From positions 1 through 64,000 of the forward strand of contig CATOSM010000002.1 in assembly GCA_951812645.1 (NCBI GenBank): a stretch of 64,000 bases of DNA. The letters are read 5' to 3'. The notes beneath the pieces are model-generated. The model was not told the origin of the DNA, ran no database searches, and saw only the letters and a program-made list of their open reading frames with translations. The translations under genes were made by a program, and so were the position numbers. Source of the DNA: an uncultured Candidatus Nitrosopumilus sp. (GTDB taxonomy: Archaea > Thermoproteota > Nitrososphaeria > Nitrososphaerales > Nitrosopumilaceae). Positions 1 through 64,000 of this stretch are shown here, piece by piece. Each line of letters begins with the position of its first letter. Position 1 is the first letter of the stretch.

Positions 1-557
1 AAAATCAGAAACTGGTTCCATCACGTCTGCAAATTTCGTACCGTCGTGAATGTCTGCAGGGCTCATTACGATTGATACCGGCAGGCCGGTACCGTCCACT
101 GCAACATGCAATTCCGTGCCCGTGACTCTCTTGAACCCGTCAAATCCGATCACATTGCCCCCTTTTTGGAGGGAACTGGTGATGAGTCAACCGATGTTTT
201 TTGCAGGTCAATCCTGCCCGACTTATGTGCGGATTTGATTGCACGTCCCAAAGTCTTTTTCCATATGCCAAACTCCTGCCATCCTCTTGGCCTTGGGTTG
301 GCAGCTGAACCATCACCGAATGTCTTTGGCATCTCACTCCACCTGCATCCGGAAACCGGCACGCAGATGATTCCGTTTAAGACCGTTCGGTCGTTGCCTC
401 TTGGACGTCCTGTGGCGGCAGCTTTTGGCAGCAACGGTTCCATCACATCCCATTGTCTGTCATCTCGGTGAATTTCACGTACAGCTTGGAAACCAACAGC
501 TCGTGGATCCAAACGATCATCAAATATCGTCTGAAGGGTTGGTTTTAAGACAAGTTG
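1..557 (-). mobile_element. IS5-family element, 5' part, decayed and cut by window edge
   Basis: The minus strand encodes the N-terminal half of an IS5-type transposase (residues such as GRPRGNDRTVLNGI, SGCRWSEMP and VDSSPVPSKKG, 150-512). This frame stops just after an AAAAAGGGGG run (about 165). Slipping back one base there continues into a frame reading VIGFDGFKRV toward position 1, so the middle of the transposase follows and the rest lies outside the window. The outer end near 541-557 (GGTTTTAAGACAAGTTG) resembles the terminal repeat of the other IS5 copies here. I treat it as a diverged, non-functional copy. Confidence 0.75.
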
Positions 558-678
558 GGTATCAACATGATGGGATTTGAAATTCTATCCCCTGGGGGTA
601 AAACCTACACTTCAGGCAGATCAGGCCGGAATGCACCGCAGCTGGGCCAAAAACAAACGGCCTCTGGAGAACTAACAG

Positions 679-686
679 TTTATTAA
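679..686 (+). promoter_or_regulatory. TATA box for beta-helix gene
   Basis: TTTATTAA is centred about 27 bases before the ATG at 709. The same octamer stands at the same distance before the related genes at 18900 and 29440, which fits the archaeal TATA position for a leaderless transcript and supports 709 rather than 700 as the start. Confidence 0.6.
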
Positions 687-708
687 CTTCCCTGATCACA
701 TGTATTCT

Positions 709-2364
709 ATGAAAAAATTCACCGCCTTACAATATGCGATATTTGTGATTGCGGCACCAGCCGTGCTGGTTGCAGTGCCTTCCGCACATGCAGCTGTAAT
801 TGACGTGGATGGATCGTGCCCAGATACTGATGATGATACGCCGTGGTGTGATTTGGATACTGAATTCCCTACAGTAAAGTCTGCAATTGCAAACGCAACC
901 GCCGGTGATACCATATCCGTCTCGGCTGGAACCTATGATGAAGGCTACACGCTTGTCAAGAAATCATTGACAATAGAGCCTGCTGCAAATGCCAGGGTGG
1001 TATTAAACGGAACAACCATTATTGACGTACAGGCCAATGCCACTACTATACAGGGCATCATATTTCAGAACACCACATCAGAGAAATACTCGTTACGTAT
1101 TGGGAACTCTACATCGGGTGTAACAATACACAACAACACGTTTGCAGACACTAGGGGAAATGCATTGAGAGTCGCCAGTGATTCTAACACCCTGGTGCGT
1201 GACCTGTCCGTAACGGACAATGTGTTTAAGAACATTGGAACATTTTATGATCCCGGACTGAATGCGGCCCAAAAGGCCAAAAAAATGTCTACTGCAATAG
1301 TGAGCACAAACTATCCCTCAGACATAGCCCGCCTGCAGGATTCCAGGATTACCGGCAACACCATTGACACTACGACACACGGCGGAATAAACCTGGCCAA
1401 TACCGAAAATATTCTGGTGGCCAACAACACAATCTCAAACACCAATGGAAATTCAATTCACGTTTCACATAGTAACCACCACATACGGATTCTTGGCAAT
1501 CACATAAGCGGTGCAAACAATGCAGGACTAAATCCCACTGGAGGTGCCATTGTGGTAAAGGCAAACAATACATCCCATGTCACCGTTCACAACAACACCA
1601 TCTCTGGCGGCAATAACGGAATTCTCTACTGTACGGAACTGTGTAACGAATTGCCTGAAAACCGACCGGGAAATCCCGATCCTGCCCTTAAAGTCCATAA
1701 GACAGTAATGACTGACCAGACAAACCTGTTTACCCATAACATCTTTGACAATGTAAGCGGCTATGATATTATGAATATGGCAAGAGGTCCGATGATTGCA
1801 ACGCACAACTATTACGGAGAAGCAGAGCCTGACTTTACGGCAATACTGTTTGGAGATATACGCTACAACCCATACTATAACGATCCGGAACGCAGGGTGC
1901 TGGTGGATGACGGCAAGGGGCCGGTACAAAGGTCAACTGCGGACGTTGACGTGTCAGACGTGTGCTCCGTATCCCTTGGAAGCTACATCATTGACTTTGC
2001 AGACGCAAAATACGGCGCCACGTCTGGCATTGTACAAAACCAGATCAAAAATGCCGGCAACCGGGATCTTGATGCAATAAAGTTTACCACTACCGGATGG
2101 CTAAAGCCTGACGGCTCTGCCCTTTCCGGCGCCGTATCAAGGGTCGGCACCGATGTCGCCAGTTCGGCATCCTATGCCCCAATCCCCACTGATCCGGCCG
2201 GCGTCAACTTTGACAATCGCAACTTTACCGGACCAAACGCGCTTCCGGCCTCGGGATCCTCCGGTTCTGCACTGGTCGGCTTTGTGCTTGACCTTACCGG
2301 CGTTGCAACCGGCGCCGGCGTCACCGTCACGGAATCCGTAACGTATTCCGGAACCTGCAGCTAG
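709..2364 (+). CDS. Secreted right-handed beta-helix surface protein (paralogue 1)
   Basis: A 551-residue exported protein. A signal peptide (MKK..., hydrophobic core, cut near SAHAA) precedes a NosD/pectate-lyase-like parallel beta-helix: repeated rungs with NNTI/NNTF-type Asn ladders cover about residues 60-370. The last ~150 residues form a separate domain starting at DVCSVSLG and ending in TCS. Its two Cys may pair, and the domain is shared by all paralogues here. ATG 709 is preferred over 700 because it aligns with the start of the 18900 paralogue and has the TATA spacing of a leaderless mRNA. The role is unknown; a cell-envelope or glycan-related function is an inference. The gene looks richer in G+C than its surroundings. 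Confidence 0.8.
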   Translation: MKKFTALQYAIFVIAAPAVLVAVPSAHAAVIDVDGSCPDTDDDTPWCDLDTEFPTVKSAIANATAGDTISVSAGTYDEGYTLVKKSLTIEPAANARVVLNGTTIIDVQANATTIQGIIFQNTTSEKYSLRIGNSTSGVTIHNNTFADTRGNALRVASDSNTLVRDLSVTDNVFKNIGTFYDPGLNAAQKAKKMSTAIVSTNYPSDIARLQDSRITGNTIDTTTHGGINLANTENILVANNTISNTNGNSIHVSHSNHHIRILGNHISGANNAGLNPTGGAIVVKANNTSHVTVHNNTISGGNNGILYCTELCNELPENRPGNPDPALKVHKTVMTDQTNLFTHNIFDNVSGYDIMNMARGPMIATHNYYGEAEPDFTAILFGDIRYNPYYNDPERRVLVDDGKGPVQRSTADVDVSDVCSVSLGSYIIDFADAKYGATSGIVQNQIKNAGNRDLDAIKFTTTGWLKPDGSALSGAVSRVGTDVASSASYAPIPTDPAGVNFDNRNFTGPNALPASGSSGSALVGFVLDLTGVATGAGVTVTESVTYSGTCS

Positions 2365-2462
2365 GAATCAGACCGCACGGCCCCAGGATACGGCAGCCAT
2401 GTTTTCCCTTTTTGCCATGATGCCGCAATGGGATACGTCACGGACTTGGGAAAAACATAGCC

Positions 2463-2800
2463 GACTCATCCCAATACCCTCCAATGCATCATGATGCATA
2501 TGCCAGGCAGGACTAATCCCGGATGGTTCCCACATTTCTTTTCATGCCTTGCCACGGTTCTTCCCAACCCGTACCTGAGCCAGGCAAGGAACCTCTCAAC
2601 GGCAAGCCCTGCCTGTACCCGTTTTGTACGTTCCCTGGCACAACGAATCTGGAATTCTTGCAGGGAACGCAGCATCTGATTCCGTGACATCTGCAAGTCT
2701 CCGATGCATGCCGCATCATGGCCCAACCCTTTTTTGATTTCAATGCCTGTTGACAATAACAGATCATGTCATCTTTGACTGATAATTTCTGTTTTGCTTT
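2463..2800 (-). mobile_element. IS5 transposase C-terminal remnant
   Basis: The minus strand carries pieces matching the C-terminus of the IS5 transposase copies here, split between two frames (AVERFLAWLRYGLGRT and MMHWRVLG in one, MMRHASETCR in the other). The outer edge reads ACTCATCCCAATACCCTCC, resembling the end of the IS5 copy at 28 kb. Frameshifted and lacking its 5' half, so dead. Confidence 0.7.
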
Positions 2801-3097
2801 ATAAACCGGGGGTACCATGTTTTGTTTACGTTGAGATTAATGGTCCAATTTTATTTGTAGCGTTCGTCTGGTTTTCTTCTACGAATTATTCCCTTCCTTT
2901 ACCTTGTTTTTCGTCAATCCGTGCTACTGTTAATGGCTCAGAATCTGCATCTTCATAATCGCCACTAGTTGCTTTGGGAATAGTGACACCATTTTGATAT
3001 CATCATGTAATTTAATACCTAATACTATTTAGTCATTATGTATTAGTTTATACTATATTATGTAAAATATTATATAATATTACACATATTGTAAGGC

Positions 3098-3433
3098 ATG
3101 AAAGTAAAACAAGAAGAAAAAGAAGTTGGAGCACTTCAAAGTGTCTTTCCATGTTCCCAATCCAAGATACTTGATCATATGCTAGTCATGAAGGATTTCG
3201 ATTATTCGATCTCAGATATATCCAGAATCTCCGGAGTTGGATTCAAGACAACCTTAGAAACAGTGCACAAGCTAGAAGAGCAAGGTGTTTTCACATTAAC
3301 CCGCACAGTAGGACGTTCCAAAATGTACAAATTTAACTTAAAATCGCCTCAAAGCAAATCAATTGAAAAACTGGCATTTGATATTGCAGAAAACAGAAAC
3401 AAAAAACTGGTCAGTACGGAGATAAAATCATGA
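3098..3433 (+). CDS. Winged-helix DNA-binding protein
   Basis: A 111-residue protein with a winged-helix fold: a helix-turn-helix around residues 38-62 (YSISDISRISGVGFKTTLET) followed by a wing (GVFTLTRTVGRSKMYKFNL) and a short charged C-terminal helix. Such small wHTH proteins are numerous in Thaumarchaeota. An AT-only stretch with TATATTATGT and ATTATATAATATT lies 20-50 bases upstream and probably holds the promoter. It sits between IS5 debris and an integrase, so it may belong to an integrated element. The target is unknown; it is also similar in design to the proteins at 21727 and 26157. Confidence 0.75.
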   Translation: MKVKQEEKEVGALQSVFPCSQSKILDHMLVMKDFDYSISDISRISGVGFKTTLETVHKLEEQGVFTLTRTVGRSKMYKFNLKSPQSKSIEKLAFDIAENRNKKLVSTEIKS

Positions 3434-4161
3434 GAAAAACGAACCTTTTATTTCATTCAATCATTATGGATGTGTCAAAATATGGATCTCTTTAAGAGAA
3501 AAAACCAAAAAAAGTTACAGAACAAGTGTCATCATCACCAAATGTAAACTCCAAAAGGATTCACGTTTCAGGGTGTATTTTTCAAGGTGATGAACAACTA
3601 GTTTCAGAGAACAGATTTTTGTCACCGAGATAAACTACAGTCAAATTTAGAAAATAAAAACAGTAGTTGATGCTTAAGTCTTGACATTTAACGCCAAAAA
3701 ATTCTTGCATCTAAATTTACTAGACAGAATTTAATTTTCTAAACTATGAATTTGGGAGTTGGAATTCTATGAAAGTTATTGACCAAATCTTGAAAGGTCA
3801 ATTTATTAGAATCCTTACTTGGGCGTATTGAAATCTTTACGCCCTCTTGTAAATAATATCCGTGATGCATGTGAGACTAAAATTCAATATTTTCAAAGAT
3901 GATCTTAAAAGAATTAGGGCAGATAACTGGAATCAAGACAGGGTGTAAAATAATTTGGAACCCAAAAGTAGAATCCAAAAAGGGGACTAGGGTCATCGGA
4001 TGTTTTTACCCTTAAATCAATTTGATCAGTGTGACATGGAAGAGCTAGTTTGCATCTCAAAGAGAAAACCGCAAGAACTAGAAGAAAATTTTCTCACATA
4101 CCAAAATGAAGTAAAAACACAAAAAAGAACTAGGGATAAACGGATGAAAAAAGTCTTCTGC
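3434..4161. other. Gene-poor stretch with possible small relic
   Basis: No convincing gene is visible. A short reading starting MDLFKRK near 3482 continues, after one frameshift in an A-rich run, to a stop near 3632; it may be a decayed small gene. A 60-codon open frame at 4000-4182 overlaps the integrase 3' end and has no recognisable features. Confidence 0.35.
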
Positions 4162-5457
4162 TTATTCTGGTTTTGTTTTTGATGCACGAGTAATTGATAC
4201 CTTGACAGGGTCCTGTCTTGTTATCTCGTCTAAAAGACTCTCTACCGTGCCTCCTATCTTCTCAATCTTTTCTAGTCTGGTCATCACTCCGTTTAGTGCA
4301 GACTGGTCATCTTTTGCTATCTTTTCATATAGTCTCTCATCTAGAATGAATCCGCATTTTGAGCATCGCTGGGATTCTGGAGTGTTTTGTTCACTGCAAC
4401 GATAGCATGGCTTTAACTGAACAGTTGTTTTTGCGTCATCTTTATCCTGTATCTTTATGCCGTGAAGCTCAAGTATTGCATCTTCTGCATCCTTGCCTGA
4501 TAGGTGCACATACTTTTTTACCATCTCAGAGCCTGGACTCCAATTCCCGTAGACTCGGAGTGTCTGGTCTGAGAGCTTCTTTGATAACATGGTAAGCTGC
4601 GAGTGTCTAAACAAATAATTCCAGACACGTCTCTTGATCTTGGCTTTTGCTGTACAGCGTCTTAGTTCCTCTCTTAGGTATCCGTATGATACCTGCTTTG
4701 TCTTTGACTTTGGTGAAAATGAATACCACAAAGGTGCATGTGGGTCATCCTGCAATGGATGGTCGTTTAACCATTCAAGCAATGGCTTGAATGATACCAC
4801 CAGTGCAACGCGCTTGTTTCCAGTCTTTCCATGTGTGCTTAGTAGAACATAATTTTCCTTGAATTCCACTCCGCCTACTTTTAGGTTTAACAGTTCTCCT
4901 GGCCTGAATGCACCCTCAAACATTGTCCAAAACATTGCACGGTCACGTCTGTTTGTGGTTTTTCCAATAATCTGCTGTATCTCTTGTGCATCCAAAAGAT
5001 CCTCTGATCTAATCTTTTCTTCCTTGCTGTTGTACTTGGTTGGCCTTATCCAAGAGACTTCATCGCAGTATCCATCGTCTCTGTTTCCAATCTCATCTTT
5101 TTTTGCATAATGGACCAGTCTAAGCAAAGTCAATGCAAATGCCTGTTTGCTTTCACCGCCATATCCTCTTGACAAGATATCTGACAAGACAGTCTCACAG
5201 TCTTTTTTTGTGGCATCAGTTATGCTGACATTACTCTTCTCAAAGATTTCAAGTAGTGGTCTTATTCTTTCACCATACACCGTTATCCTACCGTCTGACA
5301 ACCCAAATAATTTGAGTTTCTCTAGAAACTGGATTCCAATATTGCCATCCTTGTAGTGTAGCAGACGATTCTTGCTGTACTCTATTCTGCGTCCATACTT
5401 GTGGATGTCAATTGTTCCTGTGTTGTATGGTTTTTCCTGTGTTTTCTCTTTGCTCAT
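4162..5457 (-). CDS. Tyrosine recombinase / integrase with C-terminal zinc ribbon
   Basis: A 431-residue site-specific recombinase, counting from the ATG at 5457 (the frame is open further upstream but would run through the tRNA). The N-terminal SAM-like DNA-binding region is about 60-150. The catalytic domain has R185 (FRPGELL), K211 (HGKTGNK), an R284-H285 pair (LFRHSQLT), W306 and the nucleophile Y316 (MVKKYVHL). The usual HxxR box reads YLFR, with Tyr281 where His is normal. C351, C354, C365 and C368 form a zinc ribbon after the catalytic core, followed by a short coiled tail. It lies just beyond the 3' end of a tRNA on the same strand, the classical position of a tRNA-targeting integrase. 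Chromosomal XerA is the alternative, but the zinc-ribbon tail and location favour an element. Confidence 0.8.
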   Translation of the reverse strand: MSKEKTQEKPYNTGTIDIHKYGRRIEYSKNRLLHYKDGNIGIQFLEKLKLFGLSDGRITVYGERIRPLLEIFEKSNVSITDATKKDCETVLSDILSRGYGGESKQAFALTLLRLVHYAKKDEIGNRDDGYCDEVSWIRPTKYNSKEEKIRSEDLLDAQEIQQIIGKTTNRRDRAMFWTMFEGAFRPGELLNLKVGGVEFKENYVLLSTHGKTGNKRVALVVSFKPLLEWLNDHPLQDDPHAPLWYSFSPKSKTKQVSYGYLREELRRCTAKAKIKRRVWNYLFRHSQLTMLSKKLSDQTLRVYGNWSPGSEMVKKYVHLSGKDAEDAILELHGIKIQDKDDAKTTVQLKPCYRCSEQNTPESQRCSKCGFILDERLYEKIAKDDQSALNGVMTRLEKIEKIGGTVESLLDEITRQDPVKVSITRASKTKPE

Positions 5458-5541
5458 CTTCTCAAAAAAACATTGAGCATTTTGACTTAAGGTCAATTTT
5501 TTTCCCAATTTTGGGGGAGGGCGTTCAATATTACTTGTGTG

Positions 5542-5656
5542 TGCCGGGGGCGAGTTTCGAACTCGCGACCTCCAGATTATGAGTATTGCCTTAGTTGGAG
5601 AACCGTTAGAGTCTGCCAAGCGAACTGGCACTCTAACCAGGCTGAGCTACCCCGGC
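5542..5656 (-). tRNA. tRNA-Met (CAT, elongator type) with ~40-nt intron
   Basis: The mature form folds as acceptor GCCGGGG/CCCCGGC with discriminator A, D-arm GCTC...GAGT, anticodon loop CTCATAA, T-arm GCGAG-TTCGAAA-CTCGC. The 5' anticodon strand is interrupted: CCAG, then about 40 extra bases, then A CTCATAA TCTGG. The intron is therefore inside the anticodon stem (about 30/31) rather than at the usual 37/38. The sequence after the anticodon (ATAATCTGGAGGTC) resembles archaeal elongator tRNA-Met. A tRNA-Ile2 precursor with lysidine-like modification would also show CAT and is not fully excluded. Confidence 0.85.
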
Positions 5657-5699
5657 ATGATATACGACTAAAAATCTGGGAAATTAAATGATTCTAATT

Positions 5700-7358
5700 T
5701 TACTTTATATCTTTCCAAAGGACTCTTTCATTTTTGACCCAAAGGAATTTCTTTTGTAGTGCTGAAGTATACAGTTTTTCCCATTCTGCACCAACCTCAT
5801 CTGTCCATGCTTTGAAAACTCGTGGATCGATGTAATTTCTTAGAGATGTGCCAATGTTGTAATCCTTGGTTTTTTCAGACAGGTCTATCTGTAATTCTAA
5901 TTTTTCTATTCTTTCTTTGTGTTTTGCTTTTTGCTTTTTGATCTGTTCGTTTAATGCTTTGATTCTTTTTGCTTTAGCCTTCTTTTGAATGTCGGTCTTT
6001 GGTTCCTTGTCTTCCACTTTTTTCAGCATATCCTGGGTTTTTTCCCATGCTTTTTCTTTTTCCACTTTTTTTAGCGTATCTCTTTTCTTTTGTAATGACT
6101 GCTCAAATGTTTTAGGAATCGTTCTTTTATGATTGCACATCATTGCAGCTTCCAGATTTGCCAATTTTGCATGGTATAATTTCTCAGTAGCGGATTTTTC
6201 CTTCATGCTATCATGTTTAAGAAGATAGTCTTTGACTACTGTTGTAGCCTGATATGTCCTGAACACTTTGGCAGTTACCCCCTTTGCAATCCCTGAAAAA
6301 TACTTGTTTACGTCTCTGGATGTAATATTGTGGAAAACCTCCTCACTTGGTTTCTTTTTTTCAATTAGGTTTTTGAGGTTTTCTTGAAATTGCTTATCGT
6401 CTCCAACTGCCTTTAGTGTCTCCTGCCATCTTACGCTGTCCTTTCCCAAAAAGTCAAACTCTATTGTATCTGAAGTTATTTTGACGTGTTCCTTTCTTAG
6501 AGTTGTAGCGCCTACAGTATCGGCCTCATCCGGATCTTTTTCGTCTCCTACCCTCATTGCAGTCCTGTAAATCAAATAGCATGCAGTAGCGACATTCCTC
6601 TTTTTTGGATCTTTCATGTCCTTGACCATCGCTCTCTTTATTTTTTCAATTTGATTTTCAAGATTGACAGCTTTTTCATATTTTTCCCTATCTCTACCCT
6701 GCTTCAAATCAGAGCTATCTGCAAGCCATACGTACTTTCTTTTTTGCGTTAGAAAATCAATCCAACTAGCTAGCCACATCGAATCTTGTCTGTGTACAAT
6801 TTCCCCCCAATCCCCATCCATGGTCTTTTTTGCTTGTTCGTCCATGTTCAAAGTAACATCTTTTGAAGTTATACGTGGTTTCCATTTTCCCCTGAGTGGA
6901 TGTTCCCCCCTTCCAATGAAAATGCCTGGGGGTTCTGCCATATAGTTTCCAACTTCTACTTTTTTACCGTCCATCGTGACGATTCCATATTTTTCCTTGA
7001 GCCCCTCTCGAAGTTCCTTTCTTTTCTTTGCCAGTTCTTTCTTTTCTTCTTTTGTCATCATCTCCTTGCGATCCTTTTCCTTGTCAACTATTTTGTAAGC
7101 GTCTGAAAAATCAATATCTTCATACGCTATCTTTTTAAATTTTGAATCTAGCGTTTTAGCAAAATCTGCTGTAAAATTTTTCTGAAAGACTTTGTCCTGG
7201 GCATATGGGGTGTCCTTTTTCTTAGCCCACTGATACACCATCTCCTCTTGATTTACATCAAGATTTACAGTATCCCCTTTGATCTTTATTTTGATTCCTT
7301 GTGCCTCATATGCAGGTGGAAATAAGATTCCGTTATGTTGCAGTGTTTTCCATTTCAT
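5700..7358 (-). CDS. DNA topoisomerase IB (eukaryote type)
   Basis: A 552-residue type IB topoisomerase that relaxes supercoils through a 3'-phosphotyrosine link. The order matches eukaryotic Top1 without its N-terminal extension: core domain with MAEPPGIFIGRGEHPLRG near 140-160, the catalytic core with YRTAMRVGDEKD and RTYQATT, a charged coiled linker (about 430-490), and the C-terminal catalytic motif SLRNYIDPR with Tyr509. Thaumarchaeota are the archaea known for this enzyme, so it is a strong lineage marker. It starts 48 bases from the neighbouring tRNA-Met 5' end on its 3' side and is probably transcribed alone. Confidence 0.93.
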   Translation of the reverse strand: MKWKTLQHNGILFPPAYEAQGIKIKIKGDTVNLDVNQEEMVYQWAKKKDTPYAQDKVFQKNFTADFAKTLDSKFKKIAYEDIDFSDAYKIVDKEKDRKEMMTKEEKKELAKKRKELREGLKEKYGIVTMDGKKVEVGNYMAEPPGIFIGRGEHPLRGKWKPRITSKDVTLNMDEQAKKTMDGDWGEIVHRQDSMWLASWIDFLTQKRKYVWLADSSDLKQGRDREKYEKAVNLENQIEKIKRAMVKDMKDPKKRNVATACYLIYRTAMRVGDEKDPDEADTVGATTLRKEHVKITSDTIEFDFLGKDSVRWQETLKAVGDDKQFQENLKNLIEKKKPSEEVFHNITSRDVNKYFSGIAKGVTAKVFRTYQATTVVKDYLLKHDSMKEKSATEKLYHAKLANLEAAMMCNHKRTIPKTFEQSLQKKRDTLKKVEKEKAWEKTQDMLKKVEDKEPKTDIQKKAKAKRIKALNEQIKKQKAKHKERIEKLELQIDLSEKTKDYNIGTSLRNYIDPRVFKAWTDEVGAEWEKLYTSALQKKFLWVKNERVLWKDIK

Positions 7359-7432
7359 CTCATATCATCTCAAAATTGTGGACTTTGATGAAATACAGTT
7401 TTATCTGTATATCAATTTAGCGTAGCATGATT

Positions 7433-8263
7433 TCAGCCTGGAAACAGCTCTTTGCTCATGTATTTCTCAAATTCTAGGTCTGTTTTCGTATTTTTTGCCT
7501 CCATGAACATGGCGGCATCCGTACCCACAACATATCGTGGAAGCATCTCCTCATCGTGAATTGCCTTGATGACTGCATCTGCAACTTGAGAAGGTGCAGT
7601 CCCCATCCGTGCCATCATCTTCAGACCTGCTAGGATGTGGTCAGTCAATGTTTTGTATTTTGGATCTGCCTTTGATTCTGGGACTTTCATCGAATTAAAA
7701 AAGTTGGTTTTGATAACACCCGGTTCAATCATTGCAATTTTAATCCCAAATTGCCCCAACTCATATCTGAGACACTCTCCCAAGCCCTCTAATGCAAATT
7801 TTGAGCTGATATAAGCTGGGGAACCCGGTAATCCCATCCGTCCTACAACCGAACTGATATTGATGATGCTTCCTGAACTTTGCTTTCGCATTATTGGCGC
7901 AACCTCTTGAATAATTCTCACGATGCTGAAAAAATTTGTTTCAAACTGTTTTCTAAAATCACCAATTCCTAAATCCTCGGTACATCCAAATTGCCCGTAT
8001 CCTGCGTTATTTACTAGAACATCCAGCCTTCCTCTCTCTTCAGAAATTTTTTTGACGGCAGAAACAATTGATTGCTCCTTATCTACATCCAACTCGATTA
8101 CTTTGATTGAAAGATTTTCTTTTTTTGCAGCATCCTCTAACTCCCCTGCTTTCTCAACATCCCTCATACTTGCAAATGTATGGTATCCGTCTCTTGCAAG
8201 TGATAGTGATGTCTCTAGTCCAATCCCTGATGAGGTGCCCGTAACAAGAGCCACTTTTTCCAT
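7433..8263 (-). CDS. Short-chain dehydrogenase/reductase
   Basis: A 276-residue classical SDR. The Rossmann motif TGTSSGIG is at residues 8-15, NNAG near 86, the catalytic Ser in NISSVVGR near 140 and YISSK (Tyr-x-x-x-Lys) near 152-156. PGVIKTNFF follows the active site, as in many classical SDRs. The substrate cannot be read from sequence. Neighbours do not suggest a pathway; it runs in the same direction as the helicase gene upstream, 42 bases away, and could be co-transcribed. Confidence 0.85.
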   Translation of the reverse strand: MEKVALVTGTSSGIGLETSLSLARDGYHTFASMRDVEKAGELEDAAKKENLSIKVIELDVDKEQSIVSAVKKISEERGRLDVLVNNAGYGQFGCTEDLGIGDFRKQFETNFFSIVRIIQEVAPIMRKQSSGSIINISSVVGRMGLPGSPAYISSKFALEGLGECLRYELGQFGIKIAMIEPGVIKTNFFNSMKVPESKADPKYKTLTDHILAGLKMMARMGTAPSQVADAVIKAIHDEEMLPRYVVGTDAAMFMEAKNTKTDLEFEKYMSKELFPG

Positions 8264-8305
8264 GTTGGTTCTGAATTCTTGTCCTATTTATCCCATTTTG
8301 ATTAA

Positions 8306-10816
8306 TCATACGAGGGGCCTGTCCCCATCTGTAGGATCTACCAATTCTGTTTTTTCGCCTTCATTAATTCTCTTGAGAATTTCCAATGCTGAACATTTGT
8401 GCAAATACTCGTTATTGTTACCACACCTGTATGAAAATGTGCATCTTGGACAACCCGACTCATTTTTGCATGGGCATTCTTTTACGATAAACATACTGCG
8501 TTCCAATGCCGTCTCAAATCGGTCATAGAGTGCTTTGCTTGCACCACTGCCCCCTATTGCCCCATCATAAACAAAAATCAAGCCTGACGTGCCTAGCGAA
8601 ATGCCCCCCAAATCCTGAGACACTCCGCCTGTTATCATATTGCTTCCCTCGATAACAACATGTTCTGTCGCATGATATCCGCTGGCTTCGGCATATTCAG
8701 GATCCTCTGATTCCTCAATCACTTTGAGAGGCCTTGGAGCATGAAATACAATTCCTTTAGTTGCAAAATCATATCCTAATGGCGTATCCAGATCTGCTTT
8801 TTCCCCTTGAGTTATTTCCTGACCTAGTTCAATGTTGACGTAACCATACACTTTTTTTTCAATATGTAATTTACAAAATGCCAGTTCTATTCCATTTGCA
8901 TTTCTTTTCTCAAAAACTGTTTCAATCGTTGGCCATTCTTCTGTCAATGCCTTTGTATAATACGGATAGTCTCTTGGAATTCTTTCTAATTTTGCATAGT
9001 TTTTTTCTGGATAATCGAATTCTTTGACTTTGTAGCGTATTCCAGCTAGAAAATAGATTGCATCTTTGTGCAGTTCTTCTAGTGCAATTGGTAAAACTCT
9101 GTCTCCCACTTTTTTTCCATCTAAGAAAATATCAACCGATTTTCCAATGCCTCTGATGCTGTATTCATCTAACATGGAGCTTATTTTGTCTAGATTTGGA
9201 ATTATTCTATTATTGAATTCTTTGAGATTTTCTTTGACGATGTGGCGCTCAATTATTTCTTGATGCTCTTTTAATTCATGTCTTGATATCGGCCTATCGC
9301 ATGCCATGGCCAACACTTGAAATTCTTCTACAAAGGGGTTTTTTGGATCGATGTATGTTTTTTCGATATCTTCAAAATAATCCTCTGGATGATTTTTGTA
9401 ATACTGTGATATCGGATCGTTTCCTAATGCCAAAAATGCATACCCCCTCTGTCCTTTCCTGGCTGCCCTTCCTATTCTCTGAATTAGCCGATTAACTGGA
9501 ATGGTTGATGATATTACACAGTCTACATTGCCCACATCTATCCCTAATTCAAGCGCGGGAGTGCATGAAATTGCTTGTAAGCTGTCTTCCTTGAATTGCC
9601 TTTCGACTGACATTCTATAATTTGCCATTAATCCGGCCCTGTGAACTTTGATGTTGACCTTTTGCTTTTTAGCCTGCATTGCTAGTAATTCTGAATTCAG
9701 ATGTGAACTGTTGAAAACCATCGTCTTGTGGTTTTTCTGGGTTAGTTTTTTTGTCAACTCTACCATTAAGGATCTCTGCGTTCGCAGTGATGGAAACAGC
9801 ATTGCAAAATCCGTCCGTCCTTTTTTTCCTGAACCCTGTATCTTTTGCATTTTTTCCCCGAATAATTTTTGACAAAATTCTTTTGCATCATCTAGAGTGG
9901 CCGACGCTGCAACAAATTGTAATTTGCCGGTGCAAATCCTTTTGAGTCTTTTTATGATATAGTGTACGTTTGATCCAAAAATTCCCGAGTACACATGTGC
10001 CTCGTCTATGACAAGAATTCTGGTTGACGTTAACAATGATGAGAATTTTGTCTGATGCCACATGTGATAATGCAATACATCAAAATTTGTAATTAGGATG
10101 CTTGGGGGATTATCTGTTATCCCTCTTCTTTCTTCCAGTTCTGTATCTCCGTCAAATACTCTGACGTTCACGTTTATTTTTTCTGCAAATTTTTGAATCT
10201 TTGGATACTGGTCTCGTGCCAATGCTTTTGTGGGATATACAAAGATTGCAAAGACATTCCCATCATTGGCGTCTTTTTTTATTCTTTGAATCACTGGAAT
10301 CAAAAATGCTTCTGTTTTTCCTGATGCAGTTGGTGCTTCAATTATCACATTTTCTCCAAACGTAATCTCCTCTATTGCTTCTTGTTGAAATTTATAAAAC
10401 TGCTCAATTTTTAATTCTCTGAGATGCTCTGTTATTGATTCATCCAATCCCAATTCTTCCACTTTACAGCCCATTTCAGGCTCGGGATTACTCAAAACCT
10501 TGTATTGTGAGACATAGTCTTTTTTTGAAAATAATATCTCTTCAGTGATTTTATCTGGATTGCTGTTTCCAATCATTTCCCTAATTTCATTTTCTCCTCT
10601 GACTATTCCCTCATCTCTTAGTCCTTCTGATAACCCTCCTTCTGTAACCAGTCCTTTGTCAAATCTTGATAGGAATTCTAGGAATACTTCGTCGGTATTT
10701 TTAGTAAATTCTAACAGATCCTCAATGCCGCATTTCTGACAGGAAACATGCATTTTTTTGTTGAATGTTTTTTGGATTTCAATTTTTGACTTGCATTTGG
10801 GACATGAAAACTTCAT
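8306..10816 (-). CDS. DEAD/DEAH helicase with C-terminal DUF1998 (MrfA/Hrq1-like)
   Basis: An 836-residue SF2 helicase. A zinc ribbon begins the protein (CPKCKSK...CQKCG). RecA domain 1 has APTASGKTEAF (Walker A) and IDEAHVYSG (Walker B); RecA domain 2 has TPALELGIDVGNVD and QRIGRAARKGQRG (motif VI). The C-terminal DUF1998 region carries a four-Cys cluster (CPCKNESGCPRC...C). This layout is that of the MrfA/Hrq1 family, 3'-5' helicases linked to repair of crosslinks and mitomycin damage; that role is inferred from family. It is divergent from the DNA methyltransferase at 10939 across a 122-base gap. Confidence 0.88.
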   Translation of the reverse strand: MKFSCPKCKSKIEIQKTFNKKMHVSCQKCGIEDLLEFTKNTDEVFLEFLSRFDKGLVTEGGLSEGLRDEGIVRGENEIREMIGNSNPDKITEEILFSKKDYVSQYKVLSNPEPEMGCKVEELGLDESITEHLRELKIEQFYKFQQEAIEEITFGENVIIEAPTASGKTEAFLIPVIQRIKKDANDGNVFAIFVYPTKALARDQYPKIQKFAEKINVNVRVFDGDTELEERRGITDNPPSILITNFDVLHYHMWHQTKFSSLLTSTRILVIDEAHVYSGIFGSNVHYIIKRLKRICTGKLQFVAASATLDDAKEFCQKLFGEKMQKIQGSGKKGRTDFAMLFPSLRTQRSLMVELTKKLTQKNHKTMVFNSSHLNSELLAMQAKKQKVNIKVHRAGLMANYRMSVERQFKEDSLQAISCTPALELGIDVGNVDCVISSTIPVNRLIQRIGRAARKGQRGYAFLALGNDPISQYYKNHPEDYFEDIEKTYIDPKNPFVEEFQVLAMACDRPISRHELKEHQEIIERHIVKENLKEFNNRIIPNLDKISSMLDEYSIRGIGKSVDIFLDGKKVGDRVLPIALEELHKDAIYFLAGIRYKVKEFDYPEKNYAKLERIPRDYPYYTKALTEEWPTIETVFEKRNANGIELAFCKLHIEKKVYGYVNIELGQEITQGEKADLDTPLGYDFATKGIVFHAPRPLKVIEESEDPEYAEASGYHATEHVVIEGSNMITGGVSQDLGGISLGTSGLIFVYDGAIGGSGASKALYDRFETALERSMFIVKECPCKNESGCPRCTFSYRCGNNNEYLHKCSALEILKRINEGEKTELVDPTDGDRPLV

Positions 10817-10938
10817 TTCTGTGTTTTAATGATATACATTCTAAATTTAATGATTAAAAACGCCTTCTATTTTGTAGATCTCTTTTTTCGATATTTTAAA
10901 ACAAAAGATTTAAAGCTCTGTTTAATCGTGATACTCTG

Positions 10939-12360
10939 ATGGCAAAGAAAAAATACGTTGTAAATGATATTATTCAAGCTGATAGTAATGAATTAACTAA
11001 ACACATTGAACCGGAAAGTGTTGCATTAACTATCACTTCTCCTCCTTACAGAAATGCCATAAATTACTCTCAACATGTAAAAAATGTTAAATCTAAAAAA
11101 AATACTAAATTCCGTGGCGATGTGGGCATTTCAACATCTGATTATCTTGATGAGATGGAGAAAATATTTTCTGAAGTTCTCAAAGTAACTATCCCTGGTG
11201 GATTTTGTTGTATCGTAATTGCTGATGAGATTGATAATGGTACTTTAATTCCATTACCTAGTTTACTAATTTCTCGTTTAGTAACTGAACACAAATCCGA
11301 GGATGGATGGAGATTTCGTGATATGATAATTTGGAACAAAGTTACAGCAGGTAGAAATGGTGCCGGAAATCGTTTTGGGATTTTTATTCAAAATCCATTA
11401 CCTTCCTATTATCGTTCTAATATCATGCATGAATATATCATAATTCTTGAAAAAGGATCCCAAAGGCGAATAATGGATAAGACAAAAACAAAAAAGATTC
11501 CACTAAACCGTGCTATGAAACGCCAAGTTTCACAATCTTTATGGGATTTACCTGTAGATGAGGCGGTAATTAAGGAATCTCAAAAATCGGTTTGGGATAT
11601 CACTCCTGTACCTCCTAGAGTTGTTGAACATCCTGCAGTTTTTCCGGAACAAATTCCCTGGAGATTAATTAATCTCTATTCAAAAGAAGGTGATGTGGTT
11701 TTAGATCCTATGAATGGAAGTGGACAAACTACTAAAATTGCAAATCAGCTTGAACGAAAATTTATTGGAATTGATAAAAGATTGCATTATGTTGAATTAG
11801 CAAAGAAAAGACTGACTGAACCCTTCATGCCTTCAAATTTCATGATTCCTATTTATCTTCCAATCAATTGGTCTGATTCTGAAGAATCTGGTAAAAAAAT
11901 TGATGCTCAATTGGATATTTCAAAAGTTCCTGCTGGTTTCAAATTTATTTTTTCTAAAGAATCTTCCAAAGAAGTTTTAGGAGTTCGAGGAAATTATCTA
12001 TATTATAAAAATAAAGATGGTGATTGGATTTGTTATATTATGGCAAGAAGTTCAAGACCCACGAGAATAAATATTGGAAATTTGTCTGATCCCAAATCTC
12101 CTTTAAGGGTTGTTTTAAAATCACTACCTTCAAACATATTTCATAAAGCACAATTGAATGAGATACTGCCACCTGGATTGGTTGAAAATAGACAGCCTAT
12201 CAAAGCTGTAATCGATGTATTAGAATATGAAAAATTCTTGAAGAAAACTGAAAAAAAATCAAAAACTGCTGAAATCTATGAGGTTATCATTCCTAAAAAA
12301 CATAAAAAATTGATTGCATATGTGCCAAAATCTGTTTTGAAAAAAGCAACTAAAAAATAG
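10939..12360 (+). CDS. DNA methyltransferase, SPPY class, with extra C-terminal domain
   Basis: A 473-residue AdoMet-dependent DNA methylase. Catalytic motif IV, TSPPY, is at residues 33-37 and the AdoMet motif DPMNGSGQT at about 254, i.e. the IV-before-I order of beta-class enzymes. SPPY is commoner in N4-cytosine than N6-adenine enzymes, so m4C is a reasonable guess. Residues ~295-473 are an additional domain I do not recognise, ending in a Lys-rich tail. A TATA-like AAGATTTAAAG lies about 28 bases before ATG. It is followed 80 bases later by a same-strand DGQHR/nuclease-like gene. Both are visibly more AT-rich than flanking core genes, suggesting acquisition as a pair. Confidence 0.85.
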   Translation: MAKKKYVVNDIIQADSNELTKHIEPESVALTITSPPYRNAINYSQHVKNVKSKKNTKFRGDVGISTSDYLDEMEKIFSEVLKVTIPGGFCCIVIADEIDNGTLIPLPSLLISRLVTEHKSEDGWRFRDMIIWNKVTAGRNGAGNRFGIFIQNPLPSYYRSNIMHEYIIILEKGSQRRIMDKTKTKKIPLNRAMKRQVSQSLWDLPVDEAVIKESQKSVWDITPVPPRVVEHPAVFPEQIPWRLINLYSKEGDVVLDPMNGSGQTTKIANQLERKFIGIDKRLHYVELAKKRLTEPFMPSNFMIPIYLPINWSDSEESGKKIDAQLDISKVPAGFKFIFSKESSKEVLGVRGNYLYYKNKDGDWICYIMARSSRPTRINIGNLSDPKSPLRVVLKSLPSNIFHKAQLNEILPPGLVENRQPIKAVIDVLEYEKFLKKTEKKSKTAEIYEVIIPKKHKKLIAYVPKSVLKKATKK

Positions 12361-12440
12361 TTTTTCCATTTTAATCGATCTAAATTAATTATAAATTCAG
12401 AACATATCACCTTATTTATTCATGATATTACAAAACTTTA

Positions 12441-14081
12441 ATGAAAAAAGAGTCTGAAACTAAAGATCATAAATCATTAAAAAAAACCATTAAAAAAATA
12501 TTAGATAACTCCGTTTTTGATGTAGTTGATACTGAAGTAAATATTGATATTGACAGTGATGGAAAACCTGAATTTTCTATTGATGCATGTGCGATTCATG
12601 ATAAAACTTTGTTAGTTTTCCAATGTAAAGATCGAAATAAAATTGCTAATATTAAAAAAGAATTGAATTCTACTAAAGAATACATTCGGAAGACAATCTC
12701 TAAAAAATTTTCAGTACTTGATAGCGATACAGGAAATATTTCTGATGAATCTCTTAAACAAATTACTACCATAAAATGTTGTTATGCATTTACTAAAAAA
12801 CTAAAAAATGATGATGCTGAAAAAGATGTTAAAACAGCAAAATTCATTTTTTGGGATGATTTAGCTGTAAAATATTATAGTCGAATTTCAGATATTTTAA
12901 AAGGCATTACTAAAAATGAACTTTTAAAAGAATTTGATATCAAATTTACCTCAAAAACCACTTATGAAGAAAATGCTATAGAAATCAAACAAGAAAATAA
13001 TGTGATGTATATGTTGGGAATGAATCCTGGTTTACTTTTAAAAATTGCATATGTTTTTAGACGAACTGGCAATAAACCTGAGGCATATCAGAGAATCATC
13101 ACCAAGGATCGTATTCAAAGTATTTCAAAATATTTTGGAGAATCTAAAAATCTTATGTTGCCAAATCCTGTAATTATTGTATTTGATAAAGATCCAAAAA
13201 TCCAACAAAAAATTAAATATAAAAAATCCAACAAAAAATTACAATTCCCTGTATCTTTCTGTTCAGCTTGGATTATTGACGGACAACATAGGATTTTTGG
13301 TTTCAAAGATCATGACACATACAAGAATTGGGATCCTAATAATGATGAAAATTTCAAAATACCTGTTATTGTTTTCAAAAATTTATCTTTTACCAATCAA
13401 AATAAAGCATTTGTAAATATCAATTATTATCAAAAACGAATCGATGCTGTTTTATTCAATGATTTAGCCACCATCATTCAAGATTTATCTCATGAAATTA
13501 CTTGGCCCAGCCTTCTAATTTCTGCATTAAATAAACGTCAACCTTGGAAAGATATGATTAAAATTTCTGAATTGGATACTGGAAAACCTATCACGATTTC
13601 AGGTTTTGCAAAAACTAAACTGCTTACAAAATTATTAGGATATAGTAAAAAAACTGGACAATACTCCGGTAATTTGTTTAATGTATCTCCATTTAACCCT
13701 AAAAAACCATTTACTCATGCAGATAATCAAACTTCATTTGATAAACAGCTTAAGATTCTAACAAGGTTTTTTGGAATTATCCGGGCAAAGGTAAAAAATT
13801 CTGATCCTGTCAAAGATAAATGGTTAAATTCTAAAGAATATGGGTTGACTAAATTCACGACTGTAAATGCATTGTTATTAGTTTTAGATTCCTTACTGGA
13901 AAAAGACCCCAAGCTTTCAATGGATTTAGATAAATGGTTATCATCTATAACATCTGTTAATTTCAAAAATGATAATCTGTTAAAATACGGTAGAGGGTAC
14001 CCTGCAATGCCAAAAATTGCCAACACTATAATCCGAAAAATGAATTCAGATCATGGAGCAAAATTAAATTTAGTTAAATAG
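12441..14081 (+). CDS. DGQHR-domain protein with PD-(D/E)XK-like N-terminus
   Basis: A 546-residue protein. The first ~100 residues look like a restriction-endonuclease fold: Asp48 (SIDACA), then a beta strand ending in VFQCKDR with Gln61-x-Lys63, i.e. D...QxK as in Mrr-like nucleases. Around residues 275-290 comes SAWIIDGQHRIFGF, the hallmark of the DGQHR/DndB family known from DNA phosphorothioation and 7-deazaguanine modification loci. The C-terminal third is helical with no further motif seen. It follows the methyltransferase by 80 bases. Together they suggest a modification-dependent defence module; activity and partner dependence are inference. No dndACDE-type genes are nearby. Confidence 0.75.
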   Translation: MKKESETKDHKSLKKTIKKILDNSVFDVVDTEVNIDIDSDGKPEFSIDACAIHDKTLLVFQCKDRNKIANIKKELNSTKEYIRKTISKKFSVLDSDTGNISDESLKQITTIKCCYAFTKKLKNDDAEKDVKTAKFIFWDDLAVKYYSRISDILKGITKNELLKEFDIKFTSKTTYEENAIEIKQENNVMYMLGMNPGLLLKIAYVFRRTGNKPEAYQRIITKDRIQSISKYFGESKNLMLPNPVIIVFDKDPKIQQKIKYKKSNKKLQFPVSFCSAWIIDGQHRIFGFKDHDTYKNWDPNNDENFKIPVIVFKNLSFTNQNKAFVNINYYQKRIDAVLFNDLATIIQDLSHEITWPSLLISALNKRQPWKDMIKISELDTGKPITISGFAKTKLLTKLLGYSKKTGQYSGNLFNVSPFNPKKPFTHADNQTSFDKQLKILTRFFGIIRAKVKNSDPVKDKWLNSKEYGLTKFTTVNALLLVLDSLLEKDPKLSMDLDKWLSSITSVNFKNDNLLKYGRGYPAMPKIANTIIRKMNSDHGAKLNLVK

Positions 14082-14096
14082 ATTTTTACATTTTAT

Positions 14097-14444
14097 TTAT
14101 CTTGTATTTTTAGATTCATCGGTTCTTTTTTGTCCAATTTTTGATGCGATACTTTCTCGTAGTTCACCATCTGTTCTGCCTTCAGTTTTCACTCCTGCTG
14201 ATCTTGCAATCGTTTCTAATTTCTCCCGTTCTGTTTCCACAGGGCCTGAAATTTTTGGTGCCTCTTCTGTCACCTCTTTCATCTGTTCTTGAATTTCATT
14301 TTTCGCTTTATTGTATTCGTTTACTGCCCTCCCCATTTTTTTAGCAGCCCCCGGTAGCTTGCCTGTCCCTAAAATCAAAACCAATGCTACAAAAATGATT
14401 ATCATCCATTCACTGCCGCCGATGTTCAGAGAACTTTCAACCAT
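14097..14444 (-). CDS. tatA: Sec-independent protein translocase TatA/TatE
   Basis: A 115-residue protein of the Tat export system. It has the TatA form: a short N-terminus, one membrane helix (residues ~12-28, WMIIIFVALVLILG), a hinge (GTGKLPGAAKKMGRA) and an amphipathic helix followed by a charged tail. TatA polymerises with TatC to carry folded proteins across the membrane; tatC is not in the window. It is convergent with the DGQHR gene (15-base gap). Confidence 0.9.
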   Translation of the reverse strand: MVESSLNIGGSEWMIIIFVALVLILGTGKLPGAAKKMGRAVNEYNKAKNEIQEQMKEVTEEAPKISGPVETEREKLETIARSAGVKTEGRTDGELRESIASKIGQKRTDESKNTR

Positions 14445-14506
14445 GCTTTGGTATTGTCTAAATTGAAATTAAACGTAATGTTCCAACTTTATGCCTGAGT
14501 TCCAAC

Positions 14507-15661
14507 TTATCGCTGGATCTGTCGTGGTTCCAGTTTCCTTCTAGAACTTATTGCAAACAGTGTCACCCCTATGCCTATTATGCAAAATACAGCATATGGC
14601 ATCTCATTTCCAAATGACTGTGTAATTGGCCCTCCGATGGTCGGTCCTATTGCCCAACCCATACCAAAAACCGTCTCATATGCTCCGATTATTTTGCCTG
14701 AAATCCCTTTTCGCGTCTTACTCAAAATTATTTCCAAAGTCAGTGGGAAGAAGATACTAAACCCAAATCCCATCAAAACCAATGCCATTCCGAATGTGAT
14801 GATTGAATCTGCAGCAATTGACATGGCCAACCCTGCAGATACGGCAACAGTCCCTGCAATCAAAGTCTGACTTGTCCTCTTTGCAAGCTTTCCTGCCAGT
14901 GCTAGGGACACAACTCGTGATATGCCAAAAACAAAATACAATAGCAGAATGTCCGAGTCTGACATTCCATTATCATCTAGAAATGCCGGATAAATTGTTA
15001 GGATGATTCCAAAAGACGACGTACAGAAAATCAATAATATTATTACTTCTGGAAATTGTTTCATTTCTTTTATTGATGAGAATGAAAATCGCTCACTGCG
15101 TTTTTTCACACTTTTTCGTGATGCCGCAAGTGAGAAGACTATTGCTGCTGCAAGAATAAACGCCGCAATTTGGAACAGAATTCTATACGTAATATCTGCC
15201 CCTTCAAACAATGCCGAACCAAGTAATGGTCCTGCCATAAATCCAACTACAAAAAACATTGTAAACCACGAGATGTTTTTTACTCTGTTTTTCTCTGAAC
15301 TTTCATTTGATATGATGGATTCACAAGGTGGCCAGAAAAATGCATGTGCAACACCTGTCATTATCCTAAATCCCATTATTTCTGGAACTGACTGCGCAAT
15401 TGATAGCAGATACACCGATGCTGAGTTAACTGCGGCCCCCGCCGCAATCAAATAACCATTGTTAATCCTGTCAAGAAGAATTCCCACAAAAAGCGGAATA
15501 AACATGTAGGGAATAAAATTAGTCAATCCGATTAACCCTAATTCAGAATATGACGCACCAATGATATTTTTTGCAAATACTGGCAGAATTGGCCCGTGTA
15601 ATCCATATGATGTCCCTATGATCAAACCAGTAACGTTGACTAGTATCAGAACCCTGTTCAT
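14507..15661 (-). CDS. MFS transporter
   Basis: A 384-residue major facilitator superfamily protein with about 12 predicted membrane helices. Typical loop features include LLDRINNG (after helix 2) and GLHGPILPVFAKN in helix 1. The start overlaps the end of the upstream methyltransferase by four bases (ATGA), so they are translationally coupled. The substrate is unknown. Confidence 0.85.
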   Translation of the reverse strand: MNRVLILVNVTGLIIGTSYGLHGPILPVFAKNIIGASYSELGLIGLTNFIPYMFIPLFVGILLDRINNGYLIAAGAAVNSASVYLLSIAQSVPEIMGFRIMTGVAHAFFWPPCESIISNESSEKNRVKNISWFTMFFVVGFMAGPLLGSALFEGADITYRILFQIAAFILAAAIVFSLAASRKSVKKRSERFSFSSIKEMKQFPEVIILLIFCTSSFGIILTIYPAFLDDNGMSDSDILLLYFVFGISRVVSLALAGKLAKRTSQTLIAGTVAVSAGLAMSIAADSIITFGMALVLMGFGFSIFFPLTLEIILSKTRKGISGKIIGAYETVFGMGWAIGPTIGGPITQSFGNEMPYAVFCIIGIGVTLFAISSRRKLEPRQIQR

Positions 15662-16347
15662 TTGTATGCGGCAACCATTATGGCCCCGCCCATAAGATCT
15701 TTCTCAAACTCCGCTCTTGAGAATTTTTCCAAAATCAATTTTTCTAGTTTTTTATTCTGCGGCCATCTTTTGTAGGTCCCGTACAACGTTCCAAATTTTA
15801 ATCCCAGTCTTCCGCCTGCAGCAAATGCGAGAATTGGGAGAATGCATCTTAGGTAAAACGACGCACCAGCTCTGAAAAATGCCTCGTCCGGTTTTCCCAA
15901 GTCTACTATCACAAATCTTCCACCTTTTTTTAGCACCCTGTGAATTTCAGAAATTGCGATTCTCAAATTGATTGCGTCTCTCAAAGAATAGCCACATAGG
16001 ACGGCATCAAACTCTCCTTCTTTGAATGGAATGTGCTCAAAAACTCCATTTGCCATGTCTGGAGTCCTTTCAAAAAATGCACCTGTGTTTTTTAACATTG
16101 GGACCAGCGGGTCATACAGCGTAACTGATATCTGATTATCTGTTAGTTCCATTGCAGTCTTTGACATGTTGCCAAAACCCGAGCCTGCATCTAGAATTTT
16201 ATTTCCAGGAAACACCCTTTGTGAGATTCCCCTGTTGCGATGTTCTTTGTCTTTGCCTAACGAGATAATCGAATTAACTTTGTCATAAATTGGAATTATT
16301 TCCCGAAGTACTTCCATTACTTCTCCCCAGTAACTTCCTAAACCCAT
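15658..16347 (-). CDS. Class I SAM-dependent methyltransferase (UbiE-like)
   Basis: A 229-residue methyltransferase. Motif I is ILDAGSGFGNMSK (~50), motif II YDPLVPML, then FDAVLCGYSLRDA and VLKKGGRFVIVDLGKP, all close to the UbiE/MenG pattern. Thaumarchaea use menaquinones, so quinone methylation is a plausible role, but related enzymes methylate other lipids. It overlaps the MFS gene by four bases and follows the proteasome alpha gene by about 50 bases on the same strand. Confidence 0.8.
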   Translation of the reverse strand: MGLGSYWGEVMEVLREIIPIYDKVNSIISLGKDKEHRNRGISQRVFPGNKILDAGSGFGNMSKTAMELTDNQISVTLYDPLVPMLKNTGAFFERTPDMANGVFEHIPFKEGEFDAVLCGYSLRDAINLRIAISEIHRVLKKGGRFVIVDLGKPDEAFFRAGASFYLRCILPILAFAAGGRLGLKFGTLYGTYKRWPQNKKLEKLILEKFSRAEFEKDLMGGAIMVAAYK

Positions 16348-16396
16348 TATCTATCGTCTCAGTATGCCTGCCTGAATGCCTTTCAAACCAAAGATT

Positions 16397-17122
16397 CTAT
16401 TCTGGTGCAAACTTTGGTGCATTTTGAGAATAATTTTTCAAATCAGACTCTGAAACTTTTTCAAACACTTTGGATTCAGCTGTAACTTTTGCCATCTTTA
16501 TGTTGTTGACTCCGTCTTTTGCCTCTGCCTTTAGATTAACTGCCGCAATAGCCAATGACGCTGCATCCTCCAAACCCAAATCTTCCTTGTAATGTTTTTC
16601 TAAAAACGAATTCACGTCATCAGAGCCTGCCCCGATTGCGACTGCTGCAAATTGAACATACGTTCCGCTAGGATCCGTAACATAGATTGATTCTCCTTTC
16701 TGATCAATTCCTGCAATAATCATCGATACTCCATTTGGACGAACTCCTCCATACTGTGTAAATTGATGGGCTTGATCTGCTAGATGTTTTGCAACTGTTG
16801 CGACTTCGACAGATTCGTCATAGGTCATTCTATTTCCTTGTGAAAAGAATCGTGCGCCATCTACTTGAACACGTGCATCCGGAATGTATCCTGCCGCTGC
16901 AACTCCTATATGGTAATCGACTTGGAAAATTTTCTGTGTAATGTTGCTAGTTTGTAAAGTCCTGGGTTTTTCTTCAACTGCCATGATAACCCCTTGTTTA
17001 GTGGCAACCCCTATGGCCAACGTTCCTCTTTTTACTGTCTCAATAGCATATTCGACTTGGTAAATTCTGCCGTCTGGCGAATACATGGTAGGTGTCATAT
17101 CATAACCGCGTGATGCCATCAT
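16397..17122 (-). CDS. psmA: Proteasome alpha subunit
   Basis: A 241-residue 20S proteasome alpha subunit. The N-terminal gate and alpha signature are present (YDMTPTMYSPDGRIYQVEYA), followed by RGTLAIGVATKQGVI and the conserved GIDQKG and TDPSGTY segments. It has no processed N-terminal Thr, as expected for alpha. The second ATG (17119) gives MASRGYD and may be the true start. It forms the outer rings that gate the beta chamber; beta subunits are outside the window. Confidence 0.95.
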   Translation of the reverse strand: MMASRGYDMTPTMYSPDGRIYQVEYAIETVKRGTLAIGVATKQGVIMAVEEKPRTLQTSNITQKIFQVDYHIGVAAAGYIPDARVQVDGARFFSQGNRMTYDESVEVATVAKHLADQAHQFTQYGGVRPNGVSMIIAGIDQKGESIYVTDPSGTYVQFAAVAIGAGSDDVNSFLEKHYKEDLGLEDAASLAIAAVNLKAEAKDGVNNIKMAKVTAESKVFEKVSESDLKNYSQNAPKFAPE

Positions 17123-17151
17123 AATATCACGAGTTCATTCTCAGTCAATTT

Positions 17152-17353
17152 AAGGGTAATTGCCATGTAGACTCTTTAAATAAAACCATGACTGCCTTAC
17201 CGCAGAGATAGGATCCCGCGTAAAAAATCCTTTGGCACATTGAAAGGAACGGGCGGACATATTGCCATTCGAGGTTTTCTCTCATTTCCGTCTTTGCCCA
17301 TCTGTCAAGACACTGCGTGTTATCGGCTGAGATCTTTACTCTCAATTACCCTT
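17152..17353. repeat. ~200-bp unit bounded by 11-bp inverted repeat (MITE-like)
   Basis: AAGGGTAATTG at 17152-17162 is perfectly inverted at 17343-17353 (CAATTACCCTT). The interior has no convincing gene. It adjoins a decayed transposase, so it may be a miniature element or the end of that IS. Confidence 0.35.
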
Positions 17354-17414
17354 TCTGTAGTTATACTCTGTTGAACAAATCACTTCCAACTGGCCCTGAT
17401 TTGATCTCATTTCC

Positions 17415-18125
17415 TCAAACACCTGCAAGCAGACTGTACAGCCGCACCTTTAATTCCAATTCCCTTATCAGGTATTTTTTCTTGTGAGACATGGCATGCT
17501 CACCAAACATTCCCTTAGGCGCCGAAAACACACATTCAGCAATCCAATGGTCCCCATGGCTCACGCCGTGCTTCCACACTCATAATTGAAAATTTGAGCT
17601 GGAACTCATTTCTTTCCTGGGGTGGCATTTTGTCTTGATTGATGATGTCTTTCCAACTAGTTATCGCTCTTATATCAAAAGAAGCCTCACAAGGTGGCAT
17701 TTTGTCTTGATTGATGATGTCTTTCCAACTAGTTATCGCTCTTATATCAAAAGAAGCCTCACAAGGTGGCATTTTGTCTTGATTGATGATGTCTTTCCAA
17801 CCTTGATTGCAGGCCGTACATTGGTATCGTAATACAGACATGGGGAATTATTTTCTGAATCATATGCGCCATCAGCTGGAACCTTGGTTACATTTGATTT
17901 GCACAATGCCTGCCCTACTAATTCTGGCAGACGTACAGCATCATGGGATGAACATCGGCAATTCTGAGTGAGACTGTTTTCTTGGCTTTAACATCGGCAC
18001 CAGCACGGATTTTTAGAAGTCCTTCTCTCATGTGCCATTTCTGTCTCATCAATTCACCCCTGCTTGCAACCCTGATTCCTGCACTGTCAATTGCCAGAAT
18101 GATTTCATTTTCTGAATCATTTGCA
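17415..18125 (-). pseudogene. Decayed DDE transposase (IS5/IS4-like, different from the local IS5 copies)
   Basis: The minus strand shows transposase segments in shifted frames: ILAIDSAGIRVASRGELMR and QKWHMREGLLKI (catalytic Asp region), then GAYDSENN and RPAIKVGKTSS, and lastly the C-terminal DHWIAECVFSAPKGMFGEHA. Frameshifts separate these, and a 72-bp tandem repeat has expanded inside the IKVGKTSS region. The 5' end is missing. Clearly non-functional. Confidence 0.7.
17621..17801. repeat. 72-bp direct tandem repeat, 2.5 copies
   Basis: The unit starts GGTGGCATTTTGTCTTGATT and begins at 17621, 17693 and 17765. The first two copies appear identical over 72 bases and the third covers the first 37. 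The length is a multiple of three, so a 24-residue repeat appears in open frames. It lies inside the decayed transposase. Confidence 0.9.
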
Positions 18126-18204
18126 GATCCATCAATTGGGATGTCAGGCCTGATCAGATCGTTATTTGTTCTACAATGTATGTAGTTTGAAAACAGAAAA
18201 AAGA

Positions 18205-18269
18205 GATTAGCGCGCTGGCCTAACCTACCTGAAAACTAGGGGATTTGGGTTCAACTCCCGACGGGTCCA
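18205..18269 (+). pseudogene. Partial tRNA-Phe-like gene (5' acceptor missing)
   Basis: From 18207 the sequence folds as a tRNA lacking its first bases: D-stem TTAG/CTAA, anticodon loop CTGAAAA (GAA, Phe) with four pairs and one C:C mismatch, 4-nt variable loop, T-arm TTGGG-TTCAACT-CCCGA, 3' acceptor strand CGGGTCC and A73. The 5' strand GGACCCG is absent; adenine-rich sequence stands there instead. It looks like a 3' tRNA fragment of the kind left by integration, not a working gene. Confidence 0.55.
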
Positions 18270-18460
18270 CACTGCAATGACACAATCCTGACCTCTACAA
18301 TTATGCATTAAATACAAATAACTACAGTACGTCATGGTGCTTTGTTTCATAACTAATTTTTTATTGAATTACGGCACAATAGGAAATTCTAATAAAAACA
18401 ACTGTTGATTTTTGATCCATATGAGATTATTTTCGTTATCTTTTAGCGAAAAAACATGCT

Positions 18461-18754
18461 ATGAAACACAGTAGTAGAGGCAGAAAAGTAATCAGGCCCG
18501 GTGCAAAAAGTGCCGTCCATCGGCATGATCATAAAAGATTACCTCATAGGATATCAGTATTTCTGATCATGTTTTTCATAAACTACATCCTAATACATGC
18601 ATTGAAAAAGACAAAGTCCTGCCCAAAATGTGGCATTAGGGTATATGATGATGATATAGAGTTTGTCTTTGGGTATCGCATATTTCGTGGCAAAACAATA
18701 CTGCAGTCATGGTGCAAAAACTGCCGTTCTCATAGCAAACCCAAGAAACACTAG
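18461..18754 (+). CDS. Small membrane protein with C-terminal zinc ribbon
   Basis: A 97-residue protein: a basic N-terminus, one hydrophobic helix (residues ~31-46, ISVFLIMFFINYILIHAL), then a zinc-binding pair of knuckles, CPKCG and WCKNCRS, about 30 residues apart, and a Lys-rich end. No family is recognised. It stands alone between the tRNA fragment and a beta-helix gene. The coding potential is supported by the paired Cys motifs. Confidence 0.55.
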   Translation: MKHSSRGRKVIRPGAKSAVHRHDHKRLPHRISVFLIMFFINYILIHALKKTKSCPKCGIRVYDDDIEFVFGYRIFRGKTILQSWCKNCRSHSKPKKH

Positions 18755-18869
18755 TATCTGCATATGTCACACAATAATAAAACAAATCAAACTAAAATAT
18801 ACCTGTATTGATAATGTCATATCCTATGTAATTTAGTGTTTGACTAATCACTCTAATTCCATAAATTAG

Positions 18870-18877
18870 TTTATTAA
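18870..18877 (+). promoter_or_regulatory. TATA box for beta-helix paralogue 2
   Basis: TTTATTAA is centred about 27 bases before ATG 18900, the same box and spacing as at 679 and 29410. Confidence 0.6.
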
Positions 18878-18899
18878 GAACCATGATAACTGGGTATCA

Positions 18900-20525
18900 A
18901 TGACAAAATTGACGACTATACAATATGCAATATTTATGATTGCAACACTGACCATACTGATTGCGGTACCTTCCGCGTATGCAGCCACAGTCAATGTGGA
19001 TGCATCATGTCAGGATGACGATGATGATGGCAGATGTAATGACGGAACGACATTCAAGAATCCTCGTACGGCATTTACGGCCGCAAATCGAGGCGATGTC
19101 ATAGTCATCGCCGATGGCAGATATCTTGACAGTGTGAATGATTACATTGTACTAAACAAACCTATCACACTAAAGTCTACAAATGGCGACCATGCCCAGG
19201 ATGACGTGATTTTTAACGGCACCGGAATCCGGATAAACGCAGACAATGTAAAGGTTCAGGGAATCGAGATTGTAGATGCGAGATCGCATGGAATATTTGT
19301 CGATCCGACCAGATCCAACATTGTTGTTGAGAACAACTACGTCAACAATACGCACAGATATGGCATAACAGGCGTTGGCAGCTCTGGTAATCCGCTATCG
19401 GTTAACATAATTGGCAATACCTTTGAGCATATCGGGTACAATGCACCTGATGGTAAAAAGCCGCTGTTTGCAAATGGCGACAAGGCCTCACAGCATGACA
19501 TGACTGCGATAATCTTTACGTGGCTTGCCAACTCTGAAATATCAGGAAACACGATTGACAAGACAACCTGGTCCGGAATAAACCTTGTTGACTCTTCTAC
19601 CATTTTGGTGAAGGATAATCTAATTAAGGATGTGCCAAAGAACGGAATCCAGATTGCGAAAATCGACAGTGTCAACAATACGATATCCGGCAACACCATA
19701 ATCAATGCAACCTTTGCCAATTCAACACATCGAGGCGGTGCCTTAATTGCAGACAATCTAAAGGGTGCAATCAGCCTTTCATCCTCGCTTGATACTCTGG
19801 TAGAGAATAATATTATCAGAGACAGCAGACACGGTATAATTCTATGTGATGGGGATTGCCATGCAACAACATTCGAGCCTGACACTTCTTCATATTCAGG
19901 CAAGCCTACTGCCAAGATAACAAAGAACACGTTTGACAATGTCCGAGGATTTGATATTATCAATGCCGTTGTAAATTATGTGCTTCCAGCCCCTCTGAAC
20001 TATTACGGGGATTCGCCTGACTTTGCCGCCGCCTTAAGCGGACCGGTACAGTATTCGCCGTACTATGCCGACTATGTCGGAGGTGAGATTCGCGCAATGG
20101 GGCCTGCCAAGCAGCAGTCACTTGCTGACGTACAGCGGACCGACATCTGCTCAATCGGCCTTGAAAGGTACAACCTGTACTTTGATGATGCCGCATGGGG
20201 AGCAGAATCCTCAGCAGAGAACAATGCCGTGCTCAACACCGGTGATATAGTACTTACCGGCGTGAAGATACAGACAGACGGATGGCTTGATGAGAAAGAC
20301 AATCCGGTAGCTGGGGCAAAGACCACAGTGGCTGACATACTTGTCGGCAACTTTTTGGACTTGCTAAGCACCAACGCTAACGGAGTTGACATGAATGCCA
20401 ACCTTCCGGCACCGGACACCGATGAAAAGCTGAATTTGCAGTTCACCCTTGACCTGACAGGCAAGGCAACCGGACCGGACAGTCAGATACGTGAAATAAT
20501 ATCATTTGCAGGTTCCTGCAGTTAG
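18900..20525 (+). CDS. Secreted right-handed beta-helix surface protein (paralogue 2)
   Basis: A 541-residue exported protein. The signal peptide (MTKLTTIQYAIF..., cut near SAYAA) is closely related to that of the 709 gene. A parallel beta-helix follows (about residues 50-370) with Asn-rich turns. The final domain runs from DICSIGLERYNLYF to the terminal Cys (SFAGSCS), sharing the two-Cys layout of the other paralogues but more diverged. The conserved upstream block seen before the 709 and 29440 genes is missing here except for the TATA box, so this copy split off earlier. The function is unknown; a cell-surface role is inferred. Confidence 0.8.
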   Translation: MTKLTTIQYAIFMIATLTILIAVPSAYAATVNVDASCQDDDDDGRCNDGTTFKNPRTAFTAANRGDVIVIADGRYLDSVNDYIVLNKPITLKSTNGDHAQDDVIFNGTGIRINADNVKVQGIEIVDARSHGIFVDPTRSNIVVENNYVNNTHRYGITGVGSSGNPLSVNIIGNTFEHIGYNAPDGKKPLFANGDKASQHDMTAIIFTWLANSEISGNTIDKTTWSGINLVDSSTILVKDNLIKDVPKNGIQIAKIDSVNNTISGNTIINATFANSTHRGGALIADNLKGAISLSSSLDTLVENNIIRDSRHGIILCDGDCHATTFEPDTSSYSGKPTAKITKNTFDNVRGFDIINAVVNYVLPAPLNYYGDSPDFAAALSGPVQYSPYYADYVGGEIRAMGPAKQQSLADVQRTDICSIGLERYNLYFDDAAWGAESSAENNAVLNTGDIVLTGVKIQTDGWLDEKDNPVAGAKTTVADILVGNFLDLLSTNANGVDMNANLPAPDTDEKLNLQFTLDLTGKATGPDSQIREIISFAGSCS

Positions 20526-20578
20526 CAGGGCCTCCCCAACATTTTTTGTCACCCGTTGCATTCTGATATGTTATTGTC

Positions 20579-20871
20579 AACTTATCCTAAAACCCTCCAA
20601 TACATCATGACGCATGCCAGATGCACAAACCCAAGACAGTTGTCACAGTTCCTCTCGCATCTGACTGCCGTCCTGTGAAGCCCGCACTTGAGCCAGGCAA
20701 AGAACCGCTCTACGACAAACCTTGTCTTGCCATAATTTTTTTGATTCCTGTTTTGTGCAACGTTCCTTGAGTTCCTTTTGTATGGAATGCAACAGTCAAT
20801 CCCATGGGATCTCGGATAGTTTCTGATGCATGCCGCATCGTATCCCTTGTCGGCATACACTGAGATGATCG
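20579..20871 (-). mobile_element. IS5 3'-end fragment
   Basis: One terminal repeat (AACTTATCCTAAAACC) and the last ~90 codons of the transposase remain on the minus strand (DKGYDAACIRNY...MMYWRVLG). The 5' half and the other terminal repeat are absent, so it is a truncated copy. Confidence 0.8.
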
Positions 20872-20981
20872 TGATGGAATGTCAATCCGCCTGTCAGGTT
20901 TCTGCATTCTTTCCATCCCTTAATTTTGTTTAACGCGTGGATTACTGCAAATGTAATGCTAAGGAATAACCGTTCAGTCAA

Positions 20982-21239
20982 TCATACAAACACAATCATA
21001 ACAATTGAGATTCTCAAATGTGTCTTTGGGATTATTACCGTTGATTCCTTTAGGGGAGTAAAATCAGAATGCTGTTTGGAGGATGTCAGTAGCTGCTTTC
21101 CCAAGTACTGATCAAAGAAAGGTTTGGCAAGTGATTCTACAAAATTTACATCTTCTTTTTCTGTTTGCACTTTTTTTTGCAACAGAATACAATGCTTGCA
21201 ATCCATGAAGGTTGCTGGCTTTCTGCAATATCGCATCAA
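20982..21239 (-). CDS. Hypothetical protein, possibly a fragment
   Basis: An 85-codon frame with a CKHC motif near the start and a helical, charged middle (KKVQTEKEDVNFVESLAKPF). I do not recognise it. It follows another hypothetical frame (21273-21593) on the same strand after a 33-base gap; both may be parts of one decaying locus. Confidence 0.3.
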   Translation of the reverse strand: MMRYCRKPATFMDCKHCILLQKKVQTEKEDVNFVESLAKPFFDQYLGKQLLTSSKQHSDFTPLKESTVIIPKTHLRISIVMIVFV

Positions 21240-21272
21240 GTGTCTGTACCATTTGATAATATTGTGCAGTCA

Positions 21273-21593
21273 TCAAATGTGAATGTGTGATTTAGAGACT
21301 CTAATATCTTCCGTGTTTTCAAATGAAAACAATTCCATCGTCTCAGATAAATTTGAAAGAAATGTTTCGATCAAAACCTTCTTCCCCTCCCTTTCGTCTG
21401 GATAAATTCCCCGGATGTCTCCTGACAAAAGTGTCGGTTGTTCTTTGCCAAAAAAGCATCCACTATTCCGATTAGTTCCAAAAACTGTCCTTATTCTGTA
21501 TTTGTGGAAAACTGATGGAAGTAGTGCGTCTGTGTACGCTTTTGTCAATCCAGCTTCAGTCATATCTGCCGTCTCGATTGTTGTACATTTCAT
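21273..21593 (-). CDS. Hypothetical protein
   Basis: A 106-residue frame from ATG 21593. The coherent-looking sequence extends about 22 codons upstream (DPNFVESSLKKLTEQKK) to a stop without an ordinary start, so the native start may have been lost. The centre reads SVFHKYRIRTVFGTNRNSG. No family was assigned. The frame looks genuinely coding in amino-acid composition. Confidence 0.4.
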   Translation of the reverse strand: MKCTTIETADMTEAGLTKAYTDALLPSVFHKYRIRTVFGTNRNSGCFFGKEQPTLLSGDIRGIYPDEREGKKVLIETFLSNLSETMELFSFENTEDIRVSKSHIHI

Positions 21594-21726
21594 CTTTTTT
21601 TGCTCAGTGAGTTTTTTGAGCGAGGATTCGACAAAATTAGGATCTGTTCTAACGTTTGATTCCTTCTACTTTTGTACAACGTTGCTTTCAGGTCCATACT
21701 ACACCCCTCCTATACTATGACAAGTT

Positions 21727-22050
21727 TTACAAAGCAGGGATAGGATCTTCGATTGCCCTTTGCATGGCCTGCTTCCCAATCTCATTATCCAGATCTTTGA
21801 ACTTCTGAATAAGTGTAGACTCTGGATTCAATGCATACAGTTGTGCTTTGCCATACTTTCTTGTAGTTTTTAGAAACCCAAACTCTAAAATTCCATCCCA
21901 GACCTTGTAAAATGTTGTTTTAGAAATACCTGTGTATTCTATAATCTCTTTTTTAGAATAGTCGCTCTCTTTGTTATCAAGAAAGAAGTCTATTATTCTT
22001 AGTTTAGGGGTATCCCCCATGTACTGTAGGAGTAGTGATTGGTCTTCCAT
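21727..22050 (-). CDS. Winged-helix transcriptional regulator
   Basis: A 107-residue wHTH protein. The recognition region is YSKKEIIEYTGISKTTFYKV (residues ~31-50), followed by a wing FLKTTRKYGKAQLYALNP and an Ile/Gln-rich C-terminal helix. It is divergent from the gene at 22113 with 62 bases between them, so it may control that gene and itself. Confidence 0.75.
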   Translation of the reverse strand: MEDQSLLLQYMGDTPKLRIIDFFLDNKESDYSKKEIIEYTGISKTTFYKVWDGILEFGFLKTTRKYGKAQLYALNPESTLIQKFKDLDNEIGKQAMQRAIEDPIPAL

Positions 22051-22112
22051 GGCAATAATATGATTTTAAATGTATTTAAATGTGAACTGACAAAGGTATT
22101 GTAAGCGAACAT

Positions 22113-22382
22113 ATGCTAACCGATGATGAAATTAAAGGTAGAATCATACGAAAACTCTACAGACGTGGAAATTGGGGTGCCAGTCATACCTCATTTGAGA
22201 ATCTCAAGAAAGGATTTACACAAAGAGATACCGGAAAACAGGGTTTTAAAAAAGTAGACAGAATGGGAGTGTCACTGATCAAAGAGAATCTGATCTTATC
22301 AAAACCTACAGGATATGGATTGGAAGTCAGTCTGAACCCCAAGATGATTGAGAGGATACAAGAATACCTGGAGGAAGAATAA
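22113..22382 (+). CDS. Small conserved hypothetical, winged-helix-like
   Basis: An 89-residue basic protein. Residues ~5-70 look like a DNA-binding winged helix (RIIRKLYRRGNWGASHTSFE, then GVSLIKENLILSKPTGYGLE). It starts 62 bases from a divergent regulator. The following frame begins directly after its stop, suggesting a two-gene transcript. The specific role is unknown. Confidence 0.6.
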   Translation: MLTDDEIKGRIIRKLYRRGNWGASHTSFENLKKGFTQRDTGKQGFKKVDRMGVSLIKENLILSKPTGYGLEVSLNPKMIERIQEYLEEE

Positions 22383-22383
22383 C

Positions 22384-22890
22384 TGTCTACCAAAAAACAA
22401 GCCAACGAAATTGTTGCGGAATTAAAAGAACAGCGAAAACATGATGATGAAGAAATTTTAGAATATCTGAAGGCATGTGAAATTACAGAACCAAAAGACA
22501 TGCTCAAAACAATAGATGTAACGCTACAGCATGAACCGTGCTTTAGTTTCTTCATGGGAAAAAATTTTACAAATTATGCAGAGGCAAGCAGCAATTTTTC
22601 TGAGATGGCTGTAGGGTTATCAAAGACAGACACGTTTGGGCATGATATTTCCAATCTGGAAAAACTTTATGAAGACGCCTCCTGAAACAGTAAGCTTGAA
22701 AAACTAGGAACAGCTAGATGAGTACAAAGCTGCATTAACGCTGGGATGGATACCTGGAGGGATGGGAAACACAGAGCCACAAAAACTCTGGACTATGATA
22801 CAAACAAAAAACCCGCTGTGAACGAACAGGTTTCATACGCATGTGCACTTTACAGGGTCTCACAAGACAAAAATTCCAAAAGGGTTTTTT
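22384..22890 (+). pseudogene. Decayed small gene following the 22113 gene
   Basis: Directly after the preceding stop, an open frame with no ATG at its head reads STKKQANEIVAELKEQRKHD and runs to 22685. Coding-like sequence resumes in other frames (PAVNEQVSYACALYRVSQDK near 22813-22872). This pattern suggests one longer gene broken by frameshifts. An in-frame ATG at 22500 would give only 61 residues. No family was recognised. Confidence 0.4.
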
Positions 22891-23048
22891 GACTTGTCAA
22901 TTTCGTATGCAAATTCTGATGAAAAAATCTCAGACATCATGCAACTGGGGCCCTGACGGTTTGGCTTAGCAGTGTAAAAAGAATTCAAATCTTTCTAACT
23001 AGATATGCAAAACACAATGAAGAAAATAAAAAACTTGTTTTACACAAT

Positions 23049-23319
23049 GTGTCTGCAATAATACGCCAAAATCCAAAACTGTGTTTTAATCTTCTCAAAA
23101 TTTGTTCTGGTACTGAAGAACACAGGTGTAGCAGAGATGACGCTTTTAGAATCATGGAACGTTCCAAATTGCAGTTATGCAAATTCTGTGATTCAGGAAA
23201 AATAATCAGGAAAGGAATCAAGAAAAACAAATCAGGTAACTTGCGGATATTCAAGTGTAAGGACTGCAAGAAAAGATTTGCTGCAAATTTTGGATTTGAG
23301 GGAAAACAAAACAATGATG
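23049..23319 (+). pseudogene. Transposase N-terminal zinc-ribbon remnant
   Basis: The frame contains LCKFCDSGKIIRKGIKKNKS and FKCKDCKKRFAANFGFEGK, the CxxC...CxxC ribbon and FxxNxGFE tail that open several IS transposases. The DDE domain is absent: a beta-helix fragment begins shortly after. Upstream residues (LTRYAKHNEENKKLV) may be unrelated. Confidence 0.5.
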
Positions 23320-23449
23320 GAACAATTACTGGTTGGTCTCTAAGACGTTACAGAACCACAATACTCCCACTACCGTAAACCAAACCAAAGACAACAGGTT
23401 TGTTGACCTGCGCGAAAAGCACATCATCAACGCCATTGCAGACTATGTC

Positions 23450-24022
23450 CTTATTGCAACGCACAACTATTACGGAGAAGCAAAGCCTGATTTTACGGCA
23501 ATATTGTTTGGTAATATACGCTACAATCCCTACTATGGTGATCCGGAATTCAAGGTGCTGGTAGATGACGGCACGGGGACGGTACAAAAGGCAACTGCGG
23601 ACCTTGACGTCTCAGACGTGTGCTCCATATCCCTTGGAAGCTACGTCATTGACTTTGCAGACGCAAAGTACGGCGCCACGTCTGGCATTGTGGAAAACCA
23701 GATCAAAAATGCCGGCAACCAGGACCTTGGGGAAATAAAGTTCACCTCTACCGGATGGCTAAAGCCTGACGGCACTGCCCTTTCCGGTGCCGTATCCAGG
23801 GTCGGCACCGATGTCGGCAATGCGACATCCTATACGCCCATCACCACTGCTCCTGCCGGCGTCAACTTTGATGATGCCGACTTTATCGGATCAAACGCGT
23901 TTCCAGTCCCAGGATCCCCTGATCCTGCACGGGTCGGCTTTGTGCTTGACCTTACACGTGTTGCAACGGGCGCCGGTGTCACCGTCACGGAATCCGTAAA
24001 CTATTCTGCAACCTGCAGCTAG
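23450..24022 (+). pseudogene. C-terminal fragment of a beta-helix surface protein (paralogue 4)
   Basis: From about 23450 the sequence closely matches the last ~190 residues of the 709 and 29440 genes (ATHNYYGEAKPDFTAILFG through YSATCS), including the last rung and the C-terminal two-Cys domain. No signal peptide or helix body is present. The frame opens at 23333 through unrelated sequence joined to a transposase remnant. The 3' flank (GGAATCAGACCGCACGGCC) is also shared with the 709 gene, so a duplicated segment rather than a gene was moved here. Confidence 0.75.
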
Positions 24023-24221
24023 GAATCAGACCGCACGGCCCCAAGGTACGGCAGTATGTCACTCAATCCTGTTGCTGCCTTTTGCAGTGCTGTAAAGTGA
24101 GGAATTCGCCTTTGCACAAGGATGTGTTTGTCACATTAATGAATGACTGTCCTCCAGAGATAGCATCAAATTCACAAATAAATCCTGAGTCTCAAAGTGT
24201 AAATGGCATTACTCAAAGGTA

Positions 24222-24404
24222 GTAGAATCGTTTCATAAGACATTGAAAAAAGAGTATCTGCTGTCTCATGAGTTTGCAAACTATCAGGAGGCTGAGGTTA
24301 TTTTAGAAAAAGCACGAATTGATTATGACCATTCCGGGATTCGCTCGTCTTTACGATATGTCGCACCGTATGAGTTTATGGAATTGCGGGAGATGAAAAC
24401 ATAA
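24222..24404 (+). pseudogene. IS3/IS481-like (rve) transposase C-terminal remnant
   Basis: A reading frame without a start gives VESFHKTLKKEYLLSHEF, then NYQEAEVILEKARIDYDHSG and SLRYVAPYEFMEL, the typical end of an integrase-core transposase including the catalytic Glu-adjacent helix. The rest is gone. Confidence 0.65.
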
Positions 24405-25687
24405 GCGAATCAGACCGTATGTAAAACAATGCAAAAAGTGGCACTGAAAACAGCGGCCCACTCCAACAAAAACACAATCCTCAAAGGTTTTTTGCGGCCA
24501 AATAACTGTAATTCTTTTTGAAACTATCTTGCTTTTCTAATTTTTAATTTTCAAGTGGTTTAGCTTTTAGGCGTAGTTTTGAGAATCTATTTAGAAATTA
24601 AAAACAGGTTTACAATCACCAAAATCTTAAATTTTTATAAAATTCAACTCTGTTTCCCAATTCTGCTTTACATATTCATTCTCAAAAGATACTATCCGAC
24701 AGTTCTAATTCCTCTCTTGTTGCAACGCAGCATCAATCACCAAATTATAAATCATAACTTGAATTTTATATCCCTTACAACATTGAATTATCCCAACTAC
24801 TGCATCATGAAACACAGCTGCTGCAACAATGATGATTGAACAAAAGGGTAACGATTTGATATTGGAGGAATCTACGCAATAAAACTAGTTTTGTTTTTAT
24901 TCTGTCAAGTGAAACGGTTAATTTCCATTCTGTCCATATGGCATTTAATTATGGTGATGTGCTAGTTGTACTTGACATGTGAACTCGTTCGCCTTTGAGT
25001 GGCCTTTTTTCTATTTTTCAGCAAATTTAGATGAGGTTTAACATTTGCACATAACAGCTAAATCCCAAAAACACTCCACACATACCGACCACAGAGTCAT
25101 TTTTCCAAAAATCATCAAAAAAGAGAGGGGCATAACGATCGTGCCTAATCGGACAACGCAATAGTACGCCACCAAGCTAGCTTGTCTAGAGTTGCGTGAT
25201 CTTTTTATGACATGAGTAAAAGCTAAAACCCCGGTTTGCCAAATCGATTTCGTGCGTAAAATCATGCTTTGTAAAGAGGGGTTGATCTTTTGTCCGTAAA
25301 TTAAATTTTTAACAAAAAATTGCACAAAATCAATCATTTCAAAAAGAAAGAAAATGATGTTTGCAGATTTTACATCCGCTGGCATTTTGTTTTTTGGTAT
25401 TTTCTGTGAGAATCATGACGTGATCATGTCCCCTCTTTTTCTGCTTCACAAAGCCACAACTTGTAGGTCTTGACCCTTGCATTTCTTGGCGCTTGACTGC
25501 ATGAATTCTTGTTTTTGACATTAAAGACTTGTCATAATGCTGTCCCTTTATGATGTAACAATTTAGGGATTGCGAATGATTAATCCATAAAAAACAGCAT
25601 ATCAAATCGGTCTAATTTTCATCACATTATCTTGATACATTGCATAGTTTTTTAGTCCGGTATCTATGCAATAACGCTCTGAATTTT
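24405..25687. other. Long gene-free stretch
   Basis: About 1.3 kb with no gene I can support. Several 80-115-codon frames exist on the minus strand (25038-25605) but show no motif and have unlikely composition. It probably consists of decayed accessory DNA. Confidence 0.4.
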
Positions 25688-25918
25688 TTACCTACAAAAA
25701 CACTCAAACCTTTGTAAAATACCCTTCTCTTGAGTATCACAATCATCTGATACTGTCCCAAGCAAACCAACTCGAATTTCCTTTAACGGTACTATGCCAT
25801 ATGTTGTTTCATCTGTTAGTGTAATATGGCTGCCTTTTTGCCGTACTGCCCTAAAACCAAATCTGCTACATGATATCTTGATCAGTGATCTTCCTGAAAT
25901 TGGCTAAAGTTTGCTCAA
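25688..25918 (-). pseudogene. HicA-like mRNA interferase relic
   Basis: The minus strand reads LSKL-stop-PISGRSLIKI, then GFRAVRQKGSHITL and GIVPLKEIRVGLL, matching the HicA double-stranded RNA-binding fold with its catalytic His in KGSH. An in-frame TAG sits five codons in and the usual VPLHKE motif lacks its His, so the toxin is dead. The TTG start overlaps the stop of the HicB-like frame upstream. Confidence 0.55.
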
Positions 25919-26070
25919 TTTCTTATTGTGCCAATTGCCTTTTCTTTAATTACTGATAAATGCAATTCCACCGCTTTTAGATAATCTGTTTCTGCTTCCT
26001 TTTTGGTCTTGCCTGAACTGTATGCCATCCCACATATCACGCCTGTGAAAGGGCGATGCCTCAAAATTCA
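25915..26070 (-). pseudogene. HicB-like antitoxin relic
   Basis: A short frame ending in TGA that overlaps the hicA-like TTG reads GMAYSSGKTKKEAETDYLKA and VELHLSVIKEKA, like the end of the HicB partial RNase-H fold (the segment with regularly spaced Glu/Ala that contacts HicA). The N-terminus is missing. The order hicB-hicA and the overlap support the pair. Confidence 0.45.
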
Positions 26071-26156
26071 GTCTACATACGGATTGTCCTGCCTAAATTT
26101 GGGTGGGATTTGGAAATAGGGTTTTAAGCAAAATTGGCTTATCGAACTTAACAAAT

Positions 26157-26540
26157 ATGGCTAACCAACTCTTGGAATTCAAAGAAATCATTAGATCAAA
26201 ACAGAATTCTAAAGCAAGAAAGACTGACAGGCAGACACGAAAACTACTGCTGTACCTGTTTACTAGTACTCGAGGGGGGTTTACACGATTACGAATAATC
26301 ATCCATCTTTTAGAGCAGCCATACAATACACATCAATTGGCCAAAGAACTGGAGCTTGATTACAAAGCAGTTCAGCATCACATGCAAGTACTTGAGAAAA
26401 ACAACATGGTTTCAAAAATTGGAGAAAAGTACGGGGCAATTTTTCACTTGTCCAATTTCCTTGAAATTAACATGGGTGCACTTGATGAGGCAATTGACAA
26501 ATTAGATAGAAAAATGAATCACACCAAAGTTTACATGTAA
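26157..26540 (+). CDS. Winged-helix (ArsR-like) transcriptional regulator
   Basis: From ATG 26157 a 127-residue protein. A basic N-terminal helix (RSKQNSKARKTDRQTRKL) precedes a wHTH: RLRIIIHLLEQPYNTHQLAK, LDYKAVQHHMQVLEKNNMVS, then a wing with KYGAIFHLS. The fold and spacing match archaeal ArsR/MarR-like repressors. The frame is open to a GTG at 26103, but the ATG is the better start. It lies 72 bases before glutamate dehydrogenase on the same strand, yet that gene has its own TATA box. Confidence 0.75.
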   Translation: MANQLLEFKEIIRSKQNSKARKTDRQTRKLLLYLFTSTRGGFTRLRIIIHLLEQPYNTHQLAKELELDYKAVQHHMQVLEKNNMVSKIGEKYGAIFHLSNFLEINMGALDEAIDKLDRKMNHTKVYM

Positions 26541-26581
26541 TTGGATTTTGGAATCTCCGATCTGAAATTTTGAACTAAACT

Positions 26582-26594
26582 TAATATAATATAT
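26582..26594 (+). promoter_or_regulatory. TATA box of glutamate dehydrogenase
   Basis: TAATATAATATAT is centred about 25 bases before TTG 26613, the expected distance for a leaderless archaeal transcript; this supports the TTG start. Confidence 0.5.
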
Positions 26595-26612
26595 CTCGTT
26601 TTCAAAATCATC

Positions 26613-27887
26613 TTGGTCAAAAATGATCCTTTTGCAAATGCAACCAAGCAAGTCAATGACGCATGTGATATACTGGGAATCAAAGACAAAGAATTGCGTG
26701 AATATCTGGCAATGCCAAATAAAGTTTTGAGGGTGAAAATCCCAGTTAAAATGGATAACGGAAAAATTAGGGTCTTCACAGGTTTTAGAAGTCAGCATAA
26801 CAATGACCGCGGCCCATACAAAGGTGGTATTCGTTACTTTAATCCTGAAGGCGGGGTTGAATACATGGAACGTGAAGTCATGGCTTTATCTTCATGGATG
26901 ACATGGAAATGCGCAATTGTAGATGTCCCACTAGGTGGCGGCAAGGGTGCAATCTATGTTAATCCAAAAACCGAAAAACTCAGTGATGGTGAAATGGAGA
27001 GATTGACAAGACAATTTGCATACAAAATTTCTGAAATCATTGGTCCTGAAAAAGACATTCCGGCACCTGATGTCTACACTACTGGCAGAGAGATGACACA
27101 AATCATGGATACGTTTAGTAAATTAAACGGCAACAAATATTCTCCGGGAGTAATTACCGGCAAACCAATTTCAATGGGCGGCTCACTTGCCAGAAATGTC
27201 GCAACCGGATTGGGTACGGCATATACAGTTAGAGAGGCTGCAAAGACTTTGAAAATTAAATTAAAAGGCGCAAAAGTAGTTTTACAAGGGTTTGGAAATG
27301 CCTCGACATTTGCAGGAGAATACTTGGAAAAAATGGGCGCAAAAATTATCGGTGTTAGTGACTCTAAAGGCTCAATCTCAATTCCAAAAAGTGCCAAAGT
27401 ATCTGCAATTTTGGATCACAAACAAAAGAAAGACTCCGTTCTTGGCTTCCCTGGCAGCAAAAAAATCTCTACCGAGGAATTACTCACCATGAAATGTGAT
27501 GTCTTAGTTCCAGGCGCATTAGAAAATCAAATCAGTGCAAAAATTGCAGATAAACTACAGTGTAAAATTATTGCAGAGGCTGCAAATGGTCCAACTTTGC
27601 CTCAAGCAGACCCAATTATTATGAAAAAGAAAATTCTTGTCGTTCCTGATATCTTGGCAAATTCCGGCGGGGTGTGCATATCCTATCTGGAATGGGTTCA
27701 GAATAACATGGGATACTATTGGACATTCGACGAGGTTGCAAGCAAGATGGAGGCCAACATCACTAAGGGATTCAGAGACGCATATGCACTCAGTAAAAGG
27801 CACAAAATCGATATGAGAAAGGCAACGATGGTATTGGCTGTTGAAAGAGTTCTTGAAGCCTTTAACCAAAAAGGCATCTGGCCATGA
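26613..27887 (+). CDS. gdhA: Glutamate dehydrogenase
   Basis: A 424-residue Glu/Leu/Phe/Val dehydrogenase that interconverts 2-oxoglutarate plus ammonium and glutamate. It has GPYKGGIRY (substrate site), the catalytic segment MTWKCAIVDVPLGGGKGAI, and the coenzyme domain with GFGNAS near 225 and VPDILANSGGV near 345. The length is usual for hexameric archaeal enzymes. TTG 26613 is used as start (MVKNDPFA). In an ammonia oxidiser it is a main entry of ammonium into biomass. Confidence 0.95.
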   Translation: MVKNDPFANATKQVNDACDILGIKDKELREYLAMPNKVLRVKIPVKMDNGKIRVFTGFRSQHNNDRGPYKGGIRYFNPEGGVEYMEREVMALSSWMTWKCAIVDVPLGGGKGAIYVNPKTEKLSDGEMERLTRQFAYKISEIIGPEKDIPAPDVYTTGREMTQIMDTFSKLNGNKYSPGVITGKPISMGGSLARNVATGLGTAYTVREAAKTLKIKLKGAKVVLQGFGNASTFAGEYLEKMGAKIIGVSDSKGSISIPKSAKVSAILDHKQKKDSVLGFPGSKKISTEELLTMKCDVLVPGALENQISAKIADKLQCKIIAEAANGPTLPQADPIIMKKKILVVPDILANSGGVCISYLEWVQNNMGYYWTFDEVASKMEANITKGFRDAYALSKRHKIDMRKATMVLAVERVLEAFNQKGIWP

Positions 27888-27958
27888 CCACTTCAAAATA
27901 ATTCCCTGTTTTGAATAAACCAATAGGTTAATCCGTTACAACTTTCCATGTATTTTTG

Positions 27959-28042
27959 ATGAAAACTGAAACTGCAGAATATCGGAAAGAGACTAAAGAG
28001 AGATTAATCAAAGCTGAATCCATGGATGCTGTGAAGAACTGA
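27959..28042 (+). pseudogene. Truncated start of a gene cut by IS5
   Basis: A 27-codon frame (MKTETAEYRKETKERL...) begins in ordinary genomic sequence and ends at the IS5-like region that follows. It may be the head of a gene interrupted by the insertion. No function can be given. Confidence 0.25.
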
Positions 28043-28059
28043 TCCCAAGACCGACCATT

Positions 28060-28699
28060 CGGGCAGTTTCCGATGACCATTCGGACCTGTTCGTCGCCAA
28101 ACACAGCACGCTTTCATGAAATTTCAAGAACCAAAAGACTCGCAACGGAATGTCATTGTACCGCATCTGCCAAAACCTGCAAGAAATGGAAGGCCAGGAG
28201 GTGACGGCAGAACCGCAATCAACGCAATCATATTTGCACTGGCTACCGGTTGCAGGTGGGCTGACCTGCCTGCACAGTACGGTTCCAAACCATCAGCACA
28301 GAGAGGGTTCCAGGATCTGCAGAAGAGAGGAGTCTGGAAGAGGATTCTGTCTGAACTGATAAAATCTGCACACAGACAAGGCAAAACCCGCCTCCAAAAG
28401 ATATCCGTTGATTCATCATCCATCCATACAAAAACGGGCAACGTGACAGGATATGGCGGGTTCAGGAAGATTCCGCGCACAAAGATTCATGCCGCAGTAG
28501 AGAGCAGCGGATTGCCAATCTCAATTGCGTGCAGCCCTGCAAGCATTCATGACAGCACAAAATTTGCTGATGCCATCGAATCAGTTTCGGATTTTTTAGA
28601 TGGTGACGCAATTAATCAGATTGTGACAGCCTATGCAGACTATCCGGGATTGGTCTACTTGGCACGCATCACGATGTATTGGAGAGTATTGGGATGAGT
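28060..28699 (+). mobile_element. IS5-like element with internally deleted transposase
   Basis: A single 193-codon frame (28116-28697) fuses the transposase N-terminus and central catalytic part (GRPGGDGRTAINAI, GCRWADLPAQYG, VDSSSIHTKTGNVTGYGG, SIHDSTKFAD) directly to the extreme C-terminus (TMYWRVLG). Compared with the other copies about 75 residues between TAYAD and YPGLVYLA are missing, removing the last catalytic segment. The element end reads GTATTGGGATGAGTTG, so it belongs to a slightly different subtype from the 34.8, 52.9 and 60.6 kb copies. It cannot transpose by itself. Confidence 0.75.
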
Positions 28700-28763
28700 T
28701 GAACATAATTGTGAAACAACTGATAACCTGCTATTGTTACAGAATCTTTTTTCTTTTTTTACT

Positions 28764-28967
28764 ATGAAAAAATCCCCTGAGACTTCAAAGTTTGAAGAAA
28801 TAACATCTCAGATAAAGACTCTTTTTATGGAAATGGTTTGTGATACTTTGACAAAAGAAGAACGCACAAAATCAATAACACGTGTGATCCTTGACATTAG
28901 CAATGAGGAACATGCTGAGCATTTAGCAGAATTAATGGCAGATTTACAACAAAAATTAAAAGACTGA
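28764..28967 (+). CDS. Small helical hypothetical protein
   Basis: A 67-residue acidic protein from ATG 28764, entirely helical in character (SKFEEITSQIKTLFMEMVCD and ISNEEHAEHLAELMADLQQK). No family was recognised; it could be a coiled-coil partner or regulator. An upstream TTG would add ten residues. Confidence 0.45.
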   Translation: MKKSPETSKFEEITSQIKTLFMEMVCDTLTKEERTKSITRVILDISNEEHAEHLAELMADLQQKLKD

Positions 28968-29340
28968 AAAAAAGAATAAACCGAAAAATCAAATTCTGAA
29001 TTTGCAAAAGCAACACGAAATACCACTGAACCAATTTAGCAGTTAATCTATTATCGGTAGATGGGAAAGTGCTCGATTCGGATCAAAAAAGCAGCAATCA
29101 TCTTCTCAAATTATTCAGACAGAAAAAGCTTGATGAAAGTGTGCCGTCCCATCAGGCGTGAATCATTCTACAATTATCAATCTTAGATACGAATAGCGTG
29201 ACACAGGAAACATTTGAAAAGATGCATCAAACACTACACAAATAACACGAAAAAGGCTGGGATGCTTGTAACTTCAGTTACCGTGGAAATTGACAAGCCA
29301 AGCAATCCAAGACATTTCTGGCCGGGGCAAAACCCGCAAT
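28968..29340. other. Gene-free stretch
   Basis: No gene or RNA is recognised. The last part of the region leads into a block of about 85 bases (from ~29346) that is nearly identical to 625-708 upstream of the first beta-helix gene. Confidence 0.4.
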
Positions 29341-29409
29341 CCCGGACAGATCAGGCCGGAATGCACCCGCAGCTGGGCCAAAAACAAACGGCCTCTGCGG
29401 AACCAACGG

Positions 29410-29417
29410 TTTATTAA
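29410..29417 (+). promoter_or_regulatory. TATA box for beta-helix paralogue 3
   Basis: TTTATTAA is centred about 27 bases before ATG 29440, as in the two other full-length paralogues. Confidence 0.6.
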
Positions 29418-29439
29418 CCCCACTGATCACATGTATTCC

Positions 29440-31161
29440 ATGAAAAAATTGACCGCCTTACAATATACGATATTTATGGTTGCCGCACTGACCATCCTGA
29501 TTACGGTGCCTTCCGCATATGCTGCCACGCTTGTCCTGGATGCATCATGTCCCAACAAGAACGAGGCCAATGGAACATGTCGGGCTCCTGATGACGGAAA
29601 ATATATCTGGCTAATGCCCGCAATTAGAAACGCACAACCGGGTGATACCATATCCATCCTAAATGGAACTTATGATAAGGATCGTAACCAAATAGTAATC
29701 AGCAAGCCGTTGACAATCCAGTCTGCATCTGCAAGCGACAGGGTGACCTTTAGCGGACCGGTCAATCTCAGAATATCTTCCGATGATGTTACCATAAAAG
29801 GCATTACCTTTAAGAATACCACAAAAAATGTGCCTAGCACCGATACCCCTGCACCTGTAATTACCCTTGCCAACGGCCTGTCTGACGTAACAATACACAA
29901 CAACACGTTTAGGGATACCAACGGACACGGAATAAGAATCGAACTAAGGCCGCAAACTCCATTACCAATGGAAAACCTGACCGTGTCAGACAATGTGTTT
30001 AAGAACATTGGAACATTTACTGCGCCACATCATCCTTGGAGGGCCGAAAAAAACTTTACTGCAATACACCTTGTTGGTAACCATGCAGGCCCGGCCTTGG
30101 GAATAAACAATTCCAAAATTATCGGCAACACCATTGATACTACGACAGGTTACGGGATAGGCCTGGGCAATGCCAAAAATATCCTGGTGCAAAACAACAC
30201 AATCTCAAACGTTCCTGCAAATGGAATTCAAGTTGCATTAGGCGGCGACAATATAAAGATCCTCGACAATCGCATACATAACGCAAACTCCGCAGTAGGG
30301 CATAACCAAGTCCCTGAAGACGAACGCAAGGGAGGAGCCGTTGTCTTTTGGACGGCAGGCGGCCTGACCAACATTGTCTTTAGCAACAACACCATCTCTG
30401 GCGGCAACAACGGGCTTGTCTATTGTGGAGGAATATGTAAGGGAGTAAATCTGCGTCTTTTGGCAGATGCCAGAAATAATTTGGACGCACTCAATGCAAC
30501 ACGGGATACCGACAGGACAAACACGTTTACCCATAACACCTTTGACAACGTAAAGGGCTTTGACATTGTCAATACGGCACTTGGCACGCTGGTTGCAACC
30601 AACAACTATCACGGAGAGGCAGAGCCTGACTTTACAAAAATATTGGACGGCGACATACGCTACAATCCCTACTATAATGATCCGGAACGCAGGGTGCTGG
30701 TAGATGACGGCAAGGGGCCGGTACAAAAGTCAACTGCACAGCTTGACGTATCACCGGTGTGTTCCATATCCCTTGGAAGCTACATCATGGACTTTGCAGA
30801 CGCAAAATACGGCGCCACGTCCAGTATTGTAGAAAACCAAATCAAAAATGCCGGCAACCGGGATCTTGATGCAATAAAGTTTACCTCTACCGGATGGGAA
30901 AAGCCTGACGGCTCTGCCCTTCCTGATGCCGTATCCAGGGTCGGCACCGATGTCACCAGTTCGGCATCCTATGCCCCCATCACCACTGCTCCGGCCGGCA
31001 TCAACTTTGACAATCGCAACTTTACCGGATCAAACGCGCTTCCAGGCCCAAGTTCCTCCGACTCTGCACGGGTCGGCTTTGTGCTTGACCTTACCGGCGT
31101 TGCAACGGGTGCCGATGTCACCATCACGGAATCCGTAACGTACTCTGCAACCTGCAGCTAG
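29440..31161 (+). CDS. Secreted right-handed beta-helix surface protein (paralogue 3)
   Basis: A 573-residue exported protein from ATG 29440 (MKKLTALQYTIF...). The signal peptide ends near SAYAA. A parallel beta-helix with Asn-ladder rungs covers about residues 60-380, and the C-terminal ~150 residues (PVCSISLGSY through YSATCS) are very close to those of the 709 gene and the 23450 fragment, while the middle is clearly more diverged. The frame is open far upstream (to 29290) through non-coding-like sequence; the TATA position and paralogue alignment fix the start. Patchwise similarity suggests gene conversion between copies. The function is unknown. Confidence 0.8.
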   Translation: MKKLTALQYTIFMVAALTILITVPSAYAATLVLDASCPNKNEANGTCRAPDDGKYIWLMPAIRNAQPGDTISILNGTYDKDRNQIVISKPLTIQSASASDRVTFSGPVNLRISSDDVTIKGITFKNTTKNVPSTDTPAPVITLANGLSDVTIHNNTFRDTNGHGIRIELRPQTPLPMENLTVSDNVFKNIGTFTAPHHPWRAEKNFTAIHLVGNHAGPALGINNSKIIGNTIDTTTGYGIGLGNAKNILVQNNTISNVPANGIQVALGGDNIKILDNRIHNANSAVGHNQVPEDERKGGAVVFWTAGGLTNIVFSNNTISGGNNGLVYCGGICKGVNLRLLADARNNLDALNATRDTDRTNTFTHNTFDNVKGFDIVNTALGTLVATNNYHGEAEPDFTKILDGDIRYNPYYNDPERRVLVDDGKGPVQKSTAQLDVSPVCSISLGSYIMDFADAKYGATSSIVENQIKNAGNRDLDAIKFTSTGWEKPDGSALPDAVSRVGTDVTSSASYAPITTAPAGINFDNRNFTGSNALPGPSSSDSARVGFVLDLTGVATGADVTITESVTYSATCS

Positions 31162-31273
31162 GAATCCGACTTCATGGCCCCAAGGTACGGCGGCATTGCC
31201 GCAACGGCAGTCATTCTTTGCCATGGTGCCGATCCCATAATAGGATACATTACGGACTCGGGAAAAACATAAC

Positions 31274-31385
31274 CGACTCATTCCAATACATCATGCATGC
31301 CAGGCAGGACTAATCCATGATGATTCCCAGTTCCTTTCGTATCCTGCTGCAATTCTATAAAGCCCGCATTTGAGCCATGATTCAG
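31274..31385 (-). mobile_element. Short IS5 end remnant
   Basis: The sequence starting CGACTCATTCCAATACATCA and including CATGCCAGGCAGGACTAATC and AAAGCCCGCATTTGAGCCA aligns to the 3' end of IS5 copies. About 110 bases remain with internal deletions. Confidence 0.55.
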
Positions 31386-31610
31386 GGGAATTAAATAATT
31401 GTAATAATATGCATCTTTGAAATAATGTATATTCTTCTTTTGTTGACATCCTTTTTACAATAATATGTTAACTAACAAACTCCATTTTCAACGCACAATT
31501 TTAGATTTATTTGTTCAAACTTGAAATTTTTTATTTAAAGAAAGTGTACAAATTTTAACAAATTAACTTTATAGAAATCACCTATCTAAATTATAGAATA
31601 TTTGCACTGA

Positions 31611-34592
<2,982 letters not shown>

Positions 34593-34629
34593 CTATTTCT
34601 AATTTTTTCTTATTTTACTTGTTGAAAAA

Positions 34630-34829
34630 TCAAGCTGGGGTATTGCCTGTAACTACTCCAACCCTCCATGGGTGAAACGAACAATAGTAATTGCATGCTA
34701 CAGATTCTTCAAAGGTAAATTCAAATCTATCTCCTGTATTTAGTGGAGCGCTGTTGAACAAACCGGTTACGTTTCCAAATTTGTCTTGACTTTGGATATC
34801 GTGTGGAACTTAACCTTCATTTATCCATG
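34630..34829 (-). pseudogene. Blue-copper (plastocyanin-like) protein, C-terminal relic cut by IS5
   Basis: Minus-strand translation up to the IS5 border reads WINEG-stop-VPHDIQSQDKFGNV, then GDRFEFTFEES and CNYYCSFHPWRVG before the stop at 34630. These are the His, Cys and His ligand segments of type-1 copper cupredoxins, a family strongly expanded in ammonia-oxidising archaea. An in-frame TAA precedes VPHD and the N-terminal half is replaced by IS5, so the gene is dead. No clear N-terminal half is visible on the far side of the IS. Confidence 0.65.
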
Positions 34830-35704
34830 AACTTATCCTAAAACCCTCCAATACATCATGACGCATGCCAGATACACAAATCCAAGACAGTTGTCACAGT
34901 TCCTTTCGTACCTGACTGCCGTCCCGTGAAGCCCGCACCTGGGCCAGGCAAGGAACCGCTCTACGACAAACCTTGTCTTGCCATAATGCTTTTGATTCCT
35001 GTTTTGTGCAACGTTCCTTGAGTTCCTTTTGTATGGAATGCAACGGTCAATCCCATGGGATCTCAGATAGTCTCTGATGTATGCCGCATCGTATCCCCTG
35101 TCGGCATACGCTGAGATGATCTCCCGTATCAAACCGTCACCTGCAGGTTCTGAGATGTTCTCCAACACATCAATGAATTTCGTACTGTCATGGACATTTG
35201 CAGGGCTGGACCTGATTGGGATTGGCAGTCCTGTCCCGTCTACTGCAGCGTGAATCTTTGTGCCCAGGATCTTCCTGAACCCGTCATATCCTGTTTTGTC
35301 CCCCCTTTTTTGGCGGCAATTGACGATGAATCAATCGATATTTTTCCAGGCTGGTTTTTCCCTGCCTGTGTGCGGATTTTATCAGTCCTGACAGAATCCT
35401 TTTCCATATTCCCTTTTGCCGCAGCTCTGAGAATCTCAGATGCGCGGTGGATTTTGAACCGTATCTGTCCGGCATGTCTGCCCACCTGCAGCCGGTTGTT
35501 AGGACAAACAATATTCCGTTGATTGTGTTTCTGTCATTGCATCCTGGCCTTCCGGTTTTTGCAGGCTTTGGGAGATGTGATGCAACCGTCTTCCATTGAG
35601 TGTCTGACATTTCTTTGTGAATCATGAAAGATACGTCAGCAGGGTCATTCTTAGATCCCGATTGTCATGAATTGTTTACAAAATGATCGGTTTTAGGATG
35701 AGTT
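34830..35704 (-). mobile_element. IS5-family element, full length, copy A
   Basis: 875 bp bounded by AACTTATCCTAAAACC and GGTTTTAGGATGAGTT (one mismatch in the inverted repeat). The transposase is in two frames: ORF1 (MIHKEMSDTQW..., start 35625) and ORF2 (DGFRKILGTKIH...MMYWRVLG, ending 34833), meeting at A6G6 near 35306-35317, where a -1 slip would join them. ORF1 has lost one T (in the run 35340-35345) relative to copy B and is frameshifted before the slip site, so the copy is probably inactive. It interrupts a cupredoxin gene. Confidence 0.85.
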
Positions 35705-36232
35705 GATGCAACTTTGGTGTCTGTGGTAATTTCTAGATTCAATGGTTGGTAAAATCACTACCTGACACATCAAAATTCCCGTTAGGAACGAATACTTGTG
35801 CTTCTTTAGCCTCTGCAATCCCCTCACATGTTGATTCGATCACAATCGCTCCACTTTAATTAAAAATTCAATTGCATCAAGAGATTCTGATTCTGAAATG
35901 ATACCTTGACTGTGGCTATGATTTGAAACGTTGCATAGAAATTCTTGAAGGTTACATGAAAGCATCTGGTACGAATCCTGATCATCGTGTGTAAGGCGGC
36001 ATGCATTCATTTCTTATCCAACATGATTCAGGATTGATGTGGCATGTTCTTACAGAACAACTCCTATCTCAAGTTTTCCATGGTTTCTTGCCTGATGAGG
36101 ATCTAAAATTCCAAACTGCTGATGTTACTGTGATCTTGTCTGCCTCGTAGGGTTCTGATTTTAACGAACATGATTGTCAAAATTGAAATTCAATTAATCC
36201 TTTGAAATATCTCTTTTCATAATAATGTTCAA
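35705..36232. other. Decayed region with unassigned gene pieces
   Basis: Short coding-like pieces occur without an intact frame: on the plus strand CGYDLKRCIEILEGYMKASG (about 35911-35970), on the minus strand AKEAQVFVPNGNFDVSGSDF (about 35750-35815). Neither is recognised. Probably remains of genes next to the IS5 insertion. Confidence 0.35.
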
Positions 36233-36629
36233 TGAATTCCCCTGGAATCCATCCAGCAAAAAACGGCGGTTAAACAAGTGACGACCAATTCTGCCGTGTC
36301 CGTTGATTCTACTGTAACTGCAACCGATGCTGCAAAAATGATGGATGACACTGGCGTTGGCGCAATTGTTGTTTTGGAAAATAATGTCACTGTCGGAATT
36401 GTCACTGATAGGGATTTTGCAATTAAGATCACGGCTCATTCTTATCCCATTGATGCTTCCTACCGAACGAATGATGTCTTCTCTGATTTCAATAGATCCA
36501 AACTCTGATCCATGGACTGCATCTGATCCAGTGTCTAGAAATGTTAGAAAACTGCCTGTAATTGATGATGACAAGGCAGTCGCAATAATCACTTCTAGTG
36601 ACTCAGCCAAGCATATTGCAGATCACTAG
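36233..36629 (+). pseudogene. CBS-domain protein, frameshifted
   Basis: The first frame gives ATDAAKMMDDTGVGAIVVLE and VGIVTDRDFAIKITAHSYP, one CBS motif; after about 36460 the match continues in another frame as SIDPNSDPWTASDPVSRNVR and KLPVIDDDKAVAIITSSDSA, the second CBS motif. Two CBS repeats normally bind adenosyl ligands. The frame change and lack of a good start indicate a pseudogene; a sequencing error is the alternative. Confidence 0.6.
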
Positions 36630-36729
36630 GAATTGTTTTGATTGTGCTCAAAACGTGCCAGTTTTCTTAATTCCTACCTTGTATGGTGGGAAAAGATTAT
36701 TATAATTTGAAGCGTCTTTTTTGTTTATA

Positions 36730-37080
36730 ATGGCAACTGAGCAAACACAAAAAATGGTCACAGTTACCGCAAAAGCTGCTGAAAAAATCCATGAATTCAT
36801 GAAGGAAGAAGCAGAATCTCCTGAATACCTTAGAGTATATGTCCAAGGTGGAGGCTGTTCTGGTTTATCCTATGGAATGGGATTTGAAAAAGCACCAGAA
36901 GAAGATGACATTGTCTTGGAAGAAAATGGCGTCAAACTTCTAGTTGATAGCTACAGCGTTGATCATTTGCAAGGTGCAAACGTAGACTATGTTGAAAGCC
37001 TAATGGGCTCTGGATTCAAAATTAACAATCCAAATGTTACAAAATCCTGTTCATGTGGTCACTCATTTAGCACAGAGTAA
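36730..37080 (+). CDS. Iron-sulfur cluster assembly A-type carrier (IscA/ErpA/HesB)
   Basis: A 116-residue A-type Fe-S carrier from ATG 36730. The three conserved Cys are present: one in GGGCSGLSYGM (~41) and two in SCSCGHSF near the C-terminus. VYVQGGGCSG and VDYVESLMGSGFKINNPN are standard for the family. It delivers clusters to apo-proteins in the cytoplasm. A TTG at 36721 could extend it by three residues. Monocistronic by spacing (159 bases to dnaG). Confidence 0.92.
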   Translation: MATEQTQKMVTVTAKAAEKIHEFMKEEAESPEYLRVYVQGGGCSGLSYGMGFEKAPEEDDIVLEENGVKLLVDSYSVDHLQGANVDYVESLMGSGFKINNPNVTKSCSCGHSFSTE

Positions 37081-37222
37081 ACAAAGGTTCATTATTTTTC
37101 ATTTTTAGGTCATTTCCTAGCCTTTGCTATTGTGAGCATATTCTTGAAAAATCCCATATTTTTGACACAAATTTTTGCGATACCCTCATATATCACAGGT
37201 AGAAAGTCAGATTATGATAATA

Positions 37223-37230
37223 AAGGAGAT
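37223..37230 (+). promoter_or_regulatory. Shine-Dalgarno site for dnaG
   Basis: AAGGAGAT ends nine bases before ATG 37240, one of the clearest ribosome-binding sites in the window; it fixes the dnaG start and shows that this mRNA has a leader. Confidence 0.6.
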
Positions 37231-37239
37231 GAATAGTTT

Positions 37240-38382
37240 ATGCCTCAATCAGGAATTGTCAAGTATCACGTTAAGCTTTCCTATGAAGTCGATGGACTTG
37301 TTGAAAGAGCAGATATAATCGGAGCCATCTTTGGACAGACAGAAGGTCTGTTAGGTCCTGAGATGAATTTGAATGAGCTGCAACGGGTTTCTAAAGTGGG
37401 CCGTATAGAGGTCAATGCAAAATCTACCTCTAATACTACTAACGGTGACGCATTAATCCCGATGAGTACTGACATTGATACCTGTGCATTAATTGCCGCA
37501 GGCATTGAGAGTATTGACAAAGTTGGTCCGTTTGACTGTGCATTCAAATTAGAAGCAATTGATGATGTACGGGCTGCAAAGAAAGATGATATTGTAAAAC
37601 GTGCAAAAGAAATCAAGCAAAAATGGGCAACTAAAACTGTCAGTGAAGGCGAAAGTATGCTAAATGACGTTCATCAAGGCGATGGCGCAAAATTATCTAC
37701 ATATGGTCCATCAAAACTAACTTGCAGCTCCGGAGCCTTTGGTTCTAGCTGGCTAATTCTAGTTGAAGGAAGAGCTGATGTCATTAATCTTCTAAGGGCA
37801 GGATATGATAATGTGCTTGCAATAGAAGGTGCAAAAATTGACGAATCCATCAAAGAATTATGTAACAAAAAGGACACTGTCGTTGCATTCCTTGACGGTG
37901 ATAGGGCAGGCGGATTCATTCTCAAAGAACTCAAATCTGTAGTTACTCTGGATTATGAGCTTCAAGCAGACAACGGCGTTGAAGTTGAAGAGCTGACTCC
38001 TCAAAGAATTGACGAAATTCTAAAACCTGTTGCTGATGAAATTAGAGATGGAAAACCTGCACCTCAACTAAAAAGTGAGGATGATAAGCCTGTTGCAGAA
38101 ATGGCAGCAAAAGTATTTCCCAACCTCAATGAGACTCTTGAAGCAGTTGCATTAGACGGTGATCAAAATGAGATTTTCAAAGTTCCTATTAGCGAGGTTG
38201 TAAGCAAGCTATCTTCCCAATCTGGAATCAAGTATTTGCTATTAGACGGAATTATCACTCAAAGACTTTTAGAAGGCGCCAAAAATGCCGGTGTTGAATG
38301 TGTAATTGGACACAGAGTTGCAAAATTGTCAAACCCTGACGGAATGACGCTCAAAACATTTGGTGATTTGGGCGTATCTTAG
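37240..38382 (+). CDS. dnaG: Archaeal DnaG-type primase
   Basis: A 380-residue archaeal DnaG. The N-terminal region (VKYHVKLSYEVDGLVERADI, GAIFGQTEGLLG) and the Toprim domain (LVEGRADVINLLRAGYDN at ~175, Asp-x-Asp in VVAFLDGDRAGG) are typical. Archaeal DnaG associates with the exosome in several species and can synthesise primers in vitro. It is followed after five bases by ribK, so the two are probably one transcript. Confidence 0.93.
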   Translation: MPQSGIVKYHVKLSYEVDGLVERADIIGAIFGQTEGLLGPEMNLNELQRVSKVGRIEVNAKSTSNTTNGDALIPMSTDIDTCALIAAGIESIDKVGPFDCAFKLEAIDDVRAAKKDDIVKRAKEIKQKWATKTVSEGESMLNDVHQGDGAKLSTYGPSKLTCSSGAFGSSWLILVEGRADVINLLRAGYDNVLAIEGAKIDESIKELCNKKDTVVAFLDGDRAGGFILKELKSVVTLDYELQADNGVEVEELTPQRIDEILKPVADEIRDGKPAPQLKSEDDKPVAEMAAKVFPNLNETLEAVALDGDQNEIFKVPISEVVSKLSSQSGIKYLLLDGIITQRLLEGAKNAGVECVIGHRVAKLSNPDGMTLKTFGDLGVS

Positions 38383-38387
38383 AATAG

Positions 38388-39071
38388 ATGCCTGAACTAA
38401 AAATCCAACATATTCCAACCCTCTCATACCTACTTTCAAAAGGTGCCAAACACAACCATGTTTCTATCACCACCTCTTCCTTGGGAAAAAATATCAAAAA
38501 ATCACAACAAGCAGCGTCCAAACATCTCGTTGAATTAGAACAGAATCAATTCATTGAAAGAATAATCAGCGGGCGAAACATCTCAGTCAAGATTACTTCG
38601 AAAGGCTATTCTGAAATGGTGAAATTATCCTCCATATTGCAAAAAAGTCTGGATTCTTCCCCATCCCATGTTGAATTGAAGGGTACGCTGGTTTCTGGAA
38701 TGGGTGAGGGTGCATACTATATGGGATTAAAAGGATACACAAAGCAATTTCGAACTAAAATTGGCTATGTGCCTTATCCTGGAACTCTTAATGTGAGATT
38801 AGATCAAAAAATCCATCAAGAAGCAATTAAGCAGTTTGAAACTTTGGAGGGTGTCAAAATTAAGAGTTTTTCTGATGGAACGAGAACTTACGGTTGGGTA
38901 AAATGCTTTCGTGCAAAACTAAACAGTTCTACAAGCTGCGAATTAATCATTCTTGAACGCACTCATCACGATGATTCCATAATGGAACTGATCTCAAAAT
39001 CTTCTTTGAGAAAAACAGCAAAACTAAAGGACGGTTCCAAAATCTCAGTCAAAATTCCAATAAATTCCTAA
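38388..39071 (+). CDS. ribK: CTP-dependent riboflavin kinase with N-terminal HTH (RbkR type)
   Basis: A 227-residue protein. Residues ~1-85 are a winged helix (SLGKNIKKSQQAASKHLVEL, then a wing NISVKITSKGY). The rest is the archaeal riboflavin kinase domain (GMGEGAYYMGLKGYTKQF, VPYPGTLNVRL), which makes FMN from riboflavin with CTP. HTH fusions of this kind (RbkR) also repress riboflavin genes. It starts five bases after dnaG and its 3' end overlaps the convergent FAD synthase gene by four bases. Confidence 0.9.
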   Translation: MPELKIQHIPTLSYLLSKGAKHNHVSITTSSLGKNIKKSQQAASKHLVELEQNQFIERIISGRNISVKITSKGYSEMVKLSSILQKSLDSSPSHVELKGTLVSGMGEGAYYMGLKGYTKQFRTKIGYVPYPGTLNVRLDQKIHQEAIKQFETLEGVKIKSFSDGTRTYGWVKCFRAKLNSSTSCELIILERTHHDDSIMELISKSSLRKTAKLKDGSKISVKIPINS

Positions 39072-39685
39072 ATTCCGTGAATTGATTTGCCGTATTCTTT
39101 TTGAATTTTGGAGCTAGAGCTTTCTGGAATTGGTGATTGTAACCTTGCAACTTTTGCATCAAGCCTTATTTTTTTACACCCTTCTGTGATGAACTTTTCC
39201 TGATGAACTTGATCATAGCCTAATGCAATGATTTGGGGTTTTACACGGTTAACTGTTTTGAAAATATCGTCTTCCTGTCCAATCAAGCAAAGATCTACTG
39301 TTGATAACGAGCTGACTAATTCTTGCCTTTGCTCTTGCGTGTGGAGTGGTCGTCTTTTTTTCATTTTTACAGCAGTATTGTCAGTTGCAACTACGACAAC
39401 TAGCACATCGCCTAGATCTTTTGCTGCGTTGAGCGTGTGGATGTGTCCGGGATGAATGATGTCAAAAACTCCCCCAGCTAACACTACCGATAATGAACTC
39501 CTTCCACTTTCAGTTAGAGTGGATCTGTCATCATTAACCAGCTGATCTTCGATTAGTTCATCAATTTTCGAATTAATTGCATCCTCTGAAAGCGAAATTT
39601 TTTCTTTTATTGCTGGAAATGCTTCTTTTCCTTCAATCTGACATACGTACATGGTGGATAGCATGGATTTTTCACTTTGTTGCAA
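39068..39685 (-). CDS. ribL: FAD synthase (archaeal nucleotidyltransferase, RibL-like)
   Basis: A 205-residue protein. The cytidylyltransferase-like core carries GGVFDIIHPGHIHTLNAAK (HxGH motif) and DNTAVKMKKRRPLHTQEQR, as in archaeal RibL, which adenylates FMN to FAD. The first ~65 residues are an extra region with HTH character (ISLSEDAINSKIDELIEDQL, LTESGRSSL) not needed for catalysis. It converges on ribK with a four-base overlap and so performs the next step of the same pathway. Confidence 0.85.
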   Translation of the reverse strand: MQQSEKSMLSTMYVCQIEGKEAFPAIKEKISLSEDAINSKIDELIEDQLVNDDRSTLTESGRSSLSVVLAGGVFDIIHPGHIHTLNAAKDLGDVLVVVVATDNTAVKMKKRRPLHTQEQRQELVSSLSTVDLCLIGQEDDIFKTVNRVKPQIIALGYDQVHQEKFITEGCKKIRLDAKVARLQSPIPESSSSKIQKEYGKSIHGI

Positions 39686-39729
39686 TGCTTTTTCTATTTT
39701 CGACCCCCTCTTTAATTCATCGCCAAAAT

Positions 39730-40767
39730 CTACATCTTTGGGTCAAGGCCTTTTGCCAATCTTAACGCGTCAACAAGACCATCCGCATATCCTATACTCA
39801 ATACTGCCACCTCGTCTTGACCGTCTTGAAGAAATTTTTCCGCGTCTTTAACATACAATTCTGCATTTTCTAAGATTATCTGGAATTCTTTTTGTCCCCT
39901 GTACAGCGGGATGACTTCTTCCAGTGCTTCCCTTACCATTGGAACATATTTTTTCATCATTTGATTGGATATCTTTTTTGTTTTCTCTGCATTGTCAAAT
40001 GGTTCATCAATACACTGACCAAACAGTTTCAATGCGTCAGATTCAGTAAAGTGCAATCTTCCCGGAACTATCACTGCATGTGGCGGCTTTCCAAAGCCAA
40101 TTTTTTTTAAACTTGATATTTTGCCTGAGATTATACTTTGATCTTTGAACCCTATTCTTGATGCAACAATTGCATATGTTGATGTACTGATGACATTTCT
40201 TATCTGGCCTTTTTCTGTTTCTAAAAGTCCGTTTAATGCATCTTTGGGGTCCAAGAAAAAGTCTTTGTCCTGGTTGTATTCTAAAAGAAGCACTGTGTGA
40301 TTGCCCTCAATAATGTTTTTGTAAATTACATAGTATGGCGTAGTTAACGATTTCGTTTCACTCATTATCGTTGCAATTCTTCCAACTTTGTAAAAATGCA
40401 AACCGCATTCCCCCACCATCGATGTAAGTGATGAGGATGCATGAATCGAACGTGTTTTAATTTTGTCTTCAACCGCTCTTGCTCTTAATTCAACGTGCGT
40501 TGTTGCAATGTAAGGATCCCCGTATGCCAATAACACCACCTTCTTTTTCTTTGCATTTTTTAAAATCTCATTACCGTCTTCAACTAGCCATCTTTTTGCA
40601 AGCTTGAATTCCCCTTTTGTTGCTTTTTTGATTTTTAACAAGTCTGATTTTCCTATTGGACTGGTAAACTGTTCCAAATATGCGATATCTGCTTTTGATA
40701 AAACATCCAATGCTTCATTGGGGATTGATTTGAATCCTGAAATTCCCAAGCCTACAAACCAAAGCAT
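39730..40767 (-). CDS. dphB: Diphthine synthase DphB fused to DUF357-like domain
   Basis: A 345-residue protein. Residues 1-270 are the AdoMet-dependent diphthine synthase that methylates the modified His of elongation factor 2 (MLWFVGLGISGF, LLAYGDPYIATTH, HASSSLTSMVGECGLHFYK). The last ~65 residues (ILENAELYVKDAEKFLQDGQ, SIGYADGLVDALRLAKG) look like DUF357, a helical domain of unknown role. Typical DphB is 250-290 residues, so this is an extension. The start overlaps the lysK stop by one base (TAATG). Confidence 0.88.
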   Translation of the reverse strand: MLWFVGLGISGFKSIPNEALDVLSKADIAYLEQFTSPIGKSDLLKIKKATKGEFKLAKRWLVEDGNEILKNAKKKKVVLLAYGDPYIATTHVELRARAVEDKIKTRSIHASSSLTSMVGECGLHFYKVGRIATIMSETKSLTTPYYVIYKNIIEGNHTVLLLEYNQDKDFFLDPKDALNGLLETEKGQIRNVISTSTYAIVASRIGFKDQSIISGKISSLKKIGFGKPPHAVIVPGRLHFTESDALKLFGQCIDEPFDNAEKTKKISNQMMKKYVPMVREALEEVIPLYRGQKEFQIILENAELYVKDAEKFLQDGQDEVAVLSIGYADGLVDALRLAKGLDPKM

Positions 40768-41894
40768 TATTTCATTTTTTTATCATGAAGTCTTTTTAAG
40801 TGCTGTAGTGTTTTCTTGAGGATTTCTATCCCTCGGAGATATTCATCCACGGATACTTTTTCGTCAACTGTGTGTGCTTCATGTGGGTCTCCTGGCCCAT
40901 AAGTTACAACTGGAATTTCCCATTGATTTCCAAGAACATTCATGTCGCCAGTACCTGTTTTTCTGATTAACGCCGGAGCTGCCTCTTCGACTTCTCTGAT
41001 CCCCAGTGTAAATGCTCTAACTAATGGTGAATTATGTGCTGCCTCAAATGGTTCGGTTTCATCTAAAATAGAATAAAACGCTTCAACTCCTCTTTCTTGA
41101 GATATCTCTTTAACTAGGGTTGCAATTTTCTGCTCAATTGATTTACAATCCATATCTACTGGAATTCTGATATCGAAAGTTGTTTCACAATCTTTGGGCG
41201 TGACATTGTGGCTGGTGCCACCCCTGACTTCTGTCATAGTTGCAGTAATCGACATTCCTTTTGTTCTGTCTTCTTGGTTTGCTTCTAGTTTGTCTTTTAA
41301 TTCTCTCGCAAAAATCATTGATTCCAAAATTGCATTCTTTGATAACCATGGCGCACTCGCATGAGAGCTATCTGGGACACTGATTTTGAGATTTATTGCC
41401 AGCCGTCCTTTGTATGCAATTGTAACCTGTTTTATTCCACTTGGCTCCCCGAAAACCGCATAATCGACATCCATTTTCTTTTTTGCCAAATTTTTTATTC
41501 CAGTTGCGTTCCCTTCTTCATCAACTGCTCCAACGAAAATTATTGTACCGCTATTGTTTTGAATTGACGCTGCAGCAAACAACATTGCCATTAATGGCGC
41601 TTTAGCATCTGATGCACCCCTGCCATACAGCGAATCTCCCTCTTTTCTCACTTTGACCTTGCCTGGAACTACATCCATATGCCCACATAACATAATTTTT
41701 GGCGAACCTGAGCCTTTCTTTGCCATCACATTTCCCACTTCATCAATTCGAATATCTTCAAAACCTAAATCATCACATTTGTCTGCCAGAAATTCTGCCA
41801 TTGGTTTTTCACCAAGTGATGGCGTGTACAGTCTCAGTGCTTTCTCTAGCATCTTTACTGCAAATCTCGGCGTAACTGTAAAGTGAGTATCCAA
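40767..41894 (-). CDS. lysK: LysW-lysine / LysW-ornithine hydrolase
   Basis: A 375-residue M20 metallopeptidase that releases lysine (or ornithine) from the LysW carrier. Metal and catalytic residues are visible in LCGHMDVVPGK, GRGASDAKAPLMAM and VGAVDEEGNATG; TGTGDMNVLG and the C-terminal His of PGDPHEAHTVDE complete the site. It follows lysX by three bases and is coupled to dphB. As the only such hydrolase in the window it probably serves both amino acids. Confidence 0.9.
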   Translation of the reverse strand: MDTHFTVTPRFAVKMLEKALRLYTPSLGEKPMAEFLADKCDDLGFEDIRIDEVGNVMAKKGSGSPKIMLCGHMDVVPGKVKVRKEGDSLYGRGASDAKAPLMAMLFAAASIQNNSGTIIFVGAVDEEGNATGIKNLAKKKMDVDYAVFGEPSGIKQVTIAYKGRLAINLKISVPDSSHASAPWLSKNAILESMIFARELKDKLEANQEDRTKGMSITATMTEVRGGTSHNVTPKDCETTFDIRIPVDMDCKSIEQKIATLVKEISQERGVEAFYSILDETEPFEAAHNSPLVRAFTLGIREVEEAAPALIRKTGTGDMNVLGNQWEIPVVTYGPGDPHEAHTVDEKVSVDEYLRGIEILKKTLQHLKRLHDKKMK

Positions 41895-41897
41895 TTC

Positions 41898-42740
41898 TTA
41901 CTTTTCCACATTCATTGCATAGTCTAGCATCAAAGAAGGAATGTCAACCTCGCATACTCTTACGGTGTTTTTGTATTCTGTTGTATTGTTTACCTCGTGT
42001 ACCACCAGTCCTTTCTCATCACTTTCCATCAAATCCACACCTACGATGTCGCCTTCAATTGCACGTTTTGCCTTGATACACATCTCCTCCATTTCTGGAG
42101 TGACTTTGCATGGTTCAGCCGTTCCTCCAAGTGCCATGTTTGTTTTCCAATGTTCTGACGAACGATAAATCGCTGCGACTATTTTGTCCCCTACCATGAT
42201 TGCTCTTATGTCTCTTGGCGGCCTTTTTACAAATTCTTCTAGATAATGCACTTGATAGATAGGATACATGTTTTCTCTACTCTCAATGATTCCTTCAGCT
42301 GCATCCCTGCCGTTTAATTTTGAAATTAACCTTCCCCAACTTCCGACTGTTGGCTTGATCACCCTTGGGTATCCCTGTGAATCCAATGCCTCCAAGGCTG
42401 CATCTTTTGAAAACGCTACTGTTGCATCTGGTGTTGGAACTCCTGCTTTTTTTAATAGCACATGCGTGAATAATTTATTTCCGGCATAAACTCCTGTGTT
42501 GAGACAGTTGATTACCTTGACTCCGATTCCTTCAAGAGCTGCAGTTGAATGCAAGTTTCTATAGTAACTCACACATCTCTGAATAACCACCCCATAACCG
42601 TCTGGTCTTTTTTCTAAATCTATTGCCAATTTTTTACAATCGACCATCTGGATGTCGATGTTGTTTTTTTTACCTGCTTCCAGTAGGGCTTTTTCTTCCC
42701 AACGGATGGAATCGTAAAGAATGGTAACGTCAGGATTCAC
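41898..42740 (-). CDS. lysX: LysW-aminoadipate ligase LysX (RimK-type ATP-grasp)
   Basis: About 280 residues, starting at GTG 42740, which overlaps the lysW stop (GTGA). The ATP-grasp fold shows VIKPTVGSWGRLISK, YLEEFVKRPPRDIRAIMVGD and the metal site VHEVNNTTEYKN. It ligates alpha-aminoadipate to the LysW carrier. Placement directly after homocitrate synthase and lysW argues for the lysine branch; the paralogue at 47672 lies in the arginine operon. The two differ around the substrate loop (NNTTEYKN here, NNTVEFKG there). Confidence 0.88.
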   Translation of the reverse strand: MNPDVTILYDSIRWEEKALLEAGKKNNIDIQMVDCKKLAIDLEKRPDGYGVVIQRCVSYYRNLHSTAALEGIGVKVINCLNTGVYAGNKLFTHVLLKKAGVPTPDATVAFSKDAALEALDSQGYPRVIKPTVGSWGRLISKLNGRDAAEGIIESRENMYPIYQVHYLEEFVKRPPRDIRAIMVGDKIVAAIYRSSEHWKTNMALGGTAEPCKVTPEMEEMCIKAKRAIEGDIVGVDLMESDEKGLVVHEVNNTTEYKNTVRVCEVDIPSLMLDYAMNVEK

Positions 42741-42904
42741 TGTCCCCAATCCTCGCCAACTGTTTGAGCTGGCCTTAGATCGAAACCGTCTGAACCTTTT
42801 GCTAATTCAAAACTTGCGCCACATTCCGGACATGTTACGATTTCTCCTTCAAGCGCATCACCTGGTATGGAAATATCGGCATCACATTCTTCACATTTTG
42901 ACAT
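42737..42904 (-). CDS. lysW: LysW-type amino-group carrier protein (lysine operon), C-terminal Gln
   Basis: A 55-residue zinc-ribbon carrier with C4, C7, C25 and C28, an acidic surface and the family C-terminus. The family rule is an EDWGE end, with the last Glu side chain carrying the substrate; here it is EDWGQ (codons GAG GAT TGG GGA CAG TGA). The stop overlaps the lysX GTG. The gene lies between homocitrate synthase (22 bases) and lysX. The Gln end is unexpected and may be an error, a genuine variant processed before use, or a failing carrier. Confidence 0.88.
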   Translation of the reverse strand: MSKCEECDADISIPGDALEGEIVTCPECGASFELAKGSDGFDLRPAQTVGEDWGQ

Positions 42905-42926
42905 GTTTTCTCTTCATTGCTCCTCT

Positions 42927-44093
42927 TTATTTATCATTAATTATCTTTTTTTCAAGCCTGTCTTCTAGAGGGATCTCTATTAGATCACCCATCCTGAGAC
43001 CCTTTAGTCCCGCAGCAACTGCCTTTGCCCCTTCGTCATCTTTCTCCAGTCCTAAAAGTGACATCAGATATGCGGCACCTGTCTTTCCTGCAAGTTCGCC
43101 GAAGACGATTCTTCTTCTATTTCCGACTGCCCTTGGTGGGATTGGCTCATAGGCTGCTGGATTTCTGAGAATTGCTGCAAGGTGCGTTCCTGCCTTGTGT
43201 TTGTAAGCTGACGTACCTACAATTGGCTTTGAGTCATATGGCTTGATTGACGTGTATTCCTCAATCAACCTGGATAAATCTAGCAGCATATCCAATCTGA
43301 AATCGTTTGGAGATTTGTAAAGATATGTTAATGCTACTGCAACTTCTGCAAGTGGCGGTATTCCCGTTCTTTCTCCGATGCCATCAATCGTTGTGTGGAT
43401 TTGATCAACTCCTGCATCGCATGCTGAGAACGCATTTGCAACTGCAAACCCTATGTCATTGTGAACATGAGCATCCAGTGGCACGTCTACAACTTCTCGC
43501 ACTTTTTTAACAAAATTATACATTCCAATTGGACGCAGAATTCCCACTGTATCCGGAAGACTGATTCTGTCTACTCCGACTTCTTCAATGGCTTTACACA
43601 CTTTGAGCAAAAATTCAGGTTCTGCTCTGCTTCCATCTTCTACCGTAAATCTGATTTTCAATCCATGTGATTTTGCATATTCTACAGTTTCGACTGCCCT
43701 GTCAAGTGCATCTTCTTTTGAAATTCTTAATTTGTCCCTTAGATGAATGTCTGATATTCCTAAATATGCCGCACACCATTTGGCATCACAATCCAATGAG
43801 ATATCTATGTCTTCTTTGAGTGCACGTCCGTGAGAAACAATGTCTGCGTTTAATCCTTGCTTGATGATTGTTTTAGCAGCTTCTTTATGATCATTAGATA
43901 CAACTGGCGAAATTTCAATTTGATCAACGCCAAAATAATCTAGCATCCACGCAATTTGGATTCTTTGCTTATTTGTAAATGAAACGCCTGGATGCTGTTC
44001 TCCTTCTCTTAGGGTACTATCTAAAATTCTAATTTTCTCTGGACTTTTGTCATATGCATTGTACAGATTGGCATAGTGATTCGGATCTCTCAT
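42927..44093 (-). CDS. Homocitrate synthase
   Basis: A 388-residue member of the isopropylmalate/homocitrate synthase family. The signature LDSTLREGEQHPGVSF is at residues ~24-39, with HVHNDIGFAVANAF (metal His pair) near 203 and a C-terminal extension. It condenses 2-oxoglutarate with acetyl-CoA to open the aminoadipate route to lysine; the adjacent lysW and lysX genes support homocitrate over citramalate or isopropylmalate. Its promoter region holds repeats that may bind the Lrp-like protein encoded just upstream. Confidence 0.85.
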   Translation of the reverse strand: MRDPNHYANLYNAYDKSPEKIRILDSTLREGEQHPGVSFTNKQRIQIAWMLDYFGVDQIEISPVVSNDHKEAAKTIIKQGLNADIVSHGRALKEDIDISLDCDAKWCAAYLGISDIHLRDKLRISKEDALDRAVETVEYAKSHGLKIRFTVEDGSRAEPEFLLKVCKAIEEVGVDRISLPDTVGILRPIGMYNFVKKVREVVDVPLDAHVHNDIGFAVANAFSACDAGVDQIHTTIDGIGERTGIPPLAEVAVALTYLYKSPNDFRLDMLLDLSRLIEEYTSIKPYDSKPIVGTSAYKHKAGTHLAAILRNPAAYEPIPPRAVGNRRRIVFGELAGKTGAAYLMSLLGLEKDDEGAKAVAAGLKGLRMGDLIEIPLEDRLEKKIINDK

Positions 44094-44119
44094 TGCTAAT
44101 ATCGCTCCCTAAAATTGAC

Positions 44120-44202
44120 GATATAAACATATTCGTACTGGGTTCGTTTGAAAAAGGTAAAAGTGATCCTAAATTCGTTTGAAAATTAAAATTTGAAACG
44201 AA
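44120..44202 (-). promoter_or_regulatory. Promoter and putative Lrp operator of the lysine operon
   Basis: TTCGTTTGAAAA occurs at 44143-44154 and again at 44174-44185, 31 bases (three turns) apart, and its inverted partner TTTGAAACGAA is at 44192-44202, making a palindrome TTCGTTT...AAACGAA. On the minus strand a TATA-like TTTATATC (44120-44127) lies between these and the homocitrate synthase ATG (44093). The repeats are thus upstream of the TATA box, between lrp and the operon it may control. Confidence 0.45.
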
Positions 44203-44210
44203 AGTCGCAT

Positions 44211-44630
44211 CTAGATTATTTTTCTCAAAATAATTACCGTGTTGGTATCTACTACTCCGGGAATTTTTCTTAGGGCGTCAATACCACTGTTAATCTCTGC
44301 AATGTTTGTCGCACTCATTATCGTTGCAATGTCATATTGTCCTGTAATCTCATAGACTGTTTTGACACCTTCTAGTTTTGCAAGTTTTAATGACACTTTG
44401 GATGTGTCTGTTGCTGAATCCACTGAAACCAAAACAATCGCACTAGTTGTGTTCTCTTCTCCTAATTCCAAAGTAAATTTTTTTATAGTCCCACCGTCCA
44501 CCAAATTTTTTACGCGCCTTCTCACTGCTGACTCTGATAATTCTAATTTCTTACCCATGTCTACAAACGACTCTCTGGAATCCTCTTTTAGGTATCCGAT
44601 AATTTTTTCGTCTACTTTATCCTTGTACAT
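44211..44630 (-). CDS. Lrp/AsnC-family regulator (LysM-like)
   Basis: A 139-residue Lrp/AsnC protein: N-terminal HTH (VDMGKKLELSESAVRRRVKN) and C-terminal RAM ligand-binding domain (GVKTVYEITGQYDIATIMSA). It overlaps lysJ by 14 bases at the end of the arginine/lysine operon and lies directly upstream of the homocitrate synthase promoter. In Sulfolobus LysM, of the same family, binds lysine and controls the lysW cluster; the same logic is inferred here. Confidence 0.85.
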   Translation of the reverse strand: MYKDKVDEKIIGYLKEDSRESFVDMGKKLELSESAVRRRVKNLVDGGTIKKFTLELGEENTTSAIVLVSVDSATDTSKVSLKLAKLEGVKTVYEITGQYDIATIMSATNIAEINSGIDALRKIPGVVDTNTVIILRKII

Positions 44631-45804
44631 TCCTTTTTTCCTCCTCCTCAGTTAGTACAGAATCCAAAGCATCTAAAACTTTTGTTACGTCATCATCTGA
44701 TATTACCAGTGGAGGAAGAATTCTGAGTACGTTCCTTCCAGAGTAGAGCATCAAAACTCCTTTTTTAATCAATCCCATCAAAATATCTCTGACTTCAAAC
44801 TTCATCTCGATTCCTATCATGAGACCCTTGCCCCGAACTTCTCTAATCATTGTATGCTTTTCTTTTAATCCTTCCAATCCTTCTCTGAATAACTTTCCCA
44901 TTTTTTCTGAATTTTCAATTAATCCGTCTTCTGTAATTGCTTTAAGAGCTGCAGTTCCTGCCGCACATGATATTGGGTTTCCGCCAAACGTTGATGAGTG
45001 CTCTCCCTTGCTTATTGAAGCCAATATGTCTGGCCTTACAAGTGTCGCCCCCATTGGCACACCTCCTGCAATTCCTTTTGCAAGACAGAGTATGTCCGGT
45101 GCAGTATTCCAATGCTCACAAGCCCACAATCGTCCAGTTCTTCCCAAACCAGCCTGTATTTCGTCAAAAATTAGCACAATTCCTTTTTCGTCACAAAGTT
45201 TTCTAACTTCTTGTAAAAATCCTTCCGGTGCAACAATAATCCCGCTTTCCCCTTGAATTGGTTCTAAAATTACAAATGCAGTATCGCCGTCAACCACAGA
45301 ACGCAATGATTCTATATCTCCATATGATGCAAAAGAAACCTTTTCAACCAATGGGGCAAATGCCTTTCTATATTTTGGATTAAATGTTAATGACAATGCT
45401 CCAAATGATTTACCGTGATAGGATCCTTTCATCGCAACCATTCCTTTTTTACCTGTAAACTTTCTTGCAAATTTGATTGCAGCCTCAATTGCCTCTGCAC
45501 CGCTGTTGTTTAGATGCACCTGTGTTAGTCCTTTGGGAGCTAATCCAATTAGGGTAGTTAGAAATTCTTCCCTTGTTTTATTGTATAACGAGCTATGAAC
45601 CGTAATGATTTTGTCGATCTGTTCTTTGATTGAATCATTAACCCTTTGATTTTTATGGCCTACTAAGGCTACTCCATACCCTCCCATGCAATCAACGTAT
45701 TCTTTTCCTTCCACATCCCATACGTGAGCTCCTGCCCCTTTTTCAACTGTTACTGGAAATCTTTGGTATAGGTTTCCCATGAATTGGTCTTCACTCACGT
45801 TCAA
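44617..45804 (-). CDS. lysJ: LysW-aminoadipate/glutamate semialdehyde aminotransferase
   Basis: A 395-residue class III PLP aminotransferase. It shows NSGAEAIEAAIKFARK, the cofactor Asp in LIFDEIQAGLGRTG, the Schiff-base Lys in LCLAKGIAGGVPMGA and STFGGNPISCAA. It transfers an amino group from glutamate to the LysW-bound semialdehyde on both branches. The start overlaps lysZ by 14 bases, the end overlaps the lrp gene by 14 bases. Confidence 0.9.
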   Translation of the reverse strand: MNVSEDQFMGNLYQRFPVTVEKGAGAHVWDVEGKEYVDCMGGYGVALVGHKNQRVNDSIKEQIDKIITVHSSLYNKTREEFLTTLIGLAPKGLTQVHLNNSGAEAIEAAIKFARKFTGKKGMVAMKGSYHGKSFGALSLTFNPKYRKAFAPLVEKVSFASYGDIESLRSVVDGDTAFVILEPIQGESGIIVAPEGFLQEVRKLCDEKGIVLIFDEIQAGLGRTGRLWACEHWNTAPDILCLAKGIAGGVPMGATLVRPDILASISKGEHSSTFGGNPISCAAGTAALKAITEDGLIENSEKMGKLFREGLEGLKEKHTMIREVRGKGLMIGIEMKFEVRDILMGLIKKGVLMLYSGRNVLRILPPLVISDDDVTKVLDALDSVLTEEEEKRNVQG

Positions 45805-46594
45805 TCACCGTACAATTATCGTGTGCAATAGCCGCTGAAATCGGATTTTCTTTTTGACCATTGCCAATCAGTGCCTGTGTCACGCCCATGTCTAATGCTT
45901 CAGTTGACGCTAAAATTTTTTTTTCCATTCCGGGACCTATTTTTGGTCTAATATCTCTTGCTTCTGCCAGTGTTAATTTTGGAACAACTTTATCATCAAT
46001 CAATAATCCGTCAACGTTTGTAATGAACAATACTTTATCACATCCCACTTTGCCTGCAACATATGCTGCTGCTCTATCCCCGTCAATATTGAGAAATTCT
46101 GACTCTTCACTCATTGCTATGGGCGAAATAACCGGTGTTAGACCATGTTCTAAGAGTGAGTTGATGAATTTTGAGTTAACTTTTCTAATTTTACCCGTAT
46201 ATCCGCCATCAATTGCTTGCTTTCTACCTTTTTCATTTACTATGAGGAGTTTCTTTTTTCTGTCTGCCTCTATGACTCTGGCATCTGCTCCAGAAAGGCC
46301 AATTGCATCGATGCCATTTTTCTGAAGCATTTGAACAATTGCCTTGTTGATTCTTCCTGACATTACCATTGTAAAAATTTCTGCAGTTTCTTTGTCTGTG
46401 TATCTGCTCTTGATCCCACTTGGGGATGTTACAAATTTTGGTTCTTTTCCAAGCTGTTTGCATACTTTGGTAACCTCCTTTCCTCCTCCGTGAACAATGA
46501 TGATTCCCTCACTTTCTGCCACTTTTTTGATATCTGAAATCGTTGATGGATGTAAATCATCTACTACGCTTCCGCCAATTTTGATTGTGATCAT
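45791..46594 (-). CDS. lysZ: LysW-aminoadipate / LysW-glutamate kinase
   Basis: A 267-residue amino-acid kinase. TIKIGGSVVDDL opens the ATP site, IVHGGGKEVTKV the substrate loop, and FLNIDGDRAAAYVAGKVGCD with TNVDGLLIDD complete the fold. It phosphorylates the carboxylate of the LysW-bound aminoadipate or glutamate. It lies two bases after lysY/argC and overlaps lysJ. Confidence 0.9.
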   Translation of the reverse strand: MITIKIGGSVVDDLHPSTISDIKKVAESEGIIIVHGGGKEVTKVCKQLGKEPKFVTSPSGIKSRYTDKETAEIFTMVMSGRINKAIVQMLQKNGIDAIGLSGADARVIEADRKKKLLIVNEKGRKQAIDGGYTGKIRKVNSKFINSLLEHGLTPVISPIAMSEESEFLNIDGDRAAAYVAGKVGCDKVLFITNVDGLLIDDKVVPKLTLAEARDIRPKIGPGMEKKILASTEALDMGVTQALIGNGQKENPISAAIAHDNCTVIERE

Positions 46595-46596
46595 CT

Positions 46597-47643
46597 CTAA
46601 ACCGGAGTTAGTGGCGTGTATCTTAGTCCGTCCATTTCATCAAAACCAGACATTACATTCATGTTTTGAATGGCAGAACCTGCTGCACCTTTCATCAGGT
46701 TATCTGACGCAGATAATGCAATTAACCTATTGTTATCCTCATCCAAATCAAATCCGATGTCACAAAAGTTCGAACCAACTAAGAATTTTGGATCTGGGAA
46801 TTTGTATAATCCTTTTTTATCCCTAATTAACCTGACAAATCTTTCTTCACCATAAGTTTCACGATATAGTTTCCACAATTCTTTTTCTCCGATATCTTTT
46901 TTCATGAATGTGTGATTGGTGCATAAAATTCCACGAACTACGTCCACTGCATGCGGGCTCATTGATACGTGGATTTTCTTTCCTGCGATTTCACCAAGTT
47001 CTTGTTCGATCTCGCCCGTGTGCCTGTGTTTTGCTGGTTTGTATGGTCTGATCACTCCTGCTCTCATTGCATGTGCAGTTCCTGAACCCGAACCGGCACC
47101 TGACGAACCAATTTTTGAATCTACCACGATATGGTCTGTGTCAATAAGATCATTTCGAATCAATGGCGCCAATGCTAACATTGATGTTACTGCCATACAT
47201 CCTGGACAAGAAACCAGCTGTGCATTTTTAATTTGCTCTCTGTGTAATTCTGGCACACCGAAAACTGATTTTTCTAAATAGTCTGGATGCGGGTGTTCCC
47301 ATCCGTACCATTTGTCATATGCGTCTTGATTGTGCAATCTATAGTCTGCACTCAAGTCGATGATTTTGATGCCTCTATCATACAGTGCTTTGACAATTTC
47401 TGTCGCAGTGCCGTGTGGAACTGCTGTAAATACAAGATCACACTGATCTGTTAATCTGTCATAATCTAATTCGCTAAATTTAAGATCGGTAAATCCCTTC
47501 AAACTTGGTTGCACCCTGTGCAAATATTCTCCCACATGCTGCCTTGATGTAACTGTAGTGATCTCTACTTCTGGATGGTTGACTAAAAGACGAAGTGTCT
47601 CCCCGCCTACATATCCTGATGCCCCAACAACACCTACTTTCAT
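46597..47643 (-). CDS. lysY: LysW-aminoadipyl / glutamyl phosphate reductase
   Basis: A 348-residue semialdehyde dehydrogenase of the ArgC/LysY type. The NADP loop is VGASGYVGGETLRLL, the nucleophile Cys lies in QLVSCPGCMAVTSML, and HRHTGEIEQEL is the usual family segment. It reduces the LysW-bound acyl phosphate to the semialdehyde. One copy in the window probably serves both branches. It follows argX by 28 bases. Confidence 0.9.
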   Translation of the reverse strand: MKVGVVGASGYVGGETLRLLVNHPEVEITTVTSRQHVGEYLHRVQPSLKGFTDLKFSELDYDRLTDQCDLVFTAVPHGTATEIVKALYDRGIKIIDLSADYRLHNQDAYDKWYGWEHPHPDYLEKSVFGVPELHREQIKNAQLVSCPGCMAVTSMLALAPLIRNDLIDTDHIVVDSKIGSSGAGSGSGTAHAMRAGVIRPYKPAKHRHTGEIEQELGEIAGKKIHVSMSPHAVDVVRGILCTNHTFMKKDIGEKELWKLYRETYGEERFVRLIRDKKGLYKFPDPKFLVGSNFCDIGFDLDEDNNRLIALSASDNLMKGAAGSAIQNMNVMSGFDEMDGLRYTPLTPV

Positions 47644-47671
47644 GATAAACCTCCTCGCAATGGAGTATAAT

Positions 47672-48529
47672 TTATTTCCTAACGTAGTTTAGCGCATATT
47701 CTACCATTTCTTTTGGTATATTTCGCTGTGCAACTCTTGCCAATCCTTTGAATTCCACTGTGTTGTTTACCTCGTGTACAACCAACCCGTTTTTGTCGTC
47801 TTCCATCATATCAACGCCCAAAATTCCTCCCCCCATAGCTTTGGATGCTTTGGATGCCATATCTTCCATCTCTTTTGTGATCTTACAAAGTTCTGGATCT
47901 GCTCCGAGTGCAATATTTGTCTTAAATCCTCCTGATGACTTTCTATACATTGCAGCAACAGGCTCATCTCCTACCGTGACCACTCTGATGTCTCTTGGCG
48001 GCCTTTCTACTAATTCTTGCAGATAGTATATTCTGTCATGTGGACTATCGGTAATGTCTCTAATCTCAAAAACTGCTTCCATTGTGTCTCTGTCTCTTAG
48101 TGGCATGACTCCCCTTCCCCAACTTCCAATCACTGGTTTGATAACTAGTGGAAATCCTACTTTTTCTAGATTCTCTGCGGCACTTTGACTTGAAAACGAG
48201 AAATATGTTTTTGGTGTTGGTATGCTGTTCTTTTTCAAAAGTAATGTCATGAACATTTTATTTCCACAAATACTTGCAACATCAAATTTATTCAATACCG
48301 GAATATCCATAAATTCTAGACTTGCAGTAAAGTGCAATCCCCTAAAATAGCTGACACATCTTTCTAAAACAACATCTCCCAAATCAAAATCTTCTTTTTT
48401 GCTGTCTGTGTTAATTTGAGTGATTTTAGCATCTAGCATTAACGCATCGTGTCCTAATTCGGATGCTTCTTTTTGAAGCATTTTCTCTTCCGCTCTTAAG
48501 CGGTCAAACACAATGCAGACTTTTGACAT
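47672..48529 (-). CDS. argX: LysW-glutamate ligase ArgX (LysX paralogue)
   Basis: A 285-residue RimK-type ATP-grasp ligase, closely related to the 41898 protein (VLERCVSYFRGLHFTASLE, VIKPVIGSWGRGVMPL, VERPPRDIRVVTVGDEPVAA, VHEVNNTVEFKG). It attaches glutamate to LysW to start ornithine synthesis; the arginine assignment rests on its operon, which begins with argG, and on the existence of a second paralogue next to homocitrate synthase. The ATG overlaps the lysW stop by one base. Confidence 0.85.
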   Translation of the reverse strand: MSKVCIVFDRLRAEEKMLQKEASELGHDALMLDAKITQINTDSKKEDFDLGDVVLERCVSYFRGLHFTASLEFMDIPVLNKFDVASICGNKMFMTLLLKKNSIPTPKTYFSFSSQSAAENLEKVGFPLVIKPVIGSWGRGVMPLRDRDTMEAVFEIRDITDSPHDRIYYLQELVERPPRDIRVVTVGDEPVAAMYRKSSGGFKTNIALGADPELCKITKEMEDMASKASKAMGGGILGVDMMEDDKNGLVVHEVNNTVEFKGLARVAQRNIPKEMVEYALNYVRK

Positions 48530-48696
48530 TACTCTCCCCAGTCTTCGCCTACGGTTTCTGCTTGCTTAAGCTCGACATTTGATCCGTCTTTTTTTGCGAT
48601 TTCAAAGTCAGCTCCGCAATCAGGACAGGAGACAATTTCCCCTACTGAGGCATCGCCTGGGATGTTTAGTGTTGCATCACATTCTGGGCAGTTCAT
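48529..48696 (-). CDS. lysW: LysW-type amino-group carrier protein (arginine operon), canonical C-terminus
   Basis: A 55-residue zinc-ribbon carrier: C3, C6, C24, C27, acidic middle, and the canonical EDWGE end. The ATG overlaps the argG stop (ATGA) and the TAA overlaps the argX ATG, so translation is coupled with both. Substrates are attached to the side chain of the last Glu. Confidence 0.92.
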   Translation of the reverse strand: MNCPECDATLNIPGDASVGEIVSCPDCGADFEIAKKDGSNVELKQAETVGEDWGE

Positions 48697-49892
48697 GTTT
48701 TTGTTGACCTTTTCTTTTGTAATTTATTAGCTTCTGTTGATTGCATTCCCCATAATTCGACGAATCCTCTAGCTAGCCTTTGATCAAATGTTGATTCTGC
48801 TCCGTAAGTCGCAATATCGTGACTATACAATGAGTTATTGGACTTTCTTCCAACTACTCTGAGACTTCCTTTGTACATCTTTAGTCTCACTGTTCCGGAA
48901 ACTGGTTTTTGTGCATTCTCAATGAATCCGTCCAGATCTGCCTTTAGGGGATCTTGCCAAAGTCCCGAATATGCCAAATATGACCACTCATCATCAATCA
49001 TTGATTTGAATTTGTTTTGATGTTTGGTGTGAACCATTTTTTCTAAATCTGCATGTGCCTCAATTAGACAGGTTGCCGCTGGAGTTTCATATACTTCGCG
49101 AGATTTGATTCCGACCACTCTGTCTTCAATATGGTCTACTATGCCAACGCCAGCGTTGCCTGCTTTTTTGCTGATGTATTCAATTAGTTTCAGCGGTTCC
49201 ATAGATTTCCCATCAACACCTACTGGCATTCCTTTGTTGAATTTAATTTCCAAATACGATGGCTTATCTGGCAAATTTCTTGTTTTAACCCAAATGAATG
49301 CATCATCAGGCGGCTCACTATATGGATCTTCTAATACTCCCCCTTCAATTGCGCGTCCCCATAAGTTTTGATCAACGCTGAATTTCTTTGCTACTGTGTC
49401 AATTTCAATCCCGTGTTTTTTTGCAAATTTTAATTCTGTGTCTCTATCCAAGTTTTTGTCTCTAATTGGAGCAATAATTGGAAGATCAGAACCAGAGCGT
49501 AACGTTATGTCAAATCTCACTTGATCATTTCCTTTACCTGAGCAACCATGTGCAAGCGAAGTAACCTTTTCCTTCCTTGCAATCTCCAAAACTTTTTCTG
49601 CAATTAACGGCCTGGCAAGCGCTGTTGCCAAACAATATTTTTTTTGATAAAGGGCATTTGCTTTGATTGATGGAAAAATGTAATCTTTGACAAATTCTTT
49701 TCTTGCATCAATGTTGTAATGTTTTTTTACTCCGAGTTTTTTTGCTTTTGCAGCAATTTTTTTCCAATCATCTCCTTGTCCGACATCCACAGTTACTGTG
49801 ATGACATCCATGTCATGTTCATCTTGAAGATACTTCACAACAACTGATGTGTCTAGTCCTCCGGAGAACGCCAGAATTCCTTTTTGAGCCAT
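48693..49892 (-). CDS. argG: Argininosuccinate synthase
   Basis: A 399-residue enzyme that joins citrulline and aspartate with ATP. The P-loop-like LAFSGGLDTSVVVKYL is at the N-terminus, followed by SLAHGCSGKGNDQVRFD (~115) and WGRAIEGGVLEDP, all diagnostic. It is the first gene of the argG-lysW-argX-lysY-lysZ-lysJ-lrp operon, with a four-base overlap to lysW. The promoter lies in the 132-base gap to the divergent importer gene. Confidence 0.95.
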   Translation of the reverse strand: MAQKGILAFSGGLDTSVVVKYLQDEHDMDVITVTVDVGQGDDWKKIAAKAKKLGVKKHYNIDARKEFVKDYIFPSIKANALYQKKYCLATALARPLIAEKVLEIARKEKVTSLAHGCSGKGNDQVRFDITLRSGSDLPIIAPIRDKNLDRDTELKFAKKHGIEIDTVAKKFSVDQNLWGRAIEGGVLEDPYSEPPDDAFIWVKTRNLPDKPSYLEIKFNKGMPVGVDGKSMEPLKLIEYISKKAGNAGVGIVDHIEDRVVGIKSREVYETPAATCLIEAHADLEKMVHTKHQNKFKSMIDDEWSYLAYSGLWQDPLKADLDGFIENAQKPVSGTVRLKMYKGSLRVVGRKSNNSLYSHDIATYGAESTFDQRLARGFVELWGMQSTEANKLQKKRSTKT

Positions 49893-50024
49893 AAAACATA
49901 TTTTCCGTCGTGTTTTGGAATTTATCTTTTGTGTTAGGCTCGAAATAAATTATTTTTAAAAAATTTCTGACTAGCTTGAGCTAAAATTCGATGATTATTT
50001 AACCGCCAGATATAACGCTGTTTT

Positions 50025-51053
50025 ATGAAAACTAGATCGATGATTCATGCTAGTATGGTTGGAATCGTTCTATTGTCTGCATTGGGAGTTGGATATACTT
50101 CTAGTTTTGATACTCATGATCCTGATCTTCGAATTGCATACTTTCCAAACATAGGACATGCTATACCGATAGTTGGAATGGAGAAAGGGTTTTTCCAAAA
50201 TAGCCTTGGCGATACAGTAACAATTGAAACTAGGGTCTTTGACAGTGGCCCTCAAGCAATAGAATCTCTCTTTGCAAGTTCTGTGGACTTAGCTTATGTT
50301 GGACCCGGCCCTGCAATTAGCGGATTTTTAAATTCAGAAAATGAAAATGTGAAGATTCTTGCAGGTGCTGCAAGTGGCGGTGCAAGTTTCATCGTACATC
50401 CTGATTCTCAAATAGCTGCCGCTTCTGATTTTTCTGGAAAAAAAATTGCCGCCCCTCAAATTGGTAACACGCAGGATGTATCTTTGCGGCATTATCTTTC
50501 TGAAAATGGTTTGAAACCTGCTGAAAAAGGTGGCTCTGTAGTGGTTTACAACATTCCAAATCCCGATATCTATACATTATTTGTTAAAGGTGATATTGAC
50601 GGGGCTTGGGTTGCAGAACCTTGGGCTACCATTTTGGAATCTGAACTAAATGGAAAGAGACTGTTCCATGAAGAAGATCTGTGGCCCGATCAAGAATTTG
50701 CATCTGTTGTCTTAATTGCAAATGCAGATTATGTGGAAAAAAACCCTGCCATTGTATCTGCACTGCTGGATTCTCATCATGAGACTGTTCTATGGATCAA
50801 TCAAAATCCTGTTGAAACTAGAATCGTTTTTAATAATTTTCTAAATTCCCATCTAGGACAGTCTTTGTCTGACGACGTTGTAGATGTTGCTTTATCTAAT
50901 CTTGTTATAACCGCAGATCCAATTCCAAACTCGGTTCATTCCTTTGCTGAAAAGGCAGACTCTCTGGGATACCTTGGAAGAAACGGATATGATTTGTCTG
51001 GTATTTTTTACTACTTTGGCACAAATCCAGTTAAAGGAGATGGTCTGACATGA
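50025..51053 (+). CDS. ABC importer substrate-binding protein (NitT/TauT/SsuA type)
   Basis: A 342-residue exported binding protein. The signal region (SMIHASMVGIVLLSALGVGY) leads into a periplasmic-binding-protein-like fold: LRIAYFPNIGHAIPIVGMEK, VDLAYVGPGPAISGF, and GDIDGAWVAEPWA, the last typical of NMT1/SsuA-type proteins. No lipobox Cys is seen, so anchoring is unclear. The ligand (sulfonate, nitrate, thiamine precursor or other) cannot be told. Its end overlaps the ATPase gene by four bases. Confidence 0.85.
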   Translation: MKTRSMIHASMVGIVLLSALGVGYTSSFDTHDPDLRIAYFPNIGHAIPIVGMEKGFFQNSLGDTVTIETRVFDSGPQAIESLFASSVDLAYVGPGPAISGFLNSENENVKILAGAASGGASFIVHPDSQIAAASDFSGKKIAAPQIGNTQDVSLRHYLSENGLKPAEKGGSVVVYNIPNPDIYTLFVKGDIDGAWVAEPWATILESELNGKRLFHEEDLWPDQEFASVVLIANADYVEKNPAIVSALLDSHHETVLWINQNPVETRIVFNNFLNSHLGQSLSDDVVDVALSNLVITADPIPNSVHSFAEKADSLGYLGRNGYDLSGIFYYFGTNPVKGDGLT

Positions 51054-51814
51054 CCAAATTAGAGGCAAAAAACATTGTAAAATATTTTAGCCATGATTCT
51101 CATAAACTCAAGGCACTTGGAGGCATTAATCTCAAGGTTGAAGCAGGAGATTTTGTGTGCTTGGTGGGTCCTTCTGGATGTGGCAAATCTACCTTTTTGC
51201 GTATAGTTGCAGGTTTGGAAAAACCAGATGAAGGACAAATTCTCTTTGATGGCCATAATGTTACTGAAACTGGTCCTGAAAGAATCATGGTATTTCAAGA
51301 AGGAGCTCTGTTTCCTTGGCTAAAAGTTCAAGACAATGTGGAATTTGGATTGGAGATGGCAGGTATTCCAAAGGAAGAACGTGCCAAGATATCTCACAGA
51401 TATCTAGACATGATGCAGCTGACCAAATTTGCTGATTCCTACACCTATCAGCTTTCCACTGGAATGAAACAGCGTGTAGCTATTGCTAGAGCTCTTGTAA
51501 TGGATCCTGATGTATTGCTAATGGATGAACCATTTGCCGCCCTTGATGCACAAACTCGTGATCTGTTGCTAGTTGAAATGCAATTGATTTGGGAAAAAAC
51601 AAAGAAAACTATTTTGTTTGTAACCCATAGTGTTTCAGAAGCTGCAGTTCTGGGAACTAAAGTGGCAATTTTCAGTAATCGTCCATCCATAATTAAAAAA
51701 GAGGTTGATAATAATTTTCCAAGACCTAGAATTACTGAAGACGAATCTTTACTTAAATTTCAACAGGATATTCTGACAGAACTTCGGCCTGAGGTAAAGA
51801 AAAACAAAGGGTGA
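51050..51814 (+). CDS. ABC importer ATPase (NitT/TauT/SsuB type)
   Basis: A 254-residue ABC ATPase: Walker A GPSGCGKSTFL (~38-48), Q-loop VFQEGALFPWL, signature LSTGMKQRVAIARAL, Walker B LLMDEPFAALD and switch VTHSVSEA. The signature reads LSTGM where LSGGM is usual. It overlaps the binding-protein gene (ATGA) and the permease gene (GTGA region). Confidence 0.92.
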   Translation: MTKLEAKNIVKYFSHDSHKLKALGGINLKVEAGDFVCLVGPSGCGKSTFLRIVAGLEKPDEGQILFDGHNVTETGPERIMVFQEGALFPWLKVQDNVEFGLEMAGIPKEERAKISHRYLDMMQLTKFADSYTYQLSTGMKQRVAIARALVMDPDVLLMDEPFAALDAQTRDLLLVEMQLIWEKTKKTILFVTHSVSEAAVLGTKVAIFSNRPSIIKKEVDNNFPRPRITEDESLLKFQQDILTELRPEVKKNKG

Positions 51815-51819
51815 TAATC

Positions 51820-52578
51820 ATGGCAAAAAACTACACTCCTCATCGAATTGGTTTTTACATTGGCATTGTTGCTGTATGGCAAATCATTTCTATGTCTGGA
51901 ATATGGCCTGGCAATGTCTTCCCTTCTCCCTATGAAGTAGCTGAAGATTTAGCATATGGTGCATCTGATGGCAGTCTGTTTTATGGGATTGCAACCAGCA
52001 TGTGGAGACTATCTATCGGTTTAGGAATTGCAATTGGCGGTGGTATTGTACTTGGAATCGTTATGGCTCGAATTGAACTTGTCAATCAAACAGTGGGCTC
52101 TTTGGTTTTGGGATTACAATCAATTCCTTCAATAGCTTGGGTTCCATTAGGGATACTCTGGTTTGGATTAACTGATGGGGGAATTATTTTTGTCACTGCC
52201 ATTGGCGCAATCTTTGCAGTTACAATAAACACCTACACAGGAGTCAAAAACATAGATCCTCACTTTATTGAGGCTGCGAGAAACATGGGTGCTAAGGGCA
52301 GTCAGCTAATTGCATCTGTGTTGATTCCTGCAGCATTTCCATACATGATCTCTGGCTTTAAACAAGGCTGGGCTTTTGCCTGGAGGGGTGTAATTGGCGC
52401 TGAGATACTATTTTCTTTCTTGGGATTGGGATTTTTGCTTAATGCTGGACGTTCTCTAAACGACGTATCCCAGATCATTGGAATAATGGTAGTAATTATG
52501 GCAATCGGTTTGGCAATTGATGGTGTAATTTTCAAGAAACTTGAAAACAAAGTAATGTCTCGCTGGGGTCTGAGATAG
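51820..52578 (+). CDS. ABC importer permease (NitT/TauT/SsuC type)
   Basis: About 252 residues with six predicted membrane helices and the EAA loop FIEAARNMGAKGSQLIASVL before the ATPase contact. ATG 51820 is preferred to the GTG at 51811 because GGGTGAT lies just upstream as a ribosome-binding site. It completes the importer with the two preceding genes. Confidence 0.9.
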   Translation: MAKNYTPHRIGFYIGIVAVWQIISMSGIWPGNVFPSPYEVAEDLAYGASDGSLFYGIATSMWRLSIGLGIAIGGGIVLGIVMARIELVNQTVGSLVLGLQSIPSIAWVPLGILWFGLTDGGIIFVTAIGAIFAVTINTYTGVKNIDPHFIEAARNMGAKGSQLIASVLIPAAFPYMISGFKQGWAFAWRGVIGAEILFSFLGLGFLLNAGRSLNDVSQIIGIMVVIMAIGLAIDGVIFKKLENKVMSRWGLR

Positions 52579-52647
52579 TCTCAACATGGTTTAAGAAACT
52601 CGTTTTGATCATAGACTCCTTTATTGTTGCCTACAATGAAATAACAA

Positions 52648-52864
52648 ATGAATAAAGCTTTAACAATATTTTTTATTGTTTTGATTTCGATAACTTTTCT
52701 CGTCTCTAGCGCATATGCAGGAGGGCCACTCTGAGGATGCAAAAAACTGGGGTTACGACTCTGATGAATTTCGTTGTTGGTACGATGCTATCATTTCCTC
52801 AGTCATTATTTTGTATTCTGCAGGATCTTCTATGATGCCATCTGGAATTAATTTGGGAACTTGA
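52648..52864 (+). pseudogene. Small secreted protein, frameshifted
   Basis: A typical signal peptide (MNKALTIFFIVLISITFLVS, SAYAGG) is followed after a one-base frame change by EDAKNWGYDSDEFRCWYDAI and a short tail ending at 52864. The mature part has no known motif. Either decayed or affected by a sequence error. Confidence 0.45.
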
Positions 52865-52963
52865 TATTTGAGAAGTTAATTTAATGTCAAATATGAGGCA
52901 TTCGGTGACGGCTGTTTGTTTTGATGTGATCTGAAGGAATATTCTAATGTCAAAAATATGATC

Positions 52964-53837
52964 AACTTATCCTAAAACCCTCCAATACATCATGACGCAT
53001 GCCAGATACACAAACCCGAGACAGTTGTCACAGTTCCCTTCGTATCTGACTGCCGTCCCGTAAAGTCCGCACTTGAGCCAGGCAAGGAACCGCTCTACGA
53101 CAAACCCTGTCTTGCCATAATTTTTTTGATTCCTGTTTTGTGCAACGTTCCTTGAGTTCCTTTTGTATGGAATGCAACAGTCAATCCCATGGGATCTCAG
53201 ATAGTCTCTGATGTATGCCGCATCGTATCCCCTGTCGGCATACACAGATGATCTCCCGTATCAAACCATCATCTGCAAGTTCTGAGATGTTCTCTAGCAC
53301 ATCAATGAATTTCGTACTGTCATGGACATTTGCAGGGCTGGCCCTGATTGGGATTGGCAGTCCTGTCCTGTCTACTGCAACGTGAATCTTTGTGCCCAGG
53401 ATCTTCCTGAACCCGTCATATCCTATTTTGTCCCCCCTTTTTTGGCGGCAACTGACGATGAATCAATCGATATTTTTTGCAGGCTGATTTTTCCCTGCCT
53501 GTGTGCGGATTTGATCAGTCCTGACAGAATCCTTTTCCATATTCCCTTTTGCTGCAGCTCTGAGAATCTCAGATGCGCGGTGGATTTTGAACCGTATCTG
53601 TCCGGCATGTCTGCCCACCTGCAGCCGGTTGTTAGGACAAACAACATTCCGTTGACTGTGTTTCTGTCATTGCATCCTGGCCTTCCGGTTTTTGCAGGCT
53701 TTGGCAGATGTGATGCAACCGTGTTCCATTGAGTGTCTGACATTTCCTTGTGAATCATGAAGGATACGTCAGCAGGGTCATTCTTGGATCCCGATTGTCA
53801 TGAATTATTTACAAAATGATCGGTTTTAGGATGAGTT
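52964..53837 (-). mobile_element. IS5-family element, full length, copy B
   Basis: 874 bp with the same terminal repeats as copy A. ORF1 (53758 down to the A6G6 run near 53436) is intact, including ISLQKISIDSSSVAAKKGG. ORF2 has lost two bases near 53243 (CACAGATG against CGCTGAGATG in copy A), splitting it before MYADRGYD. The copy is therefore probably inactive. It stands between a frameshifted secreted-protein gene and an amidohydrolase relic. Confidence 0.85.
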
Positions 53838-54034
53838 GACTATATGATTCTAATCATGAAGAATTAATTTCATATTTCCAAGAATGTTCTAGTGAACAAA
53901 CAGAAAGGAATTGGCTTGGAAAATTTGCAGATTTGATCATTGTTGATCAGAATATTTTTGAAATTCCTGCGGATCAAATTGGAGAAACCAAAGTGTTGTT
54001 TACATATCTTGAAGGGGAACAAATTTTCCCTTAG
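53838..54034 (+). pseudogene. Amidohydrolase-family C-terminal relic
   Basis: Directly after copy B a frame without a start reads NHEELISYFQECSSEQTERN, WLGKFADLIIVDQNIFEIPA and VLFTYLEGEQIFP-stop. GKFADLIIVD followed by a short strand and a gene end is the usual finish of YtcJ-like amidohydrolases (family 3). Everything upstream is missing, apparently lost at the IS border. Confidence 0.6.
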
Positions 54035-54048
54035 GCCACCTAAAAAAC

Positions 54049-54397
54049 GAAAATAATTCTGTTTGATGACCATCTAAGAATCAATCTTGGTATTTTAGAA
54101 AAAATTGGTGCTGCAAAATCATCTTTTCATATTCCATATGAGAATATTGTATCTGCTTTTTCTGAATCTCTACATGAAGTTGTAGGGTTCAAGATTGCGG
54201 GAATCAATTTTCCTAAATTGATTGAATTGGGAACTTTTCTTGATGGCACTCAAAAACAGTTTTGTTATGTCAAAAGACGCGAAAATAACTTTCTTGTTTT
54301 GGTGCTAAAGGCTAATTTTTACTCTAAAATTATTTTGGAATTGGAATCTAGTCAAGAAATTGCAGATGAAATAAGCAAAAAATTGGAATTGCAGTGA
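54049..54397 (+). pseudogene. Conserved-looking hypothetical, 5' truncated
   Basis: An open frame following a stop, with no usual start, reads LFDDHLRINLGILEKIGAAK, then SSFHIPYENIVSAFSES and NNFLVLVLKANFYSKIILEL up to 54397. The alternating strands look like a PH-type domain of bacterial/archaeal hypotheticals. Probably the 3' part of a lost gene, unless an unusual start is used. Confidence 0.45.
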
Positions 54398-54423
54398 TAT
54401 CTTAATACTTGCATTCTTACTTT

Positions 54424-55545
54424 TTATTTTCTTATTTTTAGTGAGACAATAAATGCACAAATGATTATTCCAACTGCAAAATACATCACTGCAACATAGT
54501 CAAACATGTATGCAATGGCTCCTGCTATTACTGGACCAATAACTGCGGCAATAGATAACGTTGAACTGAATATTCCAGTTGATGTAGAGCGTGGATTGTT
54601 ATCCATCAGATGGAAATTTCCGCCAATAAACAAAAATGCCCACGTGGCACCTACTAGTGACATAAACGGCATTGCCATCCACCACTCTGTAACAAAAGCC
54701 AATCCTACAAAGACAAATGTTGTACTTCCAACACCTATTTTGAATTTGGTTATATTTGAAAGATGAATTTTACTTGCCATAACATTCATCAAAATAAACG
54801 CAGTCAACGTATTTGCCACATATACAATTGAAATGTGATAAAGATCTCCTCCCAATCTCTCCACAATCATTATTGGAAGAATAGTCCATACTGCAGCAGC
54901 CCCAACATGTCTTAGTAGTAAAGACAAAAAGAGAAACTTGTTTTTTGAAATTACTTTTTTTGTAGTTCCTGGCTCTACTTCTTTCTCTTGTTCTGGATTT
55001 GGTAGTTTCATCGTACAGATTAAACCTACAATAAATGATGCCGCACTAATTAGAAAAATTAATTTTAAATCATTTGCCAATCCTGCCGCTGCAATTCCAG
55101 CTAACCATCCTAATGCATGAAATGAGATTACCGTAGCTGCTCTTTTTTTGTCGACATTTGCCTCATACGTATATGCAATCATCGCAGGAATCATGATTCC
55201 ACTTGCTACTCCTGCCGCAATTCTTACTAGGAAAAACATGCTCAGATCCTCTGCAAAATAATGTAATCCAAAGGCAATGGCACATCCTATGAAGCCGATT
55301 CTGATAAATTTGAGCCTGGTTCCTTTCTTATCTGAATGACGCCCAAAATAGATTTCAGATAAAATCTGTGCAAAACTAAATGATGCTACCAGCAGACCAA
55401 TCTCAAAAATTGACTCTGTAACTCCCCTTGCAATTATCGGCATGAAAACGAAAACTATGGAAATTCCGGCATGCTGGAAAAAGGTGGCACTACGAACAAG
55501 GTTGTTAACATGTAACTTTTCCATAAATGTACATAAGTGCTCCAT
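54424..55545 (-). CDS. MFS transporter
   Basis: A 373-residue major facilitator protein with about 12 membrane helices. FGRHSDKKGTRLKFIRIGF is the classic loop 2-3 motif, and the second half repeats the fold. The start is at 55545; the first residues (MEHLCTFMEKLHVNN) might be shortened to an internal Met at MEKLH. The substrate is unknown; it is divergent from the methionine synthase genes. Confidence 0.82.
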   Translation of the reverse strand: MEHLCTFMEKLHVNNLVRSATFFQHAGISIVFVFMPIIARGVTESIFEIGLLVASFSFAQILSEIYFGRHSDKKGTRLKFIRIGFIGCAIAFGLHYFAEDLSMFFLVRIAAGVASGIMIPAMIAYTYEANVDKKRAATVISFHALGWLAGIAAAGLANDLKLIFLISAASFIVGLICTMKLPNPEQEKEVEPGTTKKVISKNKFLFLSLLLRHVGAAAVWTILPIMIVERLGGDLYHISIVYVANTLTAFILMNVMASKIHLSNITKFKIGVGSTTFVFVGLAFVTEWWMAMPFMSLVGATWAFLFIGGNFHLMDNNPRSTSTGIFSSTLSIAAVIGPVIAGAIAYMFDYVAVMYFAVGIIICAFIVSLKIRK

Positions 55546-55635
55546 GACCTAATTTCAATATACGTATGAATATCCCATCTTTTTGTGGTTTTTTCTGAAA
55601 AGAGTTAAACTCTCCAAGAATATCTCCAAATTAAA

Positions 55636-56598
55636 TTGACCGAAAAGGAGCCCTTTCTTGATGCTATGAAGAATAGAATTTTACTCTTTGATGGTGCAAT
55701 GGGCACTGAAATTCAAAGGCATGATCCTAAACCTGGAGACTTTCCAAATAACCGGGACGGTTTTAATGATGGATTGGTAATGACTCATCCTGAATGGATT
55801 AAAGAAATTCATAGGAATTACCTTGATGCCGGCTCTGATTGCATAGAAACTAATTCTTTTGGTTCAAACAAAATCAAGCTTGACGAGTATGGTTTTGGTG
55901 ATCAAACCATTGACTTTAACAAAAAAATTGCAACACTCGCATCTGAGGTATGCGATGAGTATGCTGACAAACCTCGGTACGTGATTGGCTCTATGGGTCC
56001 CACCGGATATCTTCCAAGCTCAAACGATCCTGATTTGGGCCAAAAACCTCTTGATGAAATTCGAGAAGCGTTCGAGTTACAGGCAGAAGGACTGATCCTT
56101 GGAGGGGTTGACGCATTACTTGCTGAAACAAGTCAGGATATTCTTGAGGTAAAATTGGTGATTGAGGCATGTCATAATGCCATTCAAAAAACTGGAAAGA
56201 AAGTACCAATCATCGCAAATGCTACCTTGGATCAATATGGAAAGATGCTACTTGGAACAAACATCCAGGCTGCATACACAACTGTTTCTGATATGGGTAT
56301 TGACGTATTTGGATTGAATTGCTCCACTGGTCCAATTGAGATGACTCCTAGCGTACAATGGCTTGATGAACAAAATGATCACGATGTCTTGGTAGTTCCA
56401 AATGCTGGAATGCCTGAAAATGATGGCGGTCAAGCAGTTTACAAAATGACTCCTGAAAAGATGGGTGCCGCGTTGGGTGATTTTCTTGATAATTACAAAA
56501 AGGTCAGAATTATTGGTGGCTGCTGTGGGACAAATCCTGGACATATTCGAGCCTTGAGAAAAGTAATTGACGAAAAAGCCAACTCTATAGAGGGCTAA
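55636..56598 (+). CDS. metH: Cobalamin-dependent methionine synthase, homocysteine-binding half
   Basis: A 320-residue homocysteine methyltransferase domain, equal to the first module of bacterial MetH. LLFDGAMGTEIQRHDPK opens the barrel; zinc Cys are in FGLNCSTGP and GGCCGTNPGH. It begins with TTG 55636 (MTEKEPF); an ATG lies at 55666. It is followed 26 bases later by a gene with the other MetH modules, so the enzyme is split into two chains that presumably assemble. Confidence 0.88.
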   Translation: MTEKEPFLDAMKNRILLFDGAMGTEIQRHDPKPGDFPNNRDGFNDGLVMTHPEWIKEIHRNYLDAGSDCIETNSFGSNKIKLDEYGFGDQTIDFNKKIATLASEVCDEYADKPRYVIGSMGPTGYLPSSNDPDLGQKPLDEIREAFELQAEGLILGGVDALLAETSQDILEVKLVIEACHNAIQKTGKKVPIIANATLDQYGKMLLGTNIQAAYTTVSDMGIDVFGLNCSTGPIEMTPSVQWLDEQNDHDVLVVPNAGMPENDGGQAVYKMTPEKMGAALGDFLDNYKKVRIIGGCCGTNPGHIRALRKVIDEKANSIEG

Positions 56599-56624
56599 GT
56601 ATTTAGAAAAACAGATGTGATTTT

Positions 56625-59129
56625 ATGGCATTGACAGTTCCTAGAGTGAGTTCGGCATTAAAGGCAGTGGATCTGAAACAAATTCCTGCACCGCTAATCA
56701 TTGGAGAAAGAATCAATACTCAAGGTTCTCGTAAGGCCAAAAAAATGGTACTTGCCGATGATTATGAAGGCCTGGTAGATTTGGCAAGAACTCAGGTTGA
56801 AGATGGAGCTCACTGCCTTGATGTCTGTGTTGCTACAACTGAGCGTGCAGATGAACATGAATTTATGTTAAATTTAGTTAAGCGATTAAGTTTAGAAATC
56901 GACGCACCTCTCGTAATTGATTCTACAGATCCTCAGGTGATTGAAGCATCTGTTACACAAATTCCTGGCAGGCCAATAATCAACTCCATCAATCTTGAAG
57001 GTGACGGAAGTAGATTTGAAAAACTTGCACCTCTGATGGCAAAATACGGGTTACCTTCTATCGCATTATGTATTGGTCCTGACGGCATGGCAAAAACCCC
57101 TCAACAAAAAGTTGATACTGCTGAATTATTGTTTGAGACTGGAAAAAAATATGGATTAAAAATCGAACAATTCATTTTTGACGTTCTTACATTCACTTTG
57201 GCAACTGGAGAAGACGAGTTTCTCGATGCAGGTAGAAATACTCTGGAAGGAATTCGTCTAGTCAAAGAAAAATTCCCTAATTGTTTTACTACTCTGGGCC
57301 TAAGTAACATCAGTTTTGGTCTGGCCCCCCATGCTAGAAAAACTCTAAATTCTGTATTTTTGTATCATGCAGTAAAAGCCGGTCTTGACACTGCAATTGT
57401 TAATGCTAAAGAAATTATTCCGTATGGAGAAATAGATGAGAAAGAGCGAAAACTAGCAGAAGATTTGATTTTCAATACTCATGCAAACGCTCTGTCTGAT
57501 CTAATCGCCTATTTTGAAAATGCGGGTCCTCAAAACAGCACCGCTTCAAAGAAAGTAGATGCTGACCCCTCTTGGCCTGCAGGAAAACGCTCCAATTTCA
57601 GAATTGTAAATCGACTCAAAGACGGGATCCAAAACGATGTAGTTTCTGCAATTGCAGAGAAACTTGAGAAAAATGACATAATCAAAGAGGATGCAGGTGT
57701 TCTGTCACTTGACGCTCCAAAGGAAATCACCCATGACGCTGCGATTAAGACACTCAATGAGGATTTGCTTCCTGCTATGAAGGAGGTAGGTGACAAATTT
57801 GGTGCAGGGGAATTAATTCTTCCATTTGTCTTAAAATCTGCCGAATGCATGAAAGCAGCTGTTGGCGAACTTGAAAAATATCTAGTCAAAGAAGAAGGGA
57901 CTAGTAAGGGTGTACTTGTTTTAGGTACTGTTTATGGAGACGTTCACGATATTGGTAAAAACCTTGTAAAAACAATCTTTCAAAATAATGGATACGCTGT
58001 ACATGATTTGGGAAAACAAGTTCCATTACAAAAATTCCTTGAAACAATTGACGAGACAAAACCTGATGCTGTAGGTCTGTCTGCATTACTTGTATCAACT
58101 TCAAAACAAATGAAGTTCTTTGTCGAGCATGCAAGAAAAAACAACATGACTATTCCTATCCTGTGCGGCGGTGCCGCAATCAATAGTAACTACATCAACC
58201 GAATTGCAAAAGAAGATGGAATCTATACCCCCGGTGTCTTTTACTGTAATACGATGTTTGAAGGCCTCAAAACAATGGATGCTTTGATTTCTGATGATAA
58301 GCCAAAACTTTTGGCTGATTGGAAAGAAAAACTAGAGAACTGGAAAGAAAAATCTGCCGAAACCATTGATCCTGACACTCTTCCAAAAAGTGGGATAAAA
58401 CCCGTTCAATCCCCTGTCGTTGATAAGCTTGGCGAGCCAGTCCGCTTAAAATTAGATCAAATCAACATGTCTGAAGTTTGGACTATGATTGACAAAAAAT
58501 CCCTATTCAAACTATCTTGGGGATTAAGGGGTAAAGCTGGTTCAGACTCTGAAGCAGAACACGAGCAATTGCTGTCTGAATGGAAAATTCGAATAATTAG
58601 AGACAGGCTCTTTGAACCTCAAGTCGTTTATGGTTATTTCAAATGTCATAACAGAGATAGGAAATTACTAGTTGAAAATCTTGACGGTGATGATGTAGAA
58701 TTAGAATTTCCCCGTTCCACAAAACCTGATCATTTGTGTTTGACTGATTATTTTGGAGACGAAGACGTCGTTGCATTTCAATCTGTGACCGTTGGAAACA
58801 AGGTATCTGAAATCATAGAACAATGGAATAAAGAGGACAAGTATGCTGATGCATACTATCTTCATGGATTAGCTGTAGAAGTTGCAGAGGCACTAGCTGA
58901 ATGGGTCAATCGTAAAATAAAATCCGAACTAAATTTGGAGAAAGGCGGTTTGAGATATAGTTGGGGTTTTCCCAGCTGTCCTGACGTGTCTCAACACCAT
59001 TTGGTGTGGAGGTTATTGCATCCTGAAAAATCTGGAATGGCTTTGACTGAATCTGGCCAGATAATGCCTGAACAATCCACTGCAGCTATTGTGATTCATC
59101 ACCCTGAAGCAAAATATTTTGTTCTTTGA
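56625..59129 (+). CDS. metH: Cobalamin-dependent methionine synthase, folate/B12/activation half
   Basis: An 834-residue protein with the remaining MetH modules in order: pterin-binding barrel (IGERINTQGSRKAKK, ~27-41; CVATTERADEHEF), cobalamin cap and binding domain (GDVHDIGKNLVKTIF near 435 with the axial-ligand His, GLSALLVSTS, LCGGAAI), and AdoMet-dependent reactivation domain (~600-834, ending GLRYSWGFPSCPDVSQHH). It transfers methyl from methyl-folate or methyl-H4MPT via B12 to homocysteine. Thaumarchaeota make cobalamin. The 3' end overlaps the convergent MTHFR-like gene by 31 bases. Confidence 0.92.
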   Translation: MALTVPRVSSALKAVDLKQIPAPLIIGERINTQGSRKAKKMVLADDYEGLVDLARTQVEDGAHCLDVCVATTERADEHEFMLNLVKRLSLEIDAPLVIDSTDPQVIEASVTQIPGRPIINSINLEGDGSRFEKLAPLMAKYGLPSIALCIGPDGMAKTPQQKVDTAELLFETGKKYGLKIEQFIFDVLTFTLATGEDEFLDAGRNTLEGIRLVKEKFPNCFTTLGLSNISFGLAPHARKTLNSVFLYHAVKAGLDTAIVNAKEIIPYGEIDEKERKLAEDLIFNTHANALSDLIAYFENAGPQNSTASKKVDADPSWPAGKRSNFRIVNRLKDGIQNDVVSAIAEKLEKNDIIKEDAGVLSLDAPKEITHDAAIKTLNEDLLPAMKEVGDKFGAGELILPFVLKSAECMKAAVGELEKYLVKEEGTSKGVLVLGTVYGDVHDIGKNLVKTIFQNNGYAVHDLGKQVPLQKFLETIDETKPDAVGLSALLVSTSKQMKFFVEHARKNNMTIPILCGGAAINSNYINRIAKEDGIYTPGVFYCNTMFEGLKTMDALISDDKPKLLADWKEKLENWKEKSAETIDPDTLPKSGIKPVQSPVVDKLGEPVRLKLDQINMSEVWTMIDKKSLFKLSWGLRGKAGSDSEAEHEQLLSEWKIRIIRDRLFEPQVVYGYFKCHNRDRKLLVENLDGDDVELEFPRSTKPDHLCLTDYFGDEDVVAFQSVTVGNKVSEIIEQWNKEDKYADAYYLHGLAVEVAEALAEWVNRKIKSELNLEKGGLRYSWGFPSCPDVSQHHLVWRLLHPEKSGMALTESGQIMPEQSTAAIVIHHPEAKYFVL

Positions 59130-59863
59130 CTGGATAGCTTCTCTAAGAATTCATTTACTCCGCTAAAATCACTGGGTGACGTAACCAACACATCTCCTGT
59201 TATCTCATGTGTTTTGTGCAGCAACCCTTCAAATTCTTGAGCATATGACGCTAAATCCAAATTCAAAAATTCTGCAGATTTTTTATTTTTAGGTGAAGGA
59301 TATAGCAGAATTGGAATTATGGAAAATCCTTTGAGATTATCTGATAGTTTTTGAACCTGTTCTGCATTTTGAATCACCTGTGTCATAAATCCTGCCGGTT
59401 TTGCATCTAGCTTTTTTGCAATTTTGGAAAAATTAGGCTTGTTTGATATTGAAAGATACAGGTCAATTTTTGAATCCATTCTTTGTTCTTTCAATCTCTT
59501 TGCTACTGAACTTGGAACCTGTCCTGAATCTGGCTTATTTGTCTGTGAAGGATCCCCCATTAGTATCAAAATACCTGAAAACCCCCTCTTGATGCATTTC
59601 CCTACAAATTCCGAAATTTCATTCTCACTCTTATCTCTGACTCTTAAACTAACAGTAATTGGTAAATCTGGAATTTCTTTTTTAATTATTTTTCCAGCTT
59701 CTACTGGGGAAACTCTTTGGAATCCTAATACATTTTCTGTCAAGTGTATGGCATTACATTTTTTTGAAATGATTTTTATTCTATCTACAAATTTTTGAAT
59801 TGATTCATCCGTATTTACGTCTGGTAGAATTTTGGGAGGATTAGCTTCATACCTTATTGTCAT
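59099..59863 (-). CDS. Methylenetetrahydrofolate reductase-like protein
   Basis: A 254-residue TIM-barrel protein of the MetF family (TIRYEANPPK, AIHLTENVLGFQRVSP, GFSGILILMGDPSQTNK, KLDAKPAGFMTQVIQNAEQV). It would provide the methyl donor for the adjacent methionine synthase, but it is shorter than bacterial MetF and its cofactor (folate or methanopterin, flavin) cannot be settled by sight. Convergent with metH, 31-base overlap. Confidence 0.75.
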   Translation of the reverse strand: MTIRYEANPPKILPDVNTDESIQKFVDRIKIISKKCNAIHLTENVLGFQRVSPVEAGKIIKKEIPDLPITVSLRVRDKSENEISEFVGKCIKRGFSGILILMGDPSQTNKPDSGQVPSSVAKRLKEQRMDSKIDLYLSISNKPNFSKIAKKLDAKPAGFMTQVIQNAEQVQKLSDNLKGFSIIPILLYPSPKNKKSAEFLNLDLASYAQEFEGLLHKTHEITGDVLVTSPSDFSGVNEFLEKLSSQRTKYFASG

Positions 59864-59937
59864 ATTTTCAATTCTTTCGTCCTTGGTTAAAACCTTTGAA
59901 TACTAAAACCCATATGGAATAGTAGGACAGACCTGCA

Positions 59938-60486
59938 ATGCTCTTAGATGAATTAAAATCAAAACTCTCTACCTCTATTAACCCTGTGATTAATTCCGAT
60001 GGAAAATATCGTCTGGCATCAATTCTTGCTGTGATGTATGGAAAAGATCCAGTCGTTCTAATGACTGAAAAACCAAAATCTATGAGATTCCATGCAGGTG
60101 AGATTTCTTTTCCTGGCGGAAAATTTGATTCTGACGATGCAGACCTCTTGGAAACTGCATTACGCGAAACAAGTGAAGAGATTGGTTTGAATATATCTAG
60201 GGAACAAGTGATTGGTCAACTGGATCCTGTTGTAACATTAAACTCTGGATTTTTGATTTTACCTTTTGTTTCCATTGTAAATTATATCTCTGAACTTTCT
60301 GCAAATTCTGAAGTCAAAAAAATTTTTCATATTCCTCTAGAATCTTTTTTAAAAACTGAAGCAAGAGATCCAGATCCTTCTCATAACCTTATTCAAGAAA
60401 TGTATACTTTTGAATATCAGGACCAAATTGTTTGGGGTGCATCCGCTAGAATATTAAAACAGATTCAAGATTGCCTGAAATCCTGA
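59938..60486 (+). CDS. Nudix hydrolase, probable CoA pyrophosphatase
   Basis: A 182-residue Nudix protein. The box GKFDSDDADLLETALRETSE with EEIGL has the REUxEExGU core. The preceding TEKPKSMRFHAGEISFPGGK matches the CoA-specific UPF0035 segment (Rx(H)xGxxxFPGG), pointing to cleavage of CoA into 4'-phosphopantetheine and 3',5'-ADP. It stands alone between the MTHFR-like gene and IS5 copy C. Confidence 0.85.
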   Translation: MLLDELKSKLSTSINPVINSDGKYRLASILAVMYGKDPVVLMTEKPKSMRFHAGEISFPGGKFDSDDADLLETALRETSEEIGLNISREQVIGQLDPVVTLNSGFLILPFVSIVNYISELSANSEVKKIFHIPLESFLKTEARDPDPSHNLIQEMYTFEYQDQIVWGASARILKQIQDCLKS

Positions 60487-60592
60487 GATTCATTTAAAGA
60501 GCTCGTTGTATTTAAGGCTCTCTATGAACAAATAACGCCAAAATTTTTGTTTATACATTGGTTGTGATTTTAGCTATTTTCAAAATATGAAG

Positions 60593-61468
60593 AACTTATC
60601 CTAAAACCCTCCAATACATCATGACGCATGCCAGATACACAAACCCGAGACAGTTGTCACAGTTCCCCTCCTATCTGACTGCCGTCCCGTGAGGTCCGCA
60701 CTTGAGCCATGCAAGGAAACGTTCTACGACAAACCCTGTCTTGCCATAATGTCTTTGATTCCTGTTCTGTGCAACGTTCCTTGAGTTCCTTTTGTATGGA
60801 ATGCAACAGTCAATCCCATGGGATCTCAGATAGTCTCTGATGTATGCCGCATCGTATCCCCTGTCGGCATACACTGAGATGATCTGCCGTATCAAACCAT
60901 CATCTACAAGTTCTGAGGTGTTTTCCAACACATCAATGAATTTCGTACTGTCATGGACATTTGCAGGGCTGGCCCTGATTGGGATTGGCAGTCCTGTCCT
61001 GTCTACTGCAACGTGAATCTTTGTGCCCAGGATCTTCCTGAACCCGTCATATCCTATTTTGTCCCCCCTTTTTTGGCGGCAACTGACGATGAATCAATCG
61101 ATATTTTTTGCAGGCTGATTTTTCCCTGTCTGTGTGCGGATTTTATCAGTCCTGACAGAATCCTTTTCCATGTTCCCTTTTGCTGCAGCTCTGAGAATCT
61201 CAGATGTGCGGTGGATTTTGAACCGTATCTGTTTGGCATGTCTGCCCGCCTGCAGCCGGTTGTTAGGACAAACGATATTCAGTTGGTTGTGTTTCTGTCA
61301 TTGCATCTTGGCCTTCCGGTTTTTGCAGGCTTTGGGAGATGTGATGCAACCGTCTTCCATTGAGTGTCTGACATTTCTTTGTGAATCATGAAGGATACGT
61401 CAGCAGGGTCATTCTTGGATCCCGATTGTCATGAATTATTTACAAAATGATCGGTTTTAGGATGAGTT
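60593..61468 (-). mobile_element. IS5-family element, full length, copy C
   Basis: 876 bp with the same terminal repeats as copies A and B. ORF1 has a TGA at NDRNTTN-stop (A has NDRNTING), and ORF2 ends early at GTAVR-stop, where copy A continues YERNCDNC. The A6G6 slip site (near 61065) is intact. Two nonsense changes make it inactive. It borders the PLD-like gene, whose open frame starts inside the terminal repeat. Confidence 0.85.
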
Positions 61469-61562
61469 GTATGTCTTATTTTGTTTACCAAAAGTACCTG
61501 AAGATGCAAAATACCACAAAGAGCTCTATCTACTTCGAATTTATTATGGTCTGGTTGTACGA

Positions 61563-62825
61563 ATGTCGGAAATCTATTTTGGCGGTTATGTGATTTCTAC
61601 CAGTGAACAAATTAATTCCAGATACTTGAAGTTGTGTGGCAAGATACAAAAAATTCTCAAAAATTCCCCCTTGCGTAACTTGTCCTCTCTTGACTGGCAA
61701 CCCTCTGATAATCTCCTCTCTCTTGATCCAGAGGCACCTGATTTTGATTGGGAATATGGTAAACGTCAAATGTGCTTGGATTTTAAAAGTGAAGTTGAAA
61801 AATTCTTCATAACAGAAGGAGAAAAAATCTTTAGGCTTGACCCTGATGGTGAAAGGTACCTCACAGAATTCCATTCCTTCTTAAACAATTACGAATCTCA
61901 AAAGAAGGATAGTGACAACAGAATGATGGATGGAATGATAACAAACACCTCTCAATACATGACACCAAAAGACTTTGAAAGAAACTCTGAAATTCAAAAA
62001 CAACAGTCATCTAACAGAGGAAAGCTAGTAGTAGAACCCACTCTGATGATATCAAAGTTGGAAGAATTACTTGCAAATCTGAATCCGCTGAAAGAAAAGC
62101 CTAACGGTACAGGTGAAATGGGCCTACTTGAAATCTCAAAGAAATTAAGAAATCTATTGAAATTGGGTTTTGAGGATGGAGATCAGCGAGTGTTGCAGTT
62201 CAACCTAGAAGGCGGTAATTTTTATCGTAACCTGCATGCTTTCTATGATGAAAATAATTCCAGTTATCTGTCTGCTCAAGATCAGAAATACCTTGAGAAT
62301 CTTCGATGGCACGAAATTAAGATAAAGGAATTCTTAGATGAGGTTAACCTTTCAAAAGAACTGATAGGCAAGGACTCTGCCAATCATAACAAAGAGACGG
62401 TATACACACCTGATGATGAGCATGATTTTTACAAAGATATCTTGAATATGATGAAAAATGCAAAAAATGAGGTCTTTATTGTTGATCCTTGGGTTGACGA
62501 ATCCCTGTTCGCTCTCTTCGTAGAACATATCCCAATTGACGCCAATGTGAGAATATTGACCAAACAACCTCAGGGTGCATTCTTGGATGTGGGGAGAAAG
62601 CTTTCCAAGAAACGGTCACTTGAGATAGCAACCAGCACTCAAATACATGACAGATACGTCTTCACAGATAACAAATGCTGGACAATAGGCTCATCTCTGA
62701 AAGATGCTGCAAAAAATAAACCCACTACAATAATTCAGATTAATACATCTCCAAAAACACTCTATTTCATGCATGATGATTTTTTTAAAAATGGCACCAA
62801 ACTACTGAGCAAACGACTCGAATAA
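61563..62825 (+). CDS. PLD-like domain protein
   Basis: 420 residues from ATG 61563; the frame is open back to a TTG in the IS5 end (61467), so the true N-terminus may have been cut or altered by the insertion. The first ~310 residues are helical and unrecognised. The last ~150 have phospholipase-D-like form: EVFIVDPWVDESLFALF, RILTKQPQGAFL and a single HKD-like motif, IHDRYVFTDNKCWTIGSSLK, where the Lys of HxK is Arg. Such single-motif PLD modules occur in many conflict and phage-response proteins, where they act as nucleases or adaptors; that is inference. No partner gene is visible. Confidence 0.6.
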   Translation: MSEIYFGGYVISTSEQINSRYLKLCGKIQKILKNSPLRNLSSLDWQPSDNLLSLDPEAPDFDWEYGKRQMCLDFKSEVEKFFITEGEKIFRLDPDGERYLTEFHSFLNNYESQKKDSDNRMMDGMITNTSQYMTPKDFERNSEIQKQQSSNRGKLVVEPTLMISKLEELLANLNPLKEKPNGTGEMGLLEISKKLRNLLKLGFEDGDQRVLQFNLEGGNFYRNLHAFYDENNSSYLSAQDQKYLENLRWHEIKIKEFLDEVNLSKELIGKDSANHNKETVYTPDDEHDFYKDILNMMKNAKNEVFIVDPWVDESLFALFVEHIPIDANVRILTKQPQGAFLDVGRKLSKKRSLEIATSTQIHDRYVFTDNKCWTIGSSLKDAAKNKPTTIIQINTSPKTLYFMHDDFFKNGTKLLSKRLE

Positions 62826-62884
62826 ATCTAGATCATTACTGTATGTCAAAACTTACTTGTTAGAAAGCACAAGATCTGTTCATC

Positions 62885-63180
62885 ATGGCAAAAAGGACCA
62901 AATATCCACAATCATGTCATGACACAGCAGTGTCGAGAAGTGCAGCACAATACGTGGCCAACGGCTACAAGATATGTGCAGATATTTCTGGATATTCAAA
63001 ACCACAAACTTTGTGCATAGACGGAGATTGTAGAAGACCAGATATCATTGCAAAAAAAGTCGAGATGTGCAAATCATTGAGTGGGAAACTCCAGAGTCTG
63101 TTGAAAAAGAGTGCCCAACATCATGTTCTAAGGACATGGGCAAGGAGAAATGGTGCTCATTTTCATCTACGAGTATGTAG
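62885..63180 (+). pseudogene. Nuclease-like hypothetical, frameshifted
   Basis: The first frame (MAKRTKYPQSCHDTAVSRSA... to RRPDIIAKK) changes at the AAAAAAG run near 63053 to RDVQIIEWETPESVEKECPT and a stop at 63180. RPDIIAKK followed by VQIIEWET resembles the D...ExK strand pair of small PD-(D/E)XK-like proteins. The other frame runs to 63187 with an improbable composition. Either a pseudogene or an error in a homopolymer. Confidence 0.45.
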
Positions 63181-63189
63181 TGTCTGATC

Positions 63190-63767
63190 AAAAATAATTT
63201 GATTATGTCTAACTAAAAAATGAGTTTTGGAAAATAGGTTTGAGCAGTAATTTATCTATCTATAGAAAAAAGGAAGCAACTAATCTTCAGAAAGTCACGA
63301 TTTATTTTAATTTTCTATTGTTTCTTTTTTGCAAAATATTTTCCTTTATCACTATGCTCAAAGATACCATACTTGCAATAAAACTAACAACTGCAGTCAA
63401 TTGAAAAAACGATGTTTCAAATGGATGTGGTTTCCCACTCAATTCAAATTTACATTCGCCAAGGTCTGGCCTGGCAAAATTCACAATCTGTCATGCCTTA
63501 ACTGGTTCATCATTAAACAATGCTTTTTCTGCTTCAAAAATTGATTTTTTTACTAGAATTTGGATGAGGTAATATGTAGAAATTGCTGCGCAATTTCTAC
63601 TGGATCCTCAAATTTATTGATTCCTAAATTTTACAATCTTATCCAAAACAAGCAGTGCCAATAACCATAATATATCATGCCTGTCCCCTACCACCATTAC
63701 CCAGTATATAAGGGAATAGATAACTTTGTCTATATTATATATATAAGTCAAGATTAAATAACAATAC
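63190..63767. other. Mostly gene-free stretch
   Basis: One short minus-strand frame is discussed separately. Otherwise nothing is recognised. The last 40 bases are AT-only (TATATTATATATATAAG, 63731-63747) and serve as the likely promoter of the gene at 63768. Confidence 0.4.
63302..63484 (-). CDS. Possible small membrane protein
   Basis: A 60-residue frame from GTG 63484: a polar N-terminal segment (PDLGECKFELSGKPHPFETS), one strong hydrophobic helix (LTAVVSFIASMVSLSIVI) and a basic end (QKRNNRKLK). The positive-end topology looks real, but there is no homology evidence and it may be the tail of a lost protein. Confidence 0.35.
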   Translation of the reverse strand: MNFARPDLGECKFELSGKPHPFETSFFQLTAVVSFIASMVSLSIVIKENILQKRNNRKLK

Positions 63768-64000
63768 ATGATGATGGAAGAATCAACAGGGCTTCTAGAA
63801 AAGGCTGCACCTGCATTGTTATTTGCTCAGGAATTACCACCTAGACCTGTCTATACTCTAAAGAATCTCAAATCAATTGACGAATCAACAAAGACTGCTC
63901 ACAGAAGAATCAAATCACTGCTTCCATTAGGTCTTGCAACATACAATCGTGGAAAGTTTTCTATCAAAAAAGAAGTTGTGTCTCAACCACTAAATGTATT
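63768..64000 (+). CDS. Winged-helix regulator, partial at window edge
   Basis: From ATG 63768 (two further ATGs follow at once) the frame stays open to the window end. Residues PVYTLKNLKSIDESTKTAHR, RRIKSLLPLGLATYNRGKFS look like a helix-turn-helix and wing. A TATA-rich tract lies about 30 bases upstream. The rest is outside. Confidence 0.55.
   Translation, partial: MMMEESTGLLEKAAPALLFAQELPPRPVYTLKNLKSIDESTKTAHRRIKSLLPLGLATYNRGKFSIKKEVVSQPLNV

Follow-up and report, generated by a model that had tools for sequence, protein, structure and literature searches.

Proteins that couple a ParB-fold NTPase domain to a nuclease are known from several DNA-modification systems. In DndI and SspE (DUF262-HNH proteins, partners of phosphorothioation), a DGQ-R-type ParB-fold NTPase domain is combined with a nuclease, and their genes accompany a DNA-modification module; once ATP has been hydrolyzed, DndI restricts DNA that lacks the modification and spares modified self DNA (PMC11662687). 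The type IV enzymes GmrSD and BrxU (DUF262 plus DUF1524) likewise join a ParB/Srx NTPase domain to a nuclease, and DUF262 is a relative of the DGQHR domain (PMC4619093). The DGQHR domain itself is common to DndB and DpdB. ParB-fold proteins of this sort have already been linked to HEPN domains and methylases: the part of the 2013 HEPN survey considered here lists a ParB-HEPN protein (Saro_3948) and a HEPN operon with ParB nuclease and DNA methylase genes, but within that part N-terminal PD-(D/E)xK domains, archaeal members, and pairing with several methylase classes are unmentioned (PMC3710099).

Here, we analyzed a two-gene locus in a 64,000-nt stretch of DNA (the window) from an uncultured Candidatus Nitrosopumilus sp. 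The pair probably constitutes a compact, methylation-based restriction-modification (R-M) system (rough probability, 0.66). On the best reading of the comparison, it would resemble DndI/SspE in logic, with another nuclease fold: the window protein has a predicted PD-(D/E)xK domain rather than HNH, placed N-terminally rather than C-terminally, and DGQHR instead of DGQQR, and its partner is a methylase rather than a sulfur modification module.

RESULTS

The gene pair occupies a chromosomal methylase slot

The features of the locus are as follows.

8306..10816, minus strand: MrfA-like SF2 helicase, left edge of the methylase slot, outside the system (conserved in the genus)
10939..12360, plus strand: beta-class DNA methyltransferase gene (MTase), 473 aa (ORF, Pfam, PADLOC MTase_II E=7.4e-61)
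11020..11808, plus strand: catalytic methyltransferase domain of MTase, residues 28-290 (Pfam PF01555)
11836..12357, plus strand: C-terminal domain of MTase, residues 300-473 (comparison with relatives' separate genes)
12441..14081, plus strand: PD-(D/E)xK-DGQHR protein, candidate restriction component, 546 aa (profile matches, AlphaFold, Foldseek)
12441..12950, plus strand: predicted PD-(D/E)xK nuclease-fold domain, residues 1-170 (AlphaFold, Foldseek, hhalign)
12582..12629, plus strand: putative catalytic residues D48 (12582-12584), Q61 (12621-12623), and K63 (12627-12629) (alignment of 27 relatives)
12975..13895, plus strand: DGQHR (ParB/sulfiredoxin-fold) domain, residues 179-485 (TIGR03187; Foldseek PadC, sulfiredoxin)
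13278..13292, plus strand: DGQHR motif, residues 280-284 (alignment of 27 relatives)
14097..14444, minus strand: tatA, right edge of the methylase slot, outside the system (profile match, slot comparison)

Both genes lie on one strand, separated by 80 bp, and the ORF check confirmed their coordinates as well as the motifs TSPPY, DPMNGSGQT, D48, Q61-C-K63, and IIDGQHRIFGF. As the original prediction had it, the pair is more AT-rich than the flanking genes: the GC contents of MTase (0.321) and the DGQHR gene (0.278) are the two lowest among the 57 window ORFs (mean, 0.407; sd, 0.048). We rejected this composition as a sign of recent import because the GC content of an orphan methylase filling the same place in a relative (L099) is just as low (0.298). 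The expected absence of the usual dnd or dpd partners also held, with none recognized among the nine flanking proteins examined. The flanking helicase matches many defense helicases, solely via its generic SF2 domain.

The pair sits between the helicase and tatA, in what we refer to as the methylase slot. An orphan methylase occurs in 78/95 genomes of the genus, and it was found in this slot wherever its position was compared. In one relative (G132), the order is helicase, MTase (a 66% identical orthologue), a 222-aa candidate restriction gene, tatA, and MFS; in another (G093), the slot holds a different SPPY MTase paired with the 222-aa gene. Pfam, PADLOC, and PDB searches with the 222-aa protein found nothing, and hhalign showed no similarity between it and the N-terminal domain of the window protein; its context and a DYQR...WDLK motif make it a candidate restriction enzyme. 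The DGQHR protein therefore occupies the place in which a restriction enzyme would be expected. Classical type II R-M pairs, as in G132 and G093, share the slot and the two-gene layout with the window locus, and the G132 MTase is orthologous. However, the second gene in the window encodes a protein of 546 aa with two domains, one of an NTP-binding type. The candidate for the separate restriction gene of type II systems is this linked gene, which encodes a predicted nuclease fold and lies in the candidate restriction gene's place.

MTase is a stand-alone beta-class methyltransferase

MTase matches Pfam N6_N4_Mtase (E=2e-36, residues 28-290), its motif order (TSPPY, then DPMNGSGQT) is that of the beta class, and PADLOC places it with the stand-alone type II kind. 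TSPPY is commoner in m4C than in m6A enzymes. The C-terminal domain, originally noted as unassigned over ∼180 residues, matches no Pfam family and no PDB sequence over residues 300-473. It also exists as a stand-alone gene of 215 to 226 aa beside ∼300-aa SPPY methylases (G179, G151, and, on another contig, G000), and perhaps has a DNA-binding or control role. It was considered and rejected as a missing nuclease on account of its separate encoding beside sister methylases and the lack of a nuclease motif or PDB match.

The second protein joins a DGQHR domain to a predicted nuclease fold

The DGQHR domain (residues 179-485) scored 127.3 bits against TIGR03187 (cut-off, 58.85) and 48.3 against Pfam DndB (cut-off, 29.1). 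Its three motifs, YQR (216-218), DGQHR (280-284), and F324xxxN328, are all intact, YQR and DGQHR being invariant in 27/27 aligned relatives, and Foldseek matches of the AlphaFold model to PadC and sulfiredoxin indicate a ParB/sulfiredoxin-like middle domain. The protein nonetheless falls far under the equivalog cut-offs for DndB (TIGR04172, 59.8 versus 450; TIGR03233, unreported) and DpdB (NCBIfam, 70.2 versus 300), differing from both also in its extra nuclease-like domain and in its neighbors. No DUF262 or DUF1524/HNH domain was matched with Pfam, which sets it apart from GmrSD/BrxU, DndI, and SspE; from GmrSD/BrxU it differs also in that a methylase partner is the rule in its family. Judged by these profile scores, it belongs to none of the curated DndB, DpdB, or GmrSD families.

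Residues 1-170 gave no direct match to Pfam, NCBIfam, PADLOC, or PHROGs families or in a PDB sequence search. An AlphaFold model of residues 1-360 reached pLDDT 76.7 and pTM 0.80, with a confidence that depended on the alignment (pLDDT 40 with five sequences, 76.7 with fifteen). The predicted elements of the N-domain are H8-23, E28-36, E45-53, E56-63, H69-87, and E110-117, and Foldseek matched its model to Can2 (prob 1.00), Card1, AF1548, and McrBC. With hhalign, the N-domain profile aligned to Mrr_cat at 88% and 64% and to one Hjc set at 30%, versus ≤0.3% for eight controls. Relatives produced independent weak matches to Card1_endonuc (0.005), Hjc (0.075), HSDR_N_2 (0.065), UPF0102 (0.008), and CARF_PDDEXK (0.002). 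Residues 1-170 are thus predicted to adopt a PD-(D/E)xK nuclease fold with an alpha-beta-beta-beta-alpha-beta core. A mismatch to nuclease folds had been set beforehand as the refutation of the nuclease-like N-terminus; AlphaFold, Foldseek, and hhalign returned a match instead. Among solved or profiled proteins, the CRISPR ancillary nucleases Can2 and Card1, Mrr, and Hjc are the nearest relatives of the fold, but, as opposed to Can2 and Card1, the window protein has no CARF domain and no CRISPR link.

Across the 27 aligned relatives, the D48 position is D in 25 and the second position is E, Q, or D in all, while the lysine varies; R, T, S, N, F, or A is frequent there, chiefly in the clade with SPPY methylase partners. 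The window protein has D48, Q61, and K63, i.e., QxK rather than ExK, a variant that also occurs in the Hjc matches of relatives (VQVK), and lysine at the position of the relatives' alpha-1 glutamate. These putative catalytic residues are non-standard by alignment, and, given the variable lysine, some family members may be inactive or rely on another residue. Such degeneracy would suit a protein that, like DndB, controls the methylase gene or its activity in an NTP-dependent manner, with the nuclease fold kept for DNA binding; DndB has been reported to repress dnd genes in an ATP-dependent way (PMC10853773). We regard this explanation as quite unlikely, since D48 and the E/Q position are kept almost universally even in very distant members, and further observations below speak against it.

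Nuclease-DGQHR proteins recur with methylases of several classes

A methylase lies within two genes of a nuclease-DGQHR gene at 22/25 archaeal and bacterial loci, and directly adjacent to short DGQHR genes, which lack the N-domain, in 0/29 cases, the two counts using different distances. The N-domain is therefore what accompanies the methylase, contrary to what a mere controller would predict. The archaeal partners are N6_N4 (window and G507), D12 (G216), C5 (G393), and DUF499 plus a DUF1156 methylase (G297); in G759, an SPPY methylase is located two ORFs away. Bacterial pairs include eight with D12 methylases, several of them overlapping, and pairs with SPPY methylases occur at 0- to 25-bp spacing on five viral-collection contigs and also on plasmids of Phyllobacterium zundukense and Rhizobium ruizarguesonis. 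The partner thus varies in class (SPPY N4/N6, D12, C5, DUF1156) and changes at least seven times on the tree; the window and G216 DGQHR proteins form a sister pair (100/99), and their methylases differ in class. Orthologues of the window MTase have other neighbors, a D12 methylase accompanies the nearest relative of the DGQHR protein, and no other genome was found to contain the exact orthologue pair. The expected co-occurrence of the two families accordingly stands for the kinds of protein, in archaea and bacteria, but not for strict orthologues.

The rule has exceptions in a third nuclease-DGQHR subfamily (G156, G027, and G196), with no methylase nearby, and in three bacterial proteins that adjoin radical-SAM genes instead. 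The G196 gene has a HEPN-like gene beside it. Pattern scans of genome contigs and first viral-contig scans with the window protein or a two-sequence alignment as query recovered no relatives, and DNA searches found no bacterial pairs in E. coli.

This distribution bears on two other explanations. In relatives, orphan methylases and other R-M genes are found in the slot as well, so any defense gene might land there and the two genes could be chance neighbors in a hotspot. That is extremely improbable in view of the tight or overlapping pairs repeated in distant archaea, rhizobial plasmids, and prophage-like contigs and of their lack among the 29 short DGQHR forms. Alternatively, the protein might attack foreign-modified DNA as the type IV enzyme GmrSD does, the neighboring methylase being separate or protective. 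The kinship of its DGQHR domain with DUF262 of the modification-dependent GmrSD (PMC4619093) is in line with this, as is the membership of the N-domain kin Mrr and McrC in modification-dependent enzymes. A type IV-like role is nevertheless unlikely: the often overlapping linkage to unrelated methylase classes and the place of the candidate restriction gene beside an orthologous MTase better fit a cognate R-M partner, and self-methylation would need to escape the nuclease's notice.

Long relatives, among them G507, G759, and pNL1, carry HEPN-like C-terminal domains, which suit an effector rather than a controller. Together with the HEPN-like neighbor of G196, they might point to an abortive or DNA-damage effector that, freed by infection or loss of the self-marking methylation, breaks down DNA without discrimination and kills the cell. 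For the window protein this is very unlikely, as its 546 aa, like the SPPY-paired forms, are too short for the HEPN region; the idea also overlaps with a cognate R-M system, many enzymes of which are equally self-poisoning.

DISCUSSION

The cognate R-M reading builds on computed observations, namely, both genes, two predicted folds, recurrent pairing with several methylase classes, and a slot position matching that of a sister's candidate restriction gene. The fold match and the wide co-occurrence with methylases lend support to the compact modification-defense unit of the original prediction. In the proposed system, MTase would methylate a host sequence, probably as m4C, and the DGQHR protein would supply the restriction activity by cutting or nicking DNA with its N-terminal PD-(D/E)xK domain. 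The central ParB/Srx-type DGQHR domain would bind or hydrolyze NTP and gate the nuclease by methylation state, sparing methylated self DNA while unmethylated incoming DNA, such as that of viruses or plasmids, is attacked. More speculatively, the nuclease might read methylation via the NTP-gated DGQHR domain and not its own sequence, allowing one restriction protein to recombine with unrelated methylases. This extension, in which beta-class m4C/m6A, D12 m6A, m5C, and DUF1156 enzymes would serve without matched sequence specificity, is doubtful.

The family libraries applied label the pair merely as "DGQHR domain" and "type II methylase" and leave the system type unnamed. If our reading is true, the R-M repertoire gains a type that consists of two genes and occurs in both archaea and bacteria, and the DndI/SspE logic, in which a ParB-fold NTPase reads self-modification and controls a nuclease, would extend from phosphorothioation to base methylation. 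How one nuclease family serves unrelated methylase classes would become testable, and simple two-gene versions on rhizobial plasmids are suited to laboratory work. In marine ammonia-oxidizing archaea, the locus points to a chromosomal slot in which whole restriction systems would take the place of an orphan methylase.

Architecture and setting of the gene pair

ORF reading bore out the coordinates proposed for the two genes in the original prediction, with 80 bp separating one ORF from the next:

10939-12360, same strand as the DGQHR gene: MTase gene, 473-aa ORF
12441-14081, same strand as the MTase gene: DGQHR protein gene, 546-aa ORF

The MTase is of the beta class (TSPPY precedes DPMNGSGQT) and matches Pfam N6_N4_Mtase (2e-36) and PADLOC MTase_II (7e-61). 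TSPPY is commoner among m4C than m6A enzymes, which is no proof of m4C. Its partner carries a clear DGQHR domain at residues 179-485 (TIGR03187, 127 bits). This was the only model to pass its NCBIfam cut-off; DpdB and Dnd identities were rejected, as their NCBIfam models missed theirs by a wide margin. The pair lies among core archaeal genes: one for a proteasome subunit, tatA, and an SF2 helicase gene whose product reaches ~92% identity with its counterparts elsewhere in the genus. This setting suggests a Nitrosopumilus-like ammonia oxidiser as the host. The assembly, in which the window is contig C2:1-64000, totals 2.2 Mb in seven contigs (estimated contamination, 8.8%). The predicted AT-richness also held, since GC contents of 0.321 (MTase) and 0.278 (DGQHR gene) are the two lowest among the 57 window ORFs.

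MTase residues 300-473 align with a stand-alone gene of 215 to 226 aa that adjoins ~300-aa SPPY methylases in the window's own genome (G000, contig C1) and in the relatives G179 and G151. Because it stands beside sister methylases as a gene of its own, the C-domain belongs to this methylase lineage as a module that is fused in the window MTase. These stand-alone genes are convergent to the methylases:

L038:8726-9373
L039:9172-9852
L040:1255-1911

A second, degenerate methylase-like gene lies near the stand-alone gene in L038 and L040.

Elsewhere, similar secreted-type proteins with VDxSCxDxDDDxxxC starts are encoded at window positions 700-2364, 18900-20525, and 29290-31161 and on another contig (L138:6248-8035), with transposase-like ORFs nearby (28116-28697 and 34833-35625). 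A perfect tandem repeat (17621-17801; 2.5 copies of a 72-bp unit) lies within ORF 17536-17841.

Predicted nuclease fold of the N-domain

Residues 1-170 of the DGQHR protein (N-domain) matched nothing in any library searched. Relatives came from 250 genomes of the family, 398 of the phylum, and a set of viral contigs, and a 15-sequence alignment served as AlphaFold input for residues 1-360 (pLDDT, 76.7; pTM, 0.80). The modelled order of N-domain elements (H8-23, E28-36, E45-53, E56-63, H69-87, E110-117) is that of a restriction-endonuclease core. Best Foldseek matches in the PDB include Can2 (probability, 1.00), VC1899, Card1, Cdn1, AF1548, R2, and McrBC nucleases, all of them PD-(D/E)xK enzymes; the middle domain matched PadC (ParB-like) and sulfiredoxin. 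Foldseek E-values were modest (best, 0.0077), and profile evidence therefore matters. With hhalign, the N-domain profile scored 88% and 64% against two Mrr_cat protein sets and 30% and 0.1% against two Hjc sets, versus ≤0.3% for eight unrelated controls. Individual relatives gave weak matches to Pfam Card1_endonuc, HSDR_N_2, Hjc, and UPF0102 and to PADLOC CARF_PDDEXK. An hmmsearch of the PDB gave five matches below threshold, Hjc and AF1548 among them. A PD-(D/E)xK fold is well supported by these predictions, and the nuclease-like N-terminus originally proposed has thus found its fold match.

In the alignment, the aspartate (D48 in the window protein) is kept in 25 of 27 relatives, and E, Q, or D (Q61) stands two positions ahead of the lysine position in all 27. 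The window protein, that of G216, and most forms paired with D12 methylases keep the lysine (K63); the remainder have T, S, N, R, F, or A. A QxK motif is likewise present in Hjc matches from related genomes. The window protein could plausibly be an active nuclease. All 27 relatives have intact YQR and DGQHR motifs, and nearly all have FxxxN.

Pairing with DNA methylases

We counted proteins with the N-domain, taken as those whose DGQHR motif lies at least 240 residues from the start, leaving out the three-member subfamily B (G156, G027, and G196), which had no methylase within eight ORFs. A DNA methylase lay within two genes in 22 of the 25 loci with readable context, a count based on small home-made methylase HMMs, with related loci each counted and a viral-collection bias. 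The predicted co-occurrence in other archaea was found at every archaeal locus counted (6/6, window included).

Methylase partners at archaeal loci
Window: N6_N4
G216: D12
G507: N6_N4, convergent
G393: C5
G297: DUF499, then DUF1156 methylase
G759: SPPY, two ORFs off

The bacterial count was 16/19, with D12 methylases at eight loci, SPPY at seven, and a large methylase lying at the contig edge in one. The SPPY pairs are spaced by 0 to 25 bp, and some lie on complete plasmids, from Phyllobacterium zundukense and from Rhizobium ruizarguesonis; the other three loci adjoin B12/radical-SAM genes. Short DGQHR proteins lacking the N-domain had a directly adjacent methylase in 0/29 cases, and a few had one two to six genes off. 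A tree of 27 proteins implies at least seven changes of partner class; the window protein and that of G216 are sisters (100/99 support) with methylases of different classes.

L025, L026, and L027 hold a separate archaeal nuclease-DGQHR subfamily (GEID...IEV) with no methylase nearby, followed in L027 by a HEPN-like gene. The bacterial proteins adjoining B12/radical-SAM genes (L051, L052, and L062) are accompanied in L051 and L052 by a second DGQHR protein and ATP-binding and PIN-like genes; these groups are possibly an uncharacterised DNA-modification defence cluster. The resistance gene 'lmrP' predicted by PLSDB over a DGQHR gene (L192:3884-5710; NZ_CP017943.1) is very likely a false annotation.

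A methylase-exchange slot

The helicase/tatA interval (window 10817-14096) is a methylase-exchange slot. Its usual content in the genus is a 262-aa TDPPF orphan methylase (e.g., L099:4091-4879), with strong full-length matches in 78/95 genus genomes, adjoining the helicase by coordinates wherever compared and read directly in five loci. The slots of G107, G108, and G110 hold no methylase. G000 retains only a truncated relic of the orphan methylase elsewhere, by a transposase-like ORF (G000:C1:1803998-1804189; L138). Whole putative restriction-modification pairs occupy the slot in the window, G132, and G093, the last with another SPPY methylase and a 222-aa protein. Contig C16 of G132 starts within the helicase and continues with an MTase that has 66% identity to that of the window and shares its C-domain, followed by genes for a 222-aa protein, TatA, and an MFS protein. 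Thus, in the same slot, an orthologous MTase is accompanied by the DGQHR protein in the window but by the 222-aa protein in G132.

The latter also adjoins SPPY methylases in G093 and G179, lies near one at the other G000 locus, and has a conserved DYQR...WDLK segment. Members of this ~220-aa family, placed next to or near SPPY methylases within the archaeal family studied, had no Pfam, PADLOC, or PDB match:

L032:1607-2275
L128:7009-7677
L038:6288-6959
L039:10912-11571

The 222-aa protein is probably a conventional restriction enzyme of an undescribed family.

Novelty and proposed mechanism

Curated libraries hold no model covering the nuclease-DGQHR architecture. Titles and abstracts of open-access papers naming 'DGQHR' do not describe this methylase pairing. 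Fusions of ParB with HEPN, and an operon combining HEPN, ParB, and methylase genes, are listed in a 2013 HEPN survey (PMC3710099), and a 2025 ParB-fold survey reports a DndB-like protein binding ATP and GTP (PMC12704722). HEPN-like domains occur at the C-terminus of some long relatives, a hint of a suicidal back-up that does not extend to the window protein.

Among systems of known mechanism, DndI comes closest: a ParB-fold DGQQR ATPase is joined to an HNH nuclease, modified DNA is left uncut following ATP hydrolysis, and unmodified DNA is nicked (PMC11662687). We propose that the window pair follows the same logic, methylation serving as the mark and a putative PD-(D/E)xK nuclease taking the place of HNH. 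We infer that the DGQHR protein would cut DNA and use NTP, gated by methylation, and that the pair would serve in defence.
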